In this document: positions 1-64,000 of the stretch, piece by piece | Layout of the letters: each line of letters opens with the position of its first letter | Position numbering within the stretch: the first letter of the stretch is position 1 | Source: Gammaproteobacteria bacterium | Lineage (GTDB): Bacteria; Pseudomonadota; Gammaproteobacteria; Pseudomonadales; Azotimanducaceae | DNA: 64,000 bases | Assembly: GCA_026707945.1 (NCBI GenBank) | Contig: JAPOVV010000016.1 | Span: forward strand, 1 to 64,000 | Reading direction: 5' to 3' | Notes under the pieces: model-generated | What the model was told of the DNA's origin: nothing | Database searches by the model: none | The model's input: only the letters and a program-made list of their open reading frames with translations | Program-made: the position numbers and the translations under genes

Positions 1-291
1 GCAGCTAGAGGGGAACACCCTTCTAGCCTCTAAACACCACTTTAGGCTATATCTCTTGAGGAGAGCAATATCAGTTTTGTTGAGCCCGATCAAAGCGGCC
101 AGCGCTTGGATGCGTTGTGCCAGATCATCTGGTTTTTGTCGCTTAGATCTCCTCGCCTCTCGTTCTAGCGCGTTGCGGATCTTCAACCAATCTCGAGCAG
201 AAAGCGAGTCATCGTGATCCCGCGCTTCCCGCGCCGTCATATCCAGATCATTCTTTCCAAGCTTCGGAATTTCGATCTCTAGCTCGTCCAT
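1..291 (-). CDS. Hypothetical protein, C-terminus beyond window edge
   Basis: A reading frame on the minus strand stays open from an ATG at 291 to the window edge, so the end of the protein is missing. The visible 97 residues are charged and helical, rich in Arg, Glu, Asp and Lys, with a stretch of leucine and alanine heptads near the end. I do not recognise the family. The frame is also open upstream to 411, with possible TTG starts at 405 and 402, so the true start may lie earlier. It reads away from the toxin-antitoxin pair on the same strand, with about 280 AT-rich bases between them. It could be an intact gene or the tail of a decayed larger one. Confidence 0.4.
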   Translation of the reverse strand, partial: MDELEIEIPKLGKNDLDMTAREARDHDDSLSARDWLKIRNALEREARRSKRQKPDDLAQRIQALAALIGLNKTDIALLKRYSLKWCLEARRVFPSSC

Positions 292-325
292 AATTTCCCG
301 TAATGAATTGGCGAATTCGCGTGCG

Positions 326-424
326 TCATTCGTATATGGACGGATGCCTGAGGCGACGTTCAAAAGGTATCCCAACACCAAATGTCTTCTGTATCCGCTC
401 AACAATTCGAACTACCGTCTTTAC
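326..424 (-). pseudogene. Possible remnant of an acyl/peptidyl carrier-like domain
   Basis: A second minus-strand frame, shifted relative to the gene reading out of the window, encodes 32 residues before a TGA. They resemble the last helices of a carrier-protein domain: V-V-R-I-V-E-R-I, then F-G-V-x-I-P-F, then H-P-S-I-Y-E. The carrier-like pattern would continue as F-A-N-S-L in the other frame, across a 13-base stretch, as a frameshift would produce. There is no GGxS phosphopantetheine site in view, because a stop precedes the fragment. The stretch is short, so chance resemblance remains possible. Confidence 0.2.
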
Positions 425-688
425 CTACCAGAGCGTTAAACTTAATTAAGTAGTGCGTCAAAATTGGTCGTATTTAATTCGCGACGTACTATATCTCTAG
501 ATTAGTTCATATGCCTCCTAGACTAAAAAGAGCTGCCATCATTTCGTCGTATCTCATTGAATTGAATCGATAAACTGAGTGTAGGCTCTCACCGTATAGT
601 AACTTAAGAGGCGAAATCTCTAACCCGACATCGACATTCATTACTTACGATTCTGTTGAATCAAAGCCGATGCTTCGTTTTATCCAAT

Positions 689-1084
689 TCAAAGAACGAC
701 CTTGGCAAGACGCGAGATATCTCGAAAATGAGCGTCGTACGTAACCAGCGTAGATCCATATCCTGCGCTAATCGCAGCAATCCAAATATCGTTCGTAGGT
801 AGCGGATTGCCACGCCGCAATTGATCTACAAACATATCCGCGTAGATCTCAGCGATCTCCCGATTTGTCGATAGGATCTCAACTCGACGGTCACCGAGGA
901 AGTCATCTAGTTTCTCGATATTCCTTAATCGTTGACTACCAAGCCGAAAACCGACTTCTAGTTCGCCTATTACGATTGACGGCAATCCGACCCATTCAGA
1001 TCTTGAGAGTACGTCAACCATCTCAGGTTTTCCTCTAAAAGCGTTCGAATACGCCGAGGTGTCTAAGCAAATCCTCATTTCCAC
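689..1084 (-). CDS. vapC: VapC/FitB-type PIN-domain toxin
   Basis: The 131-residue protein is a PIN-domain ribonuclease, the toxin half of a type II toxin-antitoxin system. The acidic residues that bind the metal are all visible: Asp8 in LDTSAY, Glu41 in GELEVG, Asp99 in TNDIWIA and Asp117 near the C-terminus (TYDAHF). Length and motif spacing are normal for the family. The start overlaps the end of the antitoxin gene by 10 bases; a second Met two codons in (1078) is equally possible. Known family members cleave tRNA or rRNA and are held inactive by the antitoxin. Which RNA this one cuts cannot be read from the sequence. It appears intact and functional. Confidence 0.9.
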   Translation of the reverse strand: MEMRICLDTSAYSNAFRGKPEMVDVLSRSEWVGLPSIVIGELEVGFRLGSQRLRNIEKLDDFLGDRRVEILSTNREIAEIYADMFVDQLRRGNPLPTNDIWIAAISAGYGSTLVTYDAHFRDISRLAKVVL

Positions 1085-1329
1085 AACTCTTCATCGATAA
1101 CGTTAAAAACCGCTGTATTCCTCTCAAATTCCTCGAATTCTTCCTCAGTCCATGTTCCCGCAAACCGTTCCAGGCCGTTTGTCCATCGGCCACTCCTTTC
1201 ATCTAGATCCAGAGACTCCGTCAAGAGATGTAACACAGTGCTGTTCATTGACGTCCCGAGACGGTGTTTTTCCTTCTCAAGAGCATCAGCAAGTCTGGGT
1301 GTTACATTTCGAATCGTCAGTGTTTTCAT
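1075..1329 (-). CDS. vapB: FitA/VapB-type ribbon-helix-helix antitoxin
   Basis: The 84-residue protein begins with a short beta strand (M-K-T-L-T-I-R-N-V) followed by two helices, the pattern of a ribbon-helix-helix DNA-binding antitoxin. The acidic C-terminal half (residues about 50-84, rich in Glu) fits the toxin-binding tail. It lies directly upstream of the PIN toxin with a 10-base overlap, which indicates translational coupling. By analogy with FitAB and VapBC, the complex probably represses its own promoter, expected just above 1329. The RHH strand and the gene order favour FitA-like over Phd- or AbrB-like types. Confidence 0.85.
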   Translation of the reverse strand: MKTLTIRNVTPRLADALEKEKHRLGTSMNSTVLHLLTESLDLDERSGRWTNGLERFAGTWTEEEFEEFERNTAVFNVIDEELWK

Positions 1330-1398
1330 TTTTTAATGCAACTAATGATGTCACTGAGGTAATTCTATGCAGTCAAATTGACGCACGCTACGAGAAAT

Positions 1399-2277
1399 TT
1401 ACTGACCTTTTGTGAGCCAAGCAACCAATAACCTTATTTGCATATCGTCCAGCATATCGCCGAACGCAGGCATAACGCCCTCGCGCCCGTAAAGAAGCGT
1501 TTCTTTGATGGCTAGTACCCCGCCGCCGTATGTATACGTCCCAGTAGTAAGGTCTGGGGCACCCAATGCTTCTGAACCTTTGCCGTCGGGTCCGTGACAA
1601 GCAACACAGAGTTCATCGTATTTCGCTTTGCCAGGGTGTGCACTTGGCGTTGAGCTCGCCAAAGCGACGGTATATTGCGTTAATTGCGATGCTTCCGTTC
1701 GATTCAAAACGGAATGCCAACCAACCATGATGCCGTGGCGACCGTCTCTGATCGATTTTTCAATTGCTTCCGGTGTGCTGCCCCATTGCCAAGAATCGTC
1801 GCGAAGATTTGGGAACATACCCGCCTGACCGCCAGCATCAAGTCCATGGCATGCCGCACATTGGCGATCGAATACACGCTTGGCGGCACGCATCAACAGC
1901 TCGTCCTCTCGAATCACAGCGAGATCCATTCGTGCAATCTCGTGACGTCTCACGCCAAACGTGCTTTCATGCGTCGCAAGACGTTCGTCAAGCTCACCTC
2001 CTTGCGACCAGTGGAAGGTACCTGAAAAAGAACCTAAACCCGGATAAAGAATGAGGTAGACCAGCGTAAACACCAACGAGGCGAGCATCGTCCAGAACCA
2101 CCACATAGGCGCCGGGTGTTTTCCTTCCCTTAAGTTCTCGTCCCAAATCGTCGGAGATTCCTCGTCCTCACCGACTGGTCTTTTACCAAAGTAAACGCCG
2201 TATATCACCCACGCTAAACCGACGAGCGATACGACCGTCAGGACTGCAATCCAACCTGCCCAGAAGTCAAGTGGCAT
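1399..2277 (-). CDS. ccoP: Cytochrome cbb3 oxidase subunit III, dihaem CcoP
   Basis: CcoP passes electrons from soluble cytochrome c to CcoO in the high-affinity cbb3 terminal oxidase of the inner membrane. The 292 residues show two membrane helices (about 7-28 and 58-80) and then a periplasmic part with two c-type haem sites, CAACH at 140-144 and CVACH at 224-228. Candidate distal Met ligands are Met184 and Met269. Length is normal for the family. The start lies 8 bases inside the end of the small ccoQ frame. It is the last gene of the ccoNOQP run. Haem attachment would need a cytochrome c maturation system, which is not in this window. Confidence 0.97.
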   Translation of the reverse strand: MPLDFWAGWIAVLTVVSLVGLAWVIYGVYFGKRPVGEDEESPTIWDENLREGKHPAPMWWFWTMLASLVFTLVYLILYPGLGSFSGTFHWSQGGELDERLATHESTFGVRRHEIARMDLAVIREDELLMRAAKRVFDRQCAACHGLDAGGQAGMFPNLRDDSWQWGSTPEAIEKSIRDGRHGIMVGWHSVLNRTEASQLTQYTVALASSTPSAHPGKAKYDELCVACHGPDGKGSEALGAPDLTTGTYTYGGGVLAIKETLLYGREGVMPAFGDMLDDMQIRLLVAWLTKGQ

Positions 2278-2425
2278 CGGGGTCTATTTCTCGTTCTTCG
2301 TCGTTCAAAGGTATTTCTGCCGTTTCTTTGATATCTCGATCAGATGACCAAACGAATACCCAAGTAGCAACGATGACCATGAACAGCATGACAAGCATGT
2401 CGCCTGCGAAGAGGAAATACGTCAA
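2267..2425 (-). CDS. ccoQ: Cytochrome cbb3 oxidase small subunit CcoQ
   Basis: A 52-residue frame fills the space between ccoO and ccoP. It contains one membrane helix (about residues 10-27, rich in Met, Leu, Val and Phe) ending in W-V-F-V-W, followed by an acidic cytoplasmic tail. That is the standard architecture of CcoQ/FixQ, a single-helix subunit that stabilises the oxidase. The likely start is TTG at 2425, overlapping the ccoO stop codon and preceded by a GAGGGG ribosome site about 9 bases upstream. The first in-frame ATG would cut into the helix. The 3' end overlaps the ccoP start. Position, topology and coupling together make the call firm despite the small size. Confidence 0.85.
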   Translation of the reverse strand: MTYFLFAGDMLVMLFMVIVATWVFVWSSDRDIKETAEIPLNDEEREIDPDAT

Positions 2426-3057
2426 TGCACCATCCCCTCAGCCAATCCAGCTGCTTCACCAAGAACCGCAAGGTATGCCACGATTGCGTCCAATTCAGTC
2501 TTTCCCGCTACACGCTCGGGTGCATTCGCGATTTGCTCTTCGGTGTATGGGTGACCGAGTATTTGCAGTCGTCGCATTCGGGTCTGAATCGTGTTACGTG
2601 GATCCGCCGGCTTTTCCGCAAGCCACGGGTAAGCAGGCATGATTGATTTCGGCACGACACTGCGAGGATCGATCAGATGCACTCGTTGCCACGCATCGCT
2701 GTATTTAGCACCGACTCGATGAAGATCAGGACCAGTACGTTTTGAACCCCAAAGGAATGGACGATCGTACGCCGATTCACCCGCACTCGAAAAAGGTCCA
2801 TATCGCTTGACTTCTGCCAGCAAAGGCCGGACTTGCTGTGAATGGCACGTACTGCAGCCTTCACGAATGTAAATATCCCGACCAACAAGCGCTAATGCGC
2901 CATACGGTTGGGTTTCTACCGAGGGTGAGACTAACTCATCCTGGAATATACTCGGTAATACCTGAACCAACCCACCGATAGACGAAACGATGAGGATGCC
3001 AAAAATGAGAAGACCCGCGTTCTCTTCAAGCTTTCTGTGAATGCCAAGGACACTCAT
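2422..3057 (-). CDS. ccoO: Cytochrome cbb3 oxidase subunit II, monohaem CcoO
   Basis: CcoO is the membrane-anchored monohaem cytochrome c of the cbb3 oxidase and relays electrons from CcoP to the CcoN catalytic centre. The 211-residue protein has one N-terminal membrane helix (about 15-36) and a single haem site, CSTCH at 68-72, in the context EGCSTCHSQQVRP that is typical of CcoO/FixO. Met140 in S-I-M-P-A-Y is the expected axial ligand. The start overlaps the end of ccoN by four bases (ATGA), and its stop overlaps the TTG start of ccoQ, so the whole operon is tightly coupled. Length is normal. Confidence 0.97.
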   Translation of the reverse strand: MSVLGIHRKLEENAGLLIFGILIVSSIGGLVQVLPSIFQDELVSPSVETQPYGALALVGRDIYIREGCSTCHSQQVRPLLAEVKRYGPFSSAGESAYDRPFLWGSKRTGPDLHRVGAKYSDAWQRVHLIDPRSVVPKSIMPAYPWLAEKPADPRNTIQTRMRRLQILGHPYTEEQIANAPERVAGKTELDAIVAYLAVLGEAAGLAEGMVH

Positions 3058-4496
3058 GCCGCTACCTCAGCAACGACGTTCGCAGTTTTTACCTCTGGGA
3101 TTCGCCGAGTTACGGTTGTGCGGTTTTCCATCGTTTTAATGAAGTTGTAAAACATCAGAACCGCACCGGTCAGGAATACTGCTCCAGCGACAAAGCGCAA
3201 TGCGTAATACGGCGCCATGCTTGCCATGATGTCTCGGAAACCGTAGCTGAGTTCACCGAGTTCATCCAAGGACAGCCAAAGTAATCCTTGTGATACACCT
3301 GCGCCCCACATCGACAGGATATAGAGCATCGTTCCAGCCAGCGCTAACCAAAAGTGGATGTTTGCGAGTCGGATGCTGTACAGCTCTGCACCTACCAGCC
3401 TTGGTACCAGGAAATAAAACGTACCGAACGTGATCATCGCGTTCCATCCAAGCGCACCCGAATGCACGTGTCCGACTGTCCAGTCGGTAAAGTGACTGAC
3501 GACATTCACGCTCTTAATCGACAACATAGGTCCTTCAAATGTCGCCAAGCCATAGAACGCTAATGCCAACACAATGAACTTCAATGCGGGGTCAGTCTTT
3601 AGTTTCTCCCAAGCACCAGCGACTGTCATAACACCATTGACCATCGTCGCCCACGATGGCGCAAGCAGAATGATGCTCATCACCACGCCCAGGGACTGCA
3701 CCCATTCGGGAATCGCGTTGTAGTGGAGATGGTGAGGTCCAGCCCAGATATAGCTGTACGTGAACGCCCAGAATGCGACGATCGACAGCCGATAACTCCA
3801 GATGGGACGATCAGCCTGCTTCGGGAGGAAGTAATAGAGCATCCCGAGGAATCCACCTGTAAGGAGAAAACCGACCGCGTTATGTCCGTACCACCATTGC
3901 ACGATCGCGTCCTGCGCACCAGCAAATAATGAGTAGGACTTATCGATTGAGATCGGGATCGCCAAACTGTTTACGACGTGCAACATCGCGATCACGATGA
4001 TGAGCGCACCGTAAAACCAGTTCGAAACGTAAATCGGCTTAACTTTGCGATTTGCAATCGTGCCAAAGAACACGACGGCAAACGCAAGCCAAACGATTGT
4101 GATGCCGATGTCGAACGGCCATTCGAGTTCTGCGTATTCCTTTCCGGAGGTCCAGCCTGCGAGGAAGGAAATGCCGCCGGTGAGTACCACCAAATTCCAT
4201 GCGATACAACAAAACCAAGCCAGCCGCGGTGCGAAAAGCGTGACGTGGCAAGTGCGTTGAACGCTGTAAAACGCCGTTGCCATCAACGCGGATACGCCGA
4301 ACCCAAAGATCACACCATTGGTATGGAGTGTTCTTACGCGTCCATAACTTAGCCACTCCTGTCCCAAGTCGATCGTTGGCCAAACAAGCTCAGCCGCGAT
4401 GAAGACACCTGCGGCCATGCCAGCTATCGCCCACACCAGTGACAGTACAACAAGCACCGTAACGACACGATCGTTGTATACGTTTGAGTCAGGCAT
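3054..4496 (-). CDS. ccoN: Cytochrome cbb3 oxidase catalytic subunit CcoN
   Basis: CcoN is the haem-copper subunit that reduces oxygen to water at low oxygen tension. The numbering below counts from an in-frame GTG at 4499; the adjacent ATG at 4496 is the more likely start. Twelve or so membrane helices are visible. All metal ligands are present: His59 and His346 for low-spin haem b, His206, His256 and His257 for CuB, and His344 for haem b3. Tyr250 occupies the place of the family's cross-linked tyrosine. The motifs YGHNAVGF and AGPHHLHY are diagnostic of the cbb3 class. It follows a Yip1-family gene by 14 bases and overlaps ccoO by four. Confidence 0.97.
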   Translation of the reverse strand: MPDSNVYNDRVVTVLVVLSLVWAIAGMAAGVFIAAELVWPTIDLGQEWLSYGRVRTLHTNGVIFGFGVSALMATAFYSVQRTCHVTLFAPRLAWFCCIAWNLVVLTGGISFLAGWTSGKEYAELEWPFDIGITIVWLAFAVVFFGTIANRKVKPIYVSNWFYGALIIVIAMLHVVNSLAIPISIDKSYSLFAGAQDAIVQWWYGHNAVGFLLTGGFLGMLYYFLPKQADRPIWSYRLSIVAFWAFTYSYIWAGPHHLHYNAIPEWVQSLGVVMSIILLAPSWATMVNGVMTVAGAWEKLKTDPALKFIVLALAFYGLATFEGPMLSIKSVNVVSHFTDWTVGHVHSGALGWNAMITFGTFYFLVPRLVGAELYSIRLANIHFWLALAGTMLYILSMWGAGVSQGLLWLSLDELGELSYGFRDIMASMAPYYALRFVAGAVFLTGAVLMFYNFIKTMENRTTVTRRIPEVKTANVVAEVAA

Positions 4497-4510
4497 CACG
4501 GATTAAGCGG

Positions 4511-5110
4511 CTACAGACCCAAAGACGGTCCAAAGCCGTGAGTCCACAATACGACCGTGATCCCCAACAGTGTGACTGCAGCAACGAGCACAATCCCGAT
4601 TAACGAAGATGCCATCAACATGCCTTGTTGAGGCGTGGTCTGAAGCAATATCGGTAACCCACGATAGAGCAAGAACATGCTCCAGATAAGTACTGGGATG
4701 ATCGAGAGCATGTTCACGAAAACGTGCGGGTAAAGGTGCGCAATACTGCCTACGACCATGGGCGTCGCAACCGTGGCTACCAATGTCAAATGACGACTCA
4801 ATTCGAGGCTTGCATCGTAAGTCGGCGCCATCCAACGTAGCAAAATCGCTAATCCGATCAGACCGAATAACAGCGCAGAGAAATAACAGAGCGAAACCAG
4901 GAAGAGAATGTTTGGGCTCATTCGAATGGCGTGTTCCGCACCGATTTCCCAGCCTAAAAGTGTCGAGCCGATGTATAGAAATATCGGTGGCAAGAGCGCT
5001 AACGGAAGAATGTCCTTGGCGATCACAACGCCCGCAGATGCCGTCTCTTCGCTAAGGCGCGGAAAGAGTCTACTTCCTTGGACCAGCACGTCCACTGGAA
5101 CGAATATCAC
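4511..5110 (-). CDS. Yip1-family membrane protein heading the cbb3 operon
   Basis: This 199-residue protein has about five hydrophobic segments: roughly 34-53, 71-90, 106-129, 132-148 and 161-190. The pattern resembles bacterial Yip1/DUF1282-type membrane proteins, whose role in bacteria is not established. The predicted start is GTG at 5110; the N-terminus is a little unlike the usual family start, so it could be misplaced. It lies 14 bases upstream of ccoN on the same strand with no room for a separate promoter, so it is probably co-transcribed with the oxidase. An assembly or stability role for cbb3 oxidase is only an inference from this position. Confidence 0.65.
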   Translation of the reverse strand: MIFVPVDVLVQGSRLFPRLSEETASAGVVIAKDILPLALLPPIFLYIGSTLLGWEIGAEHAIRMSPNILFLVSLCYFSALLFGLIGLAILLRWMAPTYDASLELSRHLTLVATVATPMVVGSIAHLYPHVFVNMLSIIPVLIWSMFLLYRGLPILLQTTPQQGMLMASSLIGIVLVAAVTLLGITVVLWTHGFGPSLGL

Positions 5111-5337
5111 GTAGTTAGAGCGCCTAAATTCATCGCGAACAAGATTGAAATGTCACTAGTCTCGATATGCTCTGGTAGATTCCTCGACTCGCCGATGCAA
5201 GTCGCGGGGTACCTGTGAAGCCAATCTGAGCCTGAGTGACGTCGTCAAGCTAGACATTCAGTCATTCTCGCTGGCGGACGACCCTTTAAAGATCGGTAGA
5301 TCACACGTTTTTCCGAAACTCTATGCTCGGAAATGCG

Positions 5338-6129
5338 CTATCGAAGAGATTTGAAATCCGGTGCACGTTTCGCAACGAAGGCATCGACGGCTTCACGATG
5401 CTCTGCAGACACATATGCCTTTGCCAGTACTTCGCCTTCGAGTTTTTGAACCGCCTTGATATCCGTTTCGAATCCGTTGGCGGTTAGCAATTCCTTGACC
5501 CATCTAAGATGAGGCGAAGGATTACCCGCAATCTCGCGTGCAAGACCGGTAGCCTCCGTCATTAATTGATCATGCGGTACTAGCCGATCCACTAAACCTA
5601 ACTTAAACGCTTCCTCGCCTGAATACAGCCTACCAGTCAGACACATTTCACTGGCACGACCGAACCCCACGCGCGCAACCAAGAAGTGCGAACTTCCGAG
5701 TTCCGGTGTAACGCCCATCTTGACGAACGCCATGCCGAATCGCGCTTGGTCTGACGCGACGATTACGTCCATGGACAAAATCATCGTTGCACCCACTCCA
5801 ACACATGCACCATTGACGGCCGCTATGAGCGGCTTCGACGAACGTATGAGATCAATCCAATCCCCTCGCATGGCAACGCTCTCACCTGAGTCGTCAAGTC
5901 GTGCTTTAAAGTTGTCCTTGATATCTGCACCCGCACAAAAGCCCCGACCCGCGCCGGTCACAATGATCGCGCCAACGTTCGGATTCCCGTTTGCATCATC
6001 GATCGCATCGTACATCTCTGCAGACATCCTGCCCGTCCATGCATTCAAGCGATGGGGACGGTTGAGAGTGATCGTGCAAACGTCGTCAGCAACGTCCACT
6101 AGGATGTCTTCATATTCTTGCTGGGACAT
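5338..6129 (-). CDS. Enoyl-CoA hydratase/isomerase (PaaG-like crotonase)
   Basis: The crotonase fold is clear: NRPHRLNAW near the N-terminus, the oxyanion-hole loop GRGFCAGAD at about 65-73, and the second loop around GACVGVGA. The position of the classical Glu144 of enoyl-CoA hydratases is occupied by a hydrophobic residue. A single acidic residue lies in T-P-E-L-G-S-S, a pattern closer to PaaG-type isomerases than to true hydratases. The start at 6129 is chosen because AAGGA lies eight bases upstream; an ATG 30 bases earlier (6159) overlaps the preceding gene and lacks this. Length is 263 residues, normal for the family. The physiological acyl-CoA is unknown. Confidence 0.85.
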   Translation of the reverse strand: MSQQEYEDILVDVADDVCTITLNRPHRLNAWTGRMSAEMYDAIDDANGNPNVGAIIVTGAGRGFCAGADIKDNFKARLDDSGESVAMRGDWIDLIRSSKPLIAAVNGACVGVGATMILSMDVIVASDQARFGMAFVKMGVTPELGSSHFLVARVGFGRASEMCLTGRLYSGEEAFKLGLVDRLVPHDQLMTEATGLAREIAGNPSPHLRWVKELLTANGFETDIKAVQKLEGEVLAKAYVSAEHREAVDAFVAKRAPDFKSLR

Positions 6130-6155
6130 GGTGTTATTCCTTATTCTGTGAATGT

Positions 6156-7307
6156 TCAATCTTCAGCCTCCTCTTCATGCCGCCTTGCAACCTGGTCCAA
6201 CCTCGGTCCGATCGAAGACATCACAGCAGCGAATAGGACCACAGCCCAAGCCGCTGACAGGATCAAGTGCAGGCCAACGAGAATTCTCGCAGCAACTGAC
6301 ACAGGGACAGCAGAGCCAAACTCTTGCCCAAGCGACGTATAAAAAGAGAACAGTACCCAGTCTGCTATCCCGCTTCCAGCATATTCAAATGCACCTTCCT
6401 GAAAGCGATCCAGCATACCGTAGAAGCCGGAGAAAAGGAGGATGATTGTTAGGTAACCTACCGCAAATGCCCCGATCGGCGGCCACATGACGGTTAGGTA
6501 ATCCGTGAGATAACCGTAAATTCTTAACCTCGGCTCCAGCCAAATCATGGACCAGCGACCTACGAGGAATGAAACAACGGTTACAACGGCGACCTCAACC
6601 ACAAAAAAACTCGACCACAGTGCGAGCTCAATATTCGATAACCCATACGCGTCAGTGAATTGGCCAGAGTACATTCCTGCGAAAATCATGAGAGCAATTG
6701 ATAGCGGACCTATCACCAGCAATAAAGGTGGACGCACGTCTCGCCAACCGGTGCGTCGGTGACTGAGTAGTCCCGCTGCTAGTGCTGTCCCAGTCGACAT
6801 CAGGAGCACGCCGAAGATCAACGTGATAGCCGCGCCACCGAACGGAGTCGAGAAAAGTCCCTGTACGGTCCAAGCGGGAATGAGCCCAAAAGAAAGGAGT
6901 ACAGCCACCACAAAGGACTCTCGTGCCATATCGCGATATCTAAGCAACTCTGACCCGCGTAACCCATCGATCAAACCGACTGCCAATGCGAGTAACGGCG
7001 GCGCAAGGCGCCCGAATGGATTTCCCGGGATCAAGCCGGCGAGCAACGCTGCAACGATACCGACAATCGAGCCGACCAGAATACCAGTCCACGGACCGCT
7101 TCGCGCACCACCGCGAACCCCTACGCCAACTCCAATAGCAACACCGCAACCAGCGCCGATCAACACATCCGTGTGCAGATCTGTAATTGCATAACCAAAC
7201 GGCACGACTACGAGTGAGACAAATACAGCAATACGGAGCGCTAACCACGCGAAATTGCCAATCGCCGCGGGGGTCAGCATGAATCTAGCTAGAGAAGCAA
7301 ACGCCAT
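6156..7307 (-). CDS. Polytopic membrane protein with channel-like C-terminal segment
   Basis: The 383-residue protein has about ten hydrophobic segments, including a Gly-rich stretch near residues 50-65, and ends in an acidic cytoplasmic tail. I do not recognise the N-terminal part. The last 100 residues resemble a two-helix ion-channel module: a helix, a pore-like segment F-S-F-Y-T-S-L-G-Q-E-F-G, then another helix. The pore segment sits where potassium channels have TxGYGD, but the filter sequence is not conserved, so potassium selectivity cannot be assumed. It ends 26 bases before the chosen start of the downstream crotonase gene and is probably transcribed with it. Confidence 0.6.
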   Translation of the reverse strand: MAFASLARFMLTPAAIGNFAWLALRIAVFVSLVVVPFGYAITDLHTDVLIGAGCGVAIGVGVGVRGGARSGPWTGILVGSIVGIVAALLAGLIPGNPFGRLAPPLLALAVGLIDGLRGSELLRYRDMARESFVVAVLLSFGLIPAWTVQGLFSTPFGGAAITLIFGVLLMSTGTALAAGLLSHRRTGWRDVRPPLLLVIGPLSIALMIFAGMYSGQFTDAYGLSNIELALWSSFFVVEVAVVTVVSFLVGRWSMIWLEPRLRIYGYLTDYLTVMWPPIGAFAVGYLTIILLFSGFYGMLDRFQEGAFEYAGSGIADWVLFSFYTSLGQEFGSAVPVSVAARILVGLHLILSAAWAVVLFAAVMSSIGPRLDQVARRHEEEAED

Positions 7308-7372
7308 ATCGTTGGGTTGGTCTTCAACGCTTTCATCATCTTAGCTATCTTAGACGCCCCACACCCTTCAAC

Positions 7373-7906
7373 CTAACCTGAAGCGTCAATTGATTCCGGT
7401 GCGGGTTCTTCAAAATCCGCCGAACCGATGTATTGATCAAACGACTCGCACCAAATTGTTACTGCTTGTTTGTTCATAAGATCAAGCTTGGACGTCGTGT
7501 AGATCTGCGAACCACTGAAACTCTTTAGTTTCGCTAATCGAACACGTTGCTCGTCAGCTAGAAAATCTGACTCATCGTCAATCGCAGATTGTGAATTCAG
7601 ATAAACCCAGTAGTTCGGTCCCGTGGATGCTTCAAAGTCTGACTCGAGTTGAATCCACGCTTCATCACCAGCAGCGTCGTGAACTGAAATCCGACCTTTA
7701 GCCCAATGCGCGAAGTCCTGACCAGGCGCGTCTTCACGAAACGCACCTGTGTAAATCGACTGCCTCTCAACCACACCTTCGATCTGTGAGACGGACTCGT
7801 TCACAACAGGCGGGGGAAACAGGAACGGAAACGCAATGAGCATCGCGCCACCGCCCACAACGACACCGATAACAAAACCGATGAGAAGATTTCTAAACGT
7901 CTTCAC
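7373..7906 (-). CDS. Membrane-anchored DM13-domain protein
   Basis: The 177-residue protein begins with a single hydrophobic anchor (about 8-31) containing a Gly-rich core. The rest fits the DM13 domain, a beta-rich module proposed to act in electron transfer or redox chemistry: Y-T-G-A-F at the start, G-P-N-Y-W-V-Y-L in the middle, G-S-Q-I-Y-T, and the hallmark cysteine in I-W-C-E-S-F near residue 153. The protein should face the periplasm. It is transcribed in the same direction as the peptide transporter upstream, with 69 bases between them. Its substrate or partner is unknown. Confidence 0.75.
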   Translation of the reverse strand: MKTFRNLLIGFVIGVVVGGGAMLIAFPFLFPPPVVNESVSQIEGVVERQSIYTGAFREDAPGQDFAHWAKGRISVHDAAGDEAWIQLESDFEASTGPNYWVYLNSQSAIDDESDFLADEQRVRLAKLKSFSGSQIYTTSKLDLMNKQAVTIWCESFDQYIGSADFEEPAPESIDASG

Positions 7907-7975
7907 CGATGACCTTTCGAATCTGCGAGTTCAAACCACCGAGACCGTTCAAGCGATAACCTTCCTGTCTCGCAG

Positions 7976-9559
7976 TTACGACGCAACCGACGCTTGTGGT
8001 TCCGGCGTCTTGGGTTCTTCGTCTTCACCAAGATATCGCTTTAACCACAACGCTGATAGTGCAACAAGGACACCGACACCTATACCTAGACCGGTGAATA
8101 TTCCGAACGCATTCTCGTAAACCGCCAATGACTCAACAGCGGGAATGGTTGTTCCTAGTTCTTCGTCAATGGCCGCGAATTGGGCGAGCTGACCGCCAAA
8201 CAGGCTGGCGACGCTGCTGGCAAGGAACCAGATTCCCATCATGACACCGACCATTTCGACCGGTGAATAACGCGTGATCATGGATAGACCAACGGGCGAC
8301 AGGCATAACTCCCCAAGCGTTATGAAGAGAAATCCCAGCACGACCCAGATCATTGCAACCTGGAACTCTGCGTTTGCCGCCATGCAACCGAAAAGGAACA
8401 TGGCGTAACCAACCCCGCATAGGATGATGCCAATTCCAAATTTCATCGGCCGCGACGGCTCGATTCGATTTTGCCCGAGTGTGTACCAAATCCACACAAA
8501 CACTGGTGAGAACGCCAATATGAATGCCGGATTAAGCGACTCGATTTGTGCGGCATTGAACGTGATGCCGAGAAACTCAGGATCTAGGTTTCTGGAAGCA
8601 AAGCCTTTGAGACTGTGAGCGGCTTGCTCGAATAAACCCCAGAAAATCACTGATACGACAATCAGATAAAGCATCACCCACATGCGACGCAGTTGTTCTT
8701 TTGTGCACGTTTGTTGGGCGTAAATCAAAACGCCGACGAGCGCGATCAAACCTACGGAATAAAGCAAGACTCTTGTGAGATCGCGAGACTGTAAGAGATA
8801 TGCGGTAAATAGCGTCGCGATAACGCCGCCCGCGTATATCAACCATTCCTTGCGGATTCCAACCACCGTCGACCGTAGATCGACCGGGTCGTGTGGTTCA
8901 CCGACACCTTGGAGCGTCCCTCGTCCAGCGAGGAACACGGCCAATCCGATCAGCATCAATATCCCAGCTAGACCGAAACCGTAGCCCCATCCGAAAGACT
9001 GACCAATATAGCCGCAAAGGAGAATTGCCGACATCGCGCCGAGGTTGATGCCGAAATAGAAGATCGTAAAGCCTTGGTCGCGCTTTGCGTCGTTGTCCAC
9101 ATACAACAAACCAACCATGTTCGAAATACACGCTTTCAGGAAGCCGACCCCGACGATGATGAAAGACATCGCCAAAAATGTTGCGCCTAGTGCGAACCGG
9201 TCCTGAACGATTTCACCGTCTACGACGGTACCACCAGTGCCTTCAAACGCCATCAAAATGTGTCCAACGCACAAGAGCACCGCGCCGAAGATCACCGCCT
9301 TTCGAAAGCCGAGCCACCTATCGGCGATAAAACCTCCGATGACGGGCATGAAGTACACCATTGCACCATACGATGCGACGATTTCGAACGCGACCGACTC
9401 CTTAAAAAGGAAGTGGTCAATCAGATAAAGCACCAGGATCGCGCGCATGCCGTAATAGCTGAAGCGCTCGCACGATTCGGTAATAAAAAGTACGACCAAC
9501 CCAACCGGGTGACCAAGGACCGTTGTTCTCACGCGTGCCCCATTTCTACTATTCAGCAC
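7976..9559 (-). CDS. Proton-dependent oligopeptide transporter (POT/PTR2 family)
   Basis: This 527-residue major-facilitator protein imports di- and tripeptides with protons across the inner membrane. The family signature ExxERFSYYGMRA is present at about residues 29-41, including the paired Glu and Arg needed for proton coupling. Around fourteen hydrophobic segments follow. Further POT motifs are visible, such as the F-Y-x-G-I-N-L-G-A block in helix five and the G-E-L-C-L-S-P-V-G-L block. Length is typical for bacterial DtpT-like members. The short charged C-terminal tail is ordinary. A catabolic role in peptide uptake is expected. Confidence 0.93.
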   Translation of the reverse strand: MLNSRNGARVRTTVLGHPVGLVVLFITESCERFSYYGMRAILVLYLIDHFLFKESVAFEIVASYGAMVYFMPVIGGFIADRWLGFRKAVIFGAVLLCVGHILMAFEGTGGTVVDGEIVQDRFALGATFLAMSFIIVGVGFLKACISNMVGLLYVDNDAKRDQGFTIFYFGINLGAMSAILLCGYIGQSFGWGYGFGLAGILMLIGLAVFLAGRGTLQGVGEPHDPVDLRSTVVGIRKEWLIYAGGVIATLFTAYLLQSRDLTRVLLYSVGLIALVGVLIYAQQTCTKEQLRRMWVMLYLIVVSVIFWGLFEQAAHSLKGFASRNLDPEFLGITFNAAQIESLNPAFILAFSPVFVWIWYTLGQNRIEPSRPMKFGIGIILCGVGYAMFLFGCMAANAEFQVAMIWVVLGFLFITLGELCLSPVGLSMITRYSPVEMVGVMMGIWFLASSVASLFGGQLAQFAAIDEELGTTIPAVESLAVYENAFGIFTGLGIGVGVLVALSALWLKRYLGEDEEPKTPEPQASVAS

Positions 9560-9650
9560 TATCGATCATTAGAAGCTGATCGAATTTATTGCCATTGTAT
9601 GAGCGCGCTAACGTAAACCAGATCTTGAAGAATGCATATGTGCGACTTCG

Positions 9651-9827
9651 CTAGCCGCCTAAGTTTGGTTCAACATTGCCGCCGTTGAGAATGTTAGTCA
9701 TCGCATTCTTTGTTGAGCGATCATCTTCGCTGGCAGATAACTTACAAAGTCTGTCCGAGTTTCCCAGACGCCCAAGTAAGATCAGCGCCACGGTTATGCC
9801 ATCATCGCCTTTCTTAAGCGCGACCAT
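9651..9827 (-). pseudogene. Decayed copy of the 3' end of the threonine dehydratase-like gene
   Basis: A 58-codon minus frame ends with D-D-R-S-T-K-N-A, then I-L-N-G-G-N-V-E-P-N-L. This closely parallels the C-terminus of the intact dehydratase at 13123 (D-D-R-S-T-D-D-P, then I-L-S-G-G-N-V-E-P-K-L). The match continues at DNA level through the stop codon into downstream sequence, where GCGACTTCGCTA is identical at 9642-9653 and 13114-13125. Upstream of the shared block (residues 1-33) the frame does not match the dehydratase, so only about 85 bases appear duplicated. I read it as a fragment left by a duplication or by insertion-sequence rearrangement, not as a functional gene. Confidence 0.65.
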
Positions 9828-10229
9828 AGGGAATTCTTTTTACGGGGTGCAATGGAGTCTGCGTCGGTTACTTCGAAGGTTGGCAGTGTTCGCCGTAGTG
9901 CGCGGGCAACCATCCCTCAGTCAATGCAAATTACGGAACCAACGATTCGTGCCTCGCCGACGTGTGTGCCGACACTTGCCGTGAACGCTATCACGATCAA
10001 AAGACAATGCTCCTTCAAGTTGTTGACGCCACGTTAACCAACGCAATCATTCGACGCCTAAGCAACTAAACCTACCAAGTCAATCCACCCTTAGATCTGA
10101 TCTTGCAAAAATGCCTTTACTTCGCCTCCCTTTTCACTGTTGGAGACTTCCGAACTTTAGACGGCTCTTTGTGAGACTGCGAACTCTCTTGGGACGGCGT
10201 GCGTTTCGGGCGACACTTAATTATTAGTT
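9828..10229. other. Gene-free decayed stretch
   Basis: No intact gene is seen. The minus strand has a conceptual frame, interrupted by one TGA, at about 9835-10030. It starts with a hydrophobic signal-like segment (L-L-I-V-I-A-F-T-A-S-V-G) and could join, after a frameshift, to the fragment at 9651-9827. It may be the remains of a small secreted protein of unknown family. The rest, up to the IS3 relic, shows nothing I can identify. Confidence 0.4.
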
Positions 10230-10990
10230 TCGAGGACATTTATTTCCTCCTTTCCGTCGTCATCCAGCGCTGCCACTTGTTCCAACTCGGCACGCGTCAA
10301 CGACACCCGTCACAACGGGTTGTACATCGTCTGAACTAACGATCGATCTTCGCGTCGTCTTCCTGCCGTGTTCGAAACCGACTCCGATTCATCCGTTCGA
10401 TCTTGAGTTGCGAGAACGAGCTTTCCACAGACGCATTGTCTGCACACTTAGGACGTGACCAATGCTCATGGTCAGCTGATGACCTTCGAGACAGTTTCGA
10501 TAGGCGACACTGGTGTGTAGGCTGCCACGGTCCGAACGCAAGATCTACCGTTCCCCATCAGTCGAACCGCGACGGCATGATCAATCGTCTCCGTGACTAA
10601 CTCGGCCGTTTGCCGCAGACCCTATTGCCAAGCGACCACCACACCGTCATAGAGATCCTTGATCGTACAGAGTTAAAGCTTGCCCTCGGCCGTGCGGAAC
10701 TCGAGCAAGTCCGTGATACAGATCGCATTCGGCTGCGGTGCCATGAAGTCACGGCGGACGAGATCAGGCACCGCTTCATCGCTGACCCGACGCCACCGAT
10801 GACGCCGCTTCCTATGCGGCAAGCGCCACAGCGAGCCTTCCCGCATAAAGCGTCGAAGACGACGGGTACCGAACCGTTCACCATCGTGGGTGTGCAGCAT
10901 GTCTCGCATGCGTCTGTAACCCAAGATGCCATCACATGCCGCCGGATTTGGACTCAACCGTGCTATTCGACCAGATTTAGGTTGGCTCAC
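10230..10990 (-). mobile_element. Decayed IS3-family transposase (orfB) relic
   Basis: Minus-strand fragments in order match an IS3-family integrase-type transposase: G-I-L-G-Y-R-R-M near 10930, then a basic linker, then I-C-I-T-D-L-L-E-F (first catalytic Asp) near 10720, T-I-K-D-L-Y-D-G-V-V-V-A-W, then L-R-S-D-R-G-S-L-H-T-S (second Asp) near 10530, and D-N-A-S-V-E-S-S-F with Q-L-K-I-E-R near 10430. Stops and frameshifts separate these pieces, and no orfA is left. It is inactive. It abuts the end of an intact PhyH gene at 11015, so the upstream part of the element was probably lost or replaced there. Confidence 0.85.
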
Positions 10991-11014
10991 TCGACCCTGG
11001 TCCCGTGATTTTCC

Positions 11015-12007
11015 TTAAGACCGGTGCTTCAACCCATTACGTGACAGTAGCCTCGATTTTCGATTATCAAAGTACTCACATTCCGAAAGTAGGTCTCCGT
11101 GCTTAGCGCCGGCTTCACCAATCTCCATATGCTGTCTCGTTATGGCTACGCCATAGTGCTCATACCCGTACTCCATCAATCGAGCCCAATTTAAGTCGTA
11201 ATGGGAAGTCGCGTCCACAAACCTCAGCACATAAGCTCCTCTGTGTTTTTGGCCGCCTTCTTTCAGAGGGACGCTTCGATGGGGAACCCATTTATTAAAG
11301 ACAAGCGCGTCACCGAGCTGGAAGTCGTGCTCGATTCGGTTGTGCTCAAGGATTGCCAGGAAGGTGGGAGAATTGAATACACTTCCCTTAAGTTGGTGGT
11401 ATTCGAACGCGGTTGTCTCGATACCTGACTTCCGTTTCGACTCGATCGTCGATACGATGGCCGACTCAACTTGCTCATAGACAAACTTTCCTGATAGGAC
11501 GTCATTCGAGACATAAGTTAGTCCCCCTTTGTGATTATGCGTGCTTATTGCGTGTAGAGGCGTCCATACACTGCATGCGAATTCGGCAGGCATCTGGAAG
11601 CCATAACTTTGCGTATCTACGTGCCAAGGCACGCCTTCGTTAATACCTTGAGTAATTTCGTATCCCGTCTCGAAGGTTAAAAATAAGTCGCAATCCGCGA
11701 GCTTCGTTAACGTGCGTTGAATATACGGCCTTGCAAGTAGCTCATACACTTCTTGCTTTTCGGTCTCAAAGTCATACTTACTTCGACTGAAAGACACACT
11801 CTTTCTTGTGTCACTGTAGTAGGAAGGCATCCCTAAATCAGTCTCTAGATAAAACCGTGATCTCATGAAATCCACAGCTGCTTCATTGAAGAAGCTTTTG
11901 AGCTTGACAAATCCATCTCTCCGAAAATGCTTCCGCGCTTCGTTCGGTAAGGCAAACTCATGGTCGAATGGGTGTGCCTCTTGCGTAAGGGAGCCTCGCA
12001 AAACCAT
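11015..12007 (-). CDS. PhyH-family 2-oxoglutarate/Fe(II) dioxygenase homologue
   Basis: The 330-residue protein is a phytanoyl-CoA dioxygenase-like non-haem iron enzyme. The iron-binding facial triad is visible as His129 and Asp131 in W-H-V-D-T and His243 in V-P-H-R-S-V. Arg256 is placed to bind 2-oxoglutarate. The substrate cannot be deduced; family members hydroxylate acyl-CoAs, amino acids and osmolyte precursors. It is intact although it lies between an IS3 relic and an IS1595 relic, with only 5 bases to the latter. That setting suggests it arrived with, or was retained among, mobile DNA. It is only distantly similar to the two other PhyH genes in the window. Confidence 0.8.
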   Translation of the reverse strand: MVLRGSLTQEAHPFDHEFALPNEARKHFRRDGFVKLKSFFNEAAVDFMRSRFYLETDLGMPSYYSDTRKSVSFSRSKYDFETEKQEVYELLARPYIQRTLTKLADCDLFLTFETGYEITQGINEGVPWHVDTQSYGFQMPAEFACSVWTPLHAISTHNHKGGLTYVSNDVLSGKFVYEQVESAIVSTIESKRKSGIETTAFEYHQLKGSVFNSPTFLAILEHNRIEHDFQLGDALVFNKWVPHRSVPLKEGGQKHRGAYVLRFVDATSHYDLNWARLMEYGYEHYGVAITRQHMEIGEAGAKHGDLLSECEYFDNRKSRLLSRNGLKHRS

Positions 12008-12012
12008 CTAAA

Positions 12013-12525
12013 CTAAAGGCCGTATTTATTTCGTTGATGCTCTTGCTGCATGTGGTCACGAATGAAGTCGGTTTCTCGAATTCTGTCCGTTCGAAATTCC
12101 TGACGCATAAACCAGTTCATGTCGTTGTCGAGGTATTTGGTGATGACACCTCGATACCAATGATTCAACGTCGATTTCATGGTTCGATAGCGGTTATTCA
12201 CGGCGTTGAGATCCCATGGTCCACGCCGCCGTTCGCCCTGACTGCGATTCATGACTTCGCGAGGGCGGTGTACGTCTTACCGCAGCCATCAGCAAGGCAG
12301 CGAAAACGCATCAGACCTGTGGTCCTGCCGTGCCGCCGCGCACCCTTCGATCCGCAATGAATGCAATGTCGGTCGCACTCAAGTCGTCGTTCAAGCTCAC
12401 GGAATCTGGTGGGGCACGGCGCTGCTTGGCTCGGGTCGTTGAAGGGTTGTGATCACCTGATGGCGCTGTTTCGCGGGAAGCGTATCAAGATGGGCAAGGT
12501 AGTGCCTAAGTAGAAATCGCTTCAT
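12013..12525 (-). mobile_element. Internally deleted IS1595-family transposase relic
   Basis: Starting at ATG 12525 on the minus strand, the first frame gives an N-terminal helix (H-Y-L-A-H-L-D-T-L). After a frameshift comes a zinc-ribbon: C-I-H-C-G-S, R-H-G-R-T-T-G-L, R-F-R-C and C-G-K-T-Y-T-A-L. This zinc-ribbon plus G-R-T-x-G-L arrangement is the hallmark of IS1595 transposases. The frame stops and a new one (12252 to 12013) supplies a C-terminal part: L-N-A-V-N-N-R-Y and R-G-V-I-T-K-Y-L-D-N. The catalytic centre between the two is missing, so the element is a deletion derivative of roughly half the normal length and cannot transpose by itself. Confidence 0.75.
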
Positions 12526-12635
12526 GTATGTCGTACGTCATTGAGAACTAACCAAGCTCAAACACGATTTATTATAAAAAACCACAATCAAATACTCAAT
12601 ATTCATATTAAACACCAAAAAGTATGTTATATGGC

Positions 12636-12654
12636 GCTGAATCGTAGATTCAGC
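12636..12654. repeat. Perfect 8-bp inverted repeat with 3-base loop
   Basis: GCTGAATC and GATTCAGC are separated by GTA. The hairpin lies in an AT-rich gap between the IS1595 and IS5 relics. There is no T-run on either side, so it is not a convincing terminator. It may be an end or folding element of one of the relics. Confidence 0.5.
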
Positions 12655-12725
12655 CACATTCGGCCTTTCTATTGATATCTGAGTTGATGCGAGCTAAGTT
12701 TCCCGCAACGAGTTAGTGATATGCT

Positions 12726-13072
12726 GTGATGAGTGCCAACCTACACGGTGCGTGGGACGCGTATCAGAAACTAAATCAGCTGGGTGACACGTGGGCGGCG
12801 CTCAATGAACTGGTAGATTTCGAAGCCTATCGTGACATTCTAGAAGAATGCTGGCCACCCGCTGATGCGGTACCGACCAGGGGCGGTCGTCCGCCTTATG
12901 ACCCGGTTTGATGTACAAGTTGCTGTTGATCGGTCGTAAGTGTGGCTTGTCGGACGAGAAGTTGGAAGTCCTGGCACTGGATTCTCTACGGTAAATGCGT
13001 TTTCTCAGCGCGACCCTGGGCGACGCGATTCCGGATCGCGATTCGAAGATCGAATCGATATCCCACACATGA
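12726..13072 (+). mobile_element. Truncated, frameshifted IS5-family transposase relic
   Basis: The plus strand encodes the N-terminal part of an IS5-type transposase: L-N-Q-L-G-D-T-W-A-A-L-N-E-L-V-D, then G-G-R-P-P-Y-D-P-V followed at once by a stop. In the next frame, from ATG 12911, the protein continues with M-Y-K-L-L-L-I, L-S-D-E-K-L-E and, after another stop, M-R-F-L, as the family expects (L-S-D-E-Q then F-M-R-F-L). A one-base loss after the P-P-Y-D-P-V block explains the shift. The DDE catalytic domain is absent. The relic ends about 40 bases before the block shared with the dehydratase tail copy. Confidence 0.8.
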
Positions 13073-13122
13073 GTGAACGTAACGGAACCCCGACTCTGAC
13101 AAATCGCTTAGTTGCGACTTCG

Positions 13123-14043
13123 CTAAACGCTTAGTTTAGGTTCAACGTTCCCACCACTGAGGATGATGGCTATGGGATCGTCCGTCGATCGGTCGTCTTT
13201 TAAGGCAGCCGCAACGGGCACCGCCGAAGAAGGTTCAATAACGATTTTCAAAACACGCCAAATCAATACCGTGGCATCACGAATTTCGTCTTCGCTAACG
13301 AGACGAACTGGCACATGTGCCGTCCGCAAAATCTCGAAATTCAGTTGACCTAACGAAGCTAGCAACCCATCCGCAATTGACGTAGGCGGAAGCGAAGGCA
13401 ATAGACGTCCCGCCGCGAGCGAATCATGCGCATCTCTAGCGAGTTCAGGTTCACAACCAACAACGTCACAACGACCACCTGCGGCAATGACCGCACCACT
13501 CGCCAATCCGCCACCCCCAATCGGTACCCAAACTTCGCGGAGTTGCGGTACGTCTTCGATGAGTTCTAAGGTCGCAGTACCTTGACCCGCGATGATGTCG
13601 GCGTGGTCGTATGGTGGCACAAATGTCGCAGCGCGTTCTTGAAGAAAACTCTGTAACGCGGTTTCTCGCTGCGCAATAGCCGGACCACAATCCACCAAGA
13701 TGCCACCGTAACGCTCAATCGCGTCGCGTTTAAATCGAGATGCGTTGGTCGGGCAGATAACGTACGCTTTTTTACCTAGTTTTCGAGCCGCCCACGCAAG
13801 TGCCGCACCGTGGTTGCCAGAAGAATGGGTAACGACGTCACCTGAAGAAGCCGGAAGACTCAGCAGGGCGTTCAGCGCTCCGCGCACCTTGAACGCACCA
13901 ACTTTTTGAAGGTTCTCGCACTTGAAATACACCTCACGACCGAACAGCTCATTCAACGTTGAGGAAGTTAATACGGGCGTTCGATGGATCGACTCCGTTA
14001 TGCGTTCTGCTGCGCGTAATACGTCGTCAAATGTGGGAGTCAG
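13123..14043 (-). CDS. PLP-dependent threonine/serine dehydratase-like protein
   Basis: The protein is a type II PLP enzyme of the threonine dehydratase/serine racemase family, which deaminates Thr or Ser. The cofactor lysine lies in V-G-A-F-K-V-R-G, the phosphate-binding loop in G-G-G-G-L-A-S-G, and S-G-G-N-V near the end. The first ATG (13956) would remove about 29 conserved residues, including H-R-T-P-V-L-T-S-S. In frame upstream, a CTG at 14043 has AAGGA eight bases before it and gives a normal 306-residue protein. I therefore use 14043, although a CTG start is rare. Alternatively a start codon has been mutated and the gene is decaying. It follows glnS by 41 bases. Confidence 0.7.
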   Translation of the reverse strand: MTPTFDDVLRAAERITESIHRTPVLTSSTLNELFGREVYFKCENLQKVGAFKVRGALNALLSLPASSGDVVTHSSGNHGAALAWAARKLGKKAYVICPTNASRFKRDAIERYGGILVDCGPAIAQRETALQSFLQERAATFVPPYDHADIIAGQGTATLELIEDVPQLREVWVPIGGGGLASGAVIAAGGRCDVVGCEPELARDAHDSLAAGRLLPSLPPTSIADGLLASLGQLNFEILRTAHVPVRLVSEDEIRDATVLIWRVLKIVIEPSSAVPVAAALKDDRSTDDPIAIILSGGNVEPKLSV

Positions 14044-14084
14044 CTGTACCGTCCTTTAAGAGCGCAAAACAAAGTGATGCGGCG

Positions 14085-15722
14085 CTATCGGACACCGCTC
14101 GACAACGAGACAATGCGATTGAATACGGGTGTCGCCGCCGTGGAGTCCGACTCTCGTACGAAATACCCATTCCGTTCAAACTGACACCGATCCCACGCCT
14201 CGTCGATCACAACCTTTTCGACCAAACCGTCCTTCTCGATCTTGGATGTCGGATTGAGTTCATCCCCCAAGTCGCCTTGCCCGGGTTCGCGAACATTGAA
14301 TAGATGCTCAAATAGTCGAAACTTTGCCGATACAGCGTTCGCTCCTGATACCCAATGCAACGTTGACCGGGGTTTGAGCCCGCTCGTGTCCTGACCACTT
14401 CGGGATTCTGGAACATACTTAACTTTCAGTTCCGTTGGATTGCCTTCAGAGTCCTTGACAACGTCAACACACTCCACGATGAAACCATAACGAAGACGGG
14501 CTATCCCATTGAGTGTCAGCTTGCGTTGTTTCTTGGATGCAGATTCGAGGAAATCACTGCGTTCAATGAACAGTTCTTTTCCAAATGAAAGTTGCCGAAT
14601 GCCTAAATCTGGATTCTTGGAATGATTGGGCGCTTCAAGCGCGATATCGTCTCCTTCGAAATTAATCACGTCTACCGGCAATGGGTCGATCACCGCCATT
14701 GCCCGAGGCGACGTATCTTCCAGCGCATTACGGACACAAAAGTCCAGCAGGCTCGTCTCGATGAGATTCACTTGCTTGGTGACACCGACCCGCGCACAGA
14801 AGTCGCGTATGGCTTCTGGGGGCACGCCACGTCGACGAAGACCCGAAATCGTCGGTAATCTTGGGTCGTCCCAGCCGTCCACATGTCCATCGTCGACCAA
14901 TGTCGTCAGAATGCGCTTGGACATGACGTTGAATTCGAGTCCGAGTCGCGAAAACTCAATCTGAGGTGGATGAAAGTTGATGGAAACGTTCTCTAGAACC
15001 CAGTCGTACAAAGGTCGGTTGTCTTCAAATTCGAGCGTACAAAGCGAATGCGTGATACCTTCCAATGCATCGCAAATGCAATGGGTGAAGTCGTACATGG
15101 GGTAGATGCACCACTTATTTCCCGTTCGATGGTGTTTTGCATGCATGATTCGATACAGAACGGGATCTCGCAAGTGGAGATTCGGCGACGCCATATCGAT
15201 TTTTGCGCGCAACACGCGAGAGCCTTCTTCAAACTCGCCAGCACGCATATGTCTAAACAGGTCGAGGTTCTCTGCCACCGAACGCTCCCGATACGGACTA
15301 TTCGAACCGGGCTCAGTCAATGTCCCGCGGGTTGCACGAATCTCGTCCGCCGAGAGATCACATACGTAAGCGCGCCCGCTCTCGACTAGCTGCTCCGCGA
15401 ACCCATACAGCTGGTCGAAGTAGTCGGACGCAAACGTCAGCCGATCTTCCCAGTCGAAACCTAACCAGCGTACGTCTTCCTGAATCGACGCGACAAATTC
15501 TGTGCTTTCTTTTAGAGGGTTTGTGTCATCGAATCGCAAGTACGTCTTGCCACCAAATTCCTTCGCGACGCCGAAATTCAAGCAGATCGACTTCGCATGA
15601 CCGATGTGCAGGTAGCCATTGGGATGGGGCGGGAATCGGGTAACGATGGATCCATCGACGACGTCATTTTCGATATCGTCGCGAATTCGATTGCGAATAA
15701 AGTCTGATATGGCGGAGGACAT
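14085..15722 (-). CDS. glnS: Glutaminyl-tRNA synthetase
   Basis: GlnS charges tRNA-Gln with glutamine in the cytoplasm. The 545-residue class I synthetase has the HIGH motif at 39-42 in P-N-G-Y-L-H-I-G-H-A-K and the KMSKS-equivalent V-M-S-K-R at about 269-273. The anticodon-binding beta-barrel domains fill the C-terminal half. Length matches the bacterial enzyme (about 550). Direct glutaminylation by a bacterial GlnS is a trait of gammaproteobacteria and a few other groups, which fits the rest of the window. It is divergently oriented from the transglutaminase-like gene at 15820, with 97 bases between for both promoters. Confidence 0.97.
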   Translation of the reverse strand: MSSAISDFIRNRIRDDIENDVVDGSIVTRFPPHPNGYLHIGHAKSICLNFGVAKEFGGKTYLRFDDTNPLKESTEFVASIQEDVRWLGFDWEDRLTFASDYFDQLYGFAEQLVESGRAYVCDLSADEIRATRGTLTEPGSNSPYRERSVAENLDLFRHMRAGEFEEGSRVLRAKIDMASPNLHLRDPVLYRIMHAKHHRTGNKWCIYPMYDFTHCICDALEGITHSLCTLEFEDNRPLYDWVLENVSINFHPPQIEFSRLGLEFNVMSKRILTTLVDDGHVDGWDDPRLPTISGLRRRGVPPEAIRDFCARVGVTKQVNLIETSLLDFCVRNALEDTSPRAMAVIDPLPVDVINFEGDDIALEAPNHSKNPDLGIRQLSFGKELFIERSDFLESASKKQRKLTLNGIARLRYGFIVECVDVVKDSEGNPTELKVKYVPESRSGQDTSGLKPRSTLHWVSGANAVSAKFRLFEHLFNVREPGQGDLGDELNPTSKIEKDGLVEKVVIDEAWDRCQFERNGYFVRESDSTAATPVFNRIVSLSSGVR

Positions 15723-15819
15723 GGCGCGGCGAATTTTAGAGGTCGAACGCTAGGCACGGGTCAGTTCTTAACCCTTGTTTCAACCAGCTGAGCACTAGCT
15801 CATTCGGATACTTCGCACC

Positions 15820-17169
15820 ATGCTGAGTGCAACATCCATGTTCTGTACGGCGTTGCTATTAATGGGCAATCCCTGCGACCCAGTTAAGACATTTGACCAC
15901 CTGACACAACGGATTCATCAGGACTTAGCCGGCGAGCGTTGGTATCAAGTCCGTTTTCGCGAACTGGATATAGGAAGTCTGCAAGAAACACGTTCACAAC
16001 TTCGATCGGGTGAATACGTCCTCAGTCGCTCACTCCGGTTCAGTTTGATGCGGAACCGAATTACGCAAGTGAACGAACGGCTCGTATTCTCCAGCGTGTT
16101 TCCGTACCGTTTAAAACGCGCTGAACAAGATACAACGGTGACCCACAACGACACGACAACAGAAACGCAACGTGTCTTTCCAGCGGACACGCTGACGAGC
16201 TCTCCGCAGTCGCAATTGAACTACCTTGCGACTTTTGCGTTTCACCCTCAAATGATGACTGGTAGAGATCGCGTCGAAACAAGATCTATCGATTTCACCG
16301 TCGGTCAAATCAAGACGAACATATGGCACGTCAGCAGGCTTGCGCGTGAAGGATCAGACTACGAACTCACTAGCGCAGATGGACTTACGACGCACGCCGT
16401 TTCATCTAAAGGCGTCCCGGTTCGTACAAACATGTCTGGTGGTATCAACATGGCCATCATCGATGGACCACTGAATCAACCGTGGGAAGACAACGGCTAT
16501 CTCTTCGATCGTGGTGAGATCAGCATCCGCGTCAATCGTGCGATCGATCAGCATCATCGACTCGTCGCGTTGACCCTGCGTGTTCACGCGGACGAAGATG
16601 CGAAGCGACTCTGGGCTCCGCTTTCAAACGGCGATGACGACATTCGGATCGACCATCGAACACCTCGCGTAGCCAATGCGCCAGCTGCGCACGCTAGAAC
16701 CCCGCTTGTGACTGACATTTCAAATGCCTCCGTCACGGACCTCATAGCTGAACTCAAACTCGAACGGAATGCAACATACGCAAGTGTGCAGCGATTGGTT
16801 GAGACGCTACATGAACGTATCACGTACGAGGACATTTCTCACCCGTCATCGATTGAAGAAACGCTTGAGCGGCAAACGGGTGACTGTACCGAATTTGCGG
16901 ATGTATTCGATGCCGTCGCGACACGACTCGGTTGGCATTCGCGAATCAAGACCGGCCTCGCCTTCCATCCACCCTCTCAATCGTTTCGGCCACATTCGTG
17001 GAACGAAGTCGCGATTCAGGGACGCTGGATTTCGGTGGACGCGAGCTGGGGTCAGCTGCCTGCCGATGCGAGCCATGTACCATTCCCCCGCGGAAATACC
17101 CTCGCCTTGTTAGCACAAGCGCCGAGTATGTGGTTCGAAGTTGTTGATCAACACTACCGATCGGATTAA
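15820..17169 (+). CDS. Transglutaminase-like (cysteine protease fold) protein
   Basis: The 449-residue protein ends with a transglutaminase-like domain carrying the full papain-type triad: Cys356 in G-D-C-T-E-F, His392 in R-P-H-S-W-N-E-V and Asp407 in V-D-A-S-W. The N-terminal hydrophobic stretch (about 5-16) may be a signal peptide, which would put the protein in the periplasm. The middle 300 residues are beta-rich and unassigned. Bacterial members are usually peptidases or amidases rather than cross-linking enzymes; the substrate here is unknown. It stands alone between glnS (divergent) and the reductase gene 49 bases downstream. Confidence 0.8.
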   Translation: MLSATSMFCTALLLMGNPCDPVKTFDHLTQRIHQDLAGERWYQVRFRELDIGSLQETRSQLRSGEYVLSRSLRFSLMRNRITQVNERLVFSSVFPYRLKRAEQDTTVTHNDTTTETQRVFPADTLTSSPQSQLNYLATFAFHPQMMTGRDRVETRSIDFTVGQIKTNIWHVSRLAREGSDYELTSADGLTTHAVSSKGVPVRTNMSGGINMAIIDGPLNQPWEDNGYLFDRGEISIRVNRAIDQHHRLVALTLRVHADEDAKRLWAPLSNGDDDIRIDHRTPRVANAPAAHARTPLVTDISNASVTDLIAELKLERNATYASVQRLVETLHERITYEDISHPSSIEETLERQTGDCTEFADVFDAVATRLGWHSRIKTGLAFHPPSQSFRPHSWNEVAIQGRWISVDASWGQLPADASHVPFPRGNTLALLAQAPSMWFEVVDQHYRSD

Positions 17170-17218
17170 ATGACATCTGTAACCGATCGTCTTCGCACGA
17201 ATATTCAAGGAATCCAAC

Positions 17219-18217
17219 ATGAAATCTAGAGAAGTACGCCTCGCCAGTCGTCCAGTTGGCATGCCAAAACCGGAGGACTTCACCGTCGTCGATGTCGATC
17301 TACCGGATCCAACTGATGGTGAAATCGCGGTCAAGAACGTGAGTCTCACAGTCGATCCATATATGCGCGGGCGCATGGTCGACCGAAAATCGTACGTTGC
17401 CGGTTTCGACCTTTCAGAAACTCTGACCGGAGGTGCAATTGGTCGAGTAGAAGCGTCAAATGACCCAAACTTTGCAGTCGGTGATTACGTCGAGTCTAGC
17501 TGGGGATGGCGCGAAGCCTGGGTCAATTCGACGCGCGGCGTTAGAAAAGTCGGTGAACTAAAAGCTCCCGCTTCCGCCTATCTCGGCATACTCGGAATGC
17601 CGGGTATGACGGCCTACGTGGGATTGCTTGACGTGGGGCAACTCAAGGAAGGCGAAACCGTCTTCGTATCCGGCGCCGCAGGTGCGGTTGGTAGCGCAGT
17701 AGGACAAATTGCCAAGATCAAGAACTGCACGGCGATCGGCAGCGCGGGCGGACCTGAAAAGGTAAACCACCTAGTCGAAGACCTGGGTTTCGACCATGGG
17801 ATCGACTATCGGGAAGGTAACTTGACGCAGCAACTCATGAAGTGCGCACCTCAAGGTTTAGACGTCTACTTTGACAATGTTGGCGGTGACCATCTCGAAG
17901 CTGCACTAAATTGCATGCGAACGAACGGTCGCCTACCGCTATGTGGCGCGATATCGCAGTACAACGCGACCGCACCCGTACCGGGACCTCGAAATCTCGC
18001 TATCGCCATTGGGTCGCAATTGACGCTCAAAGGGTTTATCGTGTCGAACTACAACCACCTGCGGGACGATTTCGTTCGCGATATGACGGCGTGGGTGTCG
18101 AGTGGTCAACTTAAGTATCGTGAAACGATCTTTGAAGGGATCGACAACATGGCCGAAGCGTTTATCGGCTTGTTCACTGGCGCGAATACCGGAAAAATGA
18201 TCGTGAATCTCGAGTGA
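17219..18217 (+). CDS. NADP-dependent medium-chain reductase (CurA/prostaglandin reductase-like)
   Basis: The 332-residue enzyme belongs to the zinc-free medium-chain reductases that reduce alpha,beta-unsaturated ketones with NADPH. Visible signatures are V-D-P-Y-M-R-G-R-M at about 45-53, the Rossmann loop G-A-A-G-A-V-G-S at about 151-158, and V-D-V-Y-F-D-N-V-G-G-type sequence around 220. There are no structural-zinc cysteine clusters, as the subfamily expects. Length is typical. A role in detoxifying reactive aldehydes or enones is known for relatives, but the natural substrate here is not evident. Confidence 0.9.
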   Translation: MKSREVRLASRPVGMPKPEDFTVVDVDLPDPTDGEIAVKNVSLTVDPYMRGRMVDRKSYVAGFDLSETLTGGAIGRVEASNDPNFAVGDYVESSWGWREAWVNSTRGVRKVGELKAPASAYLGILGMPGMTAYVGLLDVGQLKEGETVFVSGAAGAVGSAVGQIAKIKNCTAIGSAGGPEKVNHLVEDLGFDHGIDYREGNLTQQLMKCAPQGLDVYFDNVGGDHLEAALNCMRTNGRLPLCGAISQYNATAPVPGPRNLAIAIGSQLTLKGFIVSNYNHLRDDFVRDMTAWVSSGQLKYRETIFEGIDNMAEAFIGLFTGANTGKMIVNLE

Positions 18218-18294
18218 ATTTCCGATGATGGCGATCTATCGTCAGATCGTGTTTAGAAGAAGCAATTGACTAGACGAAAACACTGAGCAGGTCA

Positions 18295-18315
18295 GGCAAT
18301 CTTTCTAAGATTGCC
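18295..18315. repeat. Perfect 9-bp inverted repeat, 3-base loop
   Basis: GGCAATCTT and AAGATTGCC flank TCT, 78 bases after the reductase stop codon. The stem is strong enough to act as a transcript end or stability element for the reductase mRNA, but no T-run follows it. The rest of the 225-base gap before the exporter genes shows nothing further. Confidence 0.55.
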
Positions 18316-18442
18316 GCCCATTGAGCCCGAGGAGACGGTGTTTGGTCCCCTCGTTTCACCCTTTATCGCAGCTACGCGGAGCGTTCTGGTCGCGCGTGAT
18401 CCGCATCGTCGTATTGCCTAACGAGATTTTGACCTAACTGGC

Positions 18443-20281
18443 ATGAATACGCAATTGAGTGCACAAGAACAGCCCTCACGGCACACGCTTGTCCGTCTCA
18501 CACGCGGCCATCGTTTGCGATATACGGCTGCAGCATTGCTTTCCACGTCTGGAGCGATGCTCATGCTCTTGGTGCCATTGATCGGTAAACACGCGCTTAA
18601 TGTCATCGTCGAACGCGATTTTGCGTTCGCCAATGACTTGCTGTTGGTTGTCGGCGCTTGGTTCACCATTCCGCAAGCCCTATTACCGTACTTGATCTTA
18701 TCGGCGGTCGTAGGCGTAGTTTTGACGGCCGTTGCGATGATATGCCAATTTGGACGTGATCGATTGTCCGCGGTCGCTTCAGAAGGTATTTCCCTGCGCT
18801 TAAGAGAAACGCTATACGATCGACTGCATCACGTACCGATGAAGTTCTTCGATGAGTCGGAAACGGGTGACCTTGTGCAGCGCTGCTCCTCCGATATTGA
18901 AACGGTCCGGGTGTTTATGCACAGTGATGTCGACGAAGCCGGACGGATGCTGCTCTTTCTAGCCGGGATGATCCCCGTATTGTTTTGGCACAACGCCGAC
19001 CTAGCGTGGTTTGCGTTCGTGCTGATACCGGTCCTGCTTTTCAGTTCGTTCTTCTTTTTCAAGAGCGTGACGAAGCTCTTCCAAATCACTGACGAATCGG
19101 AAGGCGCACTGACAGCCGTGATTCAAGAAAACCTGACCGGGATCCGAGTCGTCCGTGCGTTTGCGCGCCATGAGTATGAGGAACAACGGTTCGAGAAACG
19201 TAATCGAACGTTTCGCGACAACTACGTTCGACTAAACAAGGTCATGGCGATTTACTGGGGCGGAACCGACATCTTCGCAATGATGCAGGTTGGCGTCGTC
19301 TTGTTTGTAGGCGCGTACTTCTATCTTCACGGCATGATAAATATCGGTGAGCTCTTCCTGTTTCTGATGTATGTCTCTTACGTTGTTTGGCGTATTCGAC
19401 ACGTTGGACGATTGCTAGCCGACGGGGGCAAGGCGGTCGTCGCACTTCGTCGCATCAACTTCATCCTTAACACAACAGCAGAAACCGAGCAACCGGTACC
19501 GGCGATCGCTCGATTAAAGGGCGAGATCGAGTTCGACGATGTCACCATTCGTTTCGGTACTGAAAAAGATGCGTTAAACCACGTATCCGTGCACATTAAT
19601 GCTGGCGAGACGATCGGCGTTGTTGGTGCGCCTGGTTCAGGCAAATCAACATTGCTACGAGCACTACTGAGAGTCCATGAATTGACGTCAGGTCGCATTC
19701 TTGTAGACGGACTTGATATTGAAACGATCAACCGGAAGTGGCTACGTAACAACATAGGGATCGTCCTTCAAGAACCTTTCCTTTACTCTCGCTCAGTCAG
19801 AGAAAACCTCCTAGTTGGAAAACGGGATGCGTCCGATTCTGATCTCGTCAATGCCACGAGCGAAGCGGCGCTACATCGTTCAATCGAGGGTTTCAGTGAT
19901 GGCTACGAATCGATGGTCGGTGAACGAGGCGTAACGCTTTCTGGTGGTCAACGACAGCGGCTCGCTCTCGCACGCGCGCTCCTTAAAGAGCCACCTATTC
20001 TGATTCTTGACGACGCGCTGTCCGCGGTCGATACGAATACAGAAAATCAGATCTTGGATAGTTTGGCGGCCAGACGTGGTAAACACACAACGTTCATCGT
20101 CGCCCATCGATTGTCCACCTTACGTAGCGTCGATCGGATCCTCGTGTTTTCGCACGGAAAGTTGGTACAAGCGGGTTCACACGACGAACTATCTAAACGC
20201 CCGGGTCCGTATTACGAGCTAGTTCAGTTACAGGATCTTATGGATCAATCCATCAAGCTCGAGTCGCTAGGCCATGTCTGA
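18443..20281 (+). CDS. ABC exporter half-transporter with degenerate ATP site
   Basis: This 612-residue protein has six membrane helices followed by an ATP-binding domain and pairs with the next gene product as a heterodimeric type IV exporter, like MdlAB or TM287/288. Walker A is G-A-P-G-S-G-K-S-T at 395-403, the signature is LSGGQ at 499-503, and the switch His is His555. After Walker B the catalytic Glu is replaced by Asp524 (L-D-D-A-L-S-A-V-D). That is the mark of the subunit whose own site binds but hardly hydrolyses ATP. Its canonical LSGGQ completes the partner's active site. The cargo is unknown; drugs, lipids or peptides are all possible. Confidence 0.9.
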   Translation: MNTQLSAQEQPSRHTLVRLTRGHRLRYTAAALLSTSGAMLMLLVPLIGKHALNVIVERDFAFANDLLLVVGAWFTIPQALLPYLILSAVVGVVLTAVAMICQFGRDRLSAVASEGISLRLRETLYDRLHHVPMKFFDESETGDLVQRCSSDIETVRVFMHSDVDEAGRMLLFLAGMIPVLFWHNADLAWFAFVLIPVLLFSSFFFFKSVTKLFQITDESEGALTAVIQENLTGIRVVRAFARHEYEEQRFEKRNRTFRDNYVRLNKVMAIYWGGTDIFAMMQVGVVLFVGAYFYLHGMINIGELFLFLMYVSYVVWRIRHVGRLLADGGKAVVALRRINFILNTTAETEQPVPAIARLKGEIEFDDVTIRFGTEKDALNHVSVHINAGETIGVVGAPGSGKSTLLRALLRVHELTSGRILVDGLDIETINRKWLRNNIGIVLQEPFLYSRSVRENLLVGKRDASDSDLVNATSEAALHRSIEGFSDGYESMVGERGVTLSGGQRQRLALARALLKEPPILILDDALSAVDTNTENQILDSLAARRGKHTTFIVAHRLSTLRSVDRILVFSHGKLVQAGSHDELSKRPGPYYELVQLQDLMDQSIKLESLGHV

Positions 20282-22151
20282 TCTACTGCTCGAAGACGAC
20301 CAATTCGACCCAACGGCGGCACCTCCGGTAGATTGGGGACTTTGGAGGCAACTTTTCCAGTACGTCACGCCGTACAAACGGGAATTGTTTTTCCTAATCC
20401 TCGCTGCGATCATCACAGGCGTGCTAGAACCGGTGTATGCGCTGATCGCGAAGTGGTTGCTCGACGACATTGTCGCGAATGGCGCAGATGCTTCGATCGT
20501 GATGTGGGGCGTGATTTTTGTCGCCATGGTGTTGGTTTTGGCAGGTTCCGTTGGGTTCTTTCTCTACTTGACCAACAAGCTACGCGTCTACGCGAGTTAC
20601 GACCTGCGAATTGACGCGTTCAGAAACCTGCAGAAACAATCGTTTGCTTATTTCGATAAACGCCCCGTGGGTTGGCTCGTCGCGCGCTTGACGTCGGATT
20701 GTGAACGATTAACAAACATCCTTTGCTGGGCGTTGCTCGACATCATTTGGGGCGTAACGATGGTCCTTGCTACGAGCTTTGCCTTGGCTTGGCTGAGCTG
20801 GAAGGTCACACTCGTCATGTTACTGGTGATGCCGTTCATATTCTGGGTGTCGGCGAAATTCCAACGTTCGATTCTTGGTTCTGCACGTGAAGTTCGAGCG
20901 ACGAACTCGCGTATCACCGGTTCGTTCAACGAAGGCATCATGGGTATGGAAACGAGCAAGGTCTTCGTCCAGGAACGAGCCAACGCTCGTAAGTTTGGCG
21001 CACAAACGCGACAGATGTTCAAGGCGTCAGTACGGAATTTGACGCTTGCCGCGATTTACGTTCCGATCATTGTCACCGCGAGCAGTGTTTCTTATGGTTT
21101 GGCACTCGCTTATGGGGGGTCAGAGATGCTTGCCGGCAGCATCGCTGTTACGACGCTGATCACCTTCATGATGCTCGTGACGCATTTCTTCGAACCCTTT
21201 GAACTTGTGGGCAATTGGTTTGCGGAACTGCAAATGGCTCAAGCAAGTGCGGAACGTGTACTCAGCATCATCAAGGCGGAGCCTGAAATTTCCGACTCGA
21301 CGTCCGTCCAAGAAGCGATTCACGTTCATCGTGACGCAAGGACAGACAGTTCCATCGCGTTTGATGGTGGCGCGCACGACATCCAGGAAATCGAACTCGT
21401 GAACTTGAGCTTCGGCTACGAGAACGATCGACTCGTGCTTAGTGATATCAACCTAAAAGTTGAACGAGGTCAGACGATTGCGCTTGTCGGTCCTACGGGA
21501 GGAGGCAAAACCACCCTTGTCAATGTCATGTGTCGTTTTTACGAACCAACGTCAGGTGGCGTCTACTTCGACGGTGTCGACTATCGCAACCGAAGCCAAC
21601 ATTGGCTCCATTCGAATCTCGGCATCGTGCTGCAGCAAGCGCACGTGTTCAGTGGTACCGTTCGAGACAACATTCGCTACGGCAAACTTGACGCGACGGA
21701 CGAGGAAGTAGCGGAAGCCGCTAGGTTGGCTGAAGCGCACGACTTCATTTCCGAACTCGAAAACGGATTCGACACGGAGGTTGGCGAGGGCGGCAATCGA
21801 CTCTCTGCAGGCGAAAAGCAATTACTGTCCTTTGCACGCGCCATCCTTGCAGACCCCCAAATTCTCGTGTTGGACGAAGCGACCAGCTCAGTTGACACTG
21901 AAACGGAACAACGAATTCAGCACGGTATCGAGCGAATGTTGAGTGGCCGAATTAGCTTCATCATCGCGCATCGCCTTACGACGATTCGCAATGCTCACCT
22001 AATCGTGTTCATTGATGACGGTCGCATCATTGAAGCCGGGTCGCACGAGGAACTATTGAAATCACGAGGACGTTATTTCGAGCTCTACGCTCAGCAGAGC
22101 ATGGATCAGTCGTTTCGCGCTGCTTGGAAGCACGAATCCCTGTCTGCTTAG
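20274..22151 (+). CDS. ABC exporter half-transporter, catalytically competent subunit
   Basis: The second half of the exporter (625 residues) starts 8 bases before the first gene ends, so the two are translationally coupled. Six membrane helices precede the ATPase domain. Walker A is G-P-T-G-G-G-K-T-T at 406-414, Walker B ends in the catalytic Glu535 (L-V-L-D-E-A-T-S-S), and the switch His is His566. Its signature is the variant LSAGE at 510-514. Together with the Asp in the partner, this gives one consensus and one degenerate site, as seen in well-studied asymmetric exporters. A loop of about 45 residues precedes the ATPase domain (about 340-375). Confidence 0.92.
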   Translation: MSDLLLEDDQFDPTAAPPVDWGLWRQLFQYVTPYKRELFFLILAAIITGVLEPVYALIAKWLLDDIVANGADASIVMWGVIFVAMVLVLAGSVGFFLYLTNKLRVYASYDLRIDAFRNLQKQSFAYFDKRPVGWLVARLTSDCERLTNILCWALLDIIWGVTMVLATSFALAWLSWKVTLVMLLVMPFIFWVSAKFQRSILGSAREVRATNSRITGSFNEGIMGMETSKVFVQERANARKFGAQTRQMFKASVRNLTLAAIYVPIIVTASSVSYGLALAYGGSEMLAGSIAVTTLITFMMLVTHFFEPFELVGNWFAELQMAQASAERVLSIIKAEPEISDSTSVQEAIHVHRDARTDSSIAFDGGAHDIQEIELVNLSFGYENDRLVLSDINLKVERGQTIALVGPTGGGKTTLVNVMCRFYEPTSGGVYFDGVDYRNRSQHWLHSNLGIVLQQAHVFSGTVRDNIRYGKLDATDEEVAEAARLAEAHDFISELENGFDTEVGEGGNRLSAGEKQLLSFARAILADPQILVLDEATSSVDTETEQRIQHGIERMLSGRISFIIAHRLTTIRNAHLIVFIDDGRIIEAGSHEELLKSRGRYFELYAQQSMDQSFRAAWKHESLSA

Positions 22152-22217
22152 GCACGATCATCTCCAATCGCTTGCATATCATCTAATAGACCAATATTCA
22201 GTTGCTCCTAGTAATAC

Positions 22218-22616
22218 GTGGAATCTGACGAAATCACGCTTCGCATCGCGCCACTCCTCGCCGAAATGGACAAGCAGTGCATGGTGACCGATCACTTAAT
22301 GGACAAAGATCGATGGCGCGTTTTTCTGACCACGATGTGGAGCAATCTCGTGATGGAGCCAGAGAGCCTTGGCATGGCGGAAGCCGATCTTGAAGACGCC
22401 TACAAGGTCATCGAGACAGCAGCCGAAAATCGTCTAGGCGGAAAGAACGCGCTTGTCGAAGCATTTCGATTTCTCACCACGAAAGATGGCGAACGATGCA
22501 TGGAGAAGGCAAAACTTCGCAAGAGCCATAAGGATATGCTGCTTTACTTTGCGTCAATGATGGTAGATCCTGAGCGGCATAAGCAATACATGCAAGAACT
22601 CCGCGAATCAACGTAG
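22218..22616 (+). CDS. Hypothetical helical protein
   Basis: The 132-residue protein starts with GTG and is predicted to be all-helical, acidic in the first half, with several Met residues and no signal peptide or membrane segment. I do not recognise the family. It lies 66 bases after the ABC exporter pair and 55 bases before the ankyrin gene, all on the plus strand, so it may be part of one transcript. Nothing in the sequence links it to transport or to protein binding. Confidence 0.55.
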   Translation: MESDEITLRIAPLLAEMDKQCMVTDHLMDKDRWRVFLTTMWSNLVMEPESLGMAEADLEDAYKVIETAAENRLGGKNALVEAFRFLTTKDGERCMEKAKLRKSHKDMLLYFASMMVDPERHKQYMQELREST

Positions 22617-22670
22617 TTTGGAATTCTCGACAAGCCCTCGTTTGACACGCTGGCAGCAGGAGGACAGGGT

Positions 22671-24284
22671 ATGGATTTGATAAAACCACAAGAACTTGAC
22701 AACGACGATTTAGACTGGACGGGTCTGGCTCGCAATTCGGACATCTGGCGAACACTTAACGCTGCTCGCGACGGTGACGTCATTCAGCTTAAGGCATTGC
22801 TAGACCGAAATCCAGAACTGGTTCGCTGCCAGTATTGGTACGCCTCGCCGCTTCATTTCGCAGTGCGTGAGGGTCACCTTGAAGCAGCAAAACTGCTCGT
22901 TAACGGTGGCGCCGATGTGACCGAACAAACGCTCTATGGACAAGAGACGTTCTTACAGGTTGCGACCGACCGCGGCCATACAGAACTCATGGATTATTTG
23001 CGCGGGCTTGCCCGCGAGCGGATGTCATCGGAAGGCGACACCCATCCAATCCATACGGCCAGCAAGAACGGCGATCTAGAGACCGTCACGCAATTGATTG
23101 ACGCCGATTCCACCCTCGTGAACCGTGGTGATGCTTTCGGGCGGCGACCAATCCACCTTGCCGTTGAAAACAAGCATCACGAACTCACCGAGCTGCTGGT
23201 CGCACGTGGTGCGGATATCGACACATCTGGATTCTCTAGCGATAGTCGTATAGGCGGGTCCGGGTTCAGACCTATCGCTTCGGCACTATGGCGACATTCG
23301 GTTTGGGCGCAACGTAACGACTATGAGACCGCGCAGCTTCTCTTGAAACACGGCGCCGAGTACTCCGTGACGATCGCCGCGGCCCTCGGCGATAAAAACC
23401 GAGTGCGAGAGCTACTCGCAAGTGATCCGGCATTGTGTGATCATCAAGAACCCGGTGGCAAACGCGCTTTGTCGGCAGCTGCAGAACGCAACTACGCTGA
23501 TATCGTCAACGTATTGCTTGATGCTGGTGCAAACCCCAATCTTGAGGAAGGTGAAAACTGCCCCCAAGGCTACGCACTGTGGGCCGCTTCACACTTTGGA
23601 TATTTCGAAATCGCTGAAGCGCTACTTGCTGCGGGCGCAAATCCCAACGCCGTCGTCGAGTCATCTGGAAACCCCACCGAATCGTCGTTCAATCGCGAGA
23701 TGCGAGAACTACTGTATCGTCATGGTGGAAAAGTTGGTTTCGCCCAGTTCTTTCACGAAAACAACGTCGACGTGATTGCGGCGGCGCTGCAGAACGCACC
23801 CGAGAGATTCCAATCTTCATTGGCAGTCGAGGGGTTTACCCATTCAGTCAGTAACGGCTACAGCACCTTGGTCCACATGATGCTTAATGCAGGTATTCGT
23901 GTACCACCCGTGCTAACTTACTGTCAAAGTTATCTATGGTGGAATCTGGAGTTGTGCGAATTGCTCCTACAGCATGACATGGATCCGAATCTACCAAACT
24001 GGCAGTCTATTCGTCCACTGCACCACATGGCGCAGAAAGAAAATGTCGACGGCGCAAAGTTGATGGTCAAGTACGGTGCTGATCCAAGTTTGATCGATGA
24101 GGAATACCGAACGACACCCCTAGGTTGGGCGGCAAAGTCCGGTTCTCTAGCGTACGCGAAGTACCTACTTAAGCGATTTCCGGACCGAAGCGTCCATGAG
24201 CCGTCTGACATGCCGAATTGGTCTCGACCGATCGAATGGGCGAAACGTCGAGGTCACCAGGAGATCGTCGAGATCCTAAGCTAA
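22671..24284 (+). CDS. Ankyrin-repeat protein
   Basis: The 537-residue protein is built from ankyrin repeats over nearly its whole length. Examples are P-L-H-F-A-V-R-E-G-H-L-E-A-A-K-L-L-V at about 61-78, P-I-H-L-A-V-E-N-K-H near 162 and A-L-L-A-A-G-A-N-P-N near 320. It has no signal peptide, membrane segment or catalytic domain, so it is a cytoplasmic scaffold or inhibitor-type binding protein. Some repeats in the last 200 residues are degenerate. A second, shorter ankyrin protein lies at 27426 among PhyH genes. The partner is unknown. Confidence 0.85.
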   Translation: MDLIKPQELDNDDLDWTGLARNSDIWRTLNAARDGDVIQLKALLDRNPELVRCQYWYASPLHFAVREGHLEAAKLLVNGGADVTEQTLYGQETFLQVATDRGHTELMDYLRGLARERMSSEGDTHPIHTASKNGDLETVTQLIDADSTLVNRGDAFGRRPIHLAVENKHHELTELLVARGADIDTSGFSSDSRIGGSGFRPIASALWRHSVWAQRNDYETAQLLLKHGAEYSVTIAAALGDKNRVRELLASDPALCDHQEPGGKRALSAAAERNYADIVNVLLDAGANPNLEEGENCPQGYALWAASHFGYFEIAEALLAAGANPNAVVESSGNPTESSFNREMRELLYRHGGKVGFAQFFHENNVDVIAAALQNAPERFQSSLAVEGFTHSVSNGYSTLVHMMLNAGIRVPPVLTYCQSYLWWNLELCELLLQHDMDPNLPNWQSIRPLHHMAQKENVDGAKLMVKYGADPSLIDEEYRTTPLGWAAKSGSLAYAKYLLKRFPDRSVHEPSDMPNWSRPIEWAKRRGHQEIVEILS

Positions 24285-24314
24285 GAAGCTTCGATCGATA
24301 AAACGACTACGCCG

Positions 24315-24800
24315 CTATACGATCTTGTAGCGCAGCATCACACGACTATCGTCGCGCAATCCCTCGCGGAATCGAGGTCCCCACACGCCCCACTCGTCGC
24401 TGTATTTCCCACCCATCGTCGTGAGTACCTTGTCCTGTGCACTGGGGTCGTCCTCGATCGCACCTTCGAGCATGAGTTCTGGCGCTGAACGGTAGCTATC
24501 ACCGGCATCTCTCCATAGACCGAACTCGCCAACCCAAATCCGCGCCGAAGTCAACCCTTGACGTATCGCATTGGCTCGCCACGCATCGTACTGCGTAACT
24601 ACGTAGACGTGAGAGTCGCCGTCATACGAGAACCAAATTTCGCCCTTGCACTTACTTTCGCTGCCATCAGATTTGATCGGTGTGAGATAGATCAAGCGTG
24701 AAGTAGAAAGCGCTTCTTTAGTTGAATCAACAACCTCACCTAGTAGTGGCAAGATCGGCGCTAAGCTCGCGCCAATAACTATTCGTCTTCTAGTTAACAA
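24315..24800 (-). CDS. Tat-exported small protein, possibly split-barrel (PNPOx-like)
   Basis: The 161-residue protein begins with a twin-arginine type signal, T-R-R-R-I-V-I-G followed by a hydrophobic stretch to about residue 20. The mature part has a beta pattern (L-I-Y-L-T-P-I-K, then E-I-W-F-S-Y-D-G-D, then V-Y-V-V-T) that recalls the split-barrel flavin-binding proteins related to pyridoxamine phosphate oxidase. That assignment is tentative. Tat export would fit a protein that folds around a cofactor before crossing the membrane. It converges on the ankyrin gene, with 30 bases between the two ends. Confidence 0.6.
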   Translation of the reverse strand: MLTRRRIVIGASLAPILPLLGEVVDSTKEALSTSRLIYLTPIKSDGSESKCKGEIWFSYDGDSHVYVVTQYDAWRANAIRQGLTSARIWVGEFGLWRDAGDSYRSAPELMLEGAIEDDPSAQDKVLTTMGGKYSDEWGVWGPRFREGLRDDSRVMLRYKIV

Positions 24801-25154
24801 CGTTTGCTCCTTCTTTCAAGTAATGCGCAACGATACCACGCAAGGGCTATGCCCTCTAAACGTCAATGAAAAAGAAAAGCGCCTTGCCATGTGAGACTTC
24901 AACCCACATTCCCGTTCTTCACGGGTCCTACCCTCGACTAGCGGTCAGTATGCCGCTAACGCGTTCCGTCTGGGCAGCTGCATTTCAACTCGATAGTCAC
25001 AGACGGACTTAGACGAATGACAAGGTCGCAAAGTAAAGTCTAAGAATGTTCGACCGCTCCTGCCGTCATGTTCAATGAGAATTCAGCCGAAACCGTCCTA
25101 AAAGGATCAAGAACAAACAAATCGTTTTATCAACGTGGAACGCACAGGACACGC
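24801..25154. other. Gap of about 350 bases with nothing identified
   Basis: Short frames on both strands show no protein-like composition. A small hairpin (GGGC-TAT-GCCC, 24844-24854) is present without a T-run. The right part may hold the promoter for the Tat-signal gene below it. No tRNA or repeat was seen. Confidence 0.5.
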
Positions 25155-25562
25155 TCATATGAATGCGTAACCTCTGCCTACAAATTCACGTTGATCTCCA
25201 ATATCAGAACAACGATCGACAAAGTGCACTGCACGATCAGCACACGAATGGACTTGATGAATCAAGTGAACAAATCCGCGAATGGATGAACCATTGTTAT
25301 GCGTGAATTTCAGCAACATCCTGCCGTCCAACTTACCGATGAAGTCATAAATCGCCATGTGGTATTTATCGGGTACTTCGCACTCTTCGTTCATCCAACT
25401 ACGAAGTTGCGCCGCGGTTGGTCGATACTCGCGCTTAATCCCCGCTGCATGTTTGTCCATGAGCGCATCAACGATGTCAGCGTTGAACTGAACCTTCATT
25501 AAAGCTCGATCATTCGTGAAATTGGCCATCGGCTGTGGCGGTTGTAAACGGCTGAGACTCAC
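25155..25562 (-). CDS. Hypothetical protein downstream of AbiEii-like gene
   Basis: This frame of up to 135 residues starts 16 bases after the AbiEii-like gene and would be co-transcribed with it. An internal Met (residue 12, M-A-N-F-T-N) is a plausible alternative start. The first 80 residues look protein-like and helical (V-D-A-L-M-D-K-H, then Q-L-R-S-W-M-N-E), loosely like a small DNA-binding or antitoxin-type fold. The last 50 residues have unusual composition, as if a frameshift had replaced the true end. No family is recognised, and the coding status is uncertain. Confidence 0.35.
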   Translation of the reverse strand: MSLSRLQPPQPMANFTNDRALMKVQFNADIVDALMDKHAAGIKREYRPTAAQLRSWMNEECEVPDKYHMAIYDFIGKLDGRMLLKFTHNNGSSIRGFVHLIHQVHSCADRAVHFVDRCSDIGDQREFVGRGYAFI

Positions 25563-25577
25563 TTCAACAAACTCATA

Positions 25578-26276
25578 CTAACTTAAAAATGCTTGGTCCG
25601 GTATCCCATTACCAGCGAACAGTTCACGTGCATAGTCCCATAGTCTCTCAGCCAATCTAGGATATATTGGATTGATTAGAGGTTCCTTGTCAGCACCAAG
25701 AATCAATGGAGACGATCGCCAATGCCTGAGTTCATGCAATATTTCGTCGCGATCAGATTTCGAAACATGAGTTAGAAAGGACTCATAAGCACTCCGATCG
25801 CGTTTCCATACCACACAAAAATCATAGAAATCGCGCACCGCAAAAACACCGTTTGACATAATCCTTCCACGAGCCTTCTTTGTGAGAATTTCGGGCGTTG
25901 GTTCCAATTCGACACCCAGGAGTCGATCCCTGGATTCGGGTTCCAAGCCTGTTAGGTTTGGCGTGGTGAAGAGACTCACGTGCGTTTCTCCGACTTTGAA
26001 GGTAATAAATCCAGACGTTATAGTCACTTCTGATACGCCTTGAATCCGAGTCAGATTTTCTTCCGCTTTCTCGAATAAACTGGCCATTTCACTTGGCGTG
26101 AGTTTGGCAAAAAAGTCTAAATCAGTACTTATCCGGTGTTGGTAATATGCCGCTAGAACAGACCCACCGCCCAAACGTGCGACATCTTGAACAACCAATC
26201 CAAACGCGGCCGTCAATACCTTTCCCGCGGTTTCGAACGGTTCAATCAAATTCTGTGGAATATCTAGCTCTGTCAT
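25578..26276 (-). CDS. AbiEii/AbiGii-type nucleotidyltransferase (toxin-like)
   Basis: The 232-residue protein has the nucleotidyltransferase core of AbiEii-like toxins: L-G-G-G-S at 35-39, then H-R-I-S-T-D-L-D-F-F, with Asp53 and Asp55 as metal ligands. In the type IV AbiE system this enzyme blocks growth during phage infection, and an upstream AbiEi regulator neutralises it. No AbiEi-like gene is present in the 200 bases upstream. The protein is therefore either an orphan, or it pairs with the unrecognised frame that starts 16 bases downstream. Length is within the family range. Confidence 0.8.
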   Translation of the reverse strand: MTELDIPQNLIEPFETAGKVLTAAFGLVVQDVARLGGGSVLAAYYQHRISTDLDFFAKLTPSEMASLFEKAEENLTRIQGVSEVTITSGFITFKVGETHVSLFTTPNLTGLEPESRDRLLGVELEPTPEILTKKARGRIMSNGVFAVRDFYDFCVVWKRDRSAYESFLTHVSKSDRDEILHELRHWRSSPLILGADKEPLINPIYPRLAERLWDYARELFAGNGIPDQAFLS

Positions 26277-26488
26277 TACGTTGCCGCACTAAAAAGTACT
26301 ATGCATTAGTCAGTCTACGAAATGCGACGAGCGTGCTCAGCGCTTGTAACTGAGAACGCTACGCAAGTGATTGACACAACGGTGATGTTGACTCTGCCCA
26401 TTAAAAACTACTGAACAGCAAGAAACTGTACATAATTATAGTAACAAAAAGTAAATATAACCCACGAGAATTTTCACGTCTCGGTAGC

Positions 26489-27370
26489 CTAATCCTTAAA
26501 CAATGAGTCGAAGAACCATTGTGCGCCGGCTGGTTCTTCAAGCAAACGCTCCTGACGATAGGTCAACTTGAGATTCTCGGGTGCCGTCACCCGCGTACGT
26601 GACCACGTTAACTGAGACGCGCAGTACTTGTAGAGTAACGATCGCCTCTCGTGATCTGCCGACCATGCCATCGTACCGTGAGTGGTTGCTTCTGTGAAGA
26701 ACGTCACGCTGCCCGCAGGCGCTTCCGGACAAATCACGACTTCGTCGAATTCGCCACTGCGGATGCAATTTGGTAACTTGAAATGGCTGTTATGACTACC
26801 TGGTATGCAGCAAAGACCGCCAGTGTCAGGGCCGGAATCAGTTAAGTTAAACGCAGCAACTGCAAATCCGTGCAATGCCTGATGTCCTGGCTGCGGGTAA
26901 TACTTGCCCGGTTCTGCTCGTGTAAAAGGTTCAGATGCACCGTAGTCAGAGTGTAGACGTCCGCTCGGCATACCTTTCTGCATGCGCATACCGAAAATCC
27001 GGTCGAGCCGAAACGCCTCACCGAGCTGAAACCGCATGATCTGCATCGTCAGTGGGTGGTCAAGCAGATCGACGAACGGTTGCCCATACGCTAAGAATCC
27101 CGGATTCGATTTGTATGAACCACCCGCCATACCGAAGCGGTAGTTGTCATATACGCCGAGACTCTTCTCTTGAGTGCGTGCGCTACGGTCCGAAGGGAAG
27201 TCCGGCAATGTATCGTCAAGGACTTGATTGAGCGTCGCGACCTGCTCTTCACTCAATACGTCCTCGACCACGAGGTAGCCTTGCAGATCGTAGAGATATC
27301 GATAGAGCTCGGCGATTTCTTCTTCGTTTGCCGACTTTAGATAGTCTGCCGAGAGACTAGCTTCTGCCAT
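26489..27370 (-). CDS. PhyH-family dioxygenase homologue
   Basis: The 293-residue protein is a phytanoyl-CoA dioxygenase-like enzyme using Fe(II) and 2-oxoglutarate. The triad is His140 and Asp142 in L-H-S-D-Y with His231 in T-T-H-G-T, and Arg242 or Arg243 follows for 2-oxoglutarate binding. A Cys-rich G-L-C-C-I-P-G-S-H segment (about 185-193) is typical of the marine branch of this family. The gene is last in a same-strand run with an ankyrin protein and another PhyH gene, so the two enzymes may act in one pathway. The substrate is unknown. Confidence 0.85.
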   Translation of the reverse strand: MAEASLSADYLKSANEEEIAELYRYLYDLQGYLVVEDVLSEEQVATLNQVLDDTLPDFPSDRSARTQEKSLGVYDNYRFGMAGGSYKSNPGFLAYGQPFVDLLDHPLTMQIMRFQLGEAFRLDRIFGMRMQKGMPSGRLHSDYGASEPFTRAEPGKYYPQPGHQALHGFAVAAFNLTDSGPDTGGLCCIPGSHNSHFKLPNCIRSGEFDEVVICPEAPAGSVTFFTEATTHGTMAWSADHERRSLLYKYCASQLTWSRTRVTAPENLKLTYRQERLLEEPAGAQWFFDSLFKD

Positions 27371-27425
27371 CCTTACTCTCCATTCATGTACAGTGAACTC
27401 AATTCCGTGAAAGAGTCACTTCGAA

Positions 27426-28364
27426 TTACTTGCTCCGTGACCGTATTTTCTCGGCGACCTGACTGTAATTTCTTAGAAGCGCTACGTCGAGTGGAGTTTT
27501 ACCACTTTCGTCCTTCACGTTTGGATCGGCTCCTGCATTGAGCAACACTTCAACAACTTTCACGTCCTCCTGCCACCACGCATCTGCAGCGATGTGTAAC
27601 GCAGTACGCTTGTTCGCCGAACGTGCGTTGACATTCGACCCGCGGTCAAGAAGCAATTTTGCCGTATCTGCTTTCCCTTCTCTCGCTGCGACCATCAAAG
27701 GCGTGACGTCGTGATCAGCCTGTTCGCCTTCAGGTGACGACAACTTTCGAACTTTCTCACTGCATGGTATTGTGCGTGAGTCAACGTCGGCGCCTAGTTC
27801 CAAGAGTTCTTCGATCACCTCTTGCCAACCGTATGTACACGCTAAGTGCAAGGGAAACTCACCGAGTACACAAGGAGAGTCAAGACTAGAGCCCGCATGA
27901 ACCAACATGTTCGTAAGTTGCCGCGCGTGTGCCAGATAGCCATGTGTAACCGCTAGATGGATCGGACGCCATTCGCCTTCGCCTTTTGCGTCGGTTTCCC
28001 AAACAAAGAATCCGATGCGGGTTAGTACACGATTCGGATCATCGCCGCATTCAATAAGGGTCTTGGTCGCTCCGACTTGAGCGCTAAGAAGCGCCCAGCC
28101 GAGCGGTGGCAGTCCGTCTGCTTCCTCGCTGAGTTCCGTTGTCTTGGATAAGTGAACAATCTGGTCGCTCAAGCCGAGTGCACAAGCGCTGTGTAGGTCG
28201 CAAGTAAGACCCGCAGCCAACATAGCATGCGCGGTTTCTGGCTCGTAGAGCGCAGCGATCTGTAAGGTCGTAAGATCGGTTTCAGCGGACAGACCTACGC
28301 CTGCTCGGGACTCGCTCTTCGATTCGAGGAGATCCCTCGCGACAGCATCCCAATCTCTGTCCAA
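27426..28364 (-). CDS. Ankyrin-repeat protein between two PhyH genes
   Basis: The 312-residue protein consists of ankyrin repeats, clearest in P-I-H-L-A-V-T-H-G-Y, P-L-H-L-A-C-T-Y-G-W, P-L-M-V-A-A-R-E-G-K and A-L-H-I-A-A-D-A-W-W. It ends with a repeat containing L-L-N-A-G-A-D-P-N. No signal peptide or membrane segment is present. It sits 30 bases below one PhyH gene and 55 bases above another, so it is probably translated from the same message and may bind one of these enzymes. That interaction is inferred only from gene order. Confidence 0.85.
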   Translation of the reverse strand: MDRDWDAVARDLLESKSESRAGVGLSAETDLTTLQIAALYEPETAHAMLAAGLTCDLHSACALGLSDQIVHLSKTTELSEEADGLPPLGWALLSAQVGATKTLIECGDDPNRVLTRIGFFVWETDAKGEGEWRPIHLAVTHGYLAHARQLTNMLVHAGSSLDSPCVLGEFPLHLACTYGWQEVIEELLELGADVDSRTIPCSEKVRKLSSPEGEQADHDVTPLMVAAREGKADTAKLLLDRGSNVNARSANKRTALHIAADAWWQEDVKVVEVLLNAGADPNVKDESGKTPLDVALLRNYSQVAEKIRSRSK

Positions 28365-28394
28365 CGTCAGCTCATTTAGCCGCGAAAAGCCGAC

Positions 28395-29516
28395 TTAGTT
28401 TGCCGCTGCGGCTCGCTCGTTGTGTTCCATTTCCGCAACGATGTCCGCCATACCTTCCCACTCGTCCCACATGTTGCACATGGCTTGCTTGGAGCGTTCC
28501 CACGGATCGTTGCCTTCCTCGAATTCCAACCATTGCCCTTGTTGACCTCGATCGGGATGGTCGGTTACACCATTTACTACCACGTTTGGTTGACGCTTCT
28601 TGTTTCGAATCCGAAAGATGATGTTCTTGCGCGTCTCCGTGCCACGTTCGTTACGAGTTCCCGAGTGAGGTATGTGGTACATCGCGATGCACGCATCGCC
28701 CTTATCCATCAGGATCTGTGTGGGTCGCGGCCAACGGCGACCATCAGGGGTCGTCTCCGAATTCTCATCGGCGTATTTCTCATAAATCTCCGGCGGCAGA
28801 TAGTTCATTCCGCAACGATTGGGACATTCGTGATTCAAACGTGGCCACCCTGGTCCTTCCGGTCCTAGGTGTCCATTCGTCTCGTATTGCCAACGAAAGA
28901 ACTTTTGCATATCGTGGTGAGCACCTTTAAGCAGACAGGTCTGACCTCGTCCTTCTTCTGTTTGATCATTGAGACAAATAAAGACAAACGCGGTAAAACT
29001 ACCCAATCCAAGCGTCATATCTGGATCTTCGAACAGCGGCACCATGTTGTGACCCATGACTTCCGGCGATCGGCCCAAGTTGCCTTTGGGACCGGAAGCA
29101 AAGTGTCGCAGGTAAATTTCCTCCGGTGTTCCTTCCTGTACTTCTTGAGGCGCGGCGATTGTGATGTTGCCATCCATGTGTACGCCTGCACCAAAATATG
29201 GCATATCAACGTCCCGATACCCCATGTTCGTGAACCGTCCGGATGCCTGTGAGGGATATGAAATGCCGGTCTGGCATATGCTCGGCGGGTCGAAATAACC
29301 CATCACTTCGTGCAATACCGGTGTAACGTCTGACTTGTTGACCAAATCAGTCATTACTGCCGCAGAACCAAGATACTGTCCGCGTTTCGGCAGCTTTAGC
29401 GCTGCAATCGCGGCGTTTACCAATTCATCTGACACCGCATTTTTGACGACTATGTAGCCGTCTCGATACAGCGATTTCTTGTCTTCAGTGGATAGGTGCC
29501 GAGGTTTCGTGCTCAT
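28395..29516 (-). CDS. PhyH-family dioxygenase homologue, long form
   Basis: This 373-residue member of the phytanoyl-CoA dioxygenase superfamily has the iron-binding pair His113 and Asp115 in G-V-H-M-D-G-N, and a later His in I-P-H-S-G-T followed by Arg residues in T-R-K-N-I-I-F-R-I-R. The insert around residues 205-265, with several Pro, Gly and Cys residues, is longer than in the other two PhyH proteins here and suggests a different substrate. It lies between the BNR-repeat gene upstream and the ankyrin gene downstream on the same strand. Confidence 0.85.
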   Translation of the reverse strand: MSTKPRHLSTEDKKSLYRDGYIVVKNAVSDELVNAAIAALKLPKRGQYLGSAAVMTDLVNKSDVTPVLHEVMGYFDPPSICQTGISYPSQASGRFTNMGYRDVDMPYFGAGVHMDGNITIAAPQEVQEGTPEEIYLRHFASGPKGNLGRSPEVMGHNMVPLFEDPDMTLGLGSFTAFVFICLNDQTEEGRGQTCLLKGAHHDMQKFFRWQYETNGHLGPEGPGWPRLNHECPNRCGMNYLPPEIYEKYADENSETTPDGRRWPRPTQILMDKGDACIAMYHIPHSGTRNERGTETRKNIIFRIRNKKRQPNVVVNGVTDHPDRGQQGQWLEFEEGNDPWERSKQAMCNMWDEWEGMADIVAEMEHNERAAAAN

Positions 29517-29624
29517 GGTGATTTCTGTTTCCTACTCAAGTCGCAGTCAGTGCCACGATGCAAAGGGATTTTATGGTTCAAGAAGTCTGCTGTCTCAGTC
29601 AACACCGTGCTCGATCAACCATCC

Positions 29625-30581
29625 TTAACATGGTTGCCAGAGCATCGTTCTTATCTCGCCGAACTCGCGACGTAATTTCTCCCACGCTTCACCGCCATCC
29701 TGAGACCGATAGATCTGACCGAGATTCGTGCAACAAAATAGTAAATCCGCGTCAGCTGCATTGTCTGCGACCATCCAAGGCGTCGAATTAACGCTACCTG
29801 GAAGATTACAGTCGTCCCAAGTTGCGCCCCAATCTCGACTTCGAAGCAGTCGTCCTGTTGATCCAGGAGGTCCGTCGCCATTACAGAGGAACACTGTGCC
29901 GTCATAGTCCGCTTTCGGCTTGATGCCGCGTGTATATTGCCAAGGGGAGTCAAGTTTCCGCCACTCCCAAGTTTCCGCATCGTCGAAAGACTCATAGAGA
30001 CCCAACGCCGTTGCAGTCAGCAGTTTTCGTTTCCCTTCGACTTCTGCGATTGCGATATCGTGAATATCCGGAAAGCGGAATCCTTCTTCGGAACGTTCCC
30101 ACGTTTTTCCAAAGTCTCGCGAGCGATGAACGGCATCAATCTCCGCACTGGCCCAAATCGTCGCGTCGTCCATGGGATCGAAACGAATGCGAGTTATGCG
30201 CGGCTTGCCGATCGGGCACTCGTCCACAAGCTGGATCGGTAACTGCTCCCACGTAGACCCAGCATCATCTGATCGATAAATTGCGCCTGGGTTTGTACCT
30301 ATGAACAGCTGATTAGGATCCGAAACGCTCTGTGTCACCGACCAAATCTGCTTGCCATCACCCGGTGACGGTACGCGTCGCCCTTTGCCTTCTTCGTCTT
30401 GACGTAGTAACCCAATATCTGTACCAGCCCAAACCACACCCGGTTCTTTCGGATGAGACGAAAGCGCCCACGTGCGCATCTCGACTGAAAGTCCTTCGAA
30501 CGCAAAGCGCCACGATTCGCCTAGGTCGTCGCTACGCCAGACACCCCAGCCTACCGTACCAGCGTATACGGATACATCCAT
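29625..30581 (-). CDS. BNR/Asp-box beta-propeller protein (sialidase-like fold)
   Basis: The 318-residue protein contains about six Asp-box repeats of the form S-x-D-x-G-x-T-W: R-S-D-D-L-G-E-S-W, R-S-D-D-A-G-S-T-W, R-S-R-D-F-G-K-T-W, F-D-D-A-E-T-W, R-S-R-D-W-G-A-T-W and R-S-Q-D-G-G-E-A-W. This pattern forms a beta-propeller seen in sialidases, Vps10 and plant HCF136-type proteins. No sialidase catalytic residues are evident and there is no signal peptide, so a cytoplasmic binding role is more likely than glycosidase activity. It is transcribed with the PhyH genes downstream. Confidence 0.8.
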   Translation of the reverse strand: MDVSVYAGTVGWGVWRSDDLGESWRFAFEGLSVEMRTWALSSHPKEPGVVWAGTDIGLLRQDEEGKGRRVPSPGDGKQIWSVTQSVSDPNQLFIGTNPGAIYRSDDAGSTWEQLPIQLVDECPIGKPRITRIRFDPMDDATIWASAEIDAVHRSRDFGKTWERSEEGFRFPDIHDIAIAEVEGKRKLLTATALGLYESFDDAETWEWRKLDSPWQYTRGIKPKADYDGTVFLCNGDGPPGSTGRLLRSRDWGATWDDCNLPGSVNSTPWMVADNAADADLLFCCTNLGQIYRSQDGGEAWEKLRREFGEIRTMLWQPC

Positions 30582-30698
30582 GTCTGCTCCTTCAAGCGGT
30601 TGTGGAGCTAATTGTCGTTACGGGGACTCCTTTCGTTCAAGTGACTGAAGTAGAGTGCTTAGCGATCGCTCATGACATTGAGATCGACGATTCAAGTA

Positions 30699-32441
30699 TT
30701 ACGCCGTAAAAAACGCAATGGTTGTCCACAAAACTCCCGCGAGGACAGCCGCCACAGTTGCTTGAGGTATTTGCGTACGAACGTGATCCATTAGGTCACA
30801 ACCCGTACATACGGAGCTAAGTACAGTCGTATCGGATATCGGTGAGCATTGATCACCGTACACGCTACCATCCATCACGGCTGCAAAACACAGCGTCATG
30901 TAAAGGTAAGGATGTGAGAGATCGGCGCCTTCGGCGATAGCCCATGCAAGCGGCATCGCCAAGGGAAACGCAACAGCATATGTACCCCAACTCGAACCCG
31001 TCGAGAACGCAATCGTCATGGTCATAACCTGCAGAATCACGGGAAGCAAGAAATACGGAAGTGCGTCACCAAGAAGATCCACCAAGTACGCGCCGCCACC
31101 TGTGATCTGACTAACGGCACCGATCGTCAGTGCGAGCAGCAGTATCACAGATCCTAGTACAACACCTTTAAAGCCGGTTTCGTAACCTTGAATCAACTCT
31201 CGGAGAGACATCCCTTTAGCCAGCGCTACGACTGACGCGAATAACAATGCAGCGCCGAATGCCCAGTGCACTTCAGGTGAGCCGAAGGCGATGAATGTCC
31301 CGATCGCAACACCGATCAAGATCGCTAGTGGTAGAACGAATTCGAGTAGATTTGGCTTGTAGTTTTCAGGTACGTCGCTGTGTTGAAGTTCCTTCGAAGC
31401 GAGTACCTGAGCAGTCGGCGAGTCGAGCTCGTTTCTCGTACGTGCCCTTTGAATCGCCGCTTTCAGTTCCTTGTTCAGGTAAAGCGGTTTTTCAATGCTC
31501 ACCAAGAACGTCCCTAAGACGGCAAAAATCGCGTAAAAACAGAACGGAACACTTGCAAAAAAGAACGTTATTCGATCCGCTTCGGTTGCTAGGAACGAAA
31601 CTCCTGCGACAAAGATGAACGCTTGTACGTAACCAGGCCATGCGTTAAACGCTAACTGCGATGCGATGGGAGAAGCAGTCGAATCCACAATGTAGGCGAG
31701 TTCTTCGTGACTGATTCTCTCTTGATCTGCAATGGGTTTAACGGTCGTTCCAACCAAAACCGTACTGACGGTGCCCCCCTGAAAGAAAATAACCCCTAAT
31801 CCCCACGCAACCAGCTTAGCTGTTCTTGGTCCACGCACAAAGCGATCCGTAACGTATTGGGCAAACGCTTGCGCCGCACCGGTGCGCGACCAAACGCCCA
31901 TCAACCCGCCGAGTAACCACAAATAAAGTACTAAAACGCTTGCGGCCGCCGTGGTGCCTAAATGCTCGATGACGACAGCGCCAAAAATGTCGTATTCCGT
32001 AAGAATGAATGCGCCAGATACGATGCCGCCCAGCAAAGCAGTAATCGGTTCGCGCGTGACCCAACACAACAATACGGCGACGAGCGCAGGTAACAACGAC
32101 CAGAATCCCCAGTGCCGTGAGACGACGTATTGCCAGTAGGACGGAGAGCCATTCTCGTCCACGCGTACAACGAATTCCTCGTTGATACCCGGGTCTTCGA
32201 CCATCGTCTTGATACGATCAGGGTGCAACATCGCTCTCGCGTCAGGCGTAAAGGACACGTAACGCGGCGCTTCTCGAAATATGTAGAACAGTTGGTTATT
32301 GGCGTCCCGCTGCACGTCCAACTCGATCTCATCGACATTCCATGTCGGACTCACGAACCTTCCAACCAACACCGACAAAAGGAGCAAGCCAACCAGTAAG
32401 GCGAACTTCATGTGTCCTGTGCTTATATTGAGTTTTTCCAT
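30699..32441 (-). CDS. NhaC-type sodium/proton antiporter family protein
   Basis: The 580-residue membrane protein matches the NhaC family of Na+/H+ antiporters. Conserved features are the repeated Gly-rich helices and the block G-S-V-Y-G-D-Q-C-S-P-I-S-D-T-T near residue 530. One membrane segment lies at the N-terminus (about 12-27), followed by a periplasmic loop of about 80 residues before the main helix bundle; that loop is an added domain compared with short NhaC proteins. Members also include amino-acid exchangers, so the transported ion is not certain. It is the first gene of the minus-strand run leading to the PhyH genes. Confidence 0.85.
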   Translation of the reverse strand: MEKLNISTGHMKFALLVGLLLLSVLVGRFVSPTWNVDEIELDVQRDANNQLFYIFREAPRYVSFTPDARAMLHPDRIKTMVEDPGINEEFVVRVDENGSPSYWQYVVSRHWGFWSLLPALVAVLLCWVTREPITALLGGIVSGAFILTEYDIFGAVVIEHLGTTAAASVLVLYLWLLGGLMGVWSRTGAAQAFAQYVTDRFVRGPRTAKLVAWGLGVIFFQGGTVSTVLVGTTVKPIADQERISHEELAYIVDSTASPIASQLAFNAWPGYVQAFIFVAGVSFLATEADRITFFFASVPFCFYAIFAVLGTFLVSIEKPLYLNKELKAAIQRARTRNELDSPTAQVLASKELQHSDVPENYKPNLLEFVLPLAILIGVAIGTFIAFGSPEVHWAFGAALLFASVVALAKGMSLRELIQGYETGFKGVVLGSVILLLALTIGAVSQITGGGAYLVDLLGDALPYFLLPVILQVMTMTIAFSTGSSWGTYAVAFPLAMPLAWAIAEGADLSHPYLYMTLCFAAVMDGSVYGDQCSPISDTTVLSSVCTGCDLMDHVRTQIPQATVAAVLAGVLWTTIAFFTA

Positions 32442-32625
32442 GGCTTCGAATGTCGACTTTTAAATATTGTCTCCAGAAGCAAAAGGTGTATTTCAAATTA
32501 GCGCTGTCGGCGTAAATCAAATCGCCAGTATTGCGTGTTAAATAAGAGAGTCGACGACCACGCTGAATGGTCAAAAATTGAGTTACTTATCTACATATCA
32601 CCTCTAAGACGAAATCACGCATTTC

Positions 32626-33162
32626 ATGTTTCGATATCTACGCAGTAAATTACCTCGACGCCATCGCGTCGTTCGCCATTGGTCCATCAAACCATTCGCT
32701 CACCATTTGAAACATCCTCGCCATTGGCATATACATCGCATGGGCGTCTCGCGCGCGATCTTCATTGGACTCCTGTGTGCGTGGGTTCCAATCCCCGGTA
32801 CCCAAATGCTCGTGGCTGCTCTTTGGGCGGCAATCGCCAAAGCAAACATCCCTAGCGCTGTGGCCGCGACGTGGATCAGTAATCCGTTTACGTTCGTTCC
32901 GTTTTACTACGCCGCGTTTTGGCTCGGCGACCGAACGATGTCGCTGCTGTTACCGTTCTGGGAGAGCGTCCCTTTCACCTTCGATGGAATCTGGAGCAAA
33001 GAGAGTGCGTTAATCCCAACGCTACTGGGTACCGTTTTCCTGGCTGTCGTGAGTGCCTACGCCGGGTATTCGATTTCAAAATACCTGTGGCGTCGACACA
33101 TCATCCGTAAGCGAGCTAAGCAACTTCGACTACGTGCTTCGAAGCGTGTCGTGATGACCTAG
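32626..33162 (+). CDS. DUF2062 membrane protein
   Basis: The 178-residue protein carries the DUF2062 pattern: a basic N-terminal region, R-A-I-F-I-G-L-L-C-A-W with V-P-I-P-G-T-Q-M, then I-S-N-P-F-T-F-V-P-F-Y-Y-A, and a second pair of membrane segments before a very basic C-terminus. The function of the family is not established; in some proteins it is fused to glycosyltransferases. It starts divergently from the antiporter gene and converges with lolE, whose stop codon overlaps its own at 33159-33162. Confidence 0.85.
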   Translation: MFRYLRSKLPRRHRVVRHWSIKPFAHHLKHPRHWHIHRMGVSRAIFIGLLCAWVPIPGTQMLVAALWAAIAKANIPSAVAATWISNPFTFVPFYYAAFWLGDRTMSLLLPFWESVPFTFDGIWSKESALIPTLLGTVFLAVVSAYAGYSISKYLWRRHIIRKRAKQLRLRASKRVVMT

Positions 33163-34349
33163 CCTGCTCGGTTCAGCGCGTACACAGGGCTCTCTATTAA
33201 CGCAAGTCGTAACGGCCTGACAAGCGCGAAACCACCAAGCATCACTGCAATCGCGACCGCTCCAATGACATCTATGGCGTCGATGCGAGAGGGAAGCTCG
33301 TCAAATGCCGACTGCTCGAGAATGCTGACGCCTAGAAGTTCGTCAAACGTATCGAAAATCACATTGATGTTCTCAGCGATCAGAAAACCAAACACCAACC
33401 CAAGAGTTATTCCTGTCAGTGTAATGAGACCGCCTTGAATGGCAAACGAGCCGAGCAATTGACGCCGCGAAGCGCCTATGGTGGCGAGAATCGCAATATC
33501 CGATCGTTTGACATTGATCAGCATTGCTTGCCCGGCGATGATGTTGAACGAAGCAAGCATCAAAACTAATGTCATGAGGATGTACATTGCGGTTCGCTCT
33601 AACTGGTACGCTCGAAACGCTTCGCCGTATTCATCAATCCATGTCACCACTCTCGGGTCGTCCTGAAAGACGTCCTGGACGCTAAAGGGATCCGCAATTG
33701 AAACGTTCCAGCCGAGTTTTCCGGTTCGCTGCAACGGCGTTCCCACAATCGAGTCAATATCCACGAAAACTGATCCCCCGTCCACTTCCGTCGAGAAACG
33801 AAACAGCCCTGCGACTACGTACGTAGCGGTCTGGGTCTTCAGTCCGTTAGTTGTGGGCGCCACAAACGTAAGATCGAGCCGATCATCGACGGTCACACCG
33901 AGTCGGGATGCAAGATCGTACGAAAGGGCAGCTTGATTTACGCTGCCGCCCTGCACTAGCTCTCCTTGAACGAACTGAAACTTTCGTTCCGCGGTCGCTT
34001 CAAAGTCGAGGCCGACCAATTTAACGGTAATCGTCACACCATCGCCGCCTCGAATGAACGATATGCCGTGAAACTCACGCTGGACATCCGTAACACCCTT
34101 TCGAGATTTGATCGCCTCGATCTCTACTGTTTCGAATTTGTCTGCAGCAAGAAAGGAGTGAGGCACGACGCGCAGTAGTCGATCACGCCGTTCGTCGGTA
34201 AGACCGTTGAAGACGCTTGCTACGACGATCATCAACATGATGCCGAGCGCAAGTCCCAAGATCGAAATCGCGTTGACGAGCTTAGAGAATCCCGAAGCGC
34301 CAACGAAGAGGTACCGCATTCCGATCTTGCGGCTGAAAGAATCAAGCAT
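33159..34349 (-). CDS. lolE: Lipoprotein-releasing permease, LolE
   Basis: LolE is one of the two membrane subunits that release outer-membrane lipoproteins from the inner membrane to the LolA chaperone. The 396-residue protein has the family layout: one helix near the N-terminus (about 25-47), a periplasmic domain of about 220 residues, and three helices at the C-terminus forming the FtsX-like permease domain. It is the third gene in the same order as E. coli lolC-lolD-lolE and overlaps lolD by 8 bases. Assignment as LolE rather than LolC is by position, since the two are homologous. Confidence 0.88.
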   Translation of the reverse strand: MLDSFSRKIGMRYLFVGASGFSKLVNAISILGLALGIMLMIVVASVFNGLTDERRDRLLRVVPHSFLAADKFETVEIEAIKSRKGVTDVQREFHGISFIRGGDGVTITVKLVGLDFEATAERKFQFVQGELVQGGSVNQAALSYDLASRLGVTVDDRLDLTFVAPTTNGLKTQTATYVVAGLFRFSTEVDGGSVFVDIDSIVGTPLQRTGKLGWNVSIADPFSVQDVFQDDPRVVTWIDEYGEAFRAYQLERTAMYILMTLVLMLASFNIIAGQAMLINVKRSDIAILATIGASRRQLLGSFAIQGGLITLTGITLGLVFGFLIAENINVIFDTFDELLGVSILEQSAFDELPSRIDAIDVIGAVAIAVMLGGFALVRPLRLALIESPVYALNRAG

Positions 34350-35022
34350 CGTTAACGATGTGTCCTTCGCTTAAGCGCACCGTGCGATGGGCAAACGCGC
34401 CACTCGCTTCATCATGAGACACAATCACGAACGCGGTACCAAGCGTCTCGCTAACCGATTCGATGAGTTCCATGACACGACGTGCGCTATCCGCATCCAA
34501 GCTACCCGTCGGCTCATCAGCGAGTACAACCTGTGGATCTCCAACAACTGCACGTGCTACGGCAACACGGAGACGCTCACCGCCCGATAGCTGCTTCGGC
34601 AGGTGCTCCATTCGGTCCTGGAGCTCGATTTCGCACAATGTTTGCTCGGCTTTAGATGTTGCGGTCTTCGTCGAATCGCCGCGAATTAGCAATGGCATCG
34701 CGACGTTTTCTAGCGCCGTGAATTCGGGCAATAGATGGTGGAACTGATAGACAAAACCAAGTGCGCGGTTGCGCAGTTCCGCACGCTCTTTACTGCTACA
34801 TTCAGTTAGATTCGTCCCATCCACCCAAACTTCACCTGCGTCGGCATCGAGTAATCCGGCCAAGATATGCAACAACGTACTTTTGCCAGAGCCTGAACGA
34901 CCGAATACGCAGACTCGCTCACCGGCGGCGATCGTTAGATCAATGCCCTGTAAGACTAGAAGGCTCTGGCGACCATCGTCGAACGTTTTGGTTATGCCTT
35001 TTCCGACTAGAACGTCACTCAT
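34342..35022 (-). CDS. lolD: Lipoprotein-releasing ATPase LolD
   Basis: LolD powers lipoprotein release by the LolCDE complex. The 226-residue ATPase contains Walker A G-R-S-G-S-G-K-S-T at about 40-48, the signature L-S-G-G-E at about 145-149, and Walker B with the catalytic Glu in V-L-A-D-E-P-T-G-S-L-D. The LolD/MacB-type segment Y-Q-F-H-H-L-L-P-E-F-T-A is present. The gene overlaps lolC by 8 bases at its start and lolE by 8 bases at its end, so production of the three subunits is tightly coupled. Confidence 0.95.
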   Translation of the reverse strand: MSDVLVGKGITKTFDDGRQSLLVLQGIDLTIAAGERVCVFGRSGSGKSTLLHILAGLLDADAGEVWVDGTNLTECSSKERAELRNRALGFVYQFHHLLPEFTALENVAMPLLIRGDSTKTATSKAEQTLCEIELQDRMEHLPKQLSGGERLRVAVARAVVGDPQVVLADEPTGSLDADSARRVMELIESVSETLGTAFVIVSHDEASGAFAHRTVRLSEGHIVNDA

Positions 35023-36256
35023 CGCGCAAGATCTCAGAAGGAGCTAACCGCGTCGCACGCCAAGCCGGGTAAAGCGAACCCAAGGTCACCATCAGAACAG
35101 TCAAACCCACGACGCGCATCACATCCGGTAGCTGCAGCACGACACTCAACTCGTACAAGGGGAAGCCGTCTCGCAATGAGACGCCGATGAGTTGTGAGAG
35201 CAGTTCATGTAACGTCGGCAGGATTAAGCCGATCAGCCATGCAAGCGCAATGCACGCCACCAGACTTACGAGTGCAATCACCCATGCTGTCGCAACGAAC
35301 GAGACCAACACGGTTGTCGTACTGCCACCGAGTGTTCTCAATACCGCGATGTCTGCTCGCCGGCTATGGACCAACATAACCATGTTTGAAACAAGATTGA
35401 AGGTAGCCACCGCGACTAGCATCGAAAGAAGCAGGAAGAGCAGATTCTTAAATCTCTGCAGGAAGTTGAACAACGCACCGAAGAGGTCTTGCCATGTTGC
35501 GGCGAACATGTCGCGGTCGTTTGCGGCCAAGTAGATCGAGAAAAACGCATTCCCGACGTCAAGCGGATTCTGCAATCTGAAAAACGCCGCGTTCGCTGTC
35601 TTCGGCATTTGCAGAACCCGACGAGCATCCTCACGATTGATGTACGCAACTAGCGAATCTAAACTGCTTTGGGTTTCTGCCAATCCAGCAACCGTGAAGC
35701 GCTTTTGCCGCGGCATATAGCCGAATGGCGATATTCCCTCGGCAGCAAGCGTTACCAGCACCGTATCGCCTACATTCACACTAAGCTCGCGCGCCAACCC
35801 ACTTCCTAAGAGGATCGCAAACTGACCGACTTGTAGGTTTACCCAAAGTGTGTCGCTGTCGAGATTGCCGCTGGCTACAAACTCGCTAATGCTCTCAGGG
35901 TCTACGCCAATGAACTGCGCTCGATGCACTGATTCCGACGTGCTAACCAGCCCACTCGACTGCACCACCATTGCCGATGCGGTCACGGCCGAAACGGCGA
36001 GCTCGACTCGTTCACCCAAATCGGCATCAATGCCGTTAGGTTTTGATAGCGTAACGTGCGGTACGAGACCGAGGACGTTCCGATTAAGGTCACGCTGAAA
36101 ACCTGCGATGATGCCTTGTACAACCAATAGTGTCGTAATGGAAACGATGAGTCCCAGCATCGATGTCTTCGTCACGAACATTAGTGCGACATCTCTGGTC
36201 AGTAAGTACCGCCAGCTCAGCAAAACTGAAAGCGGATGAAACAATGCGCGTTTCAT
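35015..36256 (-). CDS. lolC: Lipoprotein-releasing permease, LolC
   Basis: LolC is the membrane subunit that binds LolA and, with LolD and LolE, extracts lipoproteins from the inner membrane. The 413 residues show a first helix (about 25-50), a long periplasmic domain with the Hook-type region, and three C-terminal helices with the conserved R-R-A-D-I-A-V-L-R-T-L-G loop at about 304-315 that contacts the ATPase. It is the first gene of the operon. apbE lies 54 bases upstream on the same strand and may share its transcript. Confidence 0.92.
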   Translation of the reverse strand: MKRALFHPLSVLLSWRYLLTRDVALMFVTKTSMLGLIVSITTLLVVQGIIAGFQRDLNRNVLGLVPHVTLSKPNGIDADLGERVELAVSAVTASAMVVQSSGLVSTSESVHRAQFIGVDPESISEFVASGNLDSDTLWVNLQVGQFAILLGSGLARELSVNVGDTVLVTLAAEGISPFGYMPRQKRFTVAGLAETQSSLDSLVAYINREDARRVLQMPKTANAAFFRLQNPLDVGNAFFSIYLAANDRDMFAATWQDLFGALFNFLQRFKNLLFLLLSMLVAVATFNLVSNMVMLVHSRRADIAVLRTLGGSTTTVLVSFVATAWVIALVSLVACIALAWLIGLILPTLHELLSQLIGVSLRDGFPLYELSVVLQLPDVMRVVGLTVLMVTLGSLYPAWRATRLAPSEILRDE

Positions 36257-36310
36257 TTACAGTTCGTGGAATACAGGAAATTCACTTCAAAATCTATCGA
36301 AATTAGATTG

Positions 36311-37333
36311 TTACAGCACTTCAAATGCGGTCTCGAAAACACCAAAGCGATACAGCACGAATTCACCGGTCGACGTGCGTTCAACGAGTAATGCAGACAA
36401 TCGCCACCGATCGATCAACTCCATGCTAGCTTCAATCCCCTTCACTGCCAAAGCGGTCGCCCATGCGTCGGCCGTCGTCGCCTCCTCTGTATATACCGAA
36501 GCCAGTATGACCTCGTGATCGACGGGTCGACCACTAATTGGATCAATCAAATGACTCAATGGTTCGCCATCGATTGACATCATGTTTCGGTACGTACCTG
36601 AGGTGGCAACCGCTCCGGAACTGAGTTCCAAATACCCTAGAACCTGCTCGGGGTCCTGGGGATTCTCTATACCGACGCGCCAGGGATTACCGGAGACGTT
36701 TGTACCGTTTACTCGAACTTCGCCACCAATATCGACAAGATAATTCTCGCATTCCAAGCGCGAGGTTAGTTCTGCCAGTTGATCTACCGCGTACCCCTTC
36801 GCGATTCCCGAGTAATCGATACGCATGTCGACAAGGTTCTTCTTGACTGCTGACGGGATTTCGCGAACTTCAATGTGGTTAAAACCTGTCTGCATTCGGA
36901 TGTCGTAGATTTCGTCTGAACTCGGAACGGATTCTGGCGTCGTACTTCCAAATCCCCAACGCTCAACAAACGATCCTACCGACGGATCGAAACCCCCTTG
37001 GCTCGCTACGAAAATACGTCTCGCGTGCGACGTAACAGTAACAAAATCTGCTGAGACGGAAACCCATTCAGCGCTTCTGTCTTGATTAACTTTCGAAATC
37101 TCCGAATCGTCGCGATACGTTGAAAATACCAGCGTCATTCGTTCGAGTTCCTGCGTAATCGTAGCTTCGTCCAACGATTGATCGCACACTGTCTCGACAC
37201 GGAAGTAAGTGCCCATTGTTGATCCCGTGATAACCCGGTTATCACGCGGTGCGCACGACATGACCAGCGCTGCGAGCACGGTCAAAGCAAGGACTCTTCG
37301 CGGCAGATGCGTCGCGATAAGGCGAACGTTCAT
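36311..37333 (-). CDS. apbE: FAD:protein FMN transferase, lipoprotein ApbE
   Basis: ApbE attaches FMN covalently to threonine residues of target proteins such as NqrB, NqrC and RnfG in the periplasm. The 340-residue protein has a lipoprotein signal ending in V-M-S-C, so Cys27 is the lipidated residue. Family motifs include G-S-T-M-G-T-Y, D-P-S-V-G-S-F, D-Y-S-G-I-A-K-G-Y-A-V-D and T-A-D-A-W-A-T-A-L. No Nqr or Rnf genes are in the window, so the client is elsewhere. Lying just above lolCDE, which sorts lipoproteins, may be coincidence. Confidence 0.93.
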   Translation of the reverse strand: MNVRLIATHLPRRVLALTVLAALVMSCAPRDNRVITGSTMGTYFRVETVCDQSLDEATITQELERMTLVFSTYRDDSEISKVNQDRSAEWVSVSADFVTVTSHARRIFVASQGGFDPSVGSFVERWGFGSTTPESVPSSDEIYDIRMQTGFNHIEVREIPSAVKKNLVDMRIDYSGIAKGYAVDQLAELTSRLECENYLVDIGGEVRVNGTNVSGNPWRVGIENPQDPEQVLGYLELSSGAVATSGTYRNMMSIDGEPLSHLIDPISGRPVDHEVILASVYTEEATTADAWATALAVKGIEASMELIDRWRLSALLVERTSTGEFVLYRFGVFETAFEVL

Positions 37334-37470
37334 ATTGGAAACGTTACCCGGTTGAAAAAGCGATACAAAAACAGTTTTATCGGTGTTCTTAATACGAACT
37401 TTATGATTGCGCCTCAGCTTTAAGCGCCTCCGCCATTAATAGTAGCTCGTCGCTACTCCTAGGAGAGACT

Positions 37471-38748
37471 ATGGACAATCGCTTGTTGTTTCCCGCAGTT
37501 GTCGCTGCGGCACTCCTCGGATGGCTCGTAGCTATGGTGTTCGGCGACGTTACGTGGCTGAACGAAACCGCCGAACTGCTGAAGTCCATCTTTCTGTCAG
37601 CGCTCCGGGCGATCGTCGCACCGCTAATTTTCTTCTCTCTCGTTTCCGGCATCCTACGCTTAGGTGATACCGCCGAGCTCGGGCGTATCGGTGGCACCAC
37701 CCTTCTGTACTACCTCTCCACGACCAGCATAGCGATAACGCTCGGCTTGATTAGTGTGTTTCTTGTTCATCCTTGGACCTACACAGAAGCAGTTACCAAT
37801 CTACCAACATCAGGAACCGAACTCAGCCTACTCGGTGACGAGTCGGCCGGCGTTGCCGGTTTATTAGCTGGTGTTGTGAAGAGCACACTGATTAACCCGA
37901 TTTCCGCACTTGCACAGACCAATATCCTTGCGATAGTCGTGAATGCACTCGTCATCGGACTTGCTTTATTACTCATCACCGAGAAAGAGAGCAGCGTACG
38001 CCGAGGTATCGCAACCATCACTGATGCACTGTTCAAGATCACGGGTTGGATCATTTGGACGGTCCCGATCGGGGTACTAGGCATCGTCTACCAACTCTCA
38101 GTCGTGACCGATATGTCCTTGATCGTGCAGCTACTGAGCTTTTCTCTATTGGTAGTCGTTGTAACTCTGATTCACGCCATCGTCGTCTTACCTTCGTTTG
38201 CCTATTTCCTCGGCAACATGCACCCTGCTACTTTCTTCAAGCACGCGGCTCGTCCGCTGGTAGTTGCATTTACCACTGCATCGAGCGCAGCAACCGTGCC
38301 AGTGACTCTACAGGCAGCGGAGAATCTTGGAATTCGAAAATCGACGTTTAGTTTTGTTGTCCCATTTGGCGCGACGGCGAACATGGACGGTAGTGCTCTA
38401 TTTGAAGGTATAGCAGCGGTATTTGTCGCTTACCTGTTTGGTATCGAATTAGGGGCGATTGAGATCGTCGTGATCTTCTTCGCAGCGATGGCGGCCTCAA
38501 TCGGCGCGCCAGGTATTCCCAGCGGATCGATGGTCGGCATGCAAATGGTCCTCATCGCTGTCGGGTTACCTCTGGAGGCAATCGGCATATTGCTGATCGT
38601 CGAACGACCATTGGACATGATCCGAACGGCATGTAACGTTGAAGGCGACCTGGCCGGTTGCACGGTTATAGATCGATTCTCGCACGCAGCGCTTGACGAT
38701 ACGGCGGTTGATGTATCCGAAGCGACGGCAGAAACGGTGAGTGCCTAA
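37471..38748 (+). CDS. Dicarboxylate/amino acid:cation symporter (DctA/GltP family)
   Basis: The 425-residue inner-membrane transporter belongs to the DAACS family, which imports C4-dicarboxylates or glutamate/aspartate with sodium or protons. Signature elements are the Ser-rich hairpin segment T-T-A-S-S-A-A-T-V-P-V-T, the N-M-D-G-S-A-L-F motif in helix seven, and I-G-A-P-G-I-P-S-G in hairpin two. Length and helix number are normal. The last 30 residues are acidic. It is divergent from apbE, with 137 bases between. The exact substrate cannot be told from the sequence. Confidence 0.92.
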   Translation: MDNRLLFPAVVAAALLGWLVAMVFGDVTWLNETAELLKSIFLSALRAIVAPLIFFSLVSGILRLGDTAELGRIGGTTLLYYLSTTSIAITLGLISVFLVHPWTYTEAVTNLPTSGTELSLLGDESAGVAGLLAGVVKSTLINPISALAQTNILAIVVNALVIGLALLLITEKESSVRRGIATITDALFKITGWIIWTVPIGVLGIVYQLSVVTDMSLIVQLLSFSLLVVVVTLIHAIVVLPSFAYFLGNMHPATFFKHAARPLVVAFTTASSAATVPVTLQAAENLGIRKSTFSFVVPFGATANMDGSALFEGIAAVFVAYLFGIELGAIEIVVIFFAAMAASIGAPGIPSGSMVGMQMVLIAVGLPLEAIGILLIVERPLDMIRTACNVEGDLAGCTVIDRFSHAALDDTAVDVSEATAETVSA

Positions 38749-38804
38749 ACCCACTCAATAAAATCACGTCGAATTACGTCATCTAACTCCCAGTAAGGAT
38801 TCCT

Positions 38805-39575
38805 ATGCCTGAATTCTGCAAGGTCGACCAGAAAGACCACATCTTCACCGTCACGATAAATCGTCCTGAACGACTTAACGCACTGCATCCGCCTGCCAAC
38901 GCAGAACTCGGGGAGGTATTCGATGCCTTCGCTGCTGATGACGATATGTGGGTCGCAATCATCACGGGAGAGGGACGAGGATTTAGTGCTGGTAACGACC
39001 TTCGCTATCAAGCCGAAGGCGGCGAACGCGTTGCAACGCCTCGAGGATTTGGGGGTTTGACATCCCGGTTCGACCTGACTAAACCTGTCATCGCCGCGGT
39101 CAATGGTGTGTCCATGGGTGGTGGGTTCGAAATCGCGCTTGCATGCGATCTGATCATCGCGTCCGACCGAGCCGTATTCGCTTTGCCAGAACCAAAAGTA
39201 GGCTTGGCTGCCCTAGCCGGCGGACTGCAACGTCTACCAAGACAAATTGGTGTCAAACGTGCGTTAGGCATGATCCTAACCGGAAGGCACGTGTCACCAG
39301 AGGAAGGATTGCAACTTGGTTTCGTCAACGCAGTTGTACCGCACGACGAACTCATGGCGGAAACCCATCGCTGGGTTGAGATGATTCTGGAGTGTGCGCC
39401 TCTGTCTATCCGCGCGAGCAAGGATGTCGTCTACCAAAGCCTCTCCATGGATTCGCTTGAGGGATCCATGCAGGTACCTTACGATAGTGTTCGAGCGCTG
39501 TCTCGGAGTGAGGATTTTGTCGAAGGTCCCCGCGCGTTTTCGGAGAAGCGTCCGCCGAATTGGAAAGGACGCTAG
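38805..39575 (+). CDS. Enoyl-CoA hydratase/carnithinyl-type crotonase
   Basis: The 256-residue crotonase has the start N-R-P-E-R-L-N-A-L, the oxyanion loop G-R-G-F-S-A-G-N-D and the second loop G-V-S-M-G-G-G-F-E. Acidic residues lie in G-G-F-E-I-A-L-A-C-D and in L-P-E-P-K-V-G-L, where enoyl-CoA hydratases keep their catalytic pair, unlike the other crotonase in this window. It lies 56 bases downstream of the symporter on the same strand. The acyl-CoA substrate is unknown; relatives act on unsaturated or carnitine-derived acyl-CoA. Confidence 0.88.
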   Translation: MPEFCKVDQKDHIFTVTINRPERLNALHPPANAELGEVFDAFAADDDMWVAIITGEGRGFSAGNDLRYQAEGGERVATPRGFGGLTSRFDLTKPVIAAVNGVSMGGGFEIALACDLIIASDRAVFALPEPKVGLAALAGGLQRLPRQIGVKRALGMILTGRHVSPEEGLQLGFVNAVVPHDELMAETHRWVEMILECAPLSIRASKDVVYQSLSMDSLEGSMQVPYDSVRALSRSEDFVEGPRAFSEKRPPNWKGR

Positions 39576-39691
39576 AACCAAATACACGCGCAATTCCAGC
39601 GCTATAGAGATTGCTTCAGAGCGTCACTCTACAAGGCAAACAAACTGCCGCGAGTTAGAGAGCGTGTTTAGCGACATTCGGGCGTAACGCG

Positions 39692-41290
39692 TTGGCGACA
39701 CATTTCGGTTGGGATTTCCCATACGCTTCAAGACGCGCGCCTGTTATCGCACGCAACGTGGTAGCAACATCGCAGCCACTTGCTTCTCAAGCAGGGATAC
39801 GCATGTTGCAGGACGGCGGCAACGCCGTTGACGCAATTCTGGCTGCAGCCATTACGTTAACCGTCGTCGAACCTTGTAATAACGGGGTCGGTAGCGATGC
39901 ATTCGCGCAGGTGTTTGATGGTACGCGTCTGCACGGCTACACAGGATCGGGTCGATCCCCCGCCTCATGGAGTCCGGCAAGGTTCGACCACTACGATGAA
40001 ATGCCGACCCATGGTTGGGACGCGGTTACCGTTCCGGGAGCAGTCCAGACTTGGGTTGACCTTCACGACAAATTCGGCGTTGTACCTTTCGACGCACTTT
40101 TTGAATGCGCGATCGAGTACGCAGAGCACGGATTTCACGTTGGTCACAAAACAGCACCTCTATGGCAGCGAAGTGCGGAGATCTTTTCCGAGTTCGCACC
40201 GTTTCAAAAGCATTTTTGTGTCAATGGTCGGGCACCAAGCGTTGGCGAACTGTACGCTCGACCTGAGCTCGCTGAATCGCTTAGAGATATCGCGGCGACG
40301 AAAGGTGAATCGTTCTATCGTGGCGCTATAGCTCAAGCAATTGTTAAGCAGTCCGACGCGGAAGGTGGGTGCATCGACGTAAACGACTTAGCCGGACATA
40401 AAGGCATTTGGCAAGAACCGCTTTCAGTTGACTACCACAACGTACGGCTGCACGAACTGCCGCCAAGTGGACAGGGATTGGCGGCGCTCATTGCCCTCGG
40501 AATTCTTCGACACACCAATGTTGCCGACATGCAACCTGACTCAGCAGACTGGATTCATGTGCAGGTCGAAGCGATGAAAATCGCAATCCGCGCCGCATTT
40601 GACCATATCGCCGATCTAGAAGTAATGGCTGACTTCGTATCAATCGAAGAGCTTATTAATGGGGAGTCGCTGCGTAGAGCATCGACGACAATCCAAAACA
40701 CAGCGTCAGACCTTCCCCCGCTGCGACTACCTGTAAGCCACGATACGGTGTACCTTGCTGCAGCCGACGCGTCCGGCATGATGGTTTCTTACATTCAATC
40801 CAACTACATGGGATTTGGATCCGGAATCGTCATCGATGGAACGGGGATCGCGATGCAGAATCGAGGCGCGGGTTTCGTGTTAACTAACAACCACCCGAAT
40901 CAAGTCGGTGGCGGTAAACGACCATTCCACACGATCATTCCCGGATTCGTCACAGACCTCAATGGTTTACCGCTTGCAGCGTTTGGCGTTATGGGCGGTC
41001 ATATGCAACATCAAGGCCACGTCCAGATGGTGAGTCGCATATTCGATCACCAACAAAATCCGCAAGCGGCTTCGGACGCGCCACGATGGCACGTCACGCA
41101 AGAATTCGAAGTCGTCTTAGAAGGCGGTATCGATCCTTCCGTTGCCAGAGAACTGCAGAGCCGCGGCCACAGCGTTTCAATTGAATCCGAGGAACATCGG
41201 TTTGGCGGCGCACAGTTGATATGTCGCATGGACGATGGTTATTGTGGCGCTTCAGATCACCGCAAGGAGGGATGTGCGCTGGGTTTTTAG
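39692..41290 (+). CDS. Gamma-glutamyltransferase/acylase homologue, cytoplasmic
   Basis: The 532-residue protein belongs to the self-cleaving gamma-glutamyltransferase family (Ntn hydrolases). Autocleavage would occur before Thr352 in S-H-D-T-V-Y, leaving that Thr as nucleophile. Other conserved parts are D-G-G-N-A-V-D-A near residue 41, N-N-G-V-G-S-D-A and G-S-G-R-S-P near 85. There is no signal peptide, so unlike E. coli Ggt it should remain in the cytoplasm; related enzymes include cephalosporin acylase-like and oxamate-type hydrolases. The start is TTG at 39692. The substrate is uncertain. Confidence 0.85.
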   Translation: MATHFGWDFPYASRRAPVIARNVVATSQPLASQAGIRMLQDGGNAVDAILAAAITLTVVEPCNNGVGSDAFAQVFDGTRLHGYTGSGRSPASWSPARFDHYDEMPTHGWDAVTVPGAVQTWVDLHDKFGVVPFDALFECAIEYAEHGFHVGHKTAPLWQRSAEIFSEFAPFQKHFCVNGRAPSVGELYARPELAESLRDIAATKGESFYRGAIAQAIVKQSDAEGGCIDVNDLAGHKGIWQEPLSVDYHNVRLHELPPSGQGLAALIALGILRHTNVADMQPDSADWIHVQVEAMKIAIRAAFDHIADLEVMADFVSIEELINGESLRRASTTIQNTASDLPPLRLPVSHDTVYLAAADASGMMVSYIQSNYMGFGSGIVIDGTGIAMQNRGAGFVLTNNHPNQVGGGKRPFHTIIPGFVTDLNGLPLAAFGVMGGHMQHQGHVQMVSRIFDHQQNPQAASDAPRWHVTQEFEVVLEGGIDPSVARELQSRGHSVSIESEEHRFGGAQLICRMDDGYCGASDHRKEGCALGF

Positions 41291-41615
41291 TACACCGCAC
41301 CTACCGAATAACGACTAGGAGCAAACTGTCGATGATCCATCCTAGAAAACACTGAAAGCGTGGATCTACCTTCTTCGAGTCAAGTTTCTGGTTATTGGCC
41401 GCAATTCCTTAAAGTCGAAGTGTTCGCTCAACTACGATCTAAATCGAATTGATCAATAAATCGACGCGAATACCATTGATGCATAAACATGCCTGCGCCC
41501 CACACGCTACAGGCGTGACTCTCGCCCACAAACCGTTTACAGACAAATCTTGATCAAGTATTCCCTCAGCTGTCATCCGAATCTACGTTCAGTCAGGAAT
41601 TTCAGAATAAGCGCT

Positions 41616-42494
41616 ATGCGCTCTGCAGCGTCACGGGGTATCGCCAAGTTCGCGTTGCTCTGTTGGTGTAGCGTTGGTTCAACAGCGCTTGGTCATGGTG
41701 ATCTACATGAAAAGATCGAGGTACTTGATGCGTTGCTCAAACAAAATCCCGATCATGTTGCTTCGCTGCTCGAGCGTGCAGATATCCATCGTAGGCATCG
41801 TAACTTTGACGACGCGTTAGAGGACTTGAACCGTCTCCGCTCGCTTGCACCAACGAACAACACGGTTTACTACATGACCGGGCTGACACTTCTCGAACAA
41901 GGTGAATTCGAAGAAGCTGAAACAGCACTTCGCACCTTTATCAGTCGATCGCCAAGTAGTCCGCGGGGTCACATAGCGCTTGCGAAAGTGCTCACGCAGC
42001 AAAAACGACATCTGGATGCCGCGCAAGAGTACGAGTTAGCCATAGAAAACCAATCGATTCCAACGCCGGATCACTATCTCGCTAGAGCTCACGCATATAT
42101 GGAAGCCGGGAAACCCTATTTAGCTCGGGCATTGCAAGGACTTGAGGATGGGATGGCATTGATGGGTCCTCTTCTCACATTCCACAGGCTTGCGATAGAG
42201 ATTGAAATAGCTCAAGAGGACTTTCAGAATGCGATTGACCGCATAAATATGATTCTCCACGAAGCAGACCGAAAGGAAACGTGGCTCGTAAAAAAGGCTA
42301 AAGTCCTTTCGTCAATGGGTCGGAATGAGGAAGCACGACAGCAATTTCTGCTTGCGGAACGCGCGATTGCGTTACTTCCCCACCGAACGAGAACCTCGCC
42401 AGCCATACAAACTTTACGAAAGACCATTCAAGAGCATTTGAACCATGAACCCCAGGAAGAGAACGTTCAAAATGAATCAGACATTCGACCATAA
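41616..42494 (+). CDS. Exported TPR protein upstream of giant phosphoesterase
   Basis: The protein has a signal peptide (basic start, hydrophobic core ending near T-A-L-G-H-G) followed by about five tetratricopeptide repeats, for example [12 protein letters not shown] and A-L-A-K-V-L-T-Q-Q. The ATG at 41616 is preferred over an in-frame TTG at 41550, because it places the signal peptide at the N-terminus and gives 292 residues. Its 3' end overlaps the start of the giant secreted phosphoesterase gene, so they are coupled and probably act together, the TPR protein perhaps as a periplasmic partner during export. That role is inferred. Confidence 0.8.
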
Positions 42495-45400
42495 ATCATC
42501 CCTCGCAATCGCTCTACTGAGCGTTTTCCTGCTTTTTACAGCGTCAGTCTCTAACGCGGAACATCTAATCGAGAAAGGCTCGACCTGGCTGTACATAGAC
42601 GATGGGAGCGACCTAGGTACCGCCTGGCGGGAGACGGACTATGACGACTCGAGCTGGAGTTCAGGAGCCGCACAACTCGGTTTCGGCGACGGTGACGAAA
42701 CAACCACGTTGACGAGTGGACATATCACCTACTACTTCCGTCAACACTTTACGCTTGAAGACACCGAGAGTATCGCTGGTCTTTCACTAGAGATCCTAAG
42801 AGACGACGGGGCTGTCGTCTATTTGAATGGCACCGAGGTTTATCGGACCAATATGCCAACCGGAACAATAACGGCGAATACCTTCGCTGCTGGCGCGATC
42901 GAGACAAACGAGTTTTTCATACACGAATTTGATGCTTCAGCTTTGCAGCAAGGGAACAATGTCATAGCAGTTTCAGTTCACCAGGCTAGTCTTACCAGTT
43001 CGGATGTAAGTTTCGATTTTTCCCTTGAATCTACCGAAACTGAACCGGGAGCTAACAACCTCGTTAACGCTGGATCAACGTGGAGTTATCTCGACGACGG
43101 GAGCGATCAGGGAACGGCGTGGCGGGAATCGGATTTCGATGATTCGACTTGGGCGTCCGGCCCGGCAGAACTTGGTTTTGGCGAAAATGATGAAGCAACA
43201 GTACTTACTTCCGGGCACATCACCTACTACTTTCGACACAAATTCAATATCGACGACTTGGATTCGATCGTGGCTTTCGGTCTTCGACTCAAACGTGACG
43301 ATGGCGCGGTCGTATACCTGAACGGGACTGAAGTTGCTAGAGATAATCTCAGTGGCGACGTCACCTACACCACGCTTGCTTCAAACGCGGCCGACGACGG
43401 CGCGAATTTCCATCGATTCGACGTAGCGAAAGACTCAGCCGTGCTGGGTGAAAACGTCTTAGCTGTAGAAGTACACCAAGTTTCAACTGGAAGCTCAGAC
43501 CTTAGTTTCGACCTGGAATTAGCCTGGATCGCCGAAGATACAGCACCAGAAGTCGTACGCGGACCCTATCTCCAGATGGGAACACCATCATCGATGATCG
43601 TTCGGTGGCGTACGGACGGTTTTACCGATACGAAACTCTCCTATGGTCTCGCGGTCGACGACTTGACCGAAACCATCGAGAACGAAACGCTGACGTCGGA
43701 ACATGAGGTGCTCATTTCCAACCTAGATTCGGACACCAAGTACTTTTACGAAATTGGTAATTCGAGTATGACATTTGCGGGAAATGACGCTGACCATTAT
43801 TTCCAGACCTCGCCTCCCAAAGGATCTGATGATCCCATTCGTATTTGGGTCATCGGCGATTCTGGACAGTGCGCAGTCGACAACCAAGGATGTATGGATG
43901 TCGACGCTGTAATGGAAGAATACCTCGCGTGGACATCAGACAATGGTGAAGCACACGCAGACATCATCCTCATGCTTGGCGACAATGCATATAACAATGG
44001 CACGGATAGCGAGCACACACGAGGCTTGTTCGAGCCACTCGCGAAAGTACTTAGAAATCATGTCTTGTGGCCGTCACCTGGAAATCACGAATTTGGGGCT
44101 TCCGACTCTCCGACACAGTCGGGACCTTATTACGAAGCTTTTACGCTTCCTAAGTCTGCAGAAGCCGGTGGTGTAGCTAGCGGCACAGAAGCGTACTACT
44201 CCTTCGACTACGGCAATGTCCATTTCGTTGCCCTGGACTCACACGATACCGATCGCAGTGCGCCGAGCAATCCCACAACGAACATATGTCCTGATACCAG
44301 TGGAGGCGGCGCAATGTACAGCTGGCTCTGCGAAGACTTGGCCGCGACTACTCAAGACTGGATTATTACTTACTGGCACCATCCTCCATACACGAAAGGT
44401 TCACATGATTCGGATGCCGAATCTCAGCTAGTAGAGATGAGGCAACGCTTTAACCCTGTCATTGAGCATTTTGGTTCAGACCTGAATCTCACGGGTCATA
44501 GCCATTCATATGAGCGTTCAGTGCTCATCGATGGACACTACGGCTTCTCGAGTACATACAACCCCGACGTCCATGCGAAAGATTCGGATAACGGTAACCC
44601 CACAGACGATAACGACTATCAAAAGGATGAGGGCAGAAATCAAGGCTTGGTATATTCGGTCGTCGGGAGTTCCTCCAAGGATCAGGGCGGTCTCTCACAA
44701 CACGCCATCATGGCTTACTGGGTGAACATCGAAGGTTCGATGATCGTCGATATCAATGACAATCAACTCGACGGGACTTTCGTCGATAAAAACGGAATGG
44801 TTCACGATCAGTTTCGAATCATTAAGACGTTTGAACTGGTTCCAACAGAAACAGATACTGATGGTGATGGAATAGACGACGACACTGACAATTGTGTTAG
44901 CGTCGCAAATGAGGATCAACTGGACACGGATTCCGATGGCGTCGGCGACGCCTGTGACGACGACGACGACAATGACGGTGTGCCCGATGATCAGGACGCC
45001 TATCCACTAGATGCATCGGCGAGCGTCGACGTTACGCCACCTGAAATCAGTGGCGAAGACATTACACTAGAAGGCAACGCACCCGGGGGCGTAAGCCTCA
45101 CATCCGCGCTTCTGCGTGAACACCTTACCGTTTCCGACGATGCCGATTCGGCGGAAGAAATCGAGATCACGGCAGATGTTGGCGAATTCTTGTCGCTAGG
45201 TGAACATACCGTTACATTCACTGCAACAGATTCCGCTGGTAACACAAACTCGCTAACAATAACTGTGACCGTCGTCGATACGACGGCTCCGAGCATCGAG
45301 GCTCCGGATTCCGTCACGATCAATCTGTTTTCAACCGATGATGGTGTCTCGATAGGTTCCATGTTTATCGGCGAGAACGCCACATGGCGTTACCTCGACG

Positions 45401-48400
45401 ACGGTTCCGATCAGGGCACCGCCTGGCGCGAGACTGATTTTGACGACTCTGCATGGTCGAGTGGCGCTGCCGAACTGGGATTCGGCGACGGCGACGAAGT
45501 AACAGAGATCACTTCCGGTCATATCACCTACTACTTCCGAAACGAATTTTCGGTTGAGGACGCCGCCGCAATACGAGATTTGAGATTGAGGCTCGTACGA
45601 GATGATGGTGCTGTCGTTTATCTCAACGGCACAGAAATCTACCGCACCAATATGCCGGAGGGCGAAATCAACTCTGAGACTCGGGCTACGACAGCCATCG
45701 GTGGGGCAGCAGAATCAGCCTATGTCGTATCGACGTTTTCATCTGAGGCTCTCCAAGATGGGCAAAACGTCCTAGCTGTCGAGATTCACCAGAATTCCAG
45801 TACCAGCTCGGACGTCAGTTTTAAATTGGAACTCACGACTGCTCCATTCGAAACTGAAAATTTCGTGATTCGTGCGGGAACTGCTTGGCGCTACTTAGAC
45901 GACGGTAGCGATCAGGGAACGGCCTGGCGCGAAATAGACTTTGACGATTCCGGTTGGTCTAGCGGATTGGCGCAGCTCGGCTTTGGCGATGGCGACGAAG
46001 CCACGACCATCGCCAGTGGTCATATCACGTACTACTTCCGCAAACATTTCCTTGTTGCTAACCCGTCGTCATTCCGCTCCCTCGAACTGTCCATAAAACG
46101 AGACGACGGTGCCGTCGTTTACCTCAATGGAACGGAGGTAGTCCGCGCAAACATGCCCGAAGGCGAAATCACGTTCGAAACGTTGACTTTTGACGCTGGA
46201 CAAGAAAATGAGTTCTATGACTTTACGGTCGATCCAAGCCATTTAGTGAAGGGCGACAACGTCATGGCGGTGGAGGTGCACCAATCGAACATCAATAGTT
46301 CTGACGTCAGCTTTGACCTGGAGCTGACAGGCGTCGTATCACAGACCAACACGGTCGATCCAAGTAACAGCAAAATCCAGAGTTTCATCAACTCCGTAAC
46401 CGCGGTCGATCTTGTTGATACGGATGTACCAGTAACGGCCAACGTGCCCAGTACCTTCAATCTCGGTATACCGAGAGATATCCTTTTCAGAGCCAGAGAT
46501 GATTCCGGAAATCCGGCTGCAAAGAGGGTGTCGTTGTTGGCGAAAATCGCACCCGATCTCACCGCGCCAGACAACATCGAAGTAGTTTCAGTCGATGGCG
46601 GCAGTATGCCCAGCGACTACTCAGTTATCAAAGCCTTTCTTGAAGGTGCGACAGCATCCGACGAAGATGGCAACGAACTTGAAGTCACCCATGACGCTGG
46701 GGATTCACTCCCCCTCGGTTTGACCGTCGTAACGTTTTCGGCGACGGATAGTATCGGTCGAACAGCTACGGATACCGCCACTATCACGATTATTGAACCT
46801 ATGAGATTCGCCGATACAGACGGCGATGGTATGCCTGATCTGTATGAGGCGGAAAACCAACTTGATCCTAATCTTGACGATGCAAACGAGGATTTGGATG
46901 GTGACGGATTGGCCAATATTGTTGAATATCGGCAAGGGACGAATCCAGCAATAGACGACAACCCGCCGGTCGTAACTGTTCCGAGTGACATGCGCGTTCC
47001 CGCAACTGGTTGGTATACACCAGTCGATGTTGGCATGGCGACGGCTATGGATGCACTAGATGGTGACGTAGCAGCTACAAGCGACACGATGACCAACGAG
47101 TTCAGACCCGGTGTGCATACGATCACTTGGTCAGCGTCCGACGCTGCTGGCAACTCGGCACAAGGTACTCAAACTATCGAGATTCTGCCTCTCGTCCAAG
47201 TATCTTCGCAAGGACGGGTCGGGGAAGGTCAGACCTATCAGTGGACGGTGTCTCTCAACGGAGACGCTCCCAGCTATCCAGTGGAAGTCCCATTTGCGTT
47301 ATCAGGTACGGCAAGCGACGAAAGTGATTTTTCGGTGTCAGGAATGGCGGGAAGTGATATCCTCATCGCAAGAGATTCAACCTGGCGTTACCTCGATGAT
47401 GGGTCAGATCAGGGTACGAGTTGGCGAGAAACAAACTTCGACGACTCGGGTTGGTCGACCGGCGCTGCAGAACTGGGATTTGGCGATGGCGGTGAAACAA
47501 CCACACTGACTTCAGGCCATACTACGTACTACTTCAGGCATCATTTCAGCGTAGTGGATGCTACGTCCGTGGAAGGTCTGAAATTGAGTATTGTGCGTGA
47601 CGATGGCGCCGTGGTCTATCTCAATGGCACGGAGATCTACCGTACCAACATGCCCGACGGTGAGATCACATCTTCGACGTTTGCACCAAGTGCGATCGGC
47701 GGAGCCGCCGAATCCACCTACGAGACGGTGGAGCTATCAGCCGACCAACTACAAAGTGGTCAAAACGTTCTTGCGGTCGAAGTGCATCAGAACTCGCCCA
47801 CTAGCTCGGACGTCAGTTTTAATTTGGGACTTGAGATAGGGGATGCGCCTGGTGCGAACGATCTAGTATCCGCAGGAGCGACGTGGCGTTACCTAGACGA
47901 CGGGAGCGATCAAGGTACGGCGTGGCGTGAGACAGCATTCGATGATTCCAGCTGGTCTTCTGGTGCTGCCGAGCTAGGCTTTGGCGACGGAGATGAAACG
48001 ACTGTAATCGCTTCAGGTCATATCACGTATTACTTCAGGTACCATTTTTCTGTGGACATGCCGGAGAGTATTGCCTCCCTCACGCTATCCCTGAAGCGTG
48101 ACGATGGAGCCGTCGTCTATCTCAATGGAACGGAAGTAGCTCGTGACAACATGGAAGAAGGTGACGTTACATACACCACCTTGTCTACGGGCGCAGCGGA
48201 CGACGGGAACAATTTTCATGATTTCACAGTCGCTTCAAGTCACCTTGAGGAAGGAAACAACGTATTAGCGGTTCAAGTCCACCAAGTGAGTGCCACTAGT
48301 TCGGACTTAAGCTTCGACTTGAAACTTGTGAAAGTTCCGGCTGCGGCTGAAACTCCGACGAGCGTAACGATTGCTTCAGCTCATGAAGGTATGCTCTTCC

Positions 48401-49434
48401 TCAACATCGCATCAGACGGTGATGCAGAGGGAGAAGAAACTATTGGATTGACGCTCTCAGAACCAACGACCGAAAACTCCGTTGTCGGATCACAGGATAG
48501 CACCGAGGTATCCATTGTGGAAGACGCAGTGCCACCCAGCTTGTCCATTTCCATTTCTCAGGGTGAGAATTCCGGGCAATTTGTATCGGCTGACGGCGGA
48601 AATGTCGTGGCGACGGTAGAGATCCAAGATCCCAACGGAACACATACTGCCGACTGGAGCCAATCCGACAACAATCTAGTGGCACTAGACGGAAGTGATT
48701 CGTTGACCTTTAGCTTTGATCCTACTGGTCTTGTTGCTGGTCCCTATCTCGTTAGCGCTGATGTGAGTGACGATGGGATCGCCGACCAAACATATAAGGT
48801 TGGTAAGCTCATTCACGTATCAGCCGATGCAGCGTCGCCCGATCTCGATGAAGATGGCATCCCCGACGAGTTCGATGAAGTCGCGGCGGAACATGCAATC
48901 GCGCTCGACGCATCTGAAAGCGATCGTGTAGCTGTAGCTGAACGAGGTTCGAAACTCGCTGCAGGAGGAGCTGCGACCTCCAATTCCGTACAAGGTGTGA
49001 AAGTGACAGAGTCAATGATCGTCGAGGGTGGTGAGGATGGCGGCGATGCTCCGCTAAACGCTGAAGACACCGGCTTTGACTATGGATCGGGACTCTACGA
49101 TCTGGAAGTTCAACGGATTCCAGTACCTGGTCAATCCGTTCGAATCGTCATCCCAGTAGGTGCAGAGATTCCGGCCGACGGAATGCTCCGGATTTACACA
49201 GAAGCTGAGTCTTGGATGGATTTCACGACCGACGAGAACAACACGGTAGCTAGTTCTCAAGGTACCGCGACCAGCTGTCCCGAGGTTGGCGCCGAGAGTT
49301 ATTCAAGCGGATTGAATGAAGGTAGTTTCTGTATCCAATTGATGATCGAGGACGGTGGTGCTAACGATGCGGATGGCGAAGCTAACGGTGTTATCGATTT
49401 CCTCGGTGGCGTTGGAGCGCCTGCATCCAATTGA
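42472..49434 (+). CDS. Giant secreted metallophosphoesterase with nested repeat modules
   Basis: A signal peptide leads into about 2,320 residues. Order: two jelly-roll-like modules; a fibronectin-type and purple acid phosphatase-like metallophosphoesterase unit (motifs GDSGQ near 43852, GDN near 43978, GNHE near 44083, HH near 44376, GHSH near 44494); Ca-binding thrombospondin type 3 repeats; a HYR-like domain; half of a second HYR domain, two more modules, the second half; a further HYR domain and TSP3-like stretch; half a Calx-beta domain, two modules, its second half; then a domain resembling choice-of-anchor U. Start 42472 has AGGAAGAG upstream. Likely outer-surface or secreted, releasing phosphate from organic esters; the repeats may bind carbohydrate. 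Function is inferred from motifs. Confidence 0.85.
42571..43530 (+). repeat. Module pair copy 1 (N-terminal) of the giant phosphoesterase
   Basis: Two tandem modules of about 150-160 residues each, with consensus W-x-Y-L-D-D-G-S-D, [27 protein letters not shown] and V-H-Q-x-S. The two units start with their first Trp codon about 500 bases apart. This copy directly follows the signal peptide. Confidence 0.9.
45367..46332 (+). repeat. Module pair copy 2, inserted in a HYR-like domain
   Basis: Same tandem arrangement and spacing (about 500 bases between units) as the N-terminal pair. The sequence before it ([11 protein letters not shown]) and after it ([12 protein letters not shown], then F-N-L-G, then D-S-G-N) are the two halves of one HYR-type domain. 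Confidence 0.85.
47368..48330 (+). repeat. Module pair copy 3, inserted in a Calx-beta-like domain
   Basis: Again two units about 500 bases apart. The sequence before it ([15 protein letters not shown]) and after it (V-T-I-A-S-A, then [11 protein letters not shown]) are the first and second halves of a Calx-beta-type repeat. Confidence 0.85.
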
Positions 49435-49474
49435 TCGGTTGATGTCGTCCCCTCCCTAAGGGAGGGAGATGCCT

Positions 49475-49515
49475 ACCGAGCTCAGGCGTGGCATTGCGCC
49501 ACGCCTGAGCTCGGT
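49475..49515. terminator. Perfect 18-bp inverted repeat after the giant gene
   Basis: An 18-base stem with a 5-base loop (ATTGC) starts 40 bases after the stop codon, preceded by a second short palindrome (CCTCCCT-A-AGGGAGG, 49451-49465). The stem is very stable and probably ends or protects the long transcript. The usual run of T residues is missing, so it is an atypical terminator or a REP-like element. Confidence 0.6.
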
Positions 49516-49942
49516 CATCTTGAATTTGAGGTACGCTCAAAAGACTATATCAGGTCCCGCTTGCAGCTCTTCTATAAACCAACGATAGGTTAGACCTCGA
49601 CGTTGCCGATCACTACGCCCTATTTCGTCGCGACGCATGGACTAGTGCTACCGTGTCTTGATTGAAAGCACCATCAGATGACTTTTCGCGAGCACCTTCT
49701 CGAAGGCGGTCGGCAGCATTTTCACCTCGTGTTCAATCTAGTGATTAACGCGTAGACAAATGTGAAAACCACAACAGCATCTCAGCACCACCGCGCACAC
49801 CGGTTGCTGCTTTAGTAACGCCACTATGTTTTGAGATACTTTGTAGGGAGCGAGTCCACACCTTCTTGACTCAACTATCAAACGGGAGCCATCCTCGCCA
49901 TGTGAGACTTACGTAGACTGCGTTTTGGTGACCGTAATTCCC
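49516..49942. other. Gap of about 430 bases with nothing identified
   Basis: No protein-like frame longer than about 25 codons and no RNA gene was recognised. The stretch separates the giant phosphoesterase from the Fic gene, which points toward it. Confidence 0.5.
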
Positions 49943-51106
49943 TTAGTCTTCTGCAAAAAGATTGACGTAGTCACGGTATTCAAAGATTCGGTTACGTTTT
50001 TGCCCCGTGATCTCCCGCACTACACCTTCTCGTTCCAACCGCGCCAACAGTTTGTTAGCTGGTGCGTACGTGGTTTGAATAACCGACTGTGCCTGCAAGA
50101 CATTAATAAGAGGAAACGAGAATAGGCTCTGCAGTAACCGATGTGCATTTGCCGTCGCATGACCAAATGATCTGTTTATCACGTCCTGGTGTTTTTCGCG
50201 CAAATCGAGGATTTTTCCAGCCGTCCTACTCGCCTGCTCACTTACATCCAGAACGCCCGATAGAAAGAACCTTATCCATCTCTCCCACGTACCGTTATCT
50301 CTAACCGACTGCAGTTCGTCGTAGTACTGTTGACGGTATTTTTTGAAGAACAGGGACAGATACAGTACGGGTTCTTGCAACACATTTCGCTCGCAAAAAA
50401 GAAACGTGATTAGAAGCCGCCCAAGTCTCCCGTTGCCGTCTAGAAAAGGGCGGATCGTCTCGAATTGGCAGTGCGCGAGTGCAATTTTGATGAGAAGCGG
50501 AAGATCTGACTCCGAGTGGACAAACTTCTCCCATTCAGACATTTCCAATCCAACTTGATACGGCGGTGGGGGAACGAATCGTGCGTCCTGTAGTGTACAG
50601 CCCGCCGCGCCAATCCAGTTCTGACTCGTACGGAACTCACCTGGCGAGAGTAAGGAGCCGCGCGTTCCTCTAAGTAACTGTTCGTGCAGTTCGCGAATCA
50701 ATCGAACTGACACTGGGATTTCGAGAAGCCGTTTTAAACCATGGTTCATTGCAGCCACGTAACTCACGATCTCGGCAACGTCGTCAGGGCGATTTCGGTC
50801 GTGAATATTCGCTTCTGCTGCAAGCAGGTCTTGCAAAGAACTTTCAGTCCCTTCGATTTGACTTGACAATACTGCTTCCTTCCGCACATACATTGCAACA
50901 AACAAATCCGTACTCGGGAGAGTCTGAACTGAGCCATCAAGGCGTCCTAGCGCTCGATCCGCTCTCGACAATAGAGATGGAATGTCACCGGATAATTCGA
51001 GCGGTGGTGTCGGAGGTAATGGAGCGGGAAAGAAAGCTCGATATCCCGAGGGTTGTGCGATGTAGCGTCCCGCTCTATGAGACTGATTGGCATATTTTTC
51101 GACCAT
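49943..51106 (-). CDS. Fic-family protein with Arg replacing the catalytic His
   Basis: The 387-residue protein has the Fic_N and Fic domains and a C-terminal winged-helix-like tail (about 320-387), the layout of class II Fic adenylyltransferases. The inhibitory motif S-S-Q-I-E-G is present at 81-86. The Fic motif, normally H-P-F-x-D-G-N-G-R, reads R-P-F-L-D-G-N-G-R here, with Arg219 encoded by CGC (50450-50452), one base from the His codon CAC. The rest of the motif is intact. Loss of this His abolishes AMP transfer in studied Fic enzymes, so this protein is probably inactive as an AMPylator, or it is a regulator. A sequencing error remains possible. It stands alone. Confidence 0.85.
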   Translation of the reverse strand: MVEKYANQSHRAGRYIAQPSGYRAFFPAPLPPTPPLELSGDIPSLLSRADRALGRLDGSVQTLPSTDLFVAMYVRKEAVLSSQIEGTESSLQDLLAAEANIHDRNRPDDVAEIVSYVAAMNHGLKRLLEIPVSVRLIRELHEQLLRGTRGSLLSPGEFRTSQNWIGAAGCTLQDARFVPPPPYQVGLEMSEWEKFVHSESDLPLLIKIALAHCQFETIRPFLDGNGRLGRLLITFLFCERNVLQEPVLYLSLFFKKYRQQYYDELQSVRDNGTWERWIRFFLSGVLDVSEQASRTAGKILDLREKHQDVINRSFGHATANAHRLLQSLFSFPLINVLQAQSVIQTTYAPANKLLARLEREGVVREITGQKRNRIFEYRDYVNLFAED

Positions 51107-51717
51107 GGTCTAGTTAGGAACCTTCTGTATCATTTTGGCATCGCCAGATCGCAATACACGTATGAGAGCTTGCGTCTAATACAGTAATTTCCCACACTGT
51201 ATATTAGAGCTTACAGCTAATAATATCATTTTATCTCAATCTAATGATATTTTTACACTAATAAGGGATGCACGAATCAGTTATGTTATAGCTAAGTTCT
51301 ACTAAAGCGTAGAAATTCGATTCATATGAGAGCTAACTAACATTTGTGTGCTAGTCTCTTATCCATGTACGAAGCCCTCTCTAATAGCATGAGATCTGAG
51401 CTTCTGAAAGTGCGTATGCGACCAACTAATCGTGCTTAATTAGCGAATTTCACATTCAGCATCATTTCACCTAATAGTGATGTTCTTACTAAGTCCGCTC
51501 GATAACACTGATGCTTCTTACGTATACCGCTTAATCTGCTCATCGTAATGATCTCAATCACGCCCGGCCTCGCGCGCCATTCCGATACCTCCGGCAAGTA
51601 ACTACGTCTTGAATGCAGGATAGAAGGACAGATCGTTCAAAATACTTTGCGTAAAACGACTAATTCATATGGATTGGCGGCCAACGTAAGAAACGCAATA
51701 GAACGTATGACCTAATC
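51107..51717. other. AT-rich gap with nothing identified
   Basis: About 610 bases between the Fic gene start and the msrB terminator. Only short frames occur and none looks like protein. The AT-rich part at 51170-51300 is a likely location of the Fic promoter. No tRNA, repeat array or attachment site was recognised. Confidence 0.5.
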
Positions 51718-51741
51718 AAAACCGACGATCTCGTTCGTCGG
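51718..51741 (-). terminator. Rho-independent terminator of msrB
   Basis: Read on the minus strand, a 7-base stem CCGACGA and TCGTCGG with a 6-base loop is followed directly by TTTT, 20 bases beyond the msrB stop codon. This is the clearest intrinsic terminator in the window. Confidence 0.75.
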
Positions 51742-51760
51742 CTATCACTCACGATGGTTT

Positions 51761-52171
51761 CTATTCTTTCTCCTGCAGCTTCAGCGACGCTGAGTTGATA
51801 CACCAGCGTTGACCCGTTGGCATCGGTCCATCGGGGAACACATGGCCGAGATGAGCGTCACAGTTGGAACACATTGCTTCTGTCCGAATCATGAAATGAC
51901 TGCGGTCGACTTTGGTTTCTACATTCTCGTAGTCGACCGGCTCGTAAAAACTAGGCCAGCCAGATCCAGAGTCATATTTCGTGTCTGACGAAAACAATGG
52001 TTCGCCGCAGCAACGACAGACATAGGTGCCGTTTGTCTTCGTGTTCGTGTATTCGCCTGTAAAAGGCGCCTCTGTTGCTGCTTCTCGCGTGATTTGATAC
52101 TCGTAGTCTGATAACTCTTCACGCCACTCTTCTTCAGTTTTCTTAATTTTCGGCTTCTTGGTATCTTGCAT
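51761..52171 (-). CDS. msrB: Peptide methionine (R)-S-oxide reductase MsrB
   Basis: MsrB repairs the R-epimer of methionine sulfoxide in oxidised proteins. The 136-residue enzyme has the zinc-binding cysteines at 52 and 55 and at 101 and 104, the G-W-P-S-F motif at 71-75, and the catalytic Cys124 in R-W-C-I-N-S-A-S-L. There is no signal peptide, so it works in the cytoplasm. The length is typical. It is divergent from the aminotransferase gene, with 60 bases between, and is followed by a good terminator. Confidence 0.96.
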
Positions 52172-52231
52172 TGATAAAATTTTCCGCGCGCAAAGTAGTC
52201 AAATTTTACGAAGGTACACAATGGCTGACAG

Positions 52232-53503
52232 GTGGTGAAACCAAACCCTAGACCGGAATTGGTCTTATCAAAAGACCCTGTACGCCATTACAGTAAGTCC
52301 ACCAAATTAGCCGACGTCTGCTACGACATTCGCGGTCCAGTCATGGACGAAGCGAAGCGCATCGAAGACGCTGGCACGACCATACTCAAGCTAAATATCG
52401 GCAATCCAGCGCCGTTTGGCTTCCTAACGCCGGAAGGTGTCGCACGGGCTGTCGCACAAAATCTAGGTGCATCGCAAGGTTATGCAGATGCCAAGGGAAT
52501 CACTTCCGCACGCGAGGCCATTGAGCGAGAAGCAGCTCGTATCGGTATCCCAGATGTTGGCATTGAGGACATTTATCTCGGAAACGGTGTCAGCGAACTC
52601 ATCGTTATGTCGATGCAGGGTCTGCTCAACACCGGTGACGAGGTACTGGTGCCTTCGCCGGATTACCCGCTCTGGTCCGCTGCTATCAGACTAGCTGGCG
52701 GTGTCCCTGTTCATTACAGATGCGACGAAGACGCGGATTGGCAACCTGATATGGCGGACATCCGCAACAAGACAACCAATCGTAGCGTCGCCATCGTGGT
52801 GATCAATCCAAACAATCCGACTGGTGCGGTGTATACGCGTCCACTTCTTGAAAGTATGTTAGGATGGGCTCGTCAGCACGGTCTGATTGTCCTAGCCGAT
52901 GAGATTTACTCAAAGATCACATATGAAGACGCCGAGTACATCCCGTGTGGTTCGATCGACGAGGATGTCCTCGTACTCACGTTCGACGGGCTTTCGAAGA
53001 CATATCGCGCGGCAGGTTTCCGAACGGGATGGATGATCATTTCAGGTCCAAAACACTTAGCGCGCGATTACATCGAAGGACTAAATGTCCTGGCAGCGAT
53101 GCGCCTTTGCGCAAATGTACCTTCGCAGCATGGCGTTGAATCGGCATTGAGTGGCTATCAATCCATACAAGCATTGACCCAACCAGGCGGTGACCTTTTT
53201 GAGCAACGCAATCGTGCTTGGGAGGGGCTAACTGCCATCGACGGTGTAAGTTGCGTAAAGCCGAAAGGCGCGCTTTATCTGTTCCCTAAGATCGATGTTA
53301 CGAAATTTAGAGTTTTGGACGACGAACAGTTTGTCTTCGACCTGCTCCATGACCGTCACATTTTGATCGTTCAGGGAACCGCGTTTAACTATCCGGAACC
53401 CGACCACTTTAGAGTGGTATTCCTACCACCGCGCGACGAACTTGCTTACGCGATTTCAGAGATTGGCGAATTTCTGACGACGTATCAACAGCATCCGCGA
53501 TGA
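52232..53503 (+). CDS. PLP aminotransferase, AlaA/AlaT alanine transaminase type
   Basis: The 423-residue class I aminotransferase most resembles glutamate-pyruvate transaminases such as AlaA. Features are G-N-P-A-P-F-G near residue 57, Y-A-D-A-K-G near 84, the P-N-N-P-T-G-A-V-Y block at 193-201, the cofactor lysine Lys256 in G-L-S-K-T-Y-R-A-A-G, and Arg residues near the end for the carboxylate. The start is GTG at 52232. A glyoxalase-fold gene overlaps its end by four bases, suggesting one transcript. Confidence 0.9.
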   Translation: MVKPNPRPELVLSKDPVRHYSKSTKLADVCYDIRGPVMDEAKRIEDAGTTILKLNIGNPAPFGFLTPEGVARAVAQNLGASQGYADAKGITSAREAIEREAARIGIPDVGIEDIYLGNGVSELIVMSMQGLLNTGDEVLVPSPDYPLWSAAIRLAGGVPVHYRCDEDADWQPDMADIRNKTTNRSVAIVVINPNNPTGAVYTRPLLESMLGWARQHGLIVLADEIYSKITYEDAEYIPCGSIDEDVLVLTFDGLSKTYRAAGFRTGWMIISGPKHLARDYIEGLNVLAAMRLCANVPSQHGVESALSGYQSIQALTQPGGDLFEQRNRAWEGLTAIDGVSCVKPKGALYLFPKIDVTKFRVLDDEQFVFDLLHDRHILIVQGTAFNYPEPDHFRVVFLPPRDELAYAISEIGEFLTTYQQHPR

Positions 53504-53856
53504 AAGCAAGCGAACCGATGGTGATCCACTATGTTCACGATATGGATCGTGCTACGCATTTCTACAGCAACGTGTTTGATGCGCCAGTTCTATTTTCCTC
53601 TCCTGGGTGGACAGAGCTAGATTTCGGAGATATCAAACTTGCACTCCATATTCTTGGCCACGAGATGGGTGAAAACCCTATCCCCCACGCGGGAATCAAC
53701 TTCATGGTTGACGATATTGAGGAGATGCAAGCGAGAATCGAGTCATACGGCGGTGAACTTTGGGAGCTGCGCGAACCAGATGACTTCGTTCCCGTACGCG
53801 TCGCATCGGTGCGAGATTGTGAAGGAAATGGTTTCGAATTGCGCCAGACACCATAA
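53500..53856 (+). CDS. VOC-superfamily (glyoxalase-fold) protein
   Basis: The 118-residue protein shows the vicinal oxygen chelate layout: H-Y-V-H-D-M-D-R-A at the start, F-Y-S-N-V-F-D-A-P-V, then a second beta-alpha half ending in R-D-C-E-G-N-G-F-E. These end motifs are typical of small glyoxalase/bleomycin-resistance relatives. Metal ligands could be His9 or His52 and the final Glu. No specific activity can be assigned. The overlap (ATGA) with the aminotransferase upstream suggests translational coupling. Confidence 0.85.
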   Translation: MKASEPMVIHYVHDMDRATHFYSNVFDAPVLFSSPGWTELDFGDIKLALHILGHEMGENPIPHAGINFMVDDIEEMQARIESYGGELWELREPDDFVPVRVASVRDCEGNGFELRQTP

Positions 53857-54094
53857 ATCAAGAGCTACTTGTAACCCACCCTCCCTTCTCGGGTCGTTGA
53901 AGAACGTTCATTAGAGCCTACCTATAGCGAAAGAGTACATGACCTAGGAAAGAGCATTCGAAGCTCTATGAAAATGGTGAATTTGCATTGTTCGATCCTC
54001 CCCTAAATTCCATGGTTTCGGAGATTCGTTCCGCGTTGACAACTATCACATCGCAGAATACCAGTTTAGACAACCGTGATTTCGTAACAGAAAG

Positions 54095-54274
54095 TTGAAC
54101 GAGTTCCTTTCGTACCTTACATTGATTGTTACAGTCATCGCCTGCGGGACGGCTTGGTTTTGGCTATCAAATGATGAGCGTACTTCAAGGAAGCTTCTTG
54201 GAAAGGTAAGTTTCGGTTTGTTGTGTCTCGCGGTGGTATTGAAAACCGCCGAACTTTTACTACCAAGTATTTGA
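54095..54274 (+). CDS. Candidate small membrane protein (59 residues)
   Basis: In a 550-base gap, a plus-strand frame from TTG at 54095 to a TGA at 54272 encodes two hydrophobic segments (about 5-24 and 38-57) joined by a polar, basic loop (S-N-D-E-R-T-S-R-K). That is a typical two-helix small membrane protein. No good ribosome site is seen before the TTG, and no other start is in frame after the upstream stop. It may be real, the remains of a longer gene, or chance. The remaining gap on both sides shows nothing else. Confidence 0.35.
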   Translation: MNEFLSYLTLIVTVIACGTAWFWLSNDERTSRKLLGKVSFGLLCLAVVLKTAELLLPSI

Positions 54275-54405
54275 GCTGGGAAATGCAGCTCGTTAGATAA
54301 AGATTGAGCGCCTCGAAACACTAGTTTCTGATACGACTTCAGTCGACAAAGTTACGCGTAGATTCCGCGACAATATTTCGGCGCCTCTGCATTGACCGGA
54401 GAACA

Positions 54406-55110
54406 CTATTGATCGACGATAGGGTCAATCCAAGCTACCTTCCCATTTTGCCAAATCGCAATTTTGTCGTCTTGTTCAGCCGCTCTCCGATGAGCGGACT
54501 TTTTCGCCCTTTGCAACGCAGCCCAAGCTCCTTCAATGTTCCTCTCGCGAATCGCCTTGTTTTTTCGACTGCTACTCTCGAAATCTAAACCCCGTTCTTT
54601 AATTGCGAAGACTATCGGGTCCACTCCTGATATGTCGTAAATAGACCACTCATTCACCAAATCTCGAAGACTGTCGTTGAACTCGCGCCATCCCCTCTCA
54701 TACCGTCTTCTTATGACGTTGTCTGGAACATCGTGACCACCCGCTCGTACTCGTCCCGCAACACGACGTATCGCCAATGACGAAGAGATCAAGCTAAGAA
54801 AGTGGATTTCGACACGGTAACCGGAGGTCTGCCAGAATGAGATCCAACGTCGATAGAGACGACCACTCATCGTAGTCTCGATTGCAAAACTCTCTCGTTT
54901 CTCCGTCAATTCGTCAATCATCTCAAGCATTAAGCGACCAGCTCGGAATTGAGCCACGGCAGGCTCGAATGGACTCAAGCCTGCTGCGATGAGATCCGCG
55001 TTAACGAACCTGGTGCAGTCGGCTTCGTTAGGTAGGTACTCAGTCGCAAACGTCGTCTTACCAGCACCGTTAGGACCCGCGATGATGAGGACTCTAGGCT
55101 TTTCTGCCAT
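54406..55110 (-). CDS. Zeta-toxin-like P-loop kinase
   Basis: The 234-residue protein (start chosen at 55110, where the conserved part begins; frames upstream to 55176 look untypical) has a P-loop G-P-N-G-A-G-K-T-T at 12-20, then F-V-N-A-D-L-I-A near 41 and E-T-T-M-S-G near 81, as in zeta toxin-like kinases that phosphorylate UDP-N-acetylglucosamine or related sugars. An Arg-rich lid region follows. No epsilon-type antitoxin is visible beside it, and many chromosomal relatives stand alone, so toxicity should not be assumed. Confidence 0.75.
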   Translation of the reverse strand: MAEKPRVLIIAGPNGAGKTTFATEYLPNEADCTRFVNADLIAAGLSPFEPAVAQFRAGRLMLEMIDELTEKRESFAIETTMSGRLYRRWISFWQTSGYRVEIHFLSLISSSLAIRRVAGRVRAGGHDVPDNVIRRRYERGWREFNDSLRDLVNEWSIYDISGVDPIVFAIKERGLDFESSSRKNKAIRERNIEGAWAALQRAKKSAHRRAAEQDDKIAIWQNGKVAWIDPIVDQ

Positions 55111-55437
55111 GGGCTTGATTGACTGTCGTTGGTGCCATAGTCGTGCTATTCGAAGCTTATGCACGAATAACATCATCCAGTGAATCGATTTTTATTCGTC
55201 TAACTAAACTCTTGTGTCCTCGATTCTCGCTACTCCACTCTATCGAACAATCCTCTTAGGCATTTGATGTTGTTGATCTAGACGGCTAATCAACGTATTT
55301 GTAACAAAGGCTCGTGACGCTAGCGGTAAACTCGAACAGCATTCGATCCAATCCAAAGACGCTTTCATACTTGTATGAGCTCAAGTGCGCTACACGCCGA
55401 ATACCATACGCTATTCGATAAACACTGGTTGCTCGTC

Positions 55438-56304
55438 ATGAACCCATTCCTCGAAAAACGCGAACTAGGTAATACAGGACTCACGACAAGCCGCTTGGGT
55501 ATCGGGTCTACGTTCAACGCTCCGGCTTCAGCAATCGAAGCAGCAGTGGAATGGGGTGTGAACTACCTTTATTGGGGAACCGTCCGACAGCCTGATTTTG
55601 CTCAAGCGATGCGTAACTTAGAGAAGAAAAATCGTGACGAGCTCATCTTTACGATCCAATCCTATTCCAAAGATGCCTCGACTGTGGCAGGTGAAGTCGA
55701 AGAAGCGTTAAAGAGCTGTGGTGTCGGTCGATTCGATTTTCTTCTACTCGGATCGCGCGACGAGAAACCCGGTGACGAATTCATCGAAGTATTCGAAAAC
55801 CTCAAGGAACGCGACATCGTACGTCATCTTTCAATCAGTAGTCACAATCGACCGTTTCTGCCAGAATTACTTGACGACTACGCGAACGGATCCTGCCCCT
55901 ACGAGTTACTGATGTTCCGATATAACGCGGTCCATCGAGGCGCCGAACGCGATATATTCCCTCACGTCGACGGACGACCGAAGCCATTCATGGCGACCTA
56001 CACATCGACTCGTTGGGGTCATTTACTAGACCCGACAAAGATGCCCAACGGCGAATCACCTGTGAGCGCTCGAGATTGTTATCGATATTCCCTTTCGCCC
56101 GAAGCTGTCGACATGGTCATATGCGGACCAGGCAGCGCGGCTCAAATGGAAGAGGCAATTTCCGCGTTGGAAAAGGGACCATTGGTTGAGGACGAACGAG
56201 CACGCATTGAGCGTATCGGCGAACACCTTTATCAGCAATATGCACCCGCGTATCCCGACAAAGGAGACGCTGAAGATGTTGCAGCAGGTGTGGCCGCTCA
56301 CTAG
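55438..56304 (+). CDS. Aldo-keto reductase-fold protein lacking the catalytic tetrad
   Basis: From the ATG at 55438 (an in-frame ATG at 55375 would add an unusual leader) the 288 residues start with R-E-L-G-N-T-G-L-T-T-S-R-L-G-I-G, the normal first strand of aldo-keto reductases, and keep the G-V-N-Y strand and a nucleotide-binding end (I-C-G-P-G-S-A-A). The catalytic residues are lost. The Asp position is Tyr45, the Y-G pair is absent, the Lys position is Gln74 (F-T-I-Q), and the His position is Gly105 (F-L-L-L-G-S). It is intact and full-length, so it may be a binding protein or use another chemistry. Confidence 0.8.
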   Translation: MNPFLEKRELGNTGLTTSRLGIGSTFNAPASAIEAAVEWGVNYLYWGTVRQPDFAQAMRNLEKKNRDELIFTIQSYSKDASTVAGEVEEALKSCGVGRFDFLLLGSRDEKPGDEFIEVFENLKERDIVRHLSISSHNRPFLPELLDDYANGSCPYELLMFRYNAVHRGAERDIFPHVDGRPKPFMATYTSTRWGHLLDPTKMPNGESPVSARDCYRYSLSPEAVDMVICGPGSAAQMEEAISALEKGPLVEDERARIERIGEHLYQQYAPAYPDKGDAEDVAAGVAAH

Positions 56305-56314
56305 AAGAACGCTC

Positions 56315-57418
56315 CTAGCAAACCATCTCCACGACGCGCTCTGCAATAGCAAGGGACGCCGTAAGACCGGGCGACTCGATCCCAAGCAGCTCAACATAGC
56401 CATCGACCCCCGTTTCGTGCGGGCCGTTGACAACAAAATCGGAGCCAGGCTCTCCTTGTGGAGCGAGCTTTGGCCGTATTCCGGTATAGCCCGGTTGTAG
56501 TTTCGATTCGTCTAAGTCCGGGTAGTAGCTTCTGATCGCGGAGACAAACTGTTCTCTTCGCGACTCATCGAACGCATAGTCGTGATCGCACTGCCAAACC
56601 ACGTCGGGACCAAATCGCGCTTGATGCGCCATGTCGAGCGTCACGTGTACTCCAAGACCGCCCTCTTCGGCAATCGGATAAACCAAGTGCCTGAAAGGTG
56701 AGGTGCCCGACAGCGTGTAGTAGTGTCCCTTTGCGTAGTACGTATGGAAGTCTCGACCTACCTGTCTGGCAAGTTCGGGCGCGTCAAGACCTGCCGAATT
56801 TATTACAACGCGCGGCGCCAAACTTAGTTCCGCGGTAGTGACTCTCAATCCCTCCTCGGCACTCAATTCCTGGACCTCCGAAAGGAAAGCGATCATGCCT
56901 CCGTGTGTTTCAAGTTCGCCTTCTAAAGACAACATGAACGCGTGGCTGTCGATGATGCCGGTTGTCGGTGACCAAATACCACCAACGCATGCAACCGCTG
57001 CCTCTTTTGCGTTTACTTCACTCTGTGAGAGCCACGGCAGTTCCCCGACCCCATTCGCGAGTGCTTGTTCCTGATACGCTCGAAGCACAGGAAACTGGTC
57101 GCGAGACGTAGCAACAATGATTTTGCCGACGTTTTCGTGTGGTACATGATGCGTGTTGCAATGCTCGTAAAGCAGTCGCTTCCCACGGACACATAGCTCC
57201 GCCTTTAGCGAGCCGGTTGGATAGTAAATACCAGCGTGAATCACTTCAGAATTACGACTTGACGTCTCCGTGCCGATCGCATCTTGTTTTTCAAGGATCA
57301 GTACTTCACGGCCTTCTCGCGCTAGCGCTTGTCCTACCGCTAATCCGATGACGCCCGCGCCTATGACGACGACATCGCACTCCTCGCCGAGCGACTTCTC
57401 AGGCATCGTGGCAGTCAA
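56315..57418 (-). CDS. FAD-dependent oxidoreductase, L-2-hydroxyglutarate oxidase-like
   Basis: The 367-residue flavoprotein belongs to the DAO family, closest in pattern to LhgO. The FAD-binding G-A-G-V-I-G-L-A-V-G is at about 21-30, followed by a Glu that binds the ribose. R-N-S-E-V-I-H-A-G-I-Y-Y near 57-68 is characteristic of the L-2-hydroxyglutarate and glycerol-phosphate oxidase branch, and G-I-R-P-K-L near 308 lies in the substrate region. Its start overlaps the end of the cyclotransferase-like gene by 20 bases. A role in repairing or recycling L-2-hydroxyglutarate is plausible but not shown. Confidence 0.85.
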   Translation of the reverse strand: MTATMPEKSLGEECDVVVIGAGVIGLAVGQALAREGREVLILEKQDAIGTETSSRNSEVIHAGIYYPTGSLKAELCVRGKRLLYEHCNTHHVPHENVGKIIVATSRDQFPVLRAYQEQALANGVGELPWLSQSEVNAKEAAVACVGGIWSPTTGIIDSHAFMLSLEGELETHGGMIAFLSEVQELSAEEGLRVTTAELSLAPRVVINSAGLDAPELARQVGRDFHTYYAKGHYYTLSGTSPFRHLVYPIAEEGGLGVHVTLDMAHQARFGPDVVWQCDHDYAFDESRREQFVSAIRSYYPDLDESKLQPGYTGIRPKLAPQGEPGSDFVVNGPHETGVDGYVELLGIESPGLTASLAIAERVVEMVC

Positions 57419-57890
57419 GCGCTAAAAGGCGTGTTCTTTCACTTTCTGTCATAAATGGGGATGCGAGCAGATGTCCTACATATTCACGAGTAGGTCGTAG
57501 GCTATCGTCGATCGCATGAGGCTTTGCAACATACGTCCATGCGGGTACCAGCCTTACTTCAACCTCAGGAGTATCGCGGTATGTGTGGACGAAGACCACC
57601 TCGCGTGCATAGTCCTCCGGAGAGTTTTCGAAGACATCCATGGACTTGATGACGCTCGAGCTCGTCAAGCGGTACAGGACGCCCGCGACCGAACAACCGA
57701 ACACTGGTGCGATGTTTGCACTCGCGGCACCAACACGATAGCGCGATATCTTGTTGAACCGCAGCTCGTAGTTGTGTAGTAGACCAGGTTCAGGAACTCC
57801 TTTCGTGGAGAGTTTTCTATAGGTGACACGTTCAGGATTCATGTTGCTGCCATACGCGAAGTAATGCAGCGGGGCGAGTCGCTGACTCAT
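57399..57890 (-). CDS. Gamma-glutamylcyclotransferase-fold protein
   Basis: The 163-residue protein shows the cyclotransferase start F-A-Y-G-S-N-M at 12-18, where the Y-G-S-N loop binds the gamma-glutamyl substrate, and a Glu near residue 87 that would be the general acid/base. Family enzymes release 5-oxoproline from gamma-glutamyl peptides or act on modified glutathione. It lies between tusA and the FAD oxidase gene, overlapping both. The specific substrate is unknown. Confidence 0.85.
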   Translation of the reverse strand: MSQRLAPLHYFAYGSNMNPERVTYRKLSTKGVPEPGLLHNYELRFNKISRYRVGAASANIAPVFGCSVAGVLYRLTSSSVIKSMDVFENSPEDYAREVVFVHTYRDTPEVEVRLVPAWTYVAKPHAIDDSLRPTREYVGHLLASPFMTESERTRLLALDCHDA

Positions 57891-58117
57891 CCCTTTCTGA
57901 TTACGAATTCAAGTACACCGTCATTTTCGGTTGCCTTGACGAGCTCATGACCCATAAACCGACAGAAATTCGTGAAATCGCGGTGCGTTGACGGGTCCGT
58001 GGCCTGTATGAAGAGTTCCTCGCCGGAACTCATTTCGCGAACTCTATTCCGTACGATAATCAACGGTTCGGGACACCACAACCCGCGCGTATCTACACAC
58101 AACTTGCCCTGATTCAT
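57887..58117 (-). CDS. tusA: TusA-family sulfur carrier protein
   Basis: The 76-residue protein has the TusA hallmark C-P-E-P at 15-18 in G-L-W-C-P-E-P-L. Cys15 would carry persulfide sulfur for tRNA thiolation or other sulfur transfer. The later T-D-P-S-T and F-C-R-F-M-G-H positions match the family's beta-alpha pattern. Size is typical. It is the first gene of a three-gene run in which each start overlaps the previous stop. A link between sulfur transfer and gamma-glutamyl chemistry is possible but is inferred only from gene order. Confidence 0.9.
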   Translation of the reverse strand: MNQGKLCVDTRGLWCPEPLIIVRNRVREMSSGEELFIQATDPSTHRDFTNFCRFMGHELVKATENDGVLEFVIRKG

Positions 58118-58308
58118 GTCATGGCGTACACACTAGACACGAAATAAACTATTTCAATCAGTAACATGCTTGGGACGTCAATTCATCTGAATTAAAATCG
58201 TGTTTGTACGGTGCTTTCGTAGATAATGCGTGACGAGGTTGCGGATACGCTGAAGAACGAACAAACTACGTACCTGTAGTCTTGAAATGCTGAGTGAAAT
58301 GACCCATA

Positions 58309-59619
58309 GTGACAAGGATGACACCTAGCTCACTTCATCGGATTTTAGCAATCGGTGCGAGCCTAGCAGTGGCTTTGACTGGTACCGTGCACGCAGAGGA
58401 AGACGCTCTTTCGTCCGACAGTTTCGAGTCGATCGAGTCCATGATCGAAACCGGCGAAGCAGAAAACGCACTCGGGCTTATTGAAGAGCAAATCGCCGAA
58501 CTGGTCGCTGTCGCTGGTCGCAATACTGTGCGGCTGGTCGAACCGCTAGTACTCAAGGGCGACGCGCTACGCGTCCTCGGGTACTACGCCGCAGCACTTG
58601 AAACCTATGACGATGCTCGTGCCATTCAACGTCGCCATTTTGGACTTCATGACTTGGAACAGGTCGACATCCTCTATAAGGAGGCTGAGACGTACTATGA
58701 GCAGGAAGAATACACATCAGCGAACGATCGCCATGAGTACGCATTTTCCATTTATATAAGGAAATTTGGTACCGACTCGCCCGAAATCCTACCGGGACTT
58801 TTCACGCTCGCTGATTGGTATATGCATACAGACAACATCTTTACGGCGCGAGGTCTTTACGAGAAAGCGCTCACTGATTTCTCTCTTGAAGAAACTACCG
58901 AAATCGAACACCGCATTCGTGCGCTGAGCGGTTTAGCCCAAACCTACCAACAGGAGAGGTTTCGTCCGCCAGAATACACTGCAAAGAGCGAAAAATTCAC
59001 GCCGAGGCCGTATGGATCTATCAATCATCCTGAGCACTATTACGCAGAACTAAACGACTTCTCAAAAGGAGAAGAAGCACTTTTAGAGCTCGTACGAATA
59101 AACCTTAGCAAAGAAGATCAAACTAGCTCGGCACTGGCAGACGCGAAGTTGAAATTGGCCGACTGGTACCTTCTCTTTGAGAAATATGAGAAGGCCGCCG
59201 TCGTTTACAAGGACATTTGGGATACGTTGGAAGGAACAGAGCAGTTCGCGTTCGTTGAGGAGCACATGACCTCACCGAAGATTCTTTACAAACCGCTCCC
59301 GGATGACCCAGAGCCACCAAAACGCGAAACCACGATACCGACGGTCGAGCTCGAAGGGAGAATTGAGATTGCGTTGACCGTCACTGAGCGCGGAAAAACC
59401 AAGAAGATCAAGCAAATTTCTTCACATCCTGGTCAAATGTTGGCGCGAGCGACACGACAAACCGCGTCAAATTCCATCTATCGCCCGGCGTTTGTCGACG
59501 GCATCGCAACAACCACCGACAACGTGCAGTTTCTACATACCTTTCCGTATTACACGTCGGCAAGGAACTCAGCGTCTTCATCGACACGTAATAACGCCGC
59601 GTACCGCAGCTCCAAGTAA
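58309..59619 (+). CDS. Exported TPR protein with TonB C-terminal-like domain
   Basis: A signal peptide (about residues 10-29, ending V-H-A-E-E) precedes several tetratricopeptide-like repeats over residues 60-200 and 260-310. The last 90 residues (about 348-410) resemble the TonB C-terminal fold: I-E-I-A-L-T-V-T, then I-Y-R-P-A-F-V-D-G. There is no membrane anchor like that of true TonB, so it is probably periplasmic. Start GTG at 58309 or ATG at 58318. The gene lies 94 bases upstream of a lipoprotein-TPR cluster on the same strand. It may act in that cluster or stand alone. Confidence 0.7.
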   Translation: MTRMTPSSLHRILAIGASLAVALTGTVHAEEDALSSDSFESIESMIETGEAENALGLIEEQIAELVAVAGRNTVRLVEPLVLKGDALRVLGYYAAALETYDDARAIQRRHFGLHDLEQVDILYKEAETYYEQEEYTSANDRHEYAFSIYIRKFGTDSPEILPGLFTLADWYMHTDNIFTARGLYEKALTDFSLEETTEIEHRIRALSGLAQTYQQERFRPPEYTAKSEKFTPRPYGSINHPEHYYAELNDFSKGEEALLELVRINLSKEDQTSSALADAKLKLADWYLLFEKYEKAAVVYKDIWDTLEGTEQFAFVEEHMTSPKILYKPLPDDPEPPKRETTIPTVELEGRIEIALTVTERGKTKKIKQISSHPGQMLARATRQTASNSIYRPAFVDGIATTTDNVQFLHTFPYYTSARNSASSSTRNNAAYRSSK

Positions 59620-59713
59620 CAAAATTCCGGCAAACTTTCTGTCGTTGAGAGTTGTCTACCATTTACTATTGCCAACTATGCAACTTCGTAGCGATGCGTA
59701 GGAATCTAGCGTC

Positions 59714-61063
59714 ATGAACCTTTTGGTAGCGTACGTACATCGACGTCTTCATCAACTAATCCATATTGTGGGGTCCTCGTTCAGCGCAACGGTCGTTGTG
59801 GTCGCACTGACAGGTTGCATGTCGTTCGCGCCGAGCTCCCACCCGCGCCCTCCGACGCCAACCCCTGACGTATTTCCGCAGCCTCCGACAAGCCTTCCAA
59901 TGCCCAGCGGCGCCCCCTCATCAGGCATGCCTACACCGTCAAATCGCAATATGCCGGGACAAGGCGGTCCTTCTTCGCCCTCGCCAAGCGCTTTACCTTC
60001 GCCAACTGGGAGTGGAACGCCTGGATTACCGTCGATTCCAAATTCTGGTTTGCCCAATCCAGGCGCTATGCCATCGCCATCAACGAGTGGCATGCCCCAG
60101 CGGCCGTCGTTGCCATCGCCTTCATCTTCTTCATCTAGTAGTTCACAAGGCCAGCAAGGTAGCGGAACCAGTTTCCCGAGCGTTCCGGGACTTCCAGACC
60201 TGCAGACGGGCGATCGGCGAAGCGGTTCTCAAGCGGAGTCCGGCGACGGAGAGCATAGCGAAGGTTCAGAGCAAGGTGAACTTGGTCAACTACCTTCCGG
60301 CGGACCGCTTCAAACCGACGGTAACGACGAACAGAATAGTGATCAAGAAGGAAATGCGGATGGCGGTATGGCCGACCAACGTAGCGGCGATGAGCGTCAC
60401 ACTGCATCATCCGCAGGTTCCGAGACCGGCGTAGACGTCAACGGTCTACCCAGTAGCGGCGCTGGCGAGCAACCAGAAGGCGGTCAAGAGATAGAAATCG
60501 ACGGCGATCCTGGCGCAGGCGTGCTCGGAACACCAGATGGGAACGAAGATGGTGGCTGGGTCGTCAGCAACGAATTACCGGAAAACGAAAAAGTTAGACA
60601 AGGAATCCCAGATCCAGCTATCGAAGAAGACGAAGAAGGTAGCGTGAAGTCCGAGTCCGACAAGGAACTCGACGAGACGCTTGCCGGTATCGATGGCAGC
60701 ATCATGTCCGACCGCGAAGAACACGCCGAGAAGATCAATGAACGCGCTGGCGGTGACGTCTTACCAGGCGATGCGGTATTGGCCGACGAAGATCAAAGCG
60801 GATCTGGAGGAGGTCGCCCACCGAGCGCCGTAGGAGGCACATCGAAACAGCACATTCCTAACGTCAACCATCCCGATCGTCGCAGCCAACCGCCTGATCC
60901 AAATCGACCTAGCATAACTATCGGGCAAGCAGATATCCCGGATGCGAAGGACGACGATGTTGTCGCGCGCCAGCTTAGAGAAGCGGCGCTAGCCGAAAAG
61001 GATCCCGAGTTGCGCGAAGCGCTGTGGGAAGAACTGCGACGCTATCTGGAAAAGCGTAAGTGA
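59714..61063 (+). CDS. Low-complexity Pro/Ser/Gly-rich lipoprotein
   Basis: The 449-residue protein has a long signal sequence ending in a lipobox-like A-L-T-G-C near residue 36, so it should be lipid-anchored. After that, residues 40-150 are very rich in Pro, Ser and Gly with P-S-P-S-P-type repeats; residues 160-400 are rich in Gly, Ser, Asp and Glu. The last 50 residues are helical and charged (L-R-E-A-A-L-A-E-K, then L-R-R-Y-L-E-K-R-K). Such a chain would be extended, spanning periplasm or cell wall. I recognise no family. Its stop codon overlaps the GTG start of the next gene. Confidence 0.65.
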   Translation: MNLLVAYVHRRLHQLIHIVGSSFSATVVVVALTGCMSFAPSSHPRPPTPTPDVFPQPPTSLPMPSGAPSSGMPTPSNRNMPGQGGPSSPSPSALPSPTGSGTPGLPSIPNSGLPNPGAMPSPSTSGMPQRPSLPSPSSSSSSSSQGQQGSGTSFPSVPGLPDLQTGDRRSGSQAESGDGEHSEGSEQGELGQLPSGGPLQTDGNDEQNSDQEGNADGGMADQRSGDERHTASSAGSETGVDVNGLPSSGAGEQPEGGQEIEIDGDPGAGVLGTPDGNEDGGWVVSNELPENEKVRQGIPDPAIEEDEEGSVKSESDKELDETLAGIDGSIMSDREEHAEKINERAGGDVLPGDAVLADEDQSGSGGGRPPSAVGGTSKQHIPNVNHPDRRSQPPDPNRPSITIGQADIPDAKDDDVVARQLREAALAEKDPELREALWEELRRYLEKRK

Positions 61064-62316
61064 GCGTAGCACGTACTCTCGTTGCAATTTCTGTCGGCGT
61101 CCTACTTTGTGGGTGCGCCTTTAAACCGACCCTGCGCTACGTTGATCTAGCGCCGCCAGTTACAGCAACGACATCAATTCCTGAACACTTGTTGCTAAAC
61201 GTAGGCGTTAAAGTACTTGATGCGAACGTACCGAAGTCATATGACGAGCGCACTGCGTTAAACATCACGGAAGAAATCAGACGCGCGGAATCGAACTACA
61301 TCGCACACTTCGCGAAGGAACTTCTGCAGTCGACTGGTAATTGGGGGGCCGTCCGCGTCCTGCCACGCGACTCCTATGCAGTTGACGTGACCATTTCCGG
61401 CACGATCATGCATTCTGATGGTGAACGTCTAATCGTGCATATAGAAGTTCGCGATGCTCGAGGCGTCGTTTGGCTTGAAGATGAATACGAGACGCTTGCT
61501 AGTAAATTCGCATATGAACCACAGATTCCAGCTAATGTCGATCCGTTTCAGTCGATGTATAAGTCTGTCGCGGATCAGATGTACCACTTCCATGCACAGC
61601 TTTCAGTAGAAGACATCCAAGAGATTCGAACAACTGCGGAGTTGTTGTTCGCCCAAGAGTTTTCACCGGATGCCTTCGAGAACCATTTGATGGTCGAGAA
61701 AGGTGATGTCGTGCGAATATCTCGCATGCCATCTGAGGAAGACCCGATGCTTAGGCGCGTTCGGCAGATTAGAGAGCGCGAATACCTATTCATTGACACG
61801 TTGGACGAGTATTACGGTGACTTTGCATCCCGCATGTACCCGTCGTATCAGAAGTGGCGAGAAGGTTCCTACGAAGATGCCATTGCGTTTCGTGAAGAAC
61901 GTAACAAAGCGCGTACCAAGATGATTGCGGGCGGATTGATGATCGCTAGTGGCGCAGCGATGCAACGTAGTTCTGCTCGAGCTACGGAATATGCTGGCTA
62001 CGCGGGGGTAATTGGAGGTGCGGGGGAGGTCCTTGGCGCTATTCAAGCCCGGGCCAACCTCACTTTACACGGTGCAGCCTTACGCGAGCTTGGCGTTTCC
62101 GCCGCTGCCGATATTTCACCCCATACACTCGAATTGGAGAACGCCACTATTTCCTTGATGGGTAGCGTTGATGAACAGTACACGGAACTTAAGCGCATTC
62201 TGCGACGTCTATTCTTCGAAGACTATCAGCTACCTGTACCCGAAGACGTGGCAGACGCACCGATTGACGAAGGTTTATCGGCAGAAATTCTGAAGATTCC
62301 GGACCCGCGTGACTGA
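61060..62316 (+). CDS. Conserved-type lipoprotein of unknown function
   Basis: The 418-residue protein has a lipoprotein signal ending in L-L-C-G-C near residue 19. The first 200 residues have a beta-alpha pattern; a Gly/Ala-rich hydrophobic stretch follows near 285-330 (A-G-G-L-M-I-A-S-G-A, then G-V-I-G-G-A-G), which could contact membrane. The start is GTG at 61060, overlapping the previous stop by four bases, and its own end overlaps the next start by 8. I do not know the family. It is most likely a component of the same envelope assembly as its neighbours. Confidence 0.6.
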   Translation: MSVARTLVAISVGVLLCGCAFKPTLRYVDLAPPVTATTSIPEHLLLNVGVKVLDANVPKSYDERTALNITEEIRRAESNYIAHFAKELLQSTGNWGAVRVLPRDSYAVDVTISGTIMHSDGERLIVHIEVRDARGVVWLEDEYETLASKFAYEPQIPANVDPFQSMYKSVADQMYHFHAQLSVEDIQEIRTTAELLFAQEFSPDAFENHLMVEKGDVVRISRMPSEEDPMLRRVRQIREREYLFIDTLDEYYGDFASRMYPSYQKWREGSYEDAIAFREERNKARTKMIAGGLMIASGAAMQRSSARATEYAGYAGVIGGAGEVLGAIQARANLTLHGAALRELGVSAAADISPHTLELENATISLMGSVDEQYTELKRILRRLFFEDYQLPVPEDVADAPIDEGLSAEILKIPDPRD

Positions 62317-63802
62317 TCGAATCAAGATCAAATCGATTGCGCCATCGTTTGCGCAAACTGAAACCGAAGCACCGCCGCAAAAGAAACGTTCTTTTCCGTG
62401 GCCAATCGTGCTTGTGGTGCTGATCGTTGTAGGTGCTTTTGTAGCTTTCAAATACGTCCCCACTCAAATTACGTACGAGGGAGGTGAAACCAATACAGCA
62501 TCGAATACGTCGAATCGATCGAATGCCACCAATGAGTCAAACGTAGATGAGGTTTTGCCGTACCGTGACATCGAGTTGCAGCGGGCGCAAGAAAGCGCGA
62601 AATCTGTTCTCGCAGAATTCGCCGAGCTACAAGACCAAGTCGAAGCAGAACAACTCGGGCTGAAGCAAAACCGCATCACGTACGACGAGATCATTAATGC
62701 GGCAAACCAAGCCGATGCGTCATTCGCCCGACGTGAGTATGAACTCGCAATCAATCAATATCGTGACGCAACGACGCGACTTCGTGAGTATGTGTACGCG
62801 CAGGAATCAGCATTCGAGGATGCATTTGAAACTGGTTACAACGCGTTGGTAAATAGAGATCTCAATTTGGCACGCGAATCGTTAAACCGTGCGCAAGAGA
62901 TCAAACCAAACGATCAATCGATGTCGCATGTGATGGTTCGACTAGAAAAACTCCCGAAAGTGAATTCGCTTATCCGAGAAGCAGAACGAGCGAAGATTCG
63001 CGAGGAGTTTGAACAGGCTGAGCTTCTTCTATCGCAAGCTCGAGAGGTCGATCCCGAGACTCAGGAAATCGACGAACGTATACGTGAACTCCAGCAAATT
63101 CAACGGGACGCGGACTACATGCTCGTTCTCACTAAAGCACATGCTGCGCTCGCGGATAACGATCTTGAGCTAGCGAAGAGCCAGTTTGAAAGTGCTTTGC
63201 GGATGCGCCCCGGGGAACCAGCTGCGACAACAGGACTCAATGAGGTCGTTAACCGTCTCGGCAATACCACGATTGGTCAGTGGAAGGAAGACGCAGAGCG
63301 CTTCGAGCGCGATGGTGATCTTAGGTCTGCGATGCAAGCCTATGCAGAGGTCCTTAAGATCGACGGCAATCTACAGTTCGCCCTTGAAGGGTACGAACGA
63401 ACTCAGACCACGATCAGGATTTTCTCCTCGATGGATCGCATCCTTGCCGACCCAGATATGCTGTCGTCAAACGAGGAGTTCGAAGCGGCGCAGCTCACAC
63501 TGAAGGACGCTCGGGAACACGAGACCGCCGATTTGTCGTACCTTGCGAAAGTCAACAGGCTCGAAGATTTAATAAGAGTAGCAAGTAAGCCTCTACCGAT
63601 TGTGCTCGTTTCCGACAATGAAATGGAAGTGCGCCTAGCTACCGTAGGAGACCTAGGTCCATTTGATCGCAAGGAATTGAAGCTACGACCTGGTCGTTAT
63701 CTGCTGACCGGGAGTGGCAATGGTTGCCGAGACGTGCGTAAGACGATCGTTGTGGCCGAAGGTATGGACCCAATCGCTATAGTGTGTAACGAGCCTATCT
63801 AA
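62309..63802 (+). CDS. Single-pass membrane protein with periplasmic TPR region
   Basis: The 497-residue protein has a short cytoplasmic N-terminus (about 1-27, with several Lys and Pro), one membrane helix (about 29-48), then a low-complexity linker rich in Asn, Ser and Thr, and a long helical region with tetratricopeptide-like repeats from about 90 to 400, for example F-E-D-A-F-E-T-G-Y-N-A-L. The final 60 residues contain beta strands. The start is GTG at 62309. It lies in a run of overlapping genes with two lipoproteins and a further membrane protein, so it may be the inner-membrane anchor of an envelope complex. Confidence 0.7.
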   Translation: MTDRIKIKSIAPSFAQTETEAPPQKKRSFPWPIVLVVLIVVGAFVAFKYVPTQITYEGGETNTASNTSNRSNATNESNVDEVLPYRDIELQRAQESAKSVLAEFAELQDQVEAEQLGLKQNRITYDEIINAANQADASFARREYELAINQYRDATTRLREYVYAQESAFEDAFETGYNALVNRDLNLARESLNRAQEIKPNDQSMSHVMVRLEKLPKVNSLIREAERAKIREEFEQAELLLSQAREVDPETQEIDERIRELQQIQRDADYMLVLTKAHAALADNDLELAKSQFESALRMRPGEPAATTGLNEVVNRLGNTTIGQWKEDAERFERDGDLRSAMQAYAEVLKIDGNLQFALEGYERTQTTIRIFSSMDRILADPDMLSSNEEFEAAQLTLKDAREHETADLSYLAKVNRLEDLIRVASKPLPIVLVSDNEMEVRLATVGDLGPFDRKELKLRPGRYLLTGSGNGCRDVRKTIVVAEGMDPIAIVCNEPI

Positions 63803-64000
63803 GTGCCGACCGATAGCGCCACGGAAGGCATCCAACCTACCCGGTTTAAACCAACCGAGCAAACATCACGATTACGCTTCAGGTTGCCCACGTGGTGGCA
63901 GTGGGTCCTCATCGTTATCGGCATCGTCGTTGTCGTTATTGCTTGGTTCTTGCTCACTGCAAATGCTGTGAGCTTCACAACCAACGCCGAAGATTCGACC
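63803..64000 (+). CDS. Membrane protein, truncated by window edge
   Basis: Starting with GTG directly after the previous stop codon, 66 residues are visible. A short polar N-terminus with R-F-K-P-T precedes a membrane helix beginning near W-W-Q-W-V-L-I-V and ending in A-W-F-L-L-T-A, then periplasmic sequence. The N-terminal plan (polar segment with Pro, one helix, then outside domain) repeats that of the preceding TPR protein. The rest lies beyond 64000. A PEGA-type or kinase-linked family member would fit this start, but that is a guess. Confidence 0.5.
   Translation, partial: MPTDSATEGIQPTRFKPTEQTSRLRFRLPTWWQWVLIVIGIVVVVIAWFLLTANAVSFTTNAEDST

Follow-up and report, generated by a model that had tools for sequence, protein, structure and literature searches.

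Gene layout and the six modules

The window analysed here, a 64,000-nucleotide stretch of a gammaproteobacterial contig, carries an open reading frame (ORF) of 2,329 amino acids (42445..49434, forward strand, as are all features below) predicted to encode a secreted phosphoesterase that resembles purple acid phosphatases and contains three pairs of modules. A gene for a TPR protein lies directly upstream and overlaps the ORF start (41550..42494), and a TPR homologue is found upstream of the gene in 9 of 10 loci tested. The alignment of orthologues fits an internal ATG at 42472 better as the start than 42445, and it begins at a probable Sec signal peptide (42472..42558, amino acids 10-38) read from the sequence. 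A search of the genome with pair A returned four matches, all within this gene, and no second copy of the gene.

The ORF contains six jelly-roll modules of ~158 amino acids arranged as three pairs: A, which follows the signal peptide and lies outside any other domain, B in a HYR domain and C in a Calx-beta-type domain. Pair A spans 42568..43527 (A1 42568-43041, amino acids 42-199; A2 43063-43527, amino acids 207-361). With their linkers, B and C are guests of ~335 residues each, at 45355..46359 (B1 45367-45840, amino acids 975-1132; B2 45868-46338, amino acids 1142-1298) and 47350..48354 (C1 47365-47838, amino acids 1641-1798; C2 47866-48336, amino acids 1808-1964). The motif W-x-Y-[LI]-D-D-G-S-D occurs six times, at amino acids 48, 213, 981, 1148, 1647 and 1814. 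These bounds agree to within a few residues with an earlier note on this DNA, made from the sequence alone, that had described three pairs of about 330 residues.

The enzyme part (43567..44511) consists of Pur_ac_phosph_N (amino acids 375-441) and Metallophos (amino acids 465-689), both above the Pfam cut-off and both shared with purple-acid-phosphatase-like secreted phosphoesterases; it also matches purple acid phosphatases in the PDB (best E 1.7e-15). Motifs that we take to be the purple acid phosphatase metal site can be read in the ORF. Beyond the enzyme lie an uninterrupted HYR domain, HYR1 (45025..45273, amino acids 861-943, by Pfam scan), the two halves of HYR2 (45280..45354 and 46360..46542, about amino acids 946-970 and 1306-1366) on either side of B, and two further uninterrupted HYR domains, HYR3 (46570..46827; 21.2 bits, just under the cut-off of 21.7) and HYR4 (46954..47184, amino acids 1504-1580; 29.6 bits). 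The halves of the Calx-beta-type domain (47191..47349 and 48355..48522, about amino acids 1583-1635 and 1971-2026) enclose C. The C-terminal part (48532..49431) is common to many gammaproteobacterial proteins and ends in a choice-of-anchor-U-like stretch (amino acids 2292-2324; 30.8 bits against a cut-off of 32).

We infer that the modules are galactose-binding-like jelly rolls, kin of modules in rhamnosidases and GH2 enzymes. They match a PDB alpha-L-rhamnosidase (3w5m, E 8.5e-7), with the match straddling the boundary between modules 1 and 2 (profile positions 134-279) instead of covering a single module, and their Pfam matches are CBM-like and BetaGal_ABD2. The top Foldseek matches are GH2 enzymes and rhamnosidase, with TM-scores to the query of at most 0.28; the list for the C unit also includes a fungal lectin, a viral capsid protein and BcsB. 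The modules thus share sequence and best fold matches, at low TM-scores, with sugar-binding jelly rolls, but here they stand without an attached glycosidase, and the NCBIfam rhamnosidase model reaches 122 bits against a cut-off of 1,720.

Host domains of pairs B and C

Scanned singly against Pfam, neither half of HYR2 in the window gives a HYR match, but joined they match HYR (PF02494) at 17.9 bits over profile positions 2-73 of 81, under the cut-off of 21.7. The joined flanks of seven further orthologues (of eight, L051 being left out) all match HYR at 14.3-22.7 bits, two of the seven above the cut-off; in one orthologue the right half alone matches, at 19.4 bits. Within the ORF itself, the joined-HYR2 profile passes unbroken through HYR3 (19.1 bits), where the same loop is intact.

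To place these halves among relatives, joined-flank profiles were run against 1,048 ORF segments from 78 loci, pre-selected through right-half searches, and a match was taken to span the junction if it covered at least 10 residues on either side. None of these ORF segments contains a module match. The joined-HYR profile, from an alignment with one short row left out, gave 59 distinct HYR-type matches, of which 43 span the junction (for example, in L187 and L165). For the Calx-beta-type host, neither the single nor the joined halves of the window match Pfam; 7 of 10 uninterrupted homologues match Calx-beta (PF03160, E up to 0.02), two of the 10 above the cut-off. The joined-Calx profile, whose alignment holds the host halves as separate rows divided at a fixed point chosen by the analyst, gave 34 distinct matches, and all 34 span the junction (for example, in L160). 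Distinct matches were defined by the matched string, with a few domains from overlapping loci counted twice.

In both cases, the matches of the left and the right half lie next to each other within single uninterrupted domains. The profile comparisons show both hosts, HYR and Calx-beta type, uninterrupted in relatives, and each predicted domain opened at one loop; the host resumes where it stopped after a foreign domain, as in an A1-B-A2 domain insertion. These relatives bear out the earlier reading that B and C interrupt two different domains and that the halves on either side of each pair belong together. The same ~335-residue, two-module unit lies in both hosts, and obvious loss of host residues was not seen. 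The suggestion that structure prediction would return each pair of flanks as one sandwich held in part. AlphaFold2 (AF2) modelled the flanks of both units with fair to high confidence: pLDDT 86-87 (residues 1-20) and 79-94 (361-420) for the B unit (mean 77.3), and 74-85 (residues 1-50) and 71-88 (391-450) for the C unit, whose model as a whole is poor (mean pLDDT 57.8, pTM 0.37, with the guest mostly below 60).

Divergence, distribution and history of the pairs

First modules resemble first modules (identity 71% for B1-C1 and 65% for A1-C1) and second modules resemble second modules (70% for A2-C2 and 68% for B2-C2), whereas modules within one pair are 55-61% identical; A1 and C2, at 62%, are nearly as close as A1 and C1. 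Between module copies, 53-67% of codons for identical residues differ, and dS (NG86) is undefined through saturation in 13 of 15 comparisons, which agrees with the earlier view that the copies are old and differ at many synonymous positions. Saturated synonymous sites rule out a recent tandem duplication of the pairs. Tandem Repeats Finder, a method that would miss copies so diverged, reported nothing at the locus.

The pair copies are under purifying selection. dN/dS is 0.15-0.29 for B and 0.09-0.25 for C, and with values of 0.09-0.29 over all three pairs in the comparisons made, the proposal that the copies are maintained stands; W, D and G residues in the modules are invariant across orthologues. 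The HYR2 and Calx halves evolve faster (0.20-0.37) than HYR1 (0.08-0.12). This, together with the sub-cut-off HYR2 and the Calx halves without a Pfam match, suggests that the host domains may be partly degraded. A tract of the C pair is far more similar between two species than its host domain, and the pair therefore seems to recombine. Gene conversion between copies was also considered: with the copies of the window and of L049 compared with orthologues in L049 and L050, no 20-codon stretch had a same-gene copy that exceeded 85% identity and matched it no less closely than the orthologue did.

The gene was found in 5 of 18 genomes of the genus, including its own, and all five have three pairs in the same three places. 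Four more distant orthologues (L052-L055) have pairs A and B, with B at the identical site, and lack both pair C and its host domain. Pair C is thus seen only in the window's genus, together with its host, and B occurs in two orthologue groups; trees and distribution indicate that the B insertion would predate the split of these groups. In the pair tree, A (93/90), B+C (96/92) and C (99/96) are supported; from second modules alone the B+C grouping is weak (61/81), and a tree of 68 modules does not fix the order of A, B and C. In the alignment of modules proposed earlier, first modules resemble first and second resemble second, and the pair tree separates B and C from A. The notion of a fixed unit copied twice into the protein held in part. 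The same unit does lie inside two domains, but two separate copyings from the N-terminal pair A are improbable given the grouping of B and C against A, and pair C more probably arose as a sister copy of B than independently from A.

The homologue searches made returned no protein that shares the entire architecture while its B or C site is empty. Three distant phosphoesterases considered as empty-site relatives (L029, L030 and L031; open frames of 491-570 amino acids) were rejected, having no module, joined-HYR or joined-Calx match. The C-terminal succession of HYR, Calx-beta type and choice-of-anchor-U-like stretch has homologues in 44 of 369 genomes of the class; this gammaproteobacterial cassette is uninterrupted in the loci read, with no module in the ORFs searched.

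Proposed display by split domains and the wider module family

Our preferred reading, to which we assign a probability of roughly 0.62, is that B and C are guests in split domains and that the protein is a surface-held putative phosphatase displaying candidate binding pairs. The termini of the modules would lie close together, such that each pair buds sideways from its host while the host domain keeps the stalk continuous despite the guest. The secreted enzyme would then have a putative binding pair at the tip and two more on the sides of the stalk, and these candidate binding modules, displayed beside the purple-acid-phosphatase-like domain, could hold polymers, probably glycans, while that domain frees phosphate.

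Several other accounts of the locus were weighed. The insertions could be real and their position without any role in display, with a passenger pair settling in permissive loops and spreading by inter-repeat recombination, and function residing in pair A and the enzyme. Pair A is N-terminal and in no split domain, indicating that splitting is unnecessary for the pair's role, and the faster evolution of the host halves relative to HYR1, the apparent recombination of the C-pair tract between species and the frequency of domain insertion (PMC13114784) all fit such an account. We nevertheless consider it unlikely, if the most serious competitor, as all of the genus's orthologues (5 of 5) retain the two guests, dN/dS is well below 1, the W, D and G residues do not vary, and the same module family also lies inside other hosts. 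Far less probable is that the flanking halves are not one fold, the pairs sitting between remnants of two domains or in hosts that no longer fold. The sub-cut-off score of HYR2 in the window and the missing Pfam match of the Calx halves would suit this, but the halves match neighbouring stretches of single uninterrupted domains, joined flanks match HYR in all eight orthologues scanned (of nine), and AF2 models the flanks of both units with fair to high confidence. Duplication of the pairs by assembly or binning, which a genome in 117 contigs might invite, has a negligible chance: synonymous divergence between the copies is saturated, and the identical arrangement in assemblies from five species refutes an assembly artefact.

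Display by split domains has a precedent in RTX adhesins, in which split Ig-like domains project ligand-binding domains (PMC12077191, PMC10865825). As in those adhesins, the host is a beta-sandwich of a long, putatively surface-held protein, here of HYR and Calx-beta type; a binding-type domain breaks into one of its loops, and the rest of the host follows. In contrast to them, with their RTX repeats and type I secretion, the protein described here is predicted to be a phosphoesterase and carries an N-terminal signal peptide read from its sequence; its guest, two modules in tandem, exceeds the host in size, and copies of one guest occupy two kinds of host. A Pfam scan of the whole protein found no RTX families at E up to 1. 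The earlier contrast with modules placed normally between domains needs correcting, as insertion into a domain is not abnormal: an ECOD survey reports it for about 20% of multidomain proteins (PMC13114784). The architecture resembles the A1-B-A2 cases of that survey in that one domain is interrupted by a domain of another family. It departs from most of them in size. For 77.0% of events the survey gives an insert smaller than the host, at median lengths of 115 and 199 residues (PMC13114784), which is typical rather than defining, whereas ~335 residues here interrupt hosts of ~86 and ~109. The open-access literature searched turned up no report of this protein, nor of the module inside HYR or Calx-beta domains. 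With domain insertion and split-domain projection by RTX adhesins already known, what appears new is the ectoenzyme setting, a tandem pair exceeding its host, the use of two kinds of host within a single protein, and Big_9/cadherin-like hosts.

These last hosts come from other bacterial proteins, inside whose Big_9/cadherin-like domains the module family was also found. Non-orthologous loci contain 95 module blocks (score of at least 60), 55 of them internal and 43 after removal of near-duplicate loci. Joined flanks were scanned for 17 of these 43, partly chosen by eye. A junction-spanning match was obtained untrimmed in three (L076 block 1 and L094 blocks 2 and 3) and in L099 only once linker residues were trimmed; the other 13 of the 17 gave none, L122 and L094 block 1 included even after trimming. 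In the L076 sequence, the junction of one further block was also without a spanning match. Several unscanned blocks lie between FN3 domains, judged by eye. We see about an even chance that the family is a recurrent jelly-roll guest, single or paired, in loops of unrelated beta-sandwich hosts of surface proteins across several phyla (HYR, Calx-beta type, Big_9/cadherin-like and possibly Fn3_assoc/chitobiase-C), sometimes more than one per protein and larger than the host. The presence of the same modules in other hosts and phyla suggests that more guests could be found by searching with the family.

The locus provides a comparative case, with a two-domain unit within two host folds of one protein and uninterrupted relatives for both. 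It opens questions about which loops can take in a guest that exceeds its host in size, how such proteins fold and whether secreted enzymes, like adhesins, make use of split-domain display. If the broader pattern is true, insertion of this kind would be a general way to set binding modules sideways on a stalk, one that is not limited to RTX adhesins and extends to secreted enzymes.

Architecture of the gene and predicted structure

The open reading frame at 42445-49434 (forward strand) encodes a protein of 2329 residues, in which a motif search found six copies of the module-start motif. These make up pairs A (residues 42-361), B (residues 975-1298) and C (residues 1641-1964), bearing out the earlier note, which had placed one tandem pair at three positions. 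A protein scan gave matches above the Pfam cut-offs to HYR, CBM-like, Metallophos, Pur_ac_phosph_N, TSP_3, Bact_surface_Ig-like and BetaGal_ABD2, and the C-terminus carries a choice-of-anchor-U stretch just under the NCBIfam cut-off (30.8 bits versus 32). Alignment of the six modules showed first modules closest to first modules and second to second, indicating that the pair moved as a unit. The many synonymous differences reported between the copies were also confirmed: 53-67% of the codons for identical residues differ, and dS was saturated in 13 of 15 module comparisons.

AlphaFold2 models of the two internal units were of unequal quality. For residues 943-1373 (14 rows; mean pLDDT 77.3, pTM 0.55), the flanks of pair B reached pLDDT 86-87 on the left (model residues 1-20) and 79-94 on the right (361-420). 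For residues 1579-2029 (19 rows; mean pLDDT 57.8, pTM 0.37), the flanks of pair C reached 74-85 (1-50) and 71-88 (391-450), and the inserted pair, or guest, was mostly below 60. Among the Foldseek matches listed, which had low TM-scores, GH2 beta-galactosidases and beta-glucuronidases came first for the B unit and a rhamnosidase for the C unit; further matches of the C unit were a fungal lectin, a viral capsid protein and BcsB. In PDB sequences, the sole match of a profile search was a rhamnosidase (3w5m/3w5n), at profile positions 134-279, crossing from module 1 into module 2. We take the guest to be a galactose-binding-like jelly roll, a kind of fold that generally has neighbouring termini.

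Uninterrupted relatives of the host domains

Pair B lies in the second HYR domain (HYR2) and pair C in a Calx-beta-type domain, and the strongest evidence that both hosts are split comes from uninterrupted relatives. Within the class, 44 of 369 genomes had a match to the stretch that begins with the right Calx half and runs to the C-terminus. Among 29 fetched loci (own locus excluded), 19 had a good right-hand match, and the left half was readable directly before the right half in 17 of these; in the remaining two (L145 and L150) the match starts further downstream. Of 20 larger loci, 14 passed the filter, with a left-half phmmer match adjoining the right half in 11 and an adjoining left half recognised by eye in the other 3.

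We searched 1048 ORF segments, drawn from 78 loci, with joined-flank profiles built from five (Calx) or nine (HYR) orthologues. The junction, where the joined flanks meet, was spanned by 34 of 34 distinct Calx-profile matches and 43 of 59 HYR-profile matches. Some of the matches are less specific Calx-beta or HYR repeats within those proteins, and overlapping loci caused a few domains to be counted twice. No module match occurred in these 1048 segments. As the loci had been found with the right halves themselves, the counts show contiguity, not prevalence. Both kinds of host domain occur contiguous in other proteins, and the claim that each internal copy interrupts a domain holds. Since matched lengths are close to the profile spans, neither site shows a clear loss of host residues.

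As controls, the window's own protein was matched in two separate pieces by the Calx profile (residues 1580-1633 and 1971-2026) and by the HYR profile (945-971 and 1307-1367), and its HYR3 was matched unbroken by the latter. Singly, the window's HYR2 halves had no Pfam HYR match; joined, they scored 17.9 bits over profile positions 2-73 of 81. Joined flanks of the other orthologues scanned matched HYR in 7 of 7 cases, 2 of them above the cut-off, and the right half of one orthologue scored 19.4 bits by itself. The window's Calx halves matched no Pfam family, singly or joined; uninterrupted Calx-type homologues matched Calx-beta in 7 of 10 cases (E up to 0.02), 2 of the 10 above the cut-off.

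Orthologues, history and a probable exchange

The module pair is present in 5 of 18 genus genomes (own included), all five with three pair matches at the same places and with frames of 2321-2332 residues. The orthologue of one genus genome (G010; locus L025, apparently identical to L051) has a TAG within the phosphoesterase region and entered the analyses as two open stretches, 640 and 1691 codons long. A pair-alignment scan of the named genome collection kept at least 75 loci. Among the matches listed, four further orthologues (L052-L055) carry pair A as well as a pair B placed in the same HYR loop; they have no C pair and no match to any Calx profile, and end in a different repeat region. 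Two of them (L054 and L055) have three N-terminal modules instead of two, the extra one grouping among A1-type modules. Two loci are uninformative on B or C: L056, in which a related protein without the phosphoesterase (9749-12403) joins pair A directly to a repeat region, and L098, in which a contig end cuts the gene after one module and the phosphoesterase start. Of 10 loci tested, all but L056 have a homologue of the window's TPR gene immediately ahead, 9 in total. In the window, the TPR gene has a gamma-glutamyltranspeptidase gene (39692-41290) on its upstream side. The letters COS, IRC and RHO in the isolate names of related genomes may stand for sponge hosts.

In a tree of 68 modules, the position classes separate and C1 falls beside the genus B1 group (94/76), with the second-module classes in no settled order; second modules alone placed B2 with C2 at 61/81, which neither shows nor rejects that grouping. 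A tree of 24 pairs and 2 outgroups supported A (93/90), B with C (96/92) and C (99/96), and did not resolve B alone as a group. The simplest order would start from a founding tandem pair, with A and B diverging before the split of the two orthologue groups; C would either have arisen within the window's genus out of the internal lineage, or have disappeared together with its host from the other group.

All parts compared are under constraint, the split hosts less so: dN/dS of the window gene against four orthologues (three for A, as L051 entered with its larger piece alone) was 0.09-0.14 for A, 0.15-0.29 for B, 0.09-0.25 for C and 0.08-0.12 for HYR1, versus 0.21-0.37 for the HYR2 halves and 0.20-0.32 for the Calx halves. 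Between the window and L049, from another species, most of pair C has 93-98% DNA identity in nearly all 30-codon windows (residues about 1680-1820 and 1850-1975, about 47485-48370), with a dip to 82% at residues 1820-1849, versus about 69-87% in the rest of the gene. This tract, whose end lies close to the guest's right boundary, looks like a recent exchange between lineages.

Other hosts and likely function

Among the matches listed, loci of other proteins held 95 module blocks, 55 of them internal, or 43 once near-duplicate loci were removed; joined flanks were scanned for 17 of these 43, partly picked by eye. In a planctomycete locus (L094), joining the flanks of two blocks each restored a complete Big_9 that spans the junction (profile 1-89 of 89), with whole-sequence scores, each including a second stretch, of 71.2 and 105.1 bits against a cut-off of 23.6; the flanks of its first block restored no full Big_9. 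The surface protein encoded there (9200-12250) carries its module blocks at three sites, each resembling Big_9. The join in L076, which has near-duplicates titled Akkermansiaceae and Verrucomicrobiaceae (L079 and L086), restored Cadherin_4 (49.2 bits) and a partial Big_9 (43.1 bits). In L099, Fn3_assoc crossed the junction (28.3 bits, cut-off 23) only once the linker was trimmed, and the other 13 of the 17 blocks gave no junction-spanning match. The hosts restored in L094 and L076 place the module family inside at least one further kind of host, in other phyla; on a bold reading, it is a recurrent guest family.

One survey reports that 20% of multidomain proteins contain domain insertions, that 169 families are known exclusively as inserts, and that the insert is smaller than its host in 77.0% of events (PMC13114784). 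In RTX adhesins, as two sources describe, split Ig-like domains project ligand-binding domains (PMC12077191, PMC10865825); the window protein is not one of these adhesins, but by analogy is predicted to work alike. The protein is likely to be a secreted phosphatase with binding arms. Its enzyme family, module relatives and architecture are established; we infer that these arms would bind sugars or polymers and be displayed sideways from a protein anchored at the cell surface.
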